Shown in pieces: positions 1 through 24,629 of a stretch of DNA of 24,629 bases. The translations under genes were made by a program, and so were the position numbers. Numbering within the stretch: the stretch's first letter is position 1; every line of letters begins with the position of its first letter. Below the pieces are notes generated by a model that was not told where the DNA came from, searched no databases, and worked only from the letters and a program-made list of their open reading frames with translations. Origin of the DNA: a virus; the IMG/VR virus record IMGVR_UViG_3300031673_000457, positions 1 to 24,629 of that record; one strand, written 5' to 3'.

Positions 1-2
1 TT

Positions 3-98
3 AAGATTGACGCATATAGCCTGTTAAGCGGAATGCGTGATCAGGGTCGTACAGGGTTAACAGGGTTAAAACAGACGGTTTGGCCTACGTCGAATTAA
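3..98 (+). CDS. possible 3' end of an upstream gene (partial)
   Basis: An open frame enters from the left edge and runs 31 codons to a TAA at 96-98. The last residues read ...GRTGLTGLKQTVWPTSN. I see no domain in so short a piece. The Gly-Thr-Gly-Leu periodicity is produced by the repeated CAGGGT units described separately, so the frame could be open by chance. Phage VapE/primase-type genes can end in similar Thr-Gly-rich tails, but that is only a loose resemblance. Low confidence. Confidence 0.25.
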   Translation, partial: KIDAYSLLSGMRDQGRTGLTGLKQTVWPTSN

Positions 99-188
99 AG
101 ACGTACACTCGTTCGTCTCGCACCCGTCACTTAAAATCCTTATTTTTTATAGGGAGTCCATTTTCCGTCACGACCCTGTACGACCCTG
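42..188. repeat. 15-bp perfect inverted repeat built from CAGGGT units
   Basis: Bases 42-56 (CAGGGTCGTACAGGG) are the exact reverse complement of 174-188. The arms are about 117 bases apart. Each arm contains CAGGGT/ACCCTG units spaced roughly 10 bases apart: CAGGGT at 42 and 52, a third near 61, and ACCCTG-type units at 173-178 and 183-188. Helical-turn spacing and inverted arrangement suggest a protein binding region such as an operator, a replication-initiator site or a recombination site. The long spacing argues against a terminator. Function is inferred only. Confidence 0.6.
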
Positions 189-311
189 CAACCAGTTTAA
201 GATCGCCAGCGTAAAACGTATTTCAGAGATGAATTGGATCGAATCTCCTAACGGTACAACCGGTTGAGACCCCGATCGGAGCTAGAACGATAAAGATTTG
301 AGGTGATCGAG
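99..311. other. non-coding region upstream of the first complete gene
   Basis: I find no convincing gene here; the short open frames on both strands lack ribosome binding sites. It contains the right arm of the inverted repeat, an AT-rich patch around 131-152, and just before 312 a strong Shine-Dalgarno sequence GAGGTGATC (300-308) that matches the extended 16S anti-SD. A promoter for the following + strand genes may lie here, but no -35/-10 pair is good enough to call. Confidence 0.4.
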
Positions 312-893
312 ATGAGAAAAATAAAACAACAAGCCGCAGCCACCACGCCTGCGCCAACCCCCCTGTTTGATGTCCCCTCGCCACCGCATACGCCACGGGT
401 TCAACCGCCATTGTCCACCTGCGGGCTTCATCTCGCGCCGGAGGAATTGCCCTACGCCGTATACATCCACCCCGACGCGCCAGGGGAAGTTGGCTTTTGG
501 ACTATCTGCCTACCTGGCGTATCCGATACGAGGGCTAACCAAGATTCCGCGCTTTGGCTAACGGCGATCGATAAAACACGTGTAAAGGACCACGAGCTAT
601 ATCTAGCCTTGCGGCAATTAAGGGCATGGGGCTGCCTGTTCGGCTGGACGCCGACAGGCATGCTGAAACTCAATTGGCGCGGATGCCTAAAAAACGTTCC
701 CGCGATGGAGTGCTCCACGGGGCACATGATGGAGGTTTTGGCGCGGAACCAAAAGACAATGATAGGCGTGCCCGAGAGCCAGCACGCTCGGCTGGTGACG
801 CTGTTGGAACGGTATCTCGAGCCGTTTCGGGAAAAGATGCTGTCACTATTCCGGGAAATCGTGGCCGGGTGGCCGGAGGAAGCAAGATGGTGA
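312..893 (+). CDS. hypothetical phage protein, 193 aa
   Basis: I do not recognise the family. The start is ATG 312, six bases after GAGGTG (300-305); a GTG at 303 lies inside that Shine-Dalgarno sequence and is less likely. The N-terminal 45 residues are Pro/Ala-rich and look disordered. The rest has a mixed alpha/beta look with two Trp/Gly-rich stretches (LRAWGCLFGWTP, LKLNWRGC) and a helical C-terminal end. There is no signal peptide or membrane segment. It overlaps the methyltransferase gene by 7 bases, so the two are probably translationally coupled. A role in DNA modification or late regulation is possible from context only. Confidence 0.7.
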   Translation: MRKIKQQAAATTPAPTPLFDVPSPPHTPRVQPPLSTCGLHLAPEELPYAVYIHPDAPGEVGFWTICLPGVSDTRANQDSALWLTAIDKTRVKDHELYLALRQLRAWGCLFGWTPTGMLKLNWRGCLKNVPAMECSTGHMMEVLARNQKTMIGVPESQHARLVTLLERYLEPFREKMLSLFREIVAGWPEEARW

Positions 894-1600
894 CGAAGAT
901 CGGCAACCAAAAACCTGCTTTACTCGATCTCTTCTGCGGTGCCGGCGGCGCGGCCATGGGGTACTACCGGGCAGGGTTCGATGTGGTCGGCGTGGATAAC
1001 CGTCCCATGCCGCGCTATCCATTTGAATTCCGTCAGGCCGACGCGCTGGAATTCCTCGCGGAGCACGGGCGGGAGTTTGATGCGATACATGCGAGTCCGC
1101 CGTGTCAGGCGTATAGCGTTTTGCGTCGAGCCAACCCCGATGCTGAGTATCCAGACCTGATTGGACCAATCCGCGAGTTACTTACGCAGACAGGACTGCC
1201 ATGGGTAATAGAAAATGTCCCAGGGGCTCCACTCCGGCATTCAATCATATTGTGCGGGTCGATGTTCGGGCTTGGTTCAGGCGAACGTCAATTGCGTCGG
1301 CATCGCCTGTTCGAGACGAATTTCCCTGTTTTGCAGCAGGCCATCTGTCGGCATCAAGGCGAGGCGATCGGCGTCTACGGAGGAGGACCGACCGGGCGTT
1401 ATACATTCGAAAATGGCGCGAAAAAGGACTACTACAACCGCAGAGGCGGATATCAAGGACGCATCGACGAGAAGCGCGAGGCCATGGGGATTGATTGGAT
1501 GACAGGCCGGGAACTTTCCCAAGCCATCCCCCCGGCCTATACGGAATTCATCGGCAAACAATTGTTTGATTACTTAAAGGGACGTGATCTCATTGCTTAA
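887..1600 (+). CDS. phage C5 DNA cytosine methyltransferase, 237 aa
   Basis: It transfers a methyl group from S-adenosylmethionine to C5 of cytosine, probably to protect phage DNA from host restriction. Motifs in order: motif I LDLFCGAGG (residues 13-21), motif IV SPPCQ with catalytic Cys73, motif VI ENV (109-111), motif VIII QLRRHR (135-140), and a closing AIPPAYTEFIG segment (213-223) like motif X. The target-recognition part between VIII and X is short, as in compact phage enzymes. The start is ATG 887 behind GGAGG (875-879), inside the end of the previous gene; the frame stays open upstream to 626, but motif I begins close after 887 and the upstream stretch is antiparallel to nothing recognisable. 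It overlaps the following transglycosylase gene by 17 bases. The target site cannot be read from sequence. Confidence 0.93.
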   Translation: MVTKIGNQKPALLDLFCGAGGAAMGYYRAGFDVVGVDNRPMPRYPFEFRQADALEFLAEHGREFDAIHASPPCQAYSVLRRANPDAEYPDLIGPIRELLTQTGLPWVIENVPGAPLRHSIILCGSMFGLGSGERQLRRHRLFETNFPVLQQAICRHQGEAIGVYGGGPTGRYTFENGAKKDYYNRRGGYQGRIDEKREAMGIDWMTGRELSQAIPPAYTEFIGKQLFDYLKGRDLIA

Positions 1601-2327
1601 ACCATCCCCCACTTGGATGCTATTGTTTATCCTGGCCGTAATTATCATTTTGAAATGCTTTGACGCCGGCGTGCCCTCATGGACAACATCTATTGCCCCT
1701 CCCGCGGGCGTGACGCCCGCTACTAATGCCGAATCCAAGATCTGGTGGCCTCCTCCCGATGACGCCGGCCGCGCGTGGGAGATTGCCAACGATTGCCTAA
1801 CTAGCGCTTACCGGATCGTTCATGGCGGCGAACAGCCGCTAATGGAACGGTTTATCGTTTTGAACGCGATCTGGCGGACGAGATATATCATTTACGAAGC
1901 AGCGCCGATGGCATTTCAACGGCGGCCTACGATGAGTTTCCTTTTCTATGTAGCCGTCATCGCGGGAGAATCCGGAGGCGATCCATCGGCGATAGGATAC
2001 CGGCGGGATCGGGCCGGACGGCTAATTCGTGATACCCAAGGAAGACCGATTCCCGATGACTTTGGACTACCTCAACTTAATACGGTCACGCTGACGGCGC
2101 TTGGAATTAAGGACTGGCCCGACCCCTACGAAACAGCCGTCGGCGGCGCTTATTGGCTGGCCGGCCGGCTAAGGACCTTTGGCGATATCCGCCAGGCGGT
2201 CTGGGCGTACAACGCAGGCGAACAGTCTGTAAGAATCGGGTACATGCCGGGCCGGACAAGGGACTATCTGGCCGGGGTCCTTAACAGATATGACAGGATG
2301 AGGAGGTTATTGGATGCGGAGAATTAA
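1584..2327 (+). CDS. membrane-anchored lytic transglycosylase (SLT family), 247 aa
   Basis: It cleaves the glycan strand of peptidoglycan between MurNAc and GlcNAc. One hydrophobic segment (residues about 11-25, WMLLFILAVIIILK) should anchor or export the protein; the catalytic domain follows from about residue 110. Visible SLT motifs are AGESGGDPSA with catalytic Glu129, GLPQL (161-165) where many members have GLMQ, and AYNAGE (208-213). The start is uncertain: GTG 1584 sits very close to its AAAGGGA; TTG 1593 is better spaced. It overlaps the methyltransferase by 17 bases and the next gene by 14. Its place upstream of terminase rather than in a lysis cassette or tail is unusual; it could act in host lysis or help DNA entry. 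No holin is evident nearby. Confidence 0.88.
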   Translation: MISLLKPSPTWMLLFILAVIIILKCFDAGVPSWTTSIAPPAGVTPATNAESKIWWPPPDDAGRAWEIANDCLTSAYRIVHGGEQPLMERFIVLNAIWRTRYIIYEAAPMAFQRRPTMSFLFYVAVIAGESGGDPSAIGYRRDRAGRLIRDTQGRPIPDDFGLPQLNTVTLTALGIKDWPDPYETAVGGAYWLAGRLRTFGDIRQAVWAYNAGEQSVRIGYMPGRTRDYLAGVLNRYDRMRRLLDAEN

Positions 2328-2601
2328 GGTCGCCAATATAGGGCAGGGAAAATATATAACCTACAAAGAAAAATATTGCGGTCCCAGGTTAAAAGGTATT
2401 AGCTATCAAATTTACTTTGTTTGTGCTACTTGTGGCAAAGACCAGCAATACAAGACAGTTGGTAGCCCGCGGCGGATTAGGCCGAAATGTATTGTTTGCC
2501 GCCGGTGCGGATCGGCGTTTGGTCCAGTGTTCACTTGGAGGCAACGAAGGATTCTTTGGAGGTGGCGTAGGTGGGCGAAGAAGAAGTTGTCTATCGCGTA
2601 A
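2314..2601 (+). CDS. small zinc-ribbon-like protein, 95 aa
   Basis: The start is ATG 2314 seven bases after AGGAGG (2301-2306), overlapping the transglycosylase end. Two Cys pairs, CATC (residues about 37-40) and CIVCRRC (about 59-65), are spaced like a zinc ribbon. The C-terminal third is extremely Arg/Lys/Trp-rich (WRQRRILWRWRRWAKKK), which suggests nucleic-acid binding. No family was recognised. It overlaps the HAD-like gene by 31 bases in another frame, where the strong GGAGG of that gene lies inside this Arg-rich tail. That means part of the tail composition is imposed by the neighbour's signals. A real gene is likely but function is unknown. Confidence 0.65.
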   Translation: MRRIKVANIGQGKYITYKEKYCGPRLKGISYQIYFVCATCGKDQQYKTVGSPRRIRPKCIVCRRCGSAFGPVFTWRQRRILWRWRRWAKKKLSIA

Positions 2602-3005
2602 ACGACGACCAGCGTCGGCCTGTTATCGCCGTAGACTTCGATGGTGTGATTGTGCAGAACGCTTTTCCTGAAATAGGTAAAATAAATAATATGGTTATTA
2701 TCTGCCTGGAGTACCTCCATGATGCCGGCTGGTACATCATCTTGTGGACCTGCCGCGGGGGTTCCGATCTGCGCGACGCGGTGCTCTTTATGTATGAGCG
2801 CCATATCCCGTTCGACACGGTCAACAATCACGCGCCATGGCACCAGCCGGAGGACTACGGGCATTTGCCGGGGGAGTATGGGCCGTGCGTTAAAATCACC
2901 GCCGATATTTACCTGGACGATAAAGCGATCCGATATGGTAAAGAAGGATGGCTCGCGGCACTAATAAGGGAGGCTCATCAATATCAACTAAAAGGAGGTG
3001 AGTAG
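2571..3005 (+). CDS. HAD-like phosphatase, 144 aa
   Basis: Haloacid dehalogenase-fold hydrolases remove phosphate through an aspartyl-phosphate intermediate. Motif I is VDFDGVIV with Asp22 (nucleophile) and Asp24. Motif II is the Thr of WTCR (Thr60). A Lys (Lys108) precedes the acidic motif IV, DIYLDD (Asp116, Asp117), which binds magnesium. Length and the short cap match the small stand-alone HAD proteins common in phages. The start is GTG 2571, eight bases after GGAGG (2558-2562). Substrate is unknown; roles in nucleotide or DNA-end phosphate removal are possible. It ends two bases before the Shine-Dalgarno-guided TTG start of the next gene. Confidence 0.85.
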   Translation: MGEEEVVYRVNDDQRRPVIAVDFDGVIVQNAFPEIGKINNMVIICLEYLHDAGWYIILWTCRGGSDLRDAVLFMYERHIPFDTVNNHAPWHQPEDYGHLPGEYGPCVKITADIYLDDKAIRYGKEGWLAALIREAHQYQLKGGE

Positions 3006-3006
3006 C

Positions 3007-3258
3007 TTGTTTGGCCGAAAAACGAAAGAAAATAAAGAGCTACGTAGCAGATTAATCGATTGGGTGGACCAAGCGGATGTTGCTTGGAGAGCGGGGTTGT
3101 TAGTCGCGCGGCAGTCCGCCGTCTGCCCTCTGCCCGGAGACCGTTTGGTTCCCTGCGACGGAATCGGCAATTCAGGGACCTCTTGCGCGGAATGCAGAAT
3201 GCAGGCAGCGCAACGCGCCATCCGGCGAGAGGACAACCGGTTAAGGAGGACATCCTAA
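3007..3258 (+). CDS. small hypothetical protein, 83 aa
   Basis: The start chosen is TTG 3007, eight bases after AAAGGAGG (2991-2998). An in-frame GTG at 2998 overlaps that site and is rejected. The protein is basic with a charged helical N-terminus (FGRKTKENKELRSRL), a central region with two Pro-Cys segments, and a C-x2-C pair (CAEC). It may bind a metal but has too few Cys for a full ribbon. No family was recognised. It overlaps the next gene by one base (TAATG). Confidence 0.6.
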   Translation: MFGRKTKENKELRSRLIDWVDQADVAWRAGLLVARQSAVCPLPGDRLVPCDGIGNSGTSCAECRMQAAQRAIRREDNRLRRTS

Positions 3259-3485
3259 TGTCTTTATTAAGAAGCATTCCATCAATGAAGGGAATCTGTT
3301 TTCCCGCGAACCATCCAAAAACGTGTTCTATTCAGCGCTGCCGATGGTGCGCGGTGTTTAGAACTGTGTACCTAGTGGATAGGCACGGCAAACAGGTTCC
3401 GATGACGAGAGATATGTGCTGGATACATGGGCTAAAGTTCGCTGAAAAACATCACCTCGACAAATGGGTGGCCAAGTCCGCATGA
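3258..3485 (+). CDS. small Cys/His-rich protein, 75 aa
   Basis: The start is ATG 3258 behind AAGGAGGA (3243-3250). The frame is open further upstream (to 3060), but that part lies over the previous gene. Cys and His residues (KGICF, HPKTCSIQRCRWC, DMCWIHG, EKHH) suggest a small zinc-binding fold. I do not recognise the family. Its stop overlaps the following RusA-like gene in an ATGA arrangement, so the two are probably coupled. Confidence 0.65.
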   Translation: MSLLRSIPSMKGICFPANHPKTCSIQRCRWCAVFRTVYLVDRHGKQVPMTRDMCWIHGLKFAEKHHLDKWVAKSA

Positions 3486-4045
3486 CCGCGCCGCGATGGA
3501 CCCCCAACCAGGTCCGCGAACATTACCGGCGGCTTGGCCGTCCCGTCCCTGGCCGGGTGGAAAAAGAACTAGGGATGAAGAACAAACGTCCGGCGGGACA
3601 AACACAGGCGGGACACGAAATAAGGTTCTACGACATTGAACCGGGGGAGTTGGTCATTAAATTGCCGTTCACTTACCAAAGCCGGAACATTGATGACGCA
3701 ATGAACGTTTTCGCACGTAACAATAGCCGAAAAGCGTATCGGGCATTAGTCCAGCACTATCTACAGAGCCAAGGCGTCCGCGCCTTTAGGTCCCGAGTGA
3801 CGCTTCAAGCAATTTTATATGTTCGGTACAACCGAAACAGAGATGATGACGATTGGAGCTATAAAAACCTGGCGGATGCGTTAAAGGGATGGGTGTTCGT
3901 GGATGACTGTCAAAAGTATGTCCGGATGTTGCCGCCAGAGTTCGTGGTCGTGGGGCGGGAGGGGAAGGAGAAGACCGTGGTGATGATGAAACCTATTAAA
4001 AATGAGGACGTGAAAACAGGATGGCCATTGATAAAATTAGGGTAA
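3482..4045 (+). CDS. RusA-like Holliday junction resolvase, 187 aa
   Basis: RusA-family enzymes cut four-way DNA junctions; phages use them to resolve recombination or replication intermediates before packaging. The C-terminal half carries the signature: a run of Asp (residues 121-124) then Lys128, Asp132 (DALKG) and a final VDD (140-142), matching the D-x-DN-x-x-K-x-x-x-D and DD pattern. The N-terminal 40 residues (RWTPNQVREHYRRLG) are a basic extension outside the core. The start chosen is ATG 3482, overlapping the previous stop as ATGA; ATG 3464 is in frame but has no ribosome binding site. The exact residues aligning with RusA Asp70/Asp72/Asp91 cannot be fixed by eye. Confidence 0.82.
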   Translation: MTAPRWTPNQVREHYRRLGRPVPGRVEKELGMKNKRPAGQTQAGHEIRFYDIEPGELVIKLPFTYQSRNIDDAMNVFARNNSRKAYRALVQHYLQSQGVRAFRSRVTLQAILYVRYNRNRDDDDWSYKNLADALKGWVFVDDCQKYVRMLPPEFVVVGREGKEKTVVMMKPIKNEDVKTGWPLIKLG

Positions 4046-4075
4046 CGATTCGCAGGGCTAGAAAGGATATAAAAC

Positions 4076-4555
4076 ATGCCTGACACACCCGTCTGCCCCA
4101 TCTGCTCAACTACTAACGTTAAATATCTCCTTCTTCGCCAGTCCCACGCCAATGGCGGATGGAGATGCCCCCACTGCCTGCTAGCTTTCCCCCATCCGCC
4201 AGGCGCCGCGGAATTAAAACGCTGTCCCGAGTGCGCACGGCGGGGACGGATACAAGTGTTGTCCCGGCTGGACTGGGGGTGGCAGTGGTGCCCGGTCTGC
4301 AACTACTCGGAGCAGGTCCTGACGGCTGAGCAGATGGGGTTGGTATTGTCGTTAAAACGAAAAGCGGTCGGGGGATGTTATGGGGAATATGATGCCCGAT
4401 CGGGGGGGGGGACTGGTGGAGGAAATAGGCCGGGGGGTAAAAAAGGCCGTAAGGGCAAGCCCGGACGTAAGAGGATGCGTCCGCTACACCTGGACTCGCA
4501 CGAAGGGTATAATAAAGCGCTCATTCAGCGGAATAAGGACAAAAACCGATCTTGA
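4076..4555 (+). CDS. zinc-ribbon protein with low-complexity basic tail, 159 aa
   Basis: The start is ATG 4076 behind AAAGGA. The first 85 residues carry four paired-Cys knuckles, CPIC, CPHC, CPEC and CPVC, arranged as two zinc ribbons in tandem. These are typical of nucleic-acid or protein-binding adaptors and would fit a late transcription regulator just upstream of the packaging genes, but that is inference. A homopolymer of ten G (4402-4411) lies at about residue 110, after which the frame becomes Gly/Lys/Arg-rich (KKGRKGKPGRKR). The tail may be genuine or the product of an indel in the G tract, because another frame is also open there (see 4380-4577). Confidence 0.7.
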   Translation: MPDTPVCPICSTTNVKYLLLRQSHANGGWRCPHCLLAFPHPPGAAELKRCPECARRGRIQVLSRLDWGWQWCPVCNYSEQVLTAEQMGLVLSLKRKAVGGCYGEYDARSGGGTGGGNRPGGKKGRKGKPGRKRMRPLHLDSHEGYNKALIQRNKDKNRS

Positions 4556-4577
4556 ATTTACCCTCTTGGGTGTGTAA
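4380..4577 (+). CDS. alternative-frame small ORF across a G10 tract (uncertain)
   Basis: A 65-codon frame overlaps the 3' end of the zinc-ribbon gene in the +1 frame. Its composition after the G tract (LVEEIGRGVKKAVRAS...) looks at least as protein-like as the annotated frame. It could be a separate small gene (weak GGGGGA before ATG 4380), the true C-terminus of the zinc-ribbon protein reached after slippage on ten G, or a non-coding coincidence. Confidence 0.3.
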   Translation: MGNMMPDRGGGLVEEIGRGVKKAVRASPDVRGCVRYTWTRTKGIIKRSFSGIRTKTDLEFTLLGV

Positions 4578-4661
4578 TACTGGGATCACTCGTATGCTTA
4601 CCATTTGGCAATAATACCCATCCGATCTTAGGGATATAAGATCTTGATCTGCTTTTTAAGG

Positions 4662-4687
4662 GACGCCTGTCAGGGCGTCTCTTTTGT
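4662..4687 (+). terminator. rho-independent terminator before terminase genes
   Basis: Stem GACGCC (4662-4667) pairs with GGCGTC (4674-4679) around a six-base loop, followed by TCTTTTGTT. It separates the accessory block from the packaging genes. The 130-base gap 4578-4710 otherwise shows no gene. Confidence 0.75.
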
Positions 4688-4710
4688 TGCAACCGATTGG
4701 AGGGAGGAGG

Positions 4711-5640
4711 ATGCCAAGGGATTGCGGCTACGACTGGGCGGCGGTACGGCGCAGGTACGAGGTTGCAGATAAGTCCGTGACATTGGACGTAGTTGCATCC
4801 GAGTTCGGCATCCCTTTGGGGAGCGTGAAGGCGCGAAAGGCGCGGGCGAAGATACGGGGGGACGATTGGGTAAAGGGTGGCGCGAAGGTTGCGTCTAGGA
4901 AAGATGCGGCTAAGCGGGTTGCCAGATCGACAGATGCAACGCCTGAAGCAACTAAAAAATCGAAACCGAATCATGATAAGCCCGAATGCGGCGGACGGAC
5001 CCACCAGGAGGATAAGCACCCTTGCCATCGTCCTGCTGGATGGGGGACCGATCATCCAGGAACGGGCAAGTGTAAACTTCATGGAGGGTGCGCCCGGGGC
5101 AAACCGGGCAACAGGAATGCAGTCACCACGGGCGAGAGCCTGGCGGTTTATCTTGACGTGCTTACCGAGAAGGAACGTCAGATATACCATAGTGTCATTA
5201 CGGACAAGTTGGTACAGCTAGATAGCGAGATCCGGCTGTGCGAGTTCCGCGAACGTTGGATGCTGAACCGGATTACGGAACTTCGCGAGGCTGAGTACAC
5301 CAAAGTTGGCTATACCGAGGAAGAAGAGACAATTGCAGTCGACCCGGCATCGTATAAAGCCAAGCCTGTTGAGAATAAAGAAGAGGAAAAGCGGGCACGG
5401 GAGGAAGGTTTAGTGCTAGTTAAGTCCGTCCATCAAGTTCGCGCTACTTATGAAGGAACCCTCGGCCAGATCCAAAATATAGAAGACGCTCTAACTCGAA
5501 TCCAGTCCCGAAAAGCCCGGTTACTCGATCTGAAGCATAAATTCGAGGGCGAGGACAAAGGAAACACAGACGCGGTGGCTGAATTCCTGTCCGCGTTAGA
5601 GGATAGGGTAAGCGAGGTATGGGATGATCACGCGGGCTAA
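4711..5640 (+). CDS. terS: terminase small subunit, 309 aa
   Basis: It recognises phage DNA and presents it to the large subunit for packaging. Evidence: position just before the large terminase, an N-terminal helix-turn-helix-like stretch (about residues 8-50, DWAAVRRRYEVADKS...VASEFGIPLGSVKAR), a central Cys/His segment (CGG..H, HPCHR, CKLHGG) ending in a Gly-Asn-rich KPGNRNAVTTGES stretch found in many small terminases, and a long charged helical C-terminus for oligomerisation. The start is ATG 4711, seven bases after GGAGG (4699-4703). The frame extends upstream to TTG 4684, but this is in the terminator T-run. It overlaps the large subunit by 17 bases. Confidence 0.85.
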   Translation: MPRDCGYDWAAVRRRYEVADKSVTLDVVASEFGIPLGSVKARKARAKIRGDDWVKGGAKVASRKDAAKRVARSTDATPEATKKSKPNHDKPECGGRTHQEDKHPCHRPAGWGTDHPGTGKCKLHGGCARGKPGNRNAVTTGESLAVYLDVLTEKERQIYHSVITDKLVQLDSEIRLCEFRERWMLNRITELREAEYTKVGYTEEEETIAVDPASYKAKPVENKEEEKRAREEGLVLVKSVHQVRATYEGTLGQIQNIEDALTRIQSRKARLLDLKHKFEGEDKGNTDAVAEFLSALEDRVSEVWDDHAG

Positions 5641-6964
5641 GATGTTTGTTCCATTTTCTGTTCAGCAGCGGAAAGTTCTCACCTGGTGGACGGATAAAAG
5701 TCCGCATAAAGATAAAGACGGCATCATCGCAGAGGGGAGCGTCCGAAGCGGTAAAACGATGCCTATGACTTTGTCGTTCGTTTTTTGGTCGTTGAAGACA
5801 CATCACGATCAGAACTTCATTGTGGGCGGCAAATCCATGGGCGCACTCAAGCGGAATGTTATTAAACCGTTAATAAGTATGATGGCCGCGTTAAAGGTGC
5901 CTGTTAAATATCATCGAAGCACGGATGATCCACATTTGATTATTGGCACGAATACCTACTACCTGTTTGGTGGCAACAACGAGGCTAGTCAAGATGTTAT
6001 CCAGGGGCTAACAGCGGCAGGATCGCTATTGGATGAGATCGCGCTTATGCCTGAAAATTTTGTCGAGCAAGTCTTAGCCCGCTGTTCGGTTGATAACTCG
6101 AGGCATTTTTGGAACTGTAATCCTGAGAATCCGCGCCATTTTATTAAGACTGAGTTTATTGACAAAGCGGAGGAGAAGCGGTTCCTGGTTCTGCACTTTA
6201 CGATGGATGACAACCCCTCATTGAGCCGGCGCGCGAAGGACAGGTTCAAACGGCTGTTCACGGGTTTGTTTTTTAAGAGGTTTATCCTAGGTCTTTGGTG
6301 CCTGGCTGAAGGCGCTATTTATGACATGTTCGACGAGGGCAAACACGTCATCCCAGCCAATAGGCAGGCCGAAATCTTGAAAAATGTTGTTATTATTTGG
6401 ACCGCCACAGATTACGGCACGGGCACCGTGCTGTGCCACGGCCTGTTCGGCATGGACCGTCAAGGCATCGTTTACCTGCTGCGGACGTCCTGGTGGGATG
6501 CCAAAGAACGGGGCAGGCAGAAAACCGACACGGAGTATGCGGAGGACTTGAAGCGGCTAGTCTCAGACGGCCAGGCGGCGCAGCTGGCCGCTACGCATAA
6601 CAAGCCGCTGTCCGTGACCTGCCACGTCATCCCAGACGACGCTCTGTCGTTCATCGCCCAGTGCCGCAAAACACCAGGGCTGGGCATGATTCGGATCTAC
6701 AAGCGTGAACCCGGTACGGTCTTGCAGGGCATTCGCCACCAGGCGAACCTGCTGGCCCAGGGCAAGTATTTCCTGTTCGCCGCGCGGGGTAACGAGCACG
6801 TCATATCAGAGTACGCGTCGTATGTCTGGGATCCAAAAGCGCAGGAGCGCGGCGAGGACGCGCCGCTGAAGCAGCACGACCATGGTAAGGATATGGAGCG
6901 GTATTCGTTGATGGCCATGGCGGAGAGTCCCGCCGGCCGGACCAGGAAGCCCGCTGGGTATTAG
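5624..6964 (+). CDS. terL: terminase large subunit, 446 aa
   Basis: This is the ATP-driven packaging motor and nuclease. ATPase: Walker A GSVRSGKT (residues 38-45), Walker B LLDE (135-138) with catalytic Glu138, and coupling motif NCNPENP (164-170). Nuclease (RNase H-like): first acidic residue in WTATDYGTG (Asp263), a middle acidic pair PDD (338-340), and a C-terminal DHGKDMERYSLM (about 419-430) with Asp423. Length is normal for the PBSX/Terminase_3-type family. The start is ATG 5624 behind GAGG (5614-5617), inside the small-subunit gene. An in-frame ATG at 5642 lacks a good site. Confidence 0.96.
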   Translation: MITRAKMFVPFSVQQRKVLTWWTDKSPHKDKDGIIAEGSVRSGKTMPMTLSFVFWSLKTHHDQNFIVGGKSMGALKRNVIKPLISMMAALKVPVKYHRSTDDPHLIIGTNTYYLFGGNNEASQDVIQGLTAAGSLLDEIALMPENFVEQVLARCSVDNSRHFWNCNPENPRHFIKTEFIDKAEEKRFLVLHFTMDDNPSLSRRAKDRFKRLFTGLFFKRFILGLWCLAEGAIYDMFDEGKHVIPANRQAEILKNVVIIWTATDYGTGTVLCHGLFGMDRQGIVYLLRTSWWDAKERGRQKTDTEYAEDLKRLVSDGQAAQLAATHNKPLSVTCHVIPDDALSFIAQCRKTPGLGMIRIYKREPGTVLQGIRHQANLLAQGKYFLFAARGNEHVISEYASYVWDPKAQERGEDAPLKQHDHGKDMERYSLMAMAESPAGRTRKPAGY

Positions 6965-6976
6965 GAGGTGGCTGAA

Positions 6977-8554
6977 TTGACCGTCGGATATGACGATCCG
7001 GGCGTCGTCACCAATTATAGAACGCTTGTCCCGCGGGAAGCAACGATCAACCCAGTTTTGACCTCCGATGAATTGATCCCGGGCAATCCTTGGCCGCCGA
7101 AAAGCCAGAAGCCGCGCCTGGTCCGTTACCTTCAGAATAAGTACTTATATGCTGGCCACCACGAACAGGTTTACGGCAATTGGGCCACCCACGTTACGGA
7201 AAACCCGCAAGGCCAACGGGCGCTCGTGCTGATCGTCGCTAACTTCCCCGGAGTGCTGTCGCGCCTGGTGGCCGACCTGCTGTTCGGCGAAGCCGACGAG
7301 CATTTGAGCATGAGCTGCGAAAACGAACAGGCAACGGCCGCGGTCCATCGATTCACGGCGGACAACGGATTACAGCGGGTGGCATACGAGACATCCGGGC
7401 TAGGCTCGTCATACTGGGGAGACTGCGCTTATAAAATATGGCTTAAAAACGGCTTGGCCCGCGTTTCCTGTCAACCGCCTGGGAGCTGGTTTCCGGTCGT
7501 GAGTCCGAATAACATCAAGGAAATCGTTAAGCACATTCTGGCCTGGGAGGTCAAAATCAGCGACCAACGATATCTTCGGAAGGAAACGCACGTTCCAGGA
7601 CAAATCGTTCACGAAGCGTACAGGATCGATGGCAGCACCATCGGAAAGCCGGTGGACATTCGCAAGACACTGGGAGAGAAACTGGAGAATGGCGAGATCG
7701 AAGACACCGGCATCGATGACTTTCTGGTGGTCTCCGCGCCGAATGTAGCCATCGGCGACGAGTTGTTCGGCCAGGACGACTATTACGAAATGGATAGCAT
7801 CTTCGCCGGGTTGAACATCCTTCTCGCCCGAAACGATCTGGTCCTGGCCAAACACACCGACCCGAACATGGCGGGTCCGGCCAGTCAAATGATGCAAGAT
7901 CCGAACTACCCGGACGATCCGACCAAAATGGTCGTCAGAACCGCAGGCAACTATTTTGGCATGGACCGGGATGACCCTGAGCCGAAGTATCTGACCTGGG
8001 ACGGCAAACTCGAATCCGCGTTCCACCAGATCGATTTGATGATTAAGCTCCTGATGTACGTGAGCGAAACCAGCCCGGCCTGTTTTGGACTCGACAAAGA
8101 CGCCGTGGCCGAATCCGGCGCGGCGCTAAAAAAGCGTTTGATGCGGACGCTGGCCAAGGTCAACCGGAAATGGATGTACTCTGGCGAATTGCTGAAAAAG
8201 GTGGCGCTGATTGCCCAAAAGCTGGAGACCGCTCATGGCAAAGGCGGATACACGCCGGAGCGGCCAAGCATCGAGCGAAAGGATGGTCTGCCCGACGATC
8301 CGAAAGAGGAGGCCGAGATCACGCAGCTTCACGGCGTGGACCAGGTGGAAAGCCGGGTCCAGGCTATCATGCGCGAATTCGGCGTGGACAAGAAGACGGC
8401 CCGAAAATGGGCGGAGGAGATCAAGAAGGAACGAGACGCCGCCCTGCCCGCTTTCGCCCGTTCGCCGTTCGGCGAGGTCGATCTTAACAAGCGCCGCGGC
8501 CAGCCTGGTAAGGAGGCCGCTGGCAAGGAAGGCACACGGGGCGGCGGTGAATAA
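6977..8554 (+). CDS. portal protein (SPP1 gp6-like), 525 aa
   Basis: It forms the dodecameric channel at one capsid vertex through which DNA is packaged and to which the tail attaches. It is identified from its place between large terminase and minor head protein, its length, and the general gp6-type layout: N-terminal SRLVADLLFGEADE segment, a central domain with DDYYEMDSIFAGLN and NDLVLAKHTDP, then the helical stem/crown with SGAALKKRLMRTLAKVNRKW, and a charged C-terminus. The start chosen is TTG 6977, seven bases after AGGAGGTG; GTG 6968 overlaps that site. No individual motif is catalytic. Reasonably sure of the role, less of the subfamily. Confidence 0.88.
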   Translation: MTVGYDDPGVVTNYRTLVPREATINPVLTSDELIPGNPWPPKSQKPRLVRYLQNKYLYAGHHEQVYGNWATHVTENPQGQRALVLIVANFPGVLSRLVADLLFGEADEHLSMSCENEQATAAVHRFTADNGLQRVAYETSGLGSSYWGDCAYKIWLKNGLARVSCQPPGSWFPVVSPNNIKEIVKHILAWEVKISDQRYLRKETHVPGQIVHEAYRIDGSTIGKPVDIRKTLGEKLENGEIEDTGIDDFLVVSAPNVAIGDELFGQDDYYEMDSIFAGLNILLARNDLVLAKHTDPNMAGPASQMMQDPNYPDDPTKMVVRTAGNYFGMDRDDPEPKYLTWDGKLESAFHQIDLMIKLLMYVSETSPACFGLDKDAVAESGAALKKRLMRTLAKVNRKWMYSGELLKKVALIAQKLETAHGKGGYTPERPSIERKDGLPDDPKEEAEITQLHGVDQVESRVQAIMREFGVDKKTARKWAEEIKKERDAALPAFARSPFGEVDLNKRRGQPGKEAAGKEGTRGGGE

Positions 8555-8556
8555 CC

Positions 8557-10572
8557 ATGTCCACCTCCCCGGAGCTCGAGCGATTCATCGAGGCGCGGCA
8601 AAGGCGCCTCGTTCGTTTATACCAGGACGCCTATGCCGAGTTGGTTTCCCGGCTAGCCCGGCAGAAGTTTTATGGCCTGTCAACGGAGTTCACCGGTAAT
8701 TTACTCCGCGATGTCGAGCGTACCCTGACCCGGTTGGACGGCGAGATGGTGACCTGGATCCAAGATACGTTCCCGGACGTCTATCGCGACAGCTCAGACC
8801 AAACCCTGGTCGACTTGAGCCGGCGATACCACATGGCGGGCCTCTCGGGCAGTTTCGCTCAAGTCCACCAAGACGCAGTACGGCGGCTGATGGCCGACAC
8901 ATTCCGCGACATCGCCGCCGCCACGCAGAACGTCAGGGCGGAGTTGAAGCGGGCCATCAGGGACGCCGCGAAAGGCATTTTCCGGCTGGGCGAGGTCACT
9001 GGCGAGACTCGGGTCCAGATGACCAAGCGGCTGGTCTCGAGGTTGGCGGCGCGCGGATTCACGGCCGAGTATGACGCGAAAGGGAAGTACATCAGGCTGG
9101 CTGAGTATTCGGATAGGCTGAGTTATGAACGCTACGCCGAACTCATGATGGAGAATCATTGGGTGGGGTTTGTTGACGCTGCTGGCCGGCGGTGGGACTT
9201 GTTGAACTACTCGGAGATGCTCACCAGGACGAAGATCCGGGAGGCCGTGTCCAGGGGCACCGAGGATAGGCTGCGCGCGAACGGCCTCGACTTGGTCCAG
9301 ATCGTGGGGCCCACTATCGTCGTCGATTGGTGCGGGGAGTACCGCGGCAAGGTGTTCAGTATTAATGGGAACAGCACTGAGTTCCCGCCGCTGGCATCCA
9401 TCCCTAACGGCGGGTGTCCAATGCATCCTCGGTGCGTGCTAGGCGGAACGTTTGTCACGGGACCGCGCCCAGTCATGTCGTTCAGCCGATGGCACGAGGG
9501 AGAGATCGTCGTCATCCGTACTGCCAGCGGAAATGAATTGTCCGTCACCCCAAATCACCCTGTATTGACGCCGGAAGGCTGGGTCGCCTCGGGATTGCTG
9601 AATGAACGCGATCAAGTCATCCGTTACCTGGGGCAGCAAGGGATGGTGGATGCCGCTGACCCAGATTATGTAGACATTCCAACCCGCATCGAAGAAATAA
9701 CGTGTTCTCTTGGGCATTCGGGCAGCGTGTTTGCCCGTAGCGTGCCAGTGGCCGCCGAAGACTTCCACGGCGACGGGGTGGGTTCCAATGTCTGTATTGT
9801 ACGGGCCGACGGCCTGTTGGGAAATGATCGTGATTCCACGATCAGCAAGCCATCCGGCCAAGATTCTTTCTGCCTTGCTGGTGTTGCTACCAGCACGCTG
9901 CACGCCGAGGGCGCGGCGCGAAAGCTGTTCAACAGAGTGCTTCTTGCCGCGGACCGCATCATGAGCGGCGGCAGTCAGAGCCAATCGTCCTTCAGGCGAA
10001 AGGCGTGCCAGTCGGAGCCGGGTCGCTTCGGACATGTTGGCGGCCTTCTGAACGCCGAATTCGGTCAGGCGCCGTTGAATGGTGGCGTTATGGACACCAA
10101 GAGAACGGGCGATGTCGCTCTTGGTTTCCCCGGCCTGGTAGCGGTCAAAGATCTCTTGGCTATTAAGGGGCAGCGTTTCGTAGGCATGCGCCGCCTTGGG
10201 TCCGCGCAAGGGGATACCCAGCTTGACAAATCGTCGCTGGAGGGTGGCGGCACCGATACCCACACTCTTAGCCAGGGGCTTCAACCCTTCGCCGGCCAGA
10301 TAGCGTTTGACACAATCATCCAGGTCGAACGGCGGGCATTTTCTGGACATGTTTACAACCTCCAAACAAAGTATAGTTGGTATGCTTGCAATTCAATTAT
10401 AACACATAACTGCAAGGATGTCGAGGCCCCATTCGTGGCAAAGTTCCACGAGGTCGAGGAATTGACCGCAGCCCAGATGCCCGCCGACTCGCGCTGGCTG
10501 GGGAAGAACAAGGCGAATGGTCACGCGGACCAATCCGTGCTGAACAAGATGTATCGAGCAGTCAAGACCTAG
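8557..10572 (+). CDS. minor head protein (SPP1 gp7/Mu F-like) precursor containing an intein, 671 aa
   Basis: The host protein is a minor capsid/head morphogenesis protein encoded directly after the portal. Residues 1-292 are the N-extein: helical N-terminus and the gp7/Mu F-like domain (YSEMLTRTKIREAVSRGTE, VVDWCGEYRGKVFSI) ending in IPNGGCPMHPR. Residues 293-618 are the intein. Residues 619-671 are the C-extein starting CKDVEAPF. Splicing would restore ...HPR-CKDV..., matching the conserved HP-x-C signature at the end of this domain in phages, and give a mature protein of about 345 aa, a usual size. The frame is open throughout, so the insert must be removed by protein splicing rather than RNA splicing. 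The start is ATG 8557, three bases after the portal stop, with a weak GGCGGTG. The opposite strand of the intein encodes a nuclease. Confidence 0.9.
   Translation: MSTSPELERFIEARQRRLVRLYQDAYAELVSRLARQKFYGLSTEFTGNLLRDVERTLTRLDGEMVTWIQDTFPDVYRDSSDQTLVDLSRRYHMAGLSGSFAQVHQDAVRRLMADTFRDIAAATQNVRAELKRAIRDAAKGIFRLGEVTGETRVQMTKRLVSRLAARGFTAEYDAKGKYIRLAEYSDRLSYERYAELMMENHWVGFVDAAGRRWDLLNYSEMLTRTKIREAVSRGTEDRLRANGLDLVQIVGPTIVVDWCGEYRGKVFSINGNSTEFPPLASIPNGGCPMHPRCVLGGTFVTGPRPVMSFSRWHEGEIVVIRTASGNELSVTPNHPVLTPEGWVASGLLNERDQVIRYLGQQGMVDAADPDYVDIPTRIEEITCSLGHSGSVFARSVPVAAEDFHGDGVGSNVCIVRADGLLGNDRDSTISKPSGQDSFCLAGVATSTLHAEGAARKLFNRVLLAADRIMSGGSQSQSSFRRKACQSEPGRFGHVGGLLNAEFGQAPLNGGVMDTKRTGDVALGFPGLVAVKDLLAIKGQRFVGMRRLGSAQGDTQLDKSSLEGGGTDTHTLSQGLQPFAGQIAFDTIIQVERRAFSGHVYNLQTKYSWYACNSIITHNCKDVEAPFVAKFHEVEELTAAQMPADSRWLGKNKANGHADQSVLNKMYRAVKT
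9439..10350 (-). CDS. antisense Vsr-like (EDxHD-type) homing endonuclease nested in the intein, 303 aa
   Basis: This complete gene is on the strand opposite the intein. Start ATG (complement of 10348-10350) lies eight bases after GGAGG (complement of 10359-10363); an upstream in-frame ATG at 10365 precedes the Shine-Dalgarno sequence and is rejected. Two homologous helix-turn-helix repeats occupy residues about 9-48 and 63-101 (LAKSVGIGAATLQRRFVKLG; IARSLGVHNATIQRRLTEFG), fitting DNA recognition. A linker at 118-150 resembles nuclease-associated modular DNA-binding segments. The catalytic domain spans about 157-232: SKAERIL (Glu161), YNTDI (Asp187), VAVEVFGGHWH (Glu196, His201, His203), then RTRYFFDAGWNVYIIWV. 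This is the pattern of the very-short-patch-repair fold used by EDxHD homing nucleases such as I-Bth0305I. It presumably cuts intein-less minor head genes at the HPR|C site. The stop TAG (9439-9441) lies six bases inside the intein. Confidence 0.88.
   Translation of the reverse strand: MSRKCPPFDLDDCVKRYLAGEGLKPLAKSVGIGAATLQRRFVKLGIPLRGPKAAHAYETLPLNSQEIFDRYQAGETKSDIARSLGVHNATIQRRLTEFGVQKAANMSEATRLRLARLSPEGRLALTAAAHDAVRGKKHSVEQLSRRALGVQRAGSNTSKAERILAGWLADRGITIISQQAVGPYNTDIGTHPVAVEVFGGHWHATGKHAARMPKRTRYFFDAGWNVYIIWVSGIHHPLLPQVTDDLIAFIQQSRGDPAFRRQYRVIWGDGQFISAGSTDDDDLSLVPSAERHDWARSRDKRSA
10359..10363 (-). promoter_or_regulatory. Shine-Dalgarno of the antisense endonuclease
   Basis: GGAGG on the minus strand, eight bases before the ATG at 10350. 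The same bases encode Asn-Leu-Gln of intein block F on the plus strand. It decides the start of the nuclease at 10350 rather than 10365. Confidence 0.75.
10396..10424 (-). promoter_or_regulatory. sigma70-like promoter for the antisense endonuclease
   Basis: On the minus strand, -35 TCGACA (complement of 10419-10424, five of six to consensus) is separated by exactly 17 bases from a perfect TATAAT (complement of 10396-10401), preceded by TG at the extended -10 position. Transcription would start near 10389, about 40 bases before the nuclease start codon. The -10 box and spacer lie over the intein's C-terminal catalytic codons (Ile-Ile-Thr-His-Asn), while the -35 lies in the C-extein, so the full promoter exists only after insertion. 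Confidence 0.7.
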
Positions 10573-10601
10573 TGTGTATATGGGTGTCTTTGTGTGTATA
10601 T
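10572..10601 (+). repeat. two direct repeats GTGTGTATAT, 20 bp apart
   Basis: GTGTGTATAT occurs at 10572-10581 and 10592-10601, in the gap just after the minor head stop codon. Spacing of two helical turns suggests a possible operator for a dimeric regulator. Simple-sequence character makes chance or slippage an alternative. Confidence 0.4.
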
Positions 10602-10658
10602 CAAACCAGGCACCCACGCGGACGCTTTCTTTATGCCCATTGAAAAGGAGGCTTGCCC

Positions 10659-10856
10659 ATGGCTGACGTGATCCCCTTCAACCGCGCCGAACGCCGGCGT
10701 CAAGCCCAGGAAGCGGCGAAGCAAATCACGCGGTGCCCGCCCTATTGGCAGCAGGCAACCCGGCAAATGATCGCCGCCGCCCAGGACGACATCTCAGCCC
10801 GGCTGCTTAAAGACGTATTCCAGGTGCTTGAGGAAAGACAATTTCGACTTCGATAA
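10659..10856 (+). CDS. small hypothetical protein, 65 aa, possibly truncated by a frameshift
   Basis: The start is ATG 10659, seven bases after AAAGGAGG (10644-10651). The sequence is helical and basic (FNRAERRRQAQEAAKQ) with no recognised domain. The frame stops at 10854-10856, but the +1 frame continues from 10840 with a plausible protein C-terminus. The original protein may therefore have been about 110 aa. It lies between the minor head protein and the metal-binding HExxH protein, so a head-related role is possible but unproven. Confidence 0.6.
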   Translation: MADVIPFNRAERRRQAQEAAKQITRCPPYWQQATRQMIAAAQDDISARLLKDVFQVLEERQFRLR

Positions 10857-10977
10857 GTCGCGGATGGGCGAATTCGTCTCGGCCTTGCGCGAGCACGGCA
10901 AGACGCAGCCCAGGGCGGGCGGCGGGGAGGTGAAACAGGTTGGAACAAGGCAAGACAACAACGGCCAGAAGGCGTGA
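10840..10977 (+). pseudogene. possible frameshifted C-terminus of the preceding small gene
   Basis: From 10840 the +1 frame reads NFDFDKSRMGEFVSALREHG... to a TGA at 10975-10977. The first part looks like real coding sequence, yet no credible start with a ribosome binding site precedes it. A single-base insertion near 10839, a sequencing indel, or +1 programmed frameshifting would join it to the 65-aa protein. Its last 13 codons overlap the next gene. Confidence 0.4.
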
Positions 10978-11242
10978 GCCGGCACCGATTGAGACTGTTA
11001 CGAAATCCGCGGCCAGTCCAGCTAAACAGCCCTTCCGGCAGTACCGCCGCTGGGAAACCGGGAAGGAGATCCTGGCCAGGGTGGCGGATAAACCGTTCCG
11101 GGTCTGCGATCAGGGTATTTGGAGCGACGGCGAGGCCGGTCAGGTTGAGTGTCATTACCTCGATGTCGGCGGCGGCATGAGTCCAAATGGCTGGGCAATG
11201 ACGCCGGATGGATTCGAGCGGCTGTACGAGGTGGTGAAGTGA
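10940..11242 (+). CDS. hypothetical protein, 100 aa
   Basis: The start is TTG 10940, nine bases after GGAGG (10926-10930). The N-terminal 40 residues are Lys/Arg/Pro/Ala-rich and probably disordered. The C-terminal 60 form a small domain (GKEILARVADKPFRVCDQGIWSDGE, GWAMTPDGFERLYEVVK) of unknown family. The stop overlaps the next start by one base (TGATG). It sits in the head gene cluster. Confidence 0.7.
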   Translation: MEQGKTTTARRREPAPIETVTKSAASPAKQPFRQYRRWETGKEILARVADKPFRVCDQGIWSDGEAGQVECHYLDVGGGMSPNGWAMTPDGFERLYEVVK

Positions 11243-11643
11243 TGGCCGAGTACAGCGAAGAGCAGCGGAAGCAGTTGCAGGATCTGCTCGGCAAGTGGCG
11301 GTCGAAACTCCGGCTGGACCAGTGGATCGTCCGGGTGCAGTGGGACAGGCTACCGGACAGCGGCGAAGGCACCGTGCTTGAAATACAGCCCGTGGAGGGA
11401 CGCCAGTTTGCCAACCTCCGCGTGGGAACGTTTTTCGAGCAAACCCAATCGCAGGCCGAGAACGCGGCCTGTCATGAAATGTTTCATCTAGGCTTCAACC
11501 AGATGGACGTTGTCGTAGAGCAGATGCTGGAACAGTTGAGTCCACAGATGCGGGAATTGCTGCGAACGCTTTACCACGAGCAGGTAGAGCGGATCGTTGA
11601 CTGGTTGGCGCTTATTACCGCCCCCATGGATGAACTTCGGTGA
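11242..11643 (+). CDS. HExxH putative zinc metallopeptidase-like protein, 133 aa
   Basis: The core motif is AACHEMFHLGF: His78, Glu79 and His82 form the HExxH pattern of zinc metallopeptidases (zincins). Possible third ligands are Glu113 or Glu116 in the helical C-terminus (YHEQVERIVDWL). The protein is short and mostly one domain with no signal peptide, so it acts in the cytoplasm. Located directly before the scaffold gene, it might process head proteins, or be a structural relative that has kept only the fold. The start is ATG 11242, seven bases after GAGGTGG; the frame extends upstream to 11149 over the previous gene. A terminator begins four bases after its stop. Confidence 0.72.
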   Translation: MAEYSEEQRKQLQDLLGKWRSKLRLDQWIVRVQWDRLPDSGEGTVLEIQPVEGRQFANLRVGTFFEQTQSQAENAACHEMFHLGFNQMDVVVEQMLEQLSPQMRELLRTLYHEQVERIVDWLALITAPMDELR

Positions 11644-11646
11644 CTG

Positions 11647-11665
11647 ACGCCTTCGGGCGTTTTTT
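11647..11665 (+). terminator. rho-independent terminator with TTCG loop
   Basis: ACGCC-TTCG-GGCGT (11647-11660) followed by six T (11660-11665). It separates the metallopeptidase-like gene from the scaffold gene and explains why the open frame starting at 11640 is not the real scaffold start. Confidence 0.8.
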
Positions 11666-11735
11666 CATGCCCAACGCCGGGGATAAGCGGCGGAATATGG
11701 TCCGACGGGACCTTAAAACGCGGGGAGGAATCAGA

Positions 11736-12473
11736 GTGAAGCGATTATTGCACATTCTACGCCTTGCGGCGCTTGCTCCTTTTGTTATCCTCATGGGCGC
11801 GGAGAGCGACGCGGAGGCGGCAGCCAAGACGAAAGCCGAGGCGGACGCTAAGGCAGCGGCGGAAAAGAAGGCCGCCGAAGAGGAAGCGGCCAAAAAAACC
11901 ATGGTGACCATTACCCAAGAGGACCTCGACAAGCTGATCCAACAGCGGCTCGCCCGAGGCGGCAAGGCCGCGGTCGAGGAATATCTAAAGGGGTTGGGCA
12001 TGACCAAGGAGCAGGTCGATGCCCTGATCAAGAAAAGCAAGGAGGACGAGGAGAAGAACAAAACCGAGTTACAAAAAGAAAAGGAGCGGGGAGATAGGGC
12101 CGAGGCCGAGAAGAGCGCGGCGCTAACCACCGCCAACGCTAAACTTGCCAGGGCCGCTTTTCTCGTTCAGGCTATTGCCGCCGGCATCCCGCCCGACCGG
12201 GCGGAAGACGCCGCGGCGCTCGTGGCCGCGCAACTTGCCGAATTAAAACCGGATGAGAAAACCGGTGACTTCAAGACCGACGAAGTAAAAACAATCGCGG
12301 AAAGCCTCGTTAAAACCAAGCCGTGGCTGAAAAGCGACGGCAAAGGCGGCAACGTCGGCGGAGCCAGCAATGCCCAAGGCGAACTCAAGTCCGGCGACAT
12401 CGGCGCCAAGTACGCCAAACAGCGGGCCGAGGAGAACAAGGTCGAAAACGACCCCTGGGCGCCAAAACTCTAG
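11736..12473 (+). CDS. capsid scaffolding protein, 245 aa
   Basis: Scaffolds guide capsid assembly and then leave the head. This one is typical: after a leader, nearly the whole chain is charged coiled coil rich in Ala, Glu and Lys (residues about 25-130), then a region ending in WAPKL. The start chosen is GTG 11736, about seven bases after GGGGAGGA; the frame is open back to 11640, but that stretch contains the terminator. The first 22 residues are unexpectedly hydrophobic (MKRLLHILRLAALAPFVILM), like a signal or membrane anchor, and closely resemble the start of the major capsid protein. Position just upstream of decoration and capsid genes supports the role. Confidence 0.82.
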   Translation: MKRLLHILRLAALAPFVILMGAESDAEAAAKTKAEADAKAAAEKKAAEEEAAKKTMVTITQEDLDKLIQQRLARGGKAAVEEYLKGLGMTKEQVDALIKKSKEDEEKNKTELQKEKERGDRAEAEKSAALTTANAKLARAAFLVQAIAAGIPPDRAEDAAALVAAQLAELKPDEKTGDFKTDEVKTIAESLVKTKPWLKSDGKGGNVGGASNAQGELKSGDIGAKYAKQRAEENKVENDPWAPKL

Positions 12474-12509
12474 TAACCCCCAGTATCAAATCTGAAAGGG
12501 TGAAAACAA

Positions 12510-13625
12510 ATGGAACTTTCCATCCATCGTGAGACTTTAGATGCCGAACTGGCATGGCTGGCTTCGCATCGCGGAACCCAGTACAAGACCGGCGGTAGTA
12601 CTCTAAGCCGTGCGCATTGCGCGCTCGACCCGGTGACGAACCGGCGAATATACCGATCCGGCTCATTCATCGGCCTGCTGGCTCCAGTTGCCCGCGGGTT
12701 GTGGTCGCTCTATCAGCGTACCGTTGGCTCATTCGCGCAGCTCGTTACCGACCCGGCCGTGGCCAACGCGGCGCTCGTTTGGACCGCTCGCGCGGCGGGT
12801 GTCGGCGGTAACGCCATCACCGTGGCATTGGTTAATCCCGGCGTGGGTGGCACACTGGCCGTGGCGGTCGCTGCCGCAGCCATCACCGTTACTCTCGCGA
12901 CCGACGGCGCTGGCGTCATCACGACCATCGCGAACGATATCATCGCGGCCATCCGCGCGAACGCGGATGCTAATGCCTTGGTTTATATCGAATCCGAACG
13001 CGCGCACGACGGTTCTGGATTGGTAACCGCCATCGGCGCGACCAACCTGGCGAACGGCGTCGCCGCGATTGGCGCTCAAGCCACGCTCACCACCGGATTG
13101 ATCAACGTGGTGGCCGATACCAGCGTGATCTATACGGCCAATACATTAGGATTGGCTGGCAACAACATCCAAATTGCCTATGTCGTCCCCGCGGGCGCGG
13201 GCGTACCCCTCAGCATCGAGGAGGCAGGCGCGGGCACGGCCGGAAATCCGTATGTCATCACCGTCAACCTGGAAACCGCCGGGGCTGGTGTGGCAGTTAG
13301 CACGATCGCTCAAATCATCGCGGCTATCAACGCTCACTTCCTCACGGCGCCGCTCGTAACCGCAGTGGCGGAAGGTTTGGATACCGGCGTTCCCCTGGTC
13401 GCCTATGGCCCAACGACGCTCGCGAACGGCACGGATCTCACCGTTTCCCTGGTGTCCGGGCAGTTCGGGTTGCTTATGCACGACGTGGACGTCACGGATA
13501 GTAATGCCCTCGGCGGTATTCTCCTGGCTGGCCGCGTTCTCGACGCCCGGCTGCCGGCCGCGTCCGATGCGTTTGTCCGTGCGGCCTTGCCGCTCGTGGC
13601 ATTCACTACGGAGAACGCGCCCTAA
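12510..13625 (+). CDS. capsid decoration protein with two internal repeats, 371 aa
   Basis: The N-terminal 75 residues and C-terminal 60 (HDVDVTDSNALGGILLAGRVLDARLP) look like a lambda D-like/HDPD head decoration protein, and the gene is in the usual place between scaffold and capsid. Between them are two related beta-rich repeats of about 100 residues (87-183 and 205-307). Each begins YTA/WTA...G-x-x-GN-x-I and ends TTLANG or TNLANG. Such repeats occur as exposed insertions in phage surface proteins and may bind host surfaces or stabilise the shell. The start is ATG 12510 behind AAGGGTG. Strong Ala/Gly/Val/Thr bias. Role inferred from position and layout. Confidence 0.7.
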   Translation: MELSIHRETLDAELAWLASHRGTQYKTGGSTLSRAHCALDPVTNRRIYRSGSFIGLLAPVARGLWSLYQRTVGSFAQLVTDPAVANAALVWTARAAGVGGNAITVALVNPGVGGTLAVAVAAAAITVTLATDGAGVITTIANDIIAAIRANADANALVYIESERAHDGSGLVTAIGATNLANGVAAIGAQATLTTGLINVVADTSVIYTANTLGLAGNNIQIAYVVPAGAGVPLSIEEAGAGTAGNPYVITVNLETAGAGVAVSTIAQIIAAINAHFLTAPLVTAVAEGLDTGVPLVAYGPTTLANGTDLTVSLVSGQFGLLMHDVDVTDSNALGGILLAGRVLDARLPAASDAFVRAALPLVAFTTENAP

Positions 13626-13655
13626 CCCATAATCCCTAGATTCCGTTTTACACAG

Positions 13656-13678
13656 AAAGCCGCCTTTTAGGGGCTTTT
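13656..13678 (+). terminator. probable terminator between decoration and capsid genes
   Basis: AAAGCC (13656-13661) pairs with GGCTTT (13672-13677), extended by CC/GG with one bulged G, followed by T residues. Moderate stem; it could act as a partial terminator tuning capsid expression. Confidence 0.55.
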
Positions 13679-13706
13679 TGTTATTTTCGTAGAGGAGTGA
13701 GAGGAA

Positions 13707-14825
13707 ATGAAATGCCTTTGCCGAATCCTGTATATCCTGCGCATGGCATTCGCCGCGCCGGCGGTTCTGCTTTTAGGCGGCGTCAAGCCAATCGACGCTA
13801 TCGGCGTGCCCGAGTTGCTCTCGTACGTCCGTGCGCGTACACCTCGGGCCATGCTGGGCAACGTCCTTTTCCCTGCCAAGGACGTCAGCTCTTTGACCTG
13901 GAAAGCCGTGATCGGCGCGAACAATTTACCGGTTGCCGCCAAGGTCGTGGCCTTTAACCAAGAGGCCAGCATCCATTCCCGAGAGGGACTGGCAACCCAA
14001 AGCGGCGGAATCGTCCCAATCAAGCGGAAGATCAGCCTAGACGAGGAAACCATGTTCAAGCTGTATAACCCGCGTCCGAACACCAGTGAGTTCGATGACG
14101 CGATCGCCGACATCTACAACGATACCGAGAAAATGATCGTCTCCTTGGAAACCAAGATTGAAGTCCTGCGGTGGCAGGGGGTCACCACCGGCCGGATCAT
14201 GCCTGACGAGGACGGGATCATCCAGGAAGTCCTTTACGGCTTCAACCCCGGCTTGCAGTCCCAGATACTTGCGGGTGGCGCTTTATGGAGCGCATTCGCC
14301 ACAGCCACGCCGATTACGGATATCCAGAACTGGGTGACATCAGTCGTCAATCGCGGCTGCCCACGGCCAAGGCGGGCCGTCACGTCCAACGCGGTTGTGG
14401 CTAACCTGCTTCAATGCGCCCAGGTCGGCACGATGGTTTATGGCGTCGCTGGCGCCGGCCAAACCGTCATCCTGGATCAGGTGAATGCCCTGTTGCGCAG
14501 GATGGATCTGCCGACGATCGTTACCTACGATGACCAGTACCGGACTCAGAACGAAGCCGGCGCATATACCACTTTACGGTACCTGCCGGCCAACCTGTTC
14601 ATTCTCCTGCCAGGCGAAAAGCTGGGCGACCAATTATATGCGCCGACGGTCGAGGCTCTGCGGAAGGTCCGCGATGGCGTCATCAATTCGGGTGATGCCA
14701 GGCGGATTTACTGCGAGGTCTGGGAAGAGAACGAACCCCCGGCGCATTGGACCAAGGCCGCCGCGCTCAGCTTCCCGACGTTCCCGATGGTCGATTCAAT
14801 CTTCGTGGCCCAGGTAGTTGTTTAA
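13707..14825 (+). CDS. major capsid protein (lambda gpE family), 372 aa
   Basis: Forms the icosahedral shell. From about residue 30 the sequence follows the gpE family: N-terminal VPELLSYVRARTPRAMLGNVLFPAK, a beta-rich segment, the long helix with DIYNDTEKMIVSLETKIEVLRW, and a C-terminal domain with YCEVWEENEPPAHWTKAAALSFP. Length matches the family. The start is ATG 13707 behind GAGAGG; another ATG at 13712 is out of frame. The first 28 residues are hydrophobic (MKCLCRILYILRMAFAAPAV) and resemble the scaffold leader, which is unusual for a capsid protein. It is flanked by terminators on both sides, as expected for the most abundant product. Confidence 0.92.
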   Translation: MKCLCRILYILRMAFAAPAVLLLGGVKPIDAIGVPELLSYVRARTPRAMLGNVLFPAKDVSSLTWKAVIGANNLPVAAKVVAFNQEASIHSREGLATQSGGIVPIKRKISLDEETMFKLYNPRPNTSEFDDAIADIYNDTEKMIVSLETKIEVLRWQGVTTGRIMPDEDGIIQEVLYGFNPGLQSQILAGGALWSAFATATPITDIQNWVTSVVNRGCPRPRRAVTSNAVVANLLQCAQVGTMVYGVAGAGQTVILDQVNALLRRMDLPTIVTYDDQYRTQNEAGAYTTLRYLPANLFILLPGEKLGDQLYAPTVEALRKVRDGVINSGDARRIYCEVWEENEPPAHWTKAAALSFPTFPMVDSIFVAQVVV

Positions 14826-14841
14826 GATTCAGTAAAACACG

Positions 14842-14873
14842 AAAGAGAGGCGGCGCCACGCCGTCTCTCTTTT
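14842..14873 (+). terminator. strong terminator after the major capsid gene
   Basis: A 13-bp stem with one G-U pair (14842-14854 with 14860-14872), five-base loop GCCAC, ending in four T (14870-14873). It lies 16 bases after the capsid stop. Confidence 0.85.
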
Positions 14874-14889
14874 ATACGGAAAGGTGTGA

Positions 14890-15138
14890 ATGGATACCGT
14901 GAAGATCAGTGCTCTTAGCAGTCCCATCTGGGACGGCAAAAAGAACCATCCCGCGGGTGAACCGTTCGATATCGATGACGAATACGGGCAGCCATTGATT
15001 GATACTGGCAAAGCCCAGAAGGTCAAGGTTGTTATGCGCGAGGTTGTCGAACCGGAGAAACAAACAGCCGCGCATAAACCGAAAAGGTCCACGGAACCCA
15101 AGGATTCTAACCCCAATCCCGTTTCCGGCGAGGAGTGA
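14890..15138 (+). CDS. small head protein, 82 aa
   Basis: The start is ATG 14890 behind AAAGGTG. The N-terminal 50 residues form a small beta domain (IWDGKKNHPAGEPFDIDDEYG) and the C-terminal 30 are Lys/Pro/Glu-rich and disordered. Many siphophages carry a protein of this size and layout between capsid and connector genes; its role is unclear. No catalytic motif is visible. Confidence 0.7.
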   Translation: MDTVKISALSSPIWDGKKNHPAGEPFDIDDEYGQPLIDTGKAQKVKVVMREVVEPEKQTAAHKPKRSTEPKDSNPNPVSGEE

Positions 15139-15144
15139 TCCATC

Positions 15145-15513
15145 ATGTCCGCCGTCCTGGCCGACGCGAATACTTATCTGGCCGCGTACTGCTTGAATAC
15201 CGCCGCCTGGGATGCGGCGACCGACGCAGTAAAAACTAAGGCGCTCAACCAGGCGGAGCAGGAGATCCTCTCTTTGCCCTGGCGATACGGCGCGCCCGGC
15301 GCGAACCAAGCCAACGCGGTCTACGAGCAGGCGGCGTTCGGCCTGGAGATCACTCAGACACGCGCGAACCTGCAAGCGCAGGGAGTCACGGCGGCGGGCA
15401 TCTCCGGCGGCGCATCCGAAACGTACAAGCCCACGCGGTACGGCTTCCCGCTGGCGCCAGGCGCGCAAAAGTGGATCCGCGGCTGGCTCATAATGTCGGT
15501 TCCGACGAGGTGA
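15145..15513 (+). CDS. head-tail connector/adaptor protein, 122 aa
   Basis: All-helical small protein following the capsid block, in the position of HK97 gp6/SPP1 gp15 adaptors that ring the portal. Features are an N-terminal DANTYLAAYC helix, KALNQAEQEILSLPW and YEQAAFGLEI helices, and a C-terminal PLAPGAQKWIRGWL segment. The last is a common sign of the gp6-like family. The start is ATG 15145 behind GAGGAGTGATC. Confidence 0.72.
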   Translation: MSAVLADANTYLAAYCLNTAAWDAATDAVKTKALNQAEQEILSLPWRYGAPGANQANAVYEQAAFGLEITQTRANLQAQGVTAAGISGGASETYKPTRYGFPLAPGAQKWIRGWLIMSVPTR

Positions 15514-15557
15514 GACCGGGTAATCAAAAATAAAAAATCTAAAGGAGTTGTTTCCAA

Positions 15558-16508
15558 ATGGCAACCAGAAAAGGCACTATCGCTCTAGCCGGGCACAATC
15601 CCACCAAGGTCGCGTTCAAGGACGATATTTTAGCGTTTATCCTCGGAACGAATGCCGCGCCGTTCGATCTGTCCACGGACGGATTAACCCTCATCGCCGA
15701 TCCAAACGGCGATGGCGACGAAACCGCGACGTTTAACTGCGCCGCGGGCAAGCATGAGTCTGGTTTGAATCCGGTTGTCGACCTGAGCGCCGAGTTGGAT
15801 ACCAAGTTCCAAATCCAGGTTGACGACGACGCTGGCGGCGCGCAAGTTGTTACCCTGATTGTCGCCGGCAAAAATACAGGCGAATTGATTGCCGCCGAGA
15901 TGCAGACCAAGATCCAGGCCCTTGGTGGCGTGTACGAGGGTGTTACGGTTGCTTACTCGGGCGAGGTGCCCAACGATCTGTATACGATCACTTCGGGGAC
16001 TAAAGGCACGGGTTCTAAGGTACGGATTACACGGGCGGTCGATCATAACGTAACCGAGGAACTGGAACTTGGCCCAGATGGCGGCACCGATACAGATGGT
16101 ACGGGCGACTTCGCCAATGCCGCCGCCGCGTCCATCGCCGAGGTCCTGGCCGTCATTGTCACGGACATGGCCGGTTTTACTGGATCTAACGTGGCAGGGG
16201 CGCTCAAGCTGACCGCCAACGAGGGCGAGCCGAACAGCATAGTTATGGGCAATGGCACTGCCAACGATATCCTCGGCTTTGTCAATCTCGATGCCGATTA
16301 TGGCACACAAGGTTTGGGATACGGAACGGATATGGCCGACGTGAATTACGTCGTTGTGGCTACATTTAACGGAGTGGCGGCAGCTAATTTGCCAGATGAC
16401 AATCTGTCAATCGGCAATAAGTCCACTTCCGGATTTGAAGTCCAGAGCGAGACAGAGGCGTCTACGTATAGCGTGGATCTTTTGATCGAAGGGGAGGAAG
16501 CTGCGTAA
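15558..16508 (+). CDS. beta-rich virion structural protein, 316 aa
   Basis: No firm family. The start is ATG 15558 behind AAAGGAG (about 15541-15547). After an N-terminal segment (KGTIALAGHNPTKVAFKDD), the chain has two similar modules. The first ends SGTKGTGSKVRITR and the second ends NEGEPNSIVMGNGTANDILGF; both follow the pattern strand-helix-strand, Gly-Ser-turn, strand seen in insertions of phage tail and sheath proteins. Position among neck genes suggests a virion component exposed on the head or neck, perhaps a fibre or second decoration protein. The main tail tube protein is better assigned to 17774-18625. Confidence 0.6.
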   Translation: MATRKGTIALAGHNPTKVAFKDDILAFILGTNAAPFDLSTDGLTLIADPNGDGDETATFNCAAGKHESGLNPVVDLSAELDTKFQIQVDDDAGGAQVVTLIVAGKNTGELIAAEMQTKIQALGGVYEGVTVAYSGEVPNDLYTITSGTKGTGSKVRITRAVDHNVTEELELGPDGGTDTDGTGDFANAAAASIAEVLAVIVTDMAGFTGSNVAGALKLTANEGEPNSIVMGNGTANDILGFVNLDADYGTQGLGYGTDMADVNYVVVATFNGVAAANLPDDNLSIGNKSTSGFEVQSETEASTYSVDLLIEGEEAA

Positions 16509-16568
16509 AGTAAGCTAGTCCGCGTGCCTCGTCCGTTCCTATTCGACGAGGTGAGAGGTGATCTGGCC

Positions 16569-16853
16569 ATGATCGACGAGTACCTGACGGATAATCTCTC
16601 TTGGCAGACCCATGCCACCGGCGGCGCCGGCCGGCCGGTTTATGACGCGCCGGTAATTATCAAAGGCCGCAAGCACGATCGGATCCGGCTGGTCCGCGAC
16701 AAGACCGGTGCCCAGGTGGTCAGCTCGGCGGAGGGATGGACTAAATCGGCTATCCAGATCGACGACAAGATCGATGGTCGGATCGTCCTGGCCCGGGGCG
16801 ACCAGAAGACCCTAGACGGCATCCTGGAATGCTACATGTTCTACCTGGCCTGA
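16569..16853 (+). CDS. small neck/head-completion-region protein, 94 aa
   Basis: The start chosen is ATG 16569, eight bases after GAGGTG (16555-16560) in an extended GAGGTGATC. An in-frame GTG at 16524 has no ribosome binding site. The sequence starts MIDEYLTDNLSW and contains GGAGRPVYDAPVIIKGRKH, with beta strands throughout and no catalytic motif. In this gene order the slot normally holds a head closure (stopper) protein such as SPP1 gp16/HK97 gp7. Assignment by position only. Confidence 0.65.
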   Translation: MIDEYLTDNLSWQTHATGGAGRPVYDAPVIIKGRKHDRIRLVRDKTGAQVVSSAEGWTKSAIQIDDKIDGRIVLARGDQKTLDGILECYMFYLA

Positions 16854-16868
16854 CAGGAGGGTGATGCC

Positions 16869-17369
16869 ATGGCCGACGACTTCGAGATCAAGATCGAGTG
16901 GGAGGGCTTCGACGAGGTCCGTCAGGCCCTGCGCCAGGCCACAAAGGAGATTCTGGCCGCCGCGACCCATGCCATGGTCGAAAATGCAGAGGACCTGCTG
17001 GGACGCGCCATGGCGCTGGCGCCGATCGATGAAGGTACACTGCGAGGCAGCGGGTCTGCCCGAGTAAATCGTGGCGGGGTGGCCGTGACGGAGATGCGAA
17101 CCGATGAAAGCGGTGGTAAGACGCACATCATTAAGCAGATTCCTGGCTCTGACTTGGGATCTATGATCAATTTGGTCGGTGATAACCAGATTGAGGCAGA
17201 GGACGGCTTCAATACGCCCTATGCCGCGCGCCAACACGAGGAAATTTTGTGGAAGCATCCCCAGGGCGGCGAGGCCAAGTACCTGGAGAAGCCGTTGAAA
17301 CAGCAAGCTAACGACTACGCGCGGAATATAGCTACCGCCATCAAAGGGGAGGTGACGCATGGCGGATGA
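16869..17369 (+). CDS. HK97 gp10-like tail/neck protein, 166 aa
   Basis: HK97 gp10-family proteins act at the head-tail joining step. The family pattern is clear: N-terminal helix with LRQATKEILAAATHAM, then MALAPIDEGTLRGSG, a strand region, and the C-terminal FNTPYAARQHEE...HPQGGEAKYLEKPL segment. Length is normal for a version with an extra loop between the two halves. The start is ATG 16869, eight bases after AGGAGG (16855-16860). It overlaps the next gene by four bases as ATGA. Confidence 0.85.
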   Translation: MADDFEIKIEWEGFDEVRQALRQATKEILAAATHAMVENAEDLLGRAMALAPIDEGTLRGSGSARVNRGGVAVTEMRTDESGGKTHIIKQIPGSDLGSMINLVGDNQIEAEDGFNTPYAARQHEEILWKHPQGGEAKYLEKPLKQQANDYARNIATAIKGEVTHGG

Positions 17370-17761
17370 CAGCGAAAGACCTGGTTGATTTTTTGGAAAC
17401 AGGCGGGATCGGGACATATGAGACCGATCTTTTTTACAGTTTCCTCCCACCCGAACCCGCCGCCCTGGTGTGCGTCCTCCCCAGCGGCGGCTATCCGCCG
17501 GATCTGTACCTGCCGATCGCTGACCCGACATTCCAGATCTGCATCAGGGCGGAGACATATGACGACGCGGAGGCCCAGGCGGCGGCTGTGGCGGCGCTGT
17601 TCCGGGATGCGCTGGACCGTCCGAAGACCAATTTTACCATCGGGACGACCTATGTCTATTTGGCGCAGTTTTTGCAGGAGCCAACCACGGCTTACATCGG
17701 TTACAACACCAACGGGCGGGCCGAATTTTCTTGTAATCTGCATCTGAAAATAAGAATTTGA
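17366..17761 (+). CDS. tail terminator/minor capsid-like protein, 131 aa
   Basis: It sits between the gp10-like and tail tube genes, where the tail terminator (lambda gpU/SPP1 gp17-type) is encoded. Visible features fit a small alpha/beta tail completion protein: N-terminal TAKDLVDFLETGG helix, strands in VCVLPSGGYPPDLYLPIADPTFQICIRAE, helix DDAEAQAAAVAALFRDAL, and C-terminal strands FSCNLHLKIRI. These proteins cap the tail and join it to the head. The start is ATG 17366 in an ATGA overlap with the previous gene. Confidence 0.75.
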   Translation: MTAKDLVDFLETGGIGTYETDLFYSFLPPEPAALVCVLPSGGYPPDLYLPIADPTFQICIRAETYDDAEAQAAAVAALFRDALDRPKTNFTIGTTYVYLAQFLQEPTTAYIGYNTNGRAEFSCNLHLKIRI

Positions 17762-17773
17762 GGAGGGATTGAG

Positions 17774-18625
17774 TTGGCGGAAGATATTACTCAGGTCAAC
17801 CTGGGAATTTGTTCGGTGACGCTCAACGATGTCAACCTGGGCTTCACCAAGGGTGGCGCGGAGTTGACCTACAAAGGTACGTGGGTCAAGCTTGCTGTCG
17901 ATCAACAAGGCATCACGCCGGTTAAGAAGGTTTTTACCGGCGAGGAAGTCAGCGTCAAGACCAATTTGTCGCAGCTTTCTCATGATAATCTAGTGGCCGC
18001 ATGTGGCGGGGCGGGAACAAAGATCACCGATGGGACGAAGCATGCCGTCACGTTTGGCCGGGAACCGGGCTTTGAGGCCGACAGCTACGTACTATCCTTG
18101 CACCCGGAATACATGGGCGCGAGCCTGGAAAACGACGTGACGATCTACAAGGCCAGCGGCATTGCCGACGTGGCTTCGGCGTTCAAACTTGAGGACGGAA
18201 CCGTTATTCCAGTAACATTCGAGGGCATCGCCGACCTGACCAGGGCGGACAAAGACCGCCTCTGGCGGTTCGGTGACGCCACGGCCAGCGTGGATCTGGA
18301 AGCGCCAACAATGACCATCGTGCCGGTCGACGAGGCGGTTGGCGTGGACAAGGCGATCACCACCACCGTCCAGATCACGTTTAGTAAGGATATGAACCCT
18401 GCCACAATCATCGCGGGTAATCTCACGGTCATCGCGGATGTCGCCAAGACGCTCAAGGATGGCGTTTGGTCCTATATTTCGGCCACGAAAAAAGCCATTT
18501 TCACGCCGAGCACGGAGTGGGCGGGCACCACGAAGTACAAGGTGTTAGTGTCTACGGATGTCAAGTCCATCAACGGCGTGTCCATGGCGGCATGGTCCGT
18601 AACCGACTTCACCACCGCCGCGTAA
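17774..18625 (+). CDS. major tail (tube) protein with C-terminal Ig-like domain, 283 aa
   Basis: Polymerises to form the tail tube. Residues 1-170 resemble a tube protein (SVTLNDVNLGFTKGGAELTYKG, followed by strands and the FEGIADLTRADKDRLWRFGD end). Residues about 178-283 form a bacterial Ig-like domain of the SbsA/Big_5 type: PTMTIVPVDEAVGVDKAI..., VQITFSKDMNPATI, IFTPSTEWAGTTKYKVLVS, SVTDFTTAA. Ig-like domains at this position are common and would decorate the outside of the tail. The start is TTG 17774, seven bases after AGGAGG (17761-17766). A strong terminator follows, consistent with high expression. Confidence 0.85.
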   Translation: MAEDITQVNLGICSVTLNDVNLGFTKGGAELTYKGTWVKLAVDQQGITPVKKVFTGEEVSVKTNLSQLSHDNLVAACGGAGTKITDGTKHAVTFGREPGFEADSYVLSLHPEYMGASLENDVTIYKASGIADVASAFKLEDGTVIPVTFEGIADLTRADKDRLWRFGDATASVDLEAPTMTIVPVDEAVGVDKAITTTVQITFSKDMNPATIIAGNLTVIADVAKTLKDGVWSYISATKKAIFTPSTEWAGTTKYKVLVSTDVKSINGVSMAAWSVTDFTTAA

Positions 18626-18644
18626 CCAGGCGTCCAGCATCACG

Positions 18645-18679
18645 GCGGGAGATCCCGAACGGATCTCCCGCTCTTTCTT
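18645..18679 (+). terminator. strong terminator after the tail tube gene
   Basis: A perfect 11-bp stem GCGGGAGATCC (18645-18655) / GGATCTCCCGC (18661-18671), loop CGAAC, then TCTTTCTT. It probably lowers read-through from the abundant tube gene into the chaperone and tape measure genes. Confidence 0.88.
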
Positions 18680-18707
18680 ACCCCCAAAACGAATGGAGGA
18701 TTGAATC

Positions 18708-19367
18708 ATGAGCGCTGAAAATTCCCTGCCTGCCAGCAGGAAGGTGCTGATACACGACGACGATGCTTATCAGCGTAAATTGGCGGCAGTTCTAGCACGG
18801 GCGGAGCCTATCAAGAAACAGTTTGGCGAGGACTCGGAGGAATACGAGAACGCAACAGTCATTAAGTTGAAAAAGCCCGATGATTATATTTCCATCGTCG
18901 TTGAAAAGCTCCGCACCCGCGATTTTTACCGCCTAGTCCTGGCCCTGCGCGACTTGCCCAAAAACCTCACTACATCCCTGGGAGAGGGCGGCACGGCGGA
19001 ATTCATGGCCGCCACCCAGGGCGGCGGCGAGCAGATGCTGGCCGCGCTAATCAATAACCTGCCGCGCATCCTGGCTGTCGCGTTCGATGAAGTGATCGGC
19101 GTTGTGGCTGCCGCGGTCACGCCGGGCAAGCGGGACGAATCCGAGGAGAAGTACCACGCCCGGGTCGCCTCGCGCGCCGAGCAGTTGCAAGGGACCTATC
19201 CCGAAGAGCTGATCCAGATCATCCGGGCATGGATCGAAGTCAACGACCTGGCGGCACTGGCCGCTGAGTTAAAAAACGTTCCAGGCCTTCAGGCGATCAA
19301 AATGCTACTTCCGGGTCTGAAGGCGACAGCTTCCAACGCGGCCTCCTCGATGTCGCGGAAGAGCTGA
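18708..19367 (+). CDS. tail assembly chaperone, short form, 219 aa
   Basis: The protein binds the tape measure protein and keeps it ready for tube assembly (role of lambda gpG). Evidence is position between tube and tape measure genes, a mostly helical chain, and a slippery heptamer near its end. The start is ATG 18708, seven bases after GGAGGA (18695-18700). The last 29 residues after the slippery site are Gly/Ala/Ser-rich and would be replaced in the frameshifted form. Family not identified beyond role. Confidence 0.85.
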   Translation: MSAENSLPASRKVLIHDDDAYQRKLAAVLARAEPIKKQFGEDSEEYENATVIKLKKPDDYISIVVEKLRTRDFYRLVLALRDLPKNLTTSLGEGGTAEFMAATQGGGEQMLAALINNLPRILAVAFDEVIGVVAAAVTPGKRDESEEKYHARVASRAEQLQGTYPEELIQIIRAWIEVNDLAALAAELKNVPGLQAIKMLLPGLKATASNAASSMSRKS

Positions 19368-19645
19368 ACAGTTCGCCCGCGGACGTGCTGTGGGAGACCT
19401 ATCCCCTGGAACTCTTGATCTACCAACGAGAGATCCCTAAACGCCGCGCCATGCATGATCTCAGACAGGCCATGATCCACCTGATGGCCCACCCCATGGC
19501 GGGGGAAGCCGCGGGCAAATTTATCGAAAGCCTACGCCAGGAAGCTATCTCTGGCTGCGGCCACGATCCGCGTTTGCTGCCAGAAGAACCCGATCTGGCG
19601 GGCATAGAAGCGCTAAAAGCCAAACTCGCCGTCCAAGGGAGGTGA
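18708..19645 (+). CDS. tail assembly chaperone, -1 frameshift fusion (gpGT-like), about 312 aa
   Basis: A -1 shift at A AAA AAC (19271-19277) joins 190 codons of the short chaperone to 122 codons read from 19277 to 19645. The added part begins RSRPSGDQ, then GLLDVAEELNSSPADVLWETYPLELLIYQRE and a helical tail ending AKLAVQGR. It corresponds to the T domain of the lambda G/GT system, which recruits tube subunits while the G part holds the tape measure. The GTG at 19385 that could start a separate downstream gene has no ribosome binding site, which supports expression only by frameshifting. The ratio of the two forms cannot be read from sequence. Confidence 0.85.
19271..19277 (+). promoter_or_regulatory. 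programmed -1 frameshift slippery site A AAA AAC
   Basis: AAAAAAC is in the correct phase (zero-frame codons AAA 19272-19274 and AAC 19275-19277). The -1 frame has a TGA at 19265-19267 just upstream and is then open to 19645. The heptamer is the canonical strong slippery sequence. Confidence 0.88.
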
Positions 19646-19651
19646 CGTACT

Positions 19652-22480
19652 GTGGCCTACGATGCTGGTGCGGTTATTGCACGAATTACAGCCAATCCCG
19701 AGGGCTTCCTGGCGGCCATGGGCCTAATAGATAGAAGCCTTCAAACCAAACAACAAACCGTAGGAGACCTGCAGAAGGCATTTAGTCGGCTTGGTGCCGC
19801 TGGAACCGAAATAACCAAACGACTTAACACCTTCAGCGAGGAATTAATAAAAGCGGGCGTTTCGGGCGTAAATCTCAATTTAAGCGTTGCAGAATTAGAG
19901 AAAGAATTTAAGAGACTTGGCGCCACCGGCCTTAATGCCGCACAAATCAAACAAGACTTCGAGGAAATTCGAGCCAGCGGCAACGCAATGGTGGAGTCTC
20001 TTTCTCGTGGTTACAAAGCCTTCGCCGTTGCTGGCACCGCCGTCGCTACAGCCATCGGCGCCATCGTCTACTCCACGAGCACGGCCGCCGCGCGCGTCCA
20101 GGTGCTGGGCACCGTTATGGAGCAGGTCGGTAAAAACGCGGGCAAATCATCCGCGGAACTCAATAGCCAGGTTGAGACAATTAAGAGCCTCGGCATCACC
20201 ACCCGCGAGGCGGAGCAAACTCTGATCCGGCTTATGCAGGTTCAAATCGACACGGCCAACGGCGCGAAGCTGGCCCGGGTTGCCCAGGATCTAGCGGTCA
20301 TCGCCAACAAGAACAGTTCTGACGCTTTGGGCGATCTGATCCAGGTGATCGGCTCTCAGAACATGGAGATTGGCCGGCAATACGGCCTGACCAAAACAGC
20401 GGATCAAATTTTTAAGGAATACGGTGCGACGCTGGGCAAAACCGGCATTAGTCTAAACGAAGTGGAAAAACGGCAGGCCATCGTCAACTACATCCTAGCC
20501 GAAGGTGCGAAGGTCGCCGGCACTTATGAGGCGGCCATGGGCGATGTCGGCAAGCGGCTGACGTCCCTGCCCCGGCTGGTCGAGGACGCCAAGGTTGCGT
20601 TCGGCCATGGGTTGCTGCCTGTCTTAGGGCTGGCCGTGGACGGCATCAGCGCAATCTTGACGTGGTTTACCAAGTTGCCGCCAGCGGCGCAGGATGCCGC
20701 CAGCAGTTTTACTTTGCTGCTTGGCGTCCTCGGGGCCGTGGTGGCCGTGACCGCCGCATGGGCGCTGGTGCAGGGTAAAGTCAAGAAGGCGATGATCGAG
20801 ACCAAGCTGGCGGCCATGGGGATGCTTACTAATCCATGGTTCCTGGCCATCGCGGGAGCCGTTGCCTTGGCTATCGCCATCAAGGGGATCATCGATGCCC
20901 ACAAAGGGGCCGAAGAAGCAGCCGAGAAGCAGGCCTCCACGAATGCGAAACTGAGTCAATCCTATTTCGACGTGAAGGCCCAGCTAGACAAGACCAAGGA
21001 AGGCACCAAAGAGCATAAAGATTTGGAGAGCCAGCTCCAAAAAACCATGAATGATTTGGCGACTGCTTTGCATGGCGTAGGTTTTGAATATGACGAACTA
21101 GGCAACGCACGAATAAAAGACATTAAATTGATTCAAAACACGATCGACAAGGAGAATGAATTAGACCGTATCCGGCAGGAAAACGTCAACAAGGAAAAAC
21201 TTCGCCGCGCCGAAGCCGCCGTAAGCCGCGCGAAAGAAGAAGTCGCGTACATTAAACAACAGATCAAGATCCGCGAGGAGAGCGGAAAATATCAGGGGTG
21301 GGAGTTGAAACAGGCACGCGTGCTATGGGCTGCCCAGACTGAAGAGGCTAACACCTCTTTGCGGGCCGCGGACGCTACGTTGAAAGCGGTCAAGGCGGAG
21401 ATAAAAGGCACGGTAACGCCCACGCCTCCACCACCACCCGGCGGCGGCGTCGACGCGACCGCCGAAGCCGAGATCCTGGAGCAGCTTCGCCTTGACCGAT
21501 TGAAGGCGAACAAAGAGAGTCTTGATAACGATCTGGCGATCCTGGCCGCCGAACGCAAGGCCGAGGAGGACTCGCTCAAAAAATCGTTGCAGGTCAAAGC
21601 ATTAAGCAACGAAGTCAAACTAGCATTAGATCAAAAATATGCAGAAAAAGAGGCTCTTCTCCGGGAGAAATACGTTAAAGAGGCGGAGGATGAGGCTAAG
21701 GCGCGGCTCGAACAGTTCAAAGCCGCGCAGGCGGAAATTGATGAAGACATGCTATCCAGCCACGATTTAGCCCTTTGGCGGATCGAGGAAAAGGCGGTCA
21801 AGTTCCGCGAAGCCGGTATAGACGAAGTCGCCGTCGCCCAATGGGTGGCCGCGCAGAAGGCGCAAATAACACGGAAGGAACAGGACGAGGCTGCCGAGGA
21901 ATATGCGAGGCAGATGGAAGAGTACAAATCCGGCTGGAAAAGCGTAATCGATAGCTTCGTCAAGGGCGGCATGACATTTGAATCGGTTTGGGACCGCATC
22001 ATGCAAGTCGCCTTCGACCGGTTCCTTGAAACCATAACCGCAATGATAGCCGAAAGCAAAGCTGCGGGATTTTGGCAATTTTTAAGCAACTTATTTGGGC
22101 TGGCAAGTCCCGGCATCGCCCCCATCGGCCAGGCGAATGTCGGCGGGCAGTTCGTTCCGGCGGCGGCGCGCGGGGGCGTAATACCCGACATTACGCAGCT
22201 GCATTTCGCGGCTGGGGGAATGCTGGCGGACACTATGCGCCGGACGGGCGATAGCGTGTTGGTAATGGCCAAGCCAAAAGAGATGATCTTGCCGCCGGAC
22301 ATCTCTGAAGGGTTGCGACGGATGATCGAAGGGGGCGGCGGTGCGCGCGAGGAACATAACTATTTCGAGATCCATGCCGTGGACTCCAAGTCTTTTACTC
22401 AGATGCTATCAGATCCCGCGAATCAGGCCATAACGGTAGCGCACGTCAAAGGCAAAATGCGCCGCGACGGCAAACTGTAG
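19652..22480 (+). CDS. tail tape measure protein, 942 aa
   Basis: It sets tail length and is threaded through the tube. It is the longest gene here, directly after the chaperones, with the expected layout: N-terminal coiled coil (residues 1-120), hydrophobic segments at about 122-141, 350-375 and 394-415 that could form the membrane channel during DNA injection, a long charged coiled coil (about 420-780), a Pro/Gly hinge near 590 (TPTPPPPPGGGVD), and a conserved-looking C-terminus. No lysozyme or peptidase domain is visible. By the usual rule of about 0.15 nm per residue it would give a tail near 140 nm. The start is GTG 19652 behind GGGAGGTGA. Confidence 0.95.
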   Translation: MAYDAGAVIARITANPEGFLAAMGLIDRSLQTKQQTVGDLQKAFSRLGAAGTEITKRLNTFSEELIKAGVSGVNLNLSVAELEKEFKRLGATGLNAAQIKQDFEEIRASGNAMVESLSRGYKAFAVAGTAVATAIGAIVYSTSTAAARVQVLGTVMEQVGKNAGKSSAELNSQVETIKSLGITTREAEQTLIRLMQVQIDTANGAKLARVAQDLAVIANKNSSDALGDLIQVIGSQNMEIGRQYGLTKTADQIFKEYGATLGKTGISLNEVEKRQAIVNYILAEGAKVAGTYEAAMGDVGKRLTSLPRLVEDAKVAFGHGLLPVLGLAVDGISAILTWFTKLPPAAQDAASSFTLLLGVLGAVVAVTAAWALVQGKVKKAMIETKLAAMGMLTNPWFLAIAGAVALAIAIKGIIDAHKGAEEAAEKQASTNAKLSQSYFDVKAQLDKTKEGTKEHKDLESQLQKTMNDLATALHGVGFEYDELGNARIKDIKLIQNTIDKENELDRIRQENVNKEKLRRAEAAVSRAKEEVAYIKQQIKIREESGKYQGWELKQARVLWAAQTEEANTSLRAADATLKAVKAEIKGTVTPTPPPPPGGGVDATAEAEILEQLRLDRLKANKESLDNDLAILAAERKAEEDSLKKSLQVKALSNEVKLALDQKYAEKEALLREKYVKEAEDEAKARLEQFKAAQAEIDEDMLSSHDLALWRIEEKAVKFREAGIDEVAVAQWVAAQKAQITRKEQDEAAEEYARQMEEYKSGWKSVIDSFVKGGMTFESVWDRIMQVAFDRFLETITAMIAESKAAGFWQFLSNLFGLASPGIAPIGQANVGGQFVPAAARGGVIPDITQLHFAAGGMLADTMRRTGDSVLVMAKPKEMILPPDISEGLRRMIEGGGGAREEHNYFEIHAVDSKSFTQMLSDPANQAITVAHVKGKMRRDGKL

Positions 22481-22493
22481 GAGGTGACCGGCG

Positions 22494-23162
22494 TTGGCGA
22501 CATTTAGCACCCCGTGGGACGCGGTGGCTGGGTATGAACTTACCGAACAATACCGGACGCTGATCACTCCAATGGAGACCGGCAAGGAACAGCGGCGATC
22601 GGTTTGGGTTAGCCCACGCCGGGCGTGGAAGTTGAGATTTCGCAAGAATTCAACTGATTTTACCACGATCAAGAATTTTTTCGAGGCCCGCTTGGGCGCG
22701 TACGAGGCTTTTGACTGGACCGATCCCGATAACGTTTCGCGCAAGATCCGCCTTTTGAATGACAACCTAGAGGCACGGGTTGTCAACGGACACGCTGAGC
22801 TCGAACTTATTTTCGTGCAGGTCTTTGACTCGGATACTACACCCCCGACAGTCTCCAGCGTGACCCCGGTAAACGGCGCAACCGATCAAGCTATTGATGT
22901 CAATGTCGTTTGGATAATGGCCGAGGCGATCCTGCCAAGCGATGTTACGGCCACCTATTTTCACTTAATCGATTCGACCACCGGCGTCTCGGTGGCTTGC
23001 GCGTTATCATTCTCTGGAGACGGCACGACAATCACGCTAAACCCGGACGCGAACCTGACGAACAACCGGATCTACCTCCCCCGCGTTGAGGCTGGAGTTC
23101 ACGATCTATCCAATAACCAACTTGTGGCGGCCTATGGGTCAAAGTTTACTACGATAGCATAA
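22494..23162 (+). CDS. distal-tail region protein with C-terminal Ig-like domain, 222 aa
   Basis: The first gene after the tape measure. Residues 1-115 resemble small minor tail proteins of the lambda gpM/DUF2460-like type: RRAWKLRFRKNSTDFTTIKNFFEARLGAYEAFDWTDPDN. It probably joins tube tip and hub. Residues about 118-222 form a degenerate Big_5-like Ig domain (TPPTVSSVTPVNGATDQAI... to SKFTTIA), the same type as on the tail tube protein but lacking the usual ITFS-x-x-M core. The start is TTG 22494 behind TAGGAGGTGA. Confidence 0.72.
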   Translation: MATFSTPWDAVAGYELTEQYRTLITPMETGKEQRRSVWVSPRRAWKLRFRKNSTDFTTIKNFFEARLGAYEAFDWTDPDNVSRKIRLLNDNLEARVVNGHAELELIFVQVFDSDTTPPTVSSVTPVNGATDQAIDVNVVWIMAEAILPSDVTATYFHLIDSTTGVSVACALSFSGDGTTITLNPDANLTNNRIYLPRVEAGVHDLSNNQLVAAYGSKFTTIA

Positions 23163-23180
23163 TTGCATAGGGGTGAGGAT

Positions 23181-23822
23181 ATGGGTAAGGGCGCGAACGC
23201 GGCGGTTCTAGCCAAGCTGGCTTTGTCCGCTAATCAGCCAATCTATCTCTATCAGGTCGATATGACTGGCGGGGTTTATTACCGTTTCGCGAAGGACCAG
23301 ACCATGGATATTACTTTCAACGGGTTCACATGGCGGGCGGCGTCGATCGGCCATGCGCCGGTCGGCAACTCCAAGGACGCGAGTATCGATGAAGCATCAG
23401 TCAAGATCGCGGTTATCGCCCATGAATTAGCCGCGCATTTAGCGTCTGGAAATACGTTTAACGGCCTGGAGGTCACGATCTATAAGGTTTTTAACGACGC
23501 CCTGGGCGATCCCGCGAACTATGTCCTGGAATTTTTCGGCCAGATAGATGGATGGACTTACGAAGAAGCCGAGGATGCTTCCTGGCTGACAGTACGGGTT
23601 CGGCGGAATCAAGGCACCTTTGGGAAGATCATCCCGCGAAGACGTTATAAAGTTATGTGCCCATGGATTTTCAAGGGCACGGAGTGCGGCTACGCGGGCG
23701 CGGAAACATTATGCGACCGGACTATAACCCGATGCCTGGCGCTTGGGAATGAAGATAATTTTGGAGGATTTCCATGGGTACCCCATCCGATGGAATCTAC
23801 GTCCAATGCTAATGTTAGATGA
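23181..23822 (+). CDS. lambda gpL-like minor tail protein, 213 aa
   Basis: Part of the tail tip. Residues 1-145 are the N-terminal domain (DUF2163-like; YLYQVDMTGG, FFGQIDGW). The C-terminal part has four Cys: CPWIFKGTECGY (Cys160, Cys169), LCDRTITRC (Cys178, Cys185), then GNEDNFGGFPW. This layout is that of lambda gpL, where four Cys hold an iron-sulfur cluster; the same is inferred here. The start is ATG 23181 behind GGGGTGAGG; an upstream in-frame TTG at 23163 is not supported. It overlaps the next gene by four bases. Confidence 0.87.
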   Translation: MGKGANAAVLAKLALSANQPIYLYQVDMTGGVYYRFAKDQTMDITFNGFTWRAASIGHAPVGNSKDASIDEASVKIAVIAHELAAHLASGNTFNGLEVTIYKVFNDALGDPANYVLEFFGQIDGWTYEEAEDASWLTVRVRRNQGTFGKIIPRRRYKVMCPWIFKGTECGYAGAETLCDRTITRCLALGNEDNFGGFPWVPHPMESTSNANVR

Positions 23823-24199
23823 ATAAATGGATTGGCCTGGCTTTTAAGTGGGGCGGCTGCTCGTTTTCCGGAGTAGACTGCGCCGGCTTGGTCCGGCTTT
23901 ACCTCCGGAAGGAATTTGAAGTGGATCTCCCCCCGGATGACGGCCCGCACGATCCGGCATCCTGGCTCGAGGATAGCCAGCACCGGATGATCTCCTACCT
24001 CGGCGCGCATGGGCGCCAGGTGGAATCGCCCGTGCGCGGGGACGTGGTGGTTATCCATTATCGTTTCGGCGCCGCGCATGCCGGCGTCATGGTGGACAAG
24101 CAACGGGTTCTACATATCGTTCCATTTCAAACCAGCCATATCGGCTGGCTTTCTTGCTACGGAGAACACCGGATAATCGGATTCTGGAGGGTAATTTAA
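23819..24199 (+). CDS. NlpC/P60-family tail peptidase, 126 aa
   Basis: A cysteine peptidase that cuts peptide cross-links in the cell wall, as the C-terminal domain of lambda gpK does during DNA entry. Catalytic Cys21 is in GVDCAGLVRL and catalytic His87 in AAHAGVMVD; His99 (RVLHIV) may complete the triad. Only this domain is present; the Mov34/JAB domain found in lambda gpK is missing. The start is ATG 23819 in an ATGA overlap with the gpL-like gene, with no clear Shine-Dalgarno, so it is probably translated by coupling. Confidence 0.85.
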   Translation: MNKWIGLAFKWGGCSFSGVDCAGLVRLYLRKEFEVDLPPDDGPHDPASWLEDSQHRMISYLGAHGRQVESPVRGDVVVIHYRFGAAHAGVMVDKQRVLHIVPFQTSHIGWLSCYGEHRIIGFWRVI

Positions 24200-24629
24200 A
24201 TGGCGCTACCAGCGGCATTAACCGCATTCGTGACCGGCTTGAATACAATCCTATCAATCGTTTCCGTGTTTTACTATGTCGCCAAGGCGCTTAAAAGTCC
24301 TACATACGACAAAAATGCCGCGATCACGCAGTGCAATCCCGAACTGCCAATCCCGATTATCTATGGCGAACATAGAGTGGCCGGCAACATCATCTGGCAG
24401 GATTTTAGCGCGGACAAGAAATACATGTATCTGCTCGTGGGATTAGGAGAAGGCCCAATTGAATCTATCACCGATGTCAAGGTTAATGACATCGCGATCG
24501 GGGATCTTAGTGGATGCTCTTATGACGCCTACCTGGGAACATCCACGCAAAATGTTGACGCGCGGGTAACCGGCGGATCGGCGGAGGTCGGAGGCCTCCG
24601 GTACTTGGCATACCTGGCCCTGACCCTCA
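24200..24629 (+). CDS. lambda gpJ-like tail tip/host specificity protein, N-terminal part (partial)
   Basis: The gene runs off the right edge with 143 codons visible. It has an N-terminal hydrophobic helix (TAFVTGLNTILSIVSVFYYV), then the PIPIIYGEHRVAGNIIW and YMYLLVGLGEGPIESITDVKVND segments that mark the start of J-like central tail hub proteins, which carry receptor binding at their far C-terminus. The start is ATG 24200, nine bases after GGAGG (24186-24190). Gene order L, K-like, J-like matches lambda. Confidence 0.85.
   Translation, partial: MALPAALTAFVTGLNTILSIVSVFYYVAKALKSPTYDKNAAITQCNPELPIPIIYGEHRVAGNIIWQDFSADKKYMYLLVGLGEGPIESITDVKVNDIAIGDLSGCSYDAYLGTSTQNVDARVTGGSAEVGGLRYLAYLALTL

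Follow-up and report, generated by a model that had tools for sequence, protein, structure and literature searches.

Directly downstream of the terminase and portal genes, the window (the whole stretch of viral DNA analysed, 24,629 nucleotides) carries a minor head protein gene interrupted by an insert with the features of an intein, and the opposite strand of that insert holds a second open reading frame, a putative homing endonuclease gene. The features of the locus are as follows.

8557..10572, plus strand: minor head protein gene of the MuF/SPP1-gp7 type with the intein inserted in it; it encodes a 671 aa precursor, which splicing would reduce to 345 aa (matches to Pfam Phage_min_cap2 and to the PHROG minor head protein)
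9433..10410, plus strand: intein, 326 aa, Cys1 to Asn326, followed by Cys+1 (sequence motifs, profile, AF2 Hint fold)
9547..9558, plus strand: block B, T-P-N-H, codon-opposite nuclease residues G268-W267-I266-V265, in a region of dual constraint
9760..9777, plus strand: sense motif D-F-H-G-D-G, codon-opposite the catalytic strand V197-E196-V195-A194-V193-P192; both strands constrained
10348..10365, plus strand: block F, H-V-Y-N-L-Q, whose complement is the nuclease Shine-Dalgarno sequence and start codon
10396..10410, plus strand: block G, I-I-T-H-N, whose complement holds the -10 box TATAAT
9439..10350, minus strand: nested antisense homing endonuclease gene (putative), 303 aa, ATG at 10350, stop at 9439-9441 (ORF, profiles, AF2 mean pLDDT 92)
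10219..10323, minus strand: first HTH unit of the nuclease, residues 10-44 (model helices; residues 7-99 match PDB 2lvs by profile)
10063..10161, minus strand: second HTH unit, residues 64-96 (HTH_38/HTH_23 and model helices)
9520..9876, minus strand: EDxHD/Vsr-like nuclease domain, residues 159-277, with E161, D187 and E196 (profile, fold, conservation)
10359..10363, minus strand: Shine-Dalgarno sequence GGAGG of the nuclease, opposite the Asn-Leu-Gln codons AAC CTC CAA
10396..10424, minus strand: predicted extended -10 promoter, TCGACA-17-TG-TATAAT, 11/12 matches, with the -10 box at 10396-10401 in the intein and the -35 box at 10419-10424 in the C-extein

Elsewhere in the window, a C-5 cytosine DNA methylase gene lies near the left end (626-1600), a small protein encoded at 11149-11643 carries a HEMFH (HExxH-like) motif without a Pfam match, and two structural-region proteins (17774-18625 and 22494-23162) end in C-terminal Big_5 Ig-like domains (E=1e-12 and 6e-19). 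An Rfam search of the window gave no match.

The intein and its antisense nuclease gene

A profile search of the plus strand matched Phage_min_cap2 (E=1.4e-10) and Intein_splicing (E=2e-7), and the splice residues are in place: Cys1, T39-P-N-H42 of block B, H325-N326 at the C-terminus and Cys+1. An AlphaFold2 (AF2) model of the intein is confident for the Hint fold at residues 1-125 and 283-326, with most of residues 128-274 below a pLDDT of 50, and its best Foldseek matches are the Mtu RecA intein structures. A Hint fold in frame with both exteins is thus present in the window intein, and 202 of 204 distinct inteins of the family keep this frame unbroken; that the intein splices is inferred from sequence and model, without splicing data. 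No nuclease family was detected in the sense protein by profile search. A cryptic nuclease on the sense strand was rejected on this ground and on the mostly unstructured sense middle of the model, a stretch (residues 128-274) that coincides with the one where the antisense gene carries information. Hence the initial annotation's claim of intact splicing motifs without a sense-strand nuclease held by motifs, profile search and model alike. The element is not a canonical endonuclease-containing intein, in which the nuclease is an in-frame sense domain, as the nuclease lies on the minus strand; nor is it a fractured gene with a split intein, the sense ORF being unbroken (671 aa) in the window as in 202 of the 204 family members.

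The nuclease gene lies wholly inside the intein, from 6 bases after its first base to 60 bases before its last, and the coordinates initially given for the intein, the nested gene, its 303 codons and both offsets were all confirmed. The two frames are codon-aligned, with position 1 of each sense codon facing position 3 of the antisense codon, and a nuclease residue number equals 307 minus that of the intein residue. Neither the sense frame of the window intein nor the codon-aligned antisense frame within the gene contains a stop, compared to 8-18 in the other four frames; from the Leu/Ser content and the codons favoured by the host gene, chance would place 8.5 stops in the sense frame and 7.2 in the nuclease frame.

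Taken singly, the window nuclease gives weak profile scores, and those against Pfam mostly fall below curated cut-offs: the antisense protein alone matched HTH_38/HTH_23 at about 1e-5 and REase_MTES_1575 at E=4e-4, and phmmer with this single sequence against the PDB returned no match. Single-sequence scans of 21 family members matched MTES_1575 in 10 of the 21, DUF559 in 3, Vsr in 1 and HTH_7 in 11. A profile built from 21 relatives matched the catalytic domain of I-Bth0305I (PDB 3r3p) at E=6.8e-8 and a DUF559-like endonuclease (3hrl) at 5.9e-5. In the alignment to 3r3p, E161 and E196 stand opposite glutamates, while D187 stands opposite an alanine of the crystal sequence. AlphaFold2 with 71 sequences modeled the nuclease at a mean pLDDT of 92, and I-Bth0305I was again the top Foldseek match (E=5e-4, TM 0.63 by target), making it the best match among nucleases by both profile and fold. 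The closest relatives share about 60% identity or less with the window nuclease, whose own activity is thus inferred only indirectly. D187 and E196 are conserved in 200 of 200 aligned relatives, Y184 and N185 in 199 and E161 in 198. By catalytic-domain homology and conserved acidic residues, the antisense protein is therefore an EDxHD/Vsr-like nuclease; that it cleaves DNA is inferred. Two HTH repeats and a Vsr/EDxHD-type core around Glu161 and Asp187, both proposed from the single sequence, are upheld by profile and fold, and the Vsr-like profile match that could have failed was obtained. Of the proposed VEVFGGHWH motif, E196 is invariant (200/200); GGHWH is present in the window nuclease and is not kept in all members, and the His and Asp of EDxHD were not mapped residue by residue.

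Dual selection and predicted expression signals within the splice motifs

To compare constraint on the two strands, we measured the ratio of substitutions at sense codon position 1 to those at position 3 in 28 independent pairs. The two exteins gave ratios of 0.55 and 0.56, and the ends of the intein 0.39 (first 20 residues) and 0.38 (last 26), as opposed to 1.6 in the nuclease core and 1.38 in the nuclease N-terminal (HTH) part. Across the nuclease region, position-1 changes exceeded position-3 changes in 28 of 28 pairs, an antisense-guided alignment gave the same outcome, and the closest pairs still showed purifying selection on the antisense strand. Intein residues 21-60, where Hint blocks overlie the nuclease C-terminus, changed slowly at positions 1 and 3 alike (0.17 and 0.20, ratio 0.83). 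The shift toward position 1 in the nuclease, together with the position-3 bias of exteins and splice motifs, demonstrates selection on both strands: it acts on the antisense strand for the nuclease, on the sense strand for the splice motifs, and on both strands at once in residues 21-60.

Conserved motifs of the two products also face one another. T-P-N-H of block B lies opposite V-I-W-G of the conserved nuclease strand YRVIWGDG, and the catalytic strand lies opposite the second sense motif, D-F-H-G-D-G. Opposite D-F-H-G-D, the antisense wobble bases are nearly fixed, with Val195 encoded by GTG in 179 of 181 cases (21% elsewhere) and Ala194 by GCC in 187 of 194 (47% elsewhere), which argues that the opposed sense residues are selected too. 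In a free-standing relative without a detectable intein (L239), the sense reading at this place is Y-F-N-R-N; the distant loci L025, L311 and L312 also depart from F-H-G-D with the catalytic Glu retained. In one of these, L311 of Mycobacterium phage Sejanus, the intein with the antisense nuclease interrupts a capsid maturation protease gene, and the catalytic strand is VLDIEI rather than VAVEV.

The C-terminal splice motifs match consensus expression signals on the complementary strand. Among 186 block F motifs (H-V-Y-N-L-Q/E), the complement of the first-residue codon is ATG in 134 and GTG in 16 (150 start codons), and a Shine-Dalgarno core is present in 132, about 29% having no recognisable one. 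The block F Leu codon is CTC in 137 of 186 motifs versus 24% of Leu codons in the neighbouring extein. The Ile pair of block G is mostly ATT ATA (ATT 81/119 versus 28%, and ATA 55/74 versus 21%, in the extein), the complement of which reads TATAAT. Furthermore, the best promoter score averaged 8.25 over 177 inteins, compared to 7.09 (sd 0.06) under synonymous codon resampling. Since the predicted -35 box lies in the extein, promoter strength would depend on the insertion site. On the strength of these consensus matches, and without transcript data, we propose that the splice motifs double as expression signals for the nuclease, block F providing the start codon and Shine-Dalgarno sequence and block G the -10 box. 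The earlier suggestion that the nuclease can be expressed separately from the late head genes is supported by the conserved start codon, the Shine-Dalgarno sequence and a promoter signal above the synonymous null; its timing is inferred.

Family distribution and mobility

Searching with the antisense protein by tblastn returned 128 phage records, mostly beneath genes annotated as head-morphogenesis or hypothetical, and in the inspected regions the nuclease was annotated only once (P1068). Carriers include well-studied phages of Salmonella (Jerseyvirus), Gordonia, Pseudomonas, Vibrio and Klebsiella, in which the nuclease is almost never annotated. A first scan of genome contigs found none; one profile (A1) spanned too much diversity to be run against the collections, and close sub-alignments were used instead. 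Nuclease patterns run against IMG/VR and GTDB genomes raised the total to 275 loci, almost all recruited by nuclease similarity, and such pattern scans favour well-conserved copies. Hint N and C halves were found on the opposite strand in 264 of the 275 loci, the N half only in 7, and no detectable intein in 4. Among the 204 distinct inteins, 202 have an unbroken sense frame and 202 a nuclease encoded by one ORF, with 201 meeting both conditions, although host codon usage predicts about 6 stops per intein for either frame, AT-rich inteins included. The nuclease is nested within the intein and codon-aligned to the Hint N frame in all 204; Cys1 is present in 199 of 201 family inteins. The sampled nucleases form 118 clusters at 50% identity. 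Conversely, every complete intein found by searching with a sense intein has an antisense nuclease match, that of L278 being a shortened remnant. Thus, closure of the antisense frame in most homologues, which would have spoken against the initial annotation, was not observed: 202 of 204 distinct inteins have it open, and neither the nesting nor the register ever varies. The wide spread, the splice motifs as promoter, ribosome site and start codon, and the placement of the catalytic motif opposite a second conserved sense motif go beyond what that annotation had proposed.

The usual insertion site is the HP-N/C-R-C motif of MuF-type proteins (the slash marks the junction), with variants. Phage phi297 has an uninterrupted gene that matches the intein-bearing CF136b across the junction AAC/TGC, with flanks 94-100% identical. 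Between Salmonella phages TUMS_E6 and VSe103, identity drops from about 98-99% to 76-86% near the site; this may reflect co-conversion, and ordinary recombination could also yield it. In Jerseyvirus, the drop in identity near the site between L014 and L314 is what a co-conversion tract could leave. In several pairs the inteins are much more alike than their host genes; for L032 and L041, the host N-part is 28% identical, compared to 82% for Hint-N and 62% for the nuclease. The empty sites, together with inteins far more alike than their host genes, therefore indicate mobility. The related intein of Escherichia phage fEg-Eco06 (L020, Kagunavirus), also with an antisense nuclease, interrupts the same head gene elsewhere than does the intein of phage Snoke (L005). 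Two mini-inteins, L273 (194 aa) and L278 (about 184 aa), arose by in-frame deletion in the nuclease and keep the splice motifs with the nuclease broken; L273 also lacks the start-codon His. What would be expected of a mobile intein is thus shown by sequence: the gene lies inside the element in 204 of 204 cases, an empty allele exists, and the element has moved horizontally. Cleavage and gene conversion are inferred.

Only four loci lacked a detected intein, and free-standing genes as a rule were rejected for that reason. In three of them the opposite frame is interrupted by stops (13 in L023, 5 in L239 and 22 in the distant L275), which led us to reject the idea that the nuclease itself forces that frame open; L077 (2491-3370), with an open codon-aligned opposite frame and no detectable Hint halves, is an exception. 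The free-standing nuclease of Acinetobacter phage P1068 (L023, 1911-2804) is convergent with, and overlaps the end of, a head morphogenesis gene. That of L239 (2497-3364) lies just downstream of an uninterrupted MuF gene ending near an HP-G-C-R-C motif and could conceivably be an ancestor of the nested form or an escapee from it.

Proposed mechanism, alternatives and relation to known systems

These results make it very likely that the element is a mobile intein in which one strand of the DNA carries the splicing function and the complementary strand of that same stretch the mobility function. At the sequence level, the nesting, dual selection, intact catalytic and splice residues, conserved start codon, Shine-Dalgarno and -10 sequences, empty sites and horizontal spread are all shown; it is inferred that the intein splices, that the antisense gene is expressed (probably ahead of the late genes), and that its product cuts DNA and drives homing. 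In the proposed mechanism, the sense strand would be translated with the head gene, fold as a Hint domain and excise itself, the long middle of the sense product being a tolerated linker. The antisense strand would act as an independent gene, served by a promoter and a ribosome site of its own close to the 3' end of the intein, and its product would be a free EDxHD-type homing endonuclease with HTH repeats. This nuclease should bind and cut the uninterrupted MuF gene at HP-N/C-R-C, and repair would copy the intein in.

One alternative is that the element has degenerated, the nuclease being a decaying relic and homing having ceased in the window copy. Inteins are known to lose nucleases, and the in-frame deletion derivatives L273 and L278 exist. 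However, the window copy is full length with E161, D187 and E196, a Shine-Dalgarno sequence and a predicted promoter, and purifying selection acts on the antisense strand even in the closest pairs, so we regard degeneration as unlikely. It is also improbable that the nuclease serves mainly a non-homing use, for instance shutting out competing phages, or a regulatory role exerted by its HTH repeats or by an antisense RNA. The HTH repeats are compatible with this, an antisense transcript would overlap the late head gene, and exclusion by intron-encoded nucleases is known in other phages. Nevertheless, the tight coupling to a splicing element, the empty sites and the horizontal transfer fit homing, and cutting an intein-less competitor would achieve homing and exclusion together, so that the two are not mutually exclusive.

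Less plausible still is an unspliced insert like that of ShiLan, in which an endonuclease gene has an opposite frame that is merely open so that the head protein tolerates the insertion. Insertions of the ShiLan type exist (PMC11855218) and there are no splicing data, but Cys1 (199/201) and the block B and F/G motifs are conserved, position-3 bias is seen at both Hint ends, and the Hint model is confident with RecA intein matches. Finally, a mirror-ORF artefact, in which sense codon bias avoiding TTA, CTA and TCA alone keeps the frame open and the HTH and nuclease matches arise by chance, draws on the single-sequence Pfam scores mostly below curated cut-offs and on the codon-aligned antisense frame being most often the open one in GC-rich genes, but is all but excluded: the codon-position test already refutes it with an antisense-type substitution pattern in 28 of 28 pairs, the catalytic residues are kept in 198-200 of 200 relatives, the AF2 model reaches a pLDDT of 92 with I-Bth0305I matched by profile and fold, and about 6 stops are expected per frame, in AT-rich inteins too.

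A mobile intein dual-coded on opposite strands thus remains the preferred reading. Antisense-endonuclease inteins very probably constitute a large unrecognised class, and the depth of divergence suggests an old arrangement. A bolder reading, which we consider likely, is that bidirectional dual coding underlies an entire class of phage inteins. The strand complementary to the splice motifs would hold the promoter, ribosome site and start codon of the mobility enzyme and also encode its C-terminal strand, while its catalytic strand would face another intein motif that is itself under selection. Neither mutation nor deletion could then easily part the splicing element from the mobility gene. Splicing and mobility would be independently expressible yet physically inseparable, and the question of how an element residing in a late head gene obtains its nuclease early enough to enter another genome becomes testable. 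The family is also a large natural collection of genes that overlap in antisense and whose two products can both be identified, and it suggests scanning both strands of all large inteins seemingly without a nuclease.

Both component families are known, and as far as searched the antisense dual-coded arrangement is undescribed: the open-access literature searched, which left most subscription papers outside its scope, yielded no description of an antisense nuclease gene in an intein. To our knowledge, the endonuclease of an intein is either an in-frame sense domain or a separate gene in a fractured host gene. None of the systems we compared combines a contiguous intein with an antisense nuclease gene. 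Inteins with in-frame LAGLIDADG or HNH endonucleases (TliVMA, Mtu RecA; PMC8966425) share the Hint fold and motifs, a conserved host-protein site and a site-specific nuclease, whereas the window nuclease is a separate opposite-strand gene overlapping the Hint coding sequence. Fractured genes reportedly carry split inteins with a free-standing Vsr-like (EDxHD) endonuclease gene, mainly in phages (Dassa et al. 2009); they too have a Vsr-like nuclease gene within an intein locus, but here intein and host gene are contiguous (202/204) and the nuclease shares their base pairs in antisense. EDxHD nucleases of group I introns (PMC3943268), among them I-Bth0305I, have a catalytic domain homologous by profile and fold and extra DNA-binding modules; here, in contrast, the carrier is an intein and not an RNA intron, the DNA-binding part consists of tandem HTH units, and the gene is antisense. 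The ShiLan insertion (PMC11855218) hides an out-of-frame HNH endonuclease on the same strand, with no splicing domain detected: it resembles the present element in that a phage insertion without stops in the host frame conceals a homing nuclease in another frame, and differs in that the nuclease there is a same-strand, shifted-frame HNH enzyme, rather than an antisense EDxHD enzyme within an intact intein. Nuclear rDNA group I introns also contain antisense homing endonuclease genes, such as I-DsqI, for which an own promoter has been proposed (PMC9548176). These likewise run antisense to a splicing element, but they occupy a peripheral intron loop of a eukaryotic RNA gene, whereas in the inteins described here both strands are protein-coding.

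Follow-up and report, generated by a model that had tools for sequence, protein, structure and literature searches.

An intein in this window, a phage contig of 24,629 nt from a virus collection with an overall GC content of 56.3%, is very probably a mobile element that encodes a homing endonuclease antisense to its own splicing domain and carries the expression signals of that nuclease within the intein. Read in one direction, the insert would be a HINT splicing domain without an endonuclease. Read in the other direction, in the same codon register, it is predicted to encode helix-turn-helix (HTH) repeats and a catalytic domain of the Vsr/I-Bth0305I type. The putative signals for this second gene would be spelled by the splicing motifs themselves, with an extended -10 element in the Ile-Ile-Thr codons of block G and a stop codon in block A. 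Block F would supply both the Shine-Dalgarno (SD) sequence, in its Asn-Leu-Gln codons, and the start codon, opposite its histidine. The features of the window are as follows.

8557..10572, plus strand: phage minor head (MuF-like) protein gene, the intein host; 671 aa; PHROG 4611 minor head, 6.6e-34; Pfam Phage_min_cap2
9433..10410, plus strand: intein, Cys293-Asn618, with HINT blocks A, B, F and G
10350-9439, minus strand: predicted antisense nuclease gene, 303 aa; ATG at 10350, TAG at 9441-9439
9586..9885, minus strand: Vsr/I-Bth0305I-like catalytic domain in the predicted structure, nuclease residues about 156-255
10057..10323, minus strand: two predicted HTH repeats, residues about 10-98, from HTH Pfam matches and model helices
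10348..10350, minus strand: start codon, complement of His598 CAT; CAT at 85 of 103 histidines in the family, 32 expected
10359..10363, minus strand: Shine-Dalgarno GGAGG; Leu CTC at 88 of 116 in the family, 32 expected
10396..10401, minus strand: -10 box TATAAT; exact in 35 of 120 loci, 2.4 expected
10402..10404, minus strand: TGn extended -10 element, complement of Thr ACA; NCA codon at 41 of 76, 10.2 expected
10419..10424, minus strand: -35-like TCGACA in the C-extein; specific to the window, with no -35 enrichment in 60 loci

The sense strand encodes an intein without an endonuclease domain

The insert is an intein by its splicing blocks, and splicing of the head protein is predicted. Block A begins with Cys1 (C293), block B contains TPNH (the TxxH motif), block F reads GHVYNLQT, and block G reads ITHN followed by Cys+1; the His-Asn pair is present and the host protein is interrupted. 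The last asparagine of the intein is residue 618 (10408-10410), which corrects the original prediction. Profile matches agree to different degrees, with TIGR01445 above its cut-off at 24.8 bits, Pfam Intein_splicing at 2.1e-7 and 31.3 bits (under the cut-off of 35.8) and TIGR01443 reaching merely an E value of 0.36. The sense frame of the intein matched no endonuclease family in the Pfam and PHROG profile search, and it is not an endonuclease-bearing intein of the canonical kind. A search of the phages and viral contigs with the joined extein yielded no allele of this head gene that lacks the intein; the phages gave only head proteins of about 24-28% identity and the viral contigs gave none.

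The antisense strand encodes a predicted Vsr-type nuclease

The antisense gene lies inside the intein in the same codon register as the sense frame. Its stop codon (TAG, 9439-9441) is the complement of the Leu295 CTA codon in block A, just past Cys1; across the family the nuclease stop directly adjoins the Cys1 codon in 39 of 100 loci. Profile searches with the antisense protein returned HTH domains, a weak match to the MTES_1575 restriction nucleases and a weak match to a PHROG endonuclease family, and a single-sequence search of the PDB with the catalytic domain gave nothing useful. We modelled the protein with AlphaFold using 15 sequences, obtaining a mean pLDDT of 80.5. In a Foldseek search of the PDB this model had a single significant target, the catalytic domain of I-Bth0305I (3r3p, E 5.7e-4). 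VIA-align placed Vsr highest (1cw0, Z 11.3, 111 residues, 2.4 Å), followed by I-Bth0305I (3r3p, Z 10.1, 92 residues, 2.3 Å) and 3hrl (Z 9.4, 88 residues, 2.0 Å), scores that barely stand out above the rows below them, at Z 8.9 and less. Because of this small separation, our assignment of the fold rests on the Foldseek match together with the agreement among the top four structures. As modelled, the C-terminal domain of the antisense protein matches Vsr and the homing endonuclease I-Bth0305I, and DNA-binding modules are predicted beside the Vsr-like catalytic domain, as in enzymes of the I-Bth0305I (EDxHD) type. Glu161, Asp187, Glu196, His203 and Arg215 are conserved in the nuclease and are candidate catalytic residues by fold and conservation only.

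Homologous loci occur in diverse phages

Using tblastn, we found matches to the antisense protein in 129 of 50,697 phage records and to the sense intein in 125. The antisense match was often the stronger of the two, for example 144 bits against 86 bits for the sense strand in Gordonia phage Vivi2. Viral and genome contigs were also searched, which gave at least 550 confirmed viral matches, and from the phage records and both sets of contigs we assembled a family of 125 distinct homologous loci. Phages of Salmonella, Escherichia, Gordonia, Vibrio, Klebsiella and Pseudomonas, among others, carry the antisense homologues in their inteins. Across the whole of the nuclease homology the sense frame was open in 124 of the 125 loci, AT-rich phages included, where extein codon usage would place 3.9 sense stops in the average locus and up to 19 in AT-rich ones.

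The sole exception is Acinetobacter phage BUCT629 (L038), in which the nuclease is a free-standing, annotated gene (L038:1869-2804, plus strand) that is convergent with an intein-free minor head gene, overlaps its last bases and has 12 stops in the opposing frame. This arrangement is perhaps ancestral and perhaps derived. In the annotated records that we examined, the nuclease was annotated solely in this free-standing copy. Phage annotation thus misses antisense nucleases, and six-frame checks of inteins would be worthwhile.

We also scanned ten diverse sense ORFs against PHROG and all matched head-protein families, some of them fused to a portal, with the matches of L061 and L080 resting solely on PHROG 15127, which itself spans the intein. 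In the virus Rctr197k the element lies in a dCMP deaminase gene (PF00383, L223:1165-2517) and has kept the SD sequence and a GTG start; the start signals therefore move together with the element. At another locus the precursor (L058:1795-4566, minus strand) also matches Pretoxin-HINT (PF07591, E 1.3e-13) upstream of the intein, giving a head-related protein with two HINT-type domains. The start histidine has been lost in L063, where the nuclease is truncated, and in Rhodococcus phage REQ3 (L039), where it is shortened; both are cases of start-signal decay in nature.

Substitutions follow the antisense reading frame

In the shared register the third base of a sense codon is the first base of a nuclease codon, and sense position 1 is the wobble base of the nuclease. 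We compared substitutions at the two positions (pos1/pos3) in close pairs of loci from the Guernseyvirinae and Gordonia, distant pairs being saturated and uninformative. In the exteins substitutions fell at sense position 3 (pos1/pos3 0.10-0.62), whereas in the nuclease stretch they fell at sense position 1 (1.26-2.71). When seven pairs were pooled, the exteins gave a ratio of 0.41. Within the intein it was 0.86 over the initial 70 codons, 2.11 in the central part and 1.23 over the 40 codons preceding the nuclease start, and it was 0.13 just outside the antisense gene. Since the changes in close pairs collect at the wobble base of the nuclease, the predicted antisense protein is under purifying selection. 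By this measure the nuclease is the main force shaping the middle of the intein, and both proteins shape its splicing ends.

Start signals are written into the splicing codons

In the window the putative start signals were where the original prediction had placed them, to the base. The nuclease ATG is the complement of the block F His598 codon CAT at 10348-10350, GGAGG (10363-10359) is the complement of the Asn-Leu-Gln codons AAC CTC CAA and lies 8 nt from the ATG, and TATAAT (10401-10396) is the complement of the block G Ile-Ile codons ATT ATA. TCGACA (10424-10419) lies in the C-extein with a 17 nt spacer to TATAAT. The predicted AT-richness was also found. The GC content over 10350-10412 is 31.7%, and just 0.05% of 63-nt windows fall below this value; the window as a whole has 56.3%. 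The SD sequence of the window taken alone is mildly unusual, being equalled by 13% of synonymous recodings. Directly preceding TATAAT is TGT, from the Thr ACA codon, which gives an extended -10. The signals observed at the window are base-correct and, judged across the family, very far from a product of chance.

To place these signals in the family we counted them at the 120 loci with a recognisable block F-G, with expected values taken from extein codon usage. The residue opposite the start is histidine in 103 of the 120, encoded by CAT (an ATG start) in 85 and by CAC (GTG) in 18; where this histidine is absent, an ATG mostly follows a short way further in, at a distance of one to a few codons. 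The mean SD score is 4.03, compared to 2.28 for synonymous recodings, the highest recoding mean being 2.65. At the -10 place no simulation gave more than eight exact copies of TATAAT, against the 35 observed. Its two codons are biased individually, with ATA at 49 of 71 for the second isoleucine (8.9 expected) and ATT at 57 of 85 for the first (18.9 expected). Allowing small shifts, 60 of the 120 loci have a strong -10 (4.2 expected), 51 of them at the same position and 20 with TACAAT.

A scan of codon choice by column placed peaks at the signal codons: His CAT (z 11.3), Leu CTC (11.8), Ile ATT (10.3), Ile ATA (15.1) and Thr ACA (9.3). Neighbouring columns such as Tyr+2 (0.5), Ile+12 (1.2), Asn+20 (1.5) and Cys+21 (0.3) were near expectation, at 0.3-1.6 with Asn+3 included. 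Some other neighbours in block F-G reached z 3-7, a moderate general shift towards AT-rich codons. Part of the bias may therefore be compositional; the five peaks exceed the shift. In the family this shift (GTT, TCT, ACT, GCT) spans the whole antisense leader, corresponding to 10350-10412 of the window, and perhaps keeps the leader of the nuclease mRNA unstructured.

As shared ancestry could inflate such statistics, we repeated the analysis with 96, 50 and 22 representatives, the last below 38% identity, and all five peaks persisted. The original prediction would have failed had inteins without an antisense gene used the same codons, and they did not. Among control inteins that lack the nuclease, most of them members of other intein classes, none of 43 had the start-position histidine and 2 of 19 used CTC. 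A closer control, inteins at the same site in Gordonia phages without the Vsr-type nuclease, likewise had neither the start histidine nor the ATT-ATA pair. Judged from codon choice, the C-terminal splicing codons contain the predicted start codon, SD sequence and -10, and synonymous selection has kept these signals in place in many phages. The start signals of the nuclease determine which synonymous codons are used and even that the residue opposite the start is a histidine.

The selected element of the putative promoter is an extended -10

The original prediction went further, holding that the -35 belongs to the conserved target gene, so that landing of the intein beside it completes a -35/-10 pair and ties nuclease expression to correct insertion. 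The window itself invites this reading, as TCGACA-17-TATAAT is the best sigma-70 match (11/12) on both strands of the 24.6 kb. The family argues against it. At the 60 loci with a strong -10 there was no enrichment of a -35 at the right spacing over randomly chosen positions (mean rank 0.43, with 5% below 0.05) and no conserved TTGACA-like -35 was present 16-18 nt upstream; the TCGACA of the window was the only five-of-six match among them, about the number that chance predicts. The C-extein sequence differs between relatives, and the stretch around TCGACA (KDVE), taken to be part of the conserved target, is absent from them. Together with the element in the dCMP deaminase gene, this leaves the claim that insertion completes the promoter unsupported, and we consider it very improbable. 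The TGn element was selected instead. The window has TGT-TATAAT, a sigma-70 extended -10 (TGn-TATAAT), and both of its parts are selected in the family; in Snoke, a Kagunavirus that has the element, the sequence is TGC-TATAAT. The conserved part of the predicted promoter is this self-contained extended -10, which lies wholly inside the intein.

Another reading is that the antisense frame has no function and that start, SD and -10 arise from protein constraint and base composition. This register does often yield long spurious ORFs in GC-rich genes, and the general AT-ward shift of the block F-G codons would point the same way. It does not explain why the frame is also open in AT-rich phages, or why the synonymous codons of the signals are biased and their neighbours are not. 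We rejected this reading, which now has almost no credibility, on the fold of the antisense protein, its relatives, one of them free-standing, and the inverted substitution pattern that follows the antisense wobble base. A less easily dismissed view accepts the nuclease as real and translated and denies that the -10 is its main promoter: the gene would be expressed from a different antisense RNA, or the codon bias in block G would have another role, such as serving the DNA target of the nuclease or an autoregulatory site. The other half of the loci, many of them from GC-rich actinophages, have no strong -10 and must either rely on a different promoter or lack one, and the -10 adjoins the insertion point, a possible binding place for a homing enzyme with its HTH repeats. 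Yet what is selected in diverse hosts is precisely TGn-TATAAT or TACAAT, at a fixed distance from the start, and the bias is strong at the hexamer bases and weak at the His-Asn-Cys codons beside them. We regard this view as unlikely.

For the mobile intein with an antisense endonuclease, transcription of the nuclease by host RNA polymerase would start from the -10 without depending on the late head operon, and would probably fall early in infection. The nuclease would then cut intein-free alleles of the host gene, repair would copy the intein in, and protein splicing would restore the head protein.

Relation to known mobile elements

In the usual picture an intein spreads by means of an endonuclease that forms part of the host-protein precursor, and the EDxHD enzymes are known as intron-encoded proteins or as free-standing ones between the halves of split inteins. 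Canonical large inteins with an in-frame LAGLIDADG or HNH domain share with this element a HINT domain at a conserved site of an essential protein and an endonuclease of the homing type. In contrast to these, the predicted endonuclease here is encoded by the other strand. Its gene overlaps the very splicing blocks and comes with a start, SD and -10 of its own, and the enzyme would never be part of the spliced precursor. Unlike in the known EDxHD arrangements, the nuclease is antisense within an intact intein; its likeness to these enzymes is one of fold. According to PMC3943268 and PMC10448857, I-Bth0305I and the EDxHD enzymes have a Vsr-like catalytic domain with extra DNA-binding modules, occur in phages, as here, and are linked to introns or split inteins.

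The ShiLan domain of a phage methylase, an HNH endonuclease concealed out of frame (PMC11855218), is also a homing endonuclease in an alternative frame of an insertion that is open in the host frame. It is read from the methylase transcript in a different frame, lacks a HINT domain, is unspliced and has no detectable ribosome site, and the paper discusses no promoter (PMC11855218). The present element differs in its opposite strand, Vsr-type fold and HINT domain. The BUCT629 gene belongs to the same nuclease family and abuts the 3' end of a minor head gene, with neither an intein nor a sense overlap. Our literature search found no antisense endonuclease in an intein and no start signals in splicing codons. 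A preprint on actinobacteriophage inteins (10.1101/2025.01.02.630785), outside that search, is cited by PMC11855218 for overlapping reading frames, and going by that citation the antisense arrangement may partly be described there already.

Here the functions of splicing and nuclease are separated by strand, which means that the nuclease can be timed independently of the late structural gene. As the splicing-motif codons spell the putative start, ribosome site and -10, one and the same DNA is selected in both directions. The locus is densely dual-coded, with a protein motif, promoter, ribosome site and start codon predicted on the same bases, and more than 120 natural replicates make selection on each layer readable from codon choice.

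A second antisense nuclease occurs at the same site

We think it reasonably likely that these loci represent a widespread class of mobile inteins with an autonomous antisense endonuclease, whose promoter, SD, start and stop lie in the splicing blocks, whose early expression by the host polymerase could be uncoupled from the late head gene, and which dictates part of the splicing-domain sequence. Such a class would have arisen at least twice, with a Vsr-type and a LAGLIDADG-like nuclease at the same insertion site. In the Gordonia phages Lennon and Barsten the intein at this site of the head gene lacks the Vsr-type nuclease. An antisense ORF in the same register (register 0) is present instead (L225:1798-2505, minus strand, with an equivalent in L226), which gave no match in Pfam and matched PHROG 5046, an endonuclease family, at 3.6e-15 and the LAGLIDADG enzyme I-MsoI at 4e-4. 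With a different, LAGLIDADG-like antisense nuclease at this site, the antisense arrangement seems to have originated repeatedly. For this ORF pos1/pos3 was 4.1 in the middle of the intein compared to 0.14-0.20 in the exteins, pointing to purifying selection on the antisense strand here as well, and relatives annotated as free-standing genes are present in Caulobacter phages and cyanophage PP.
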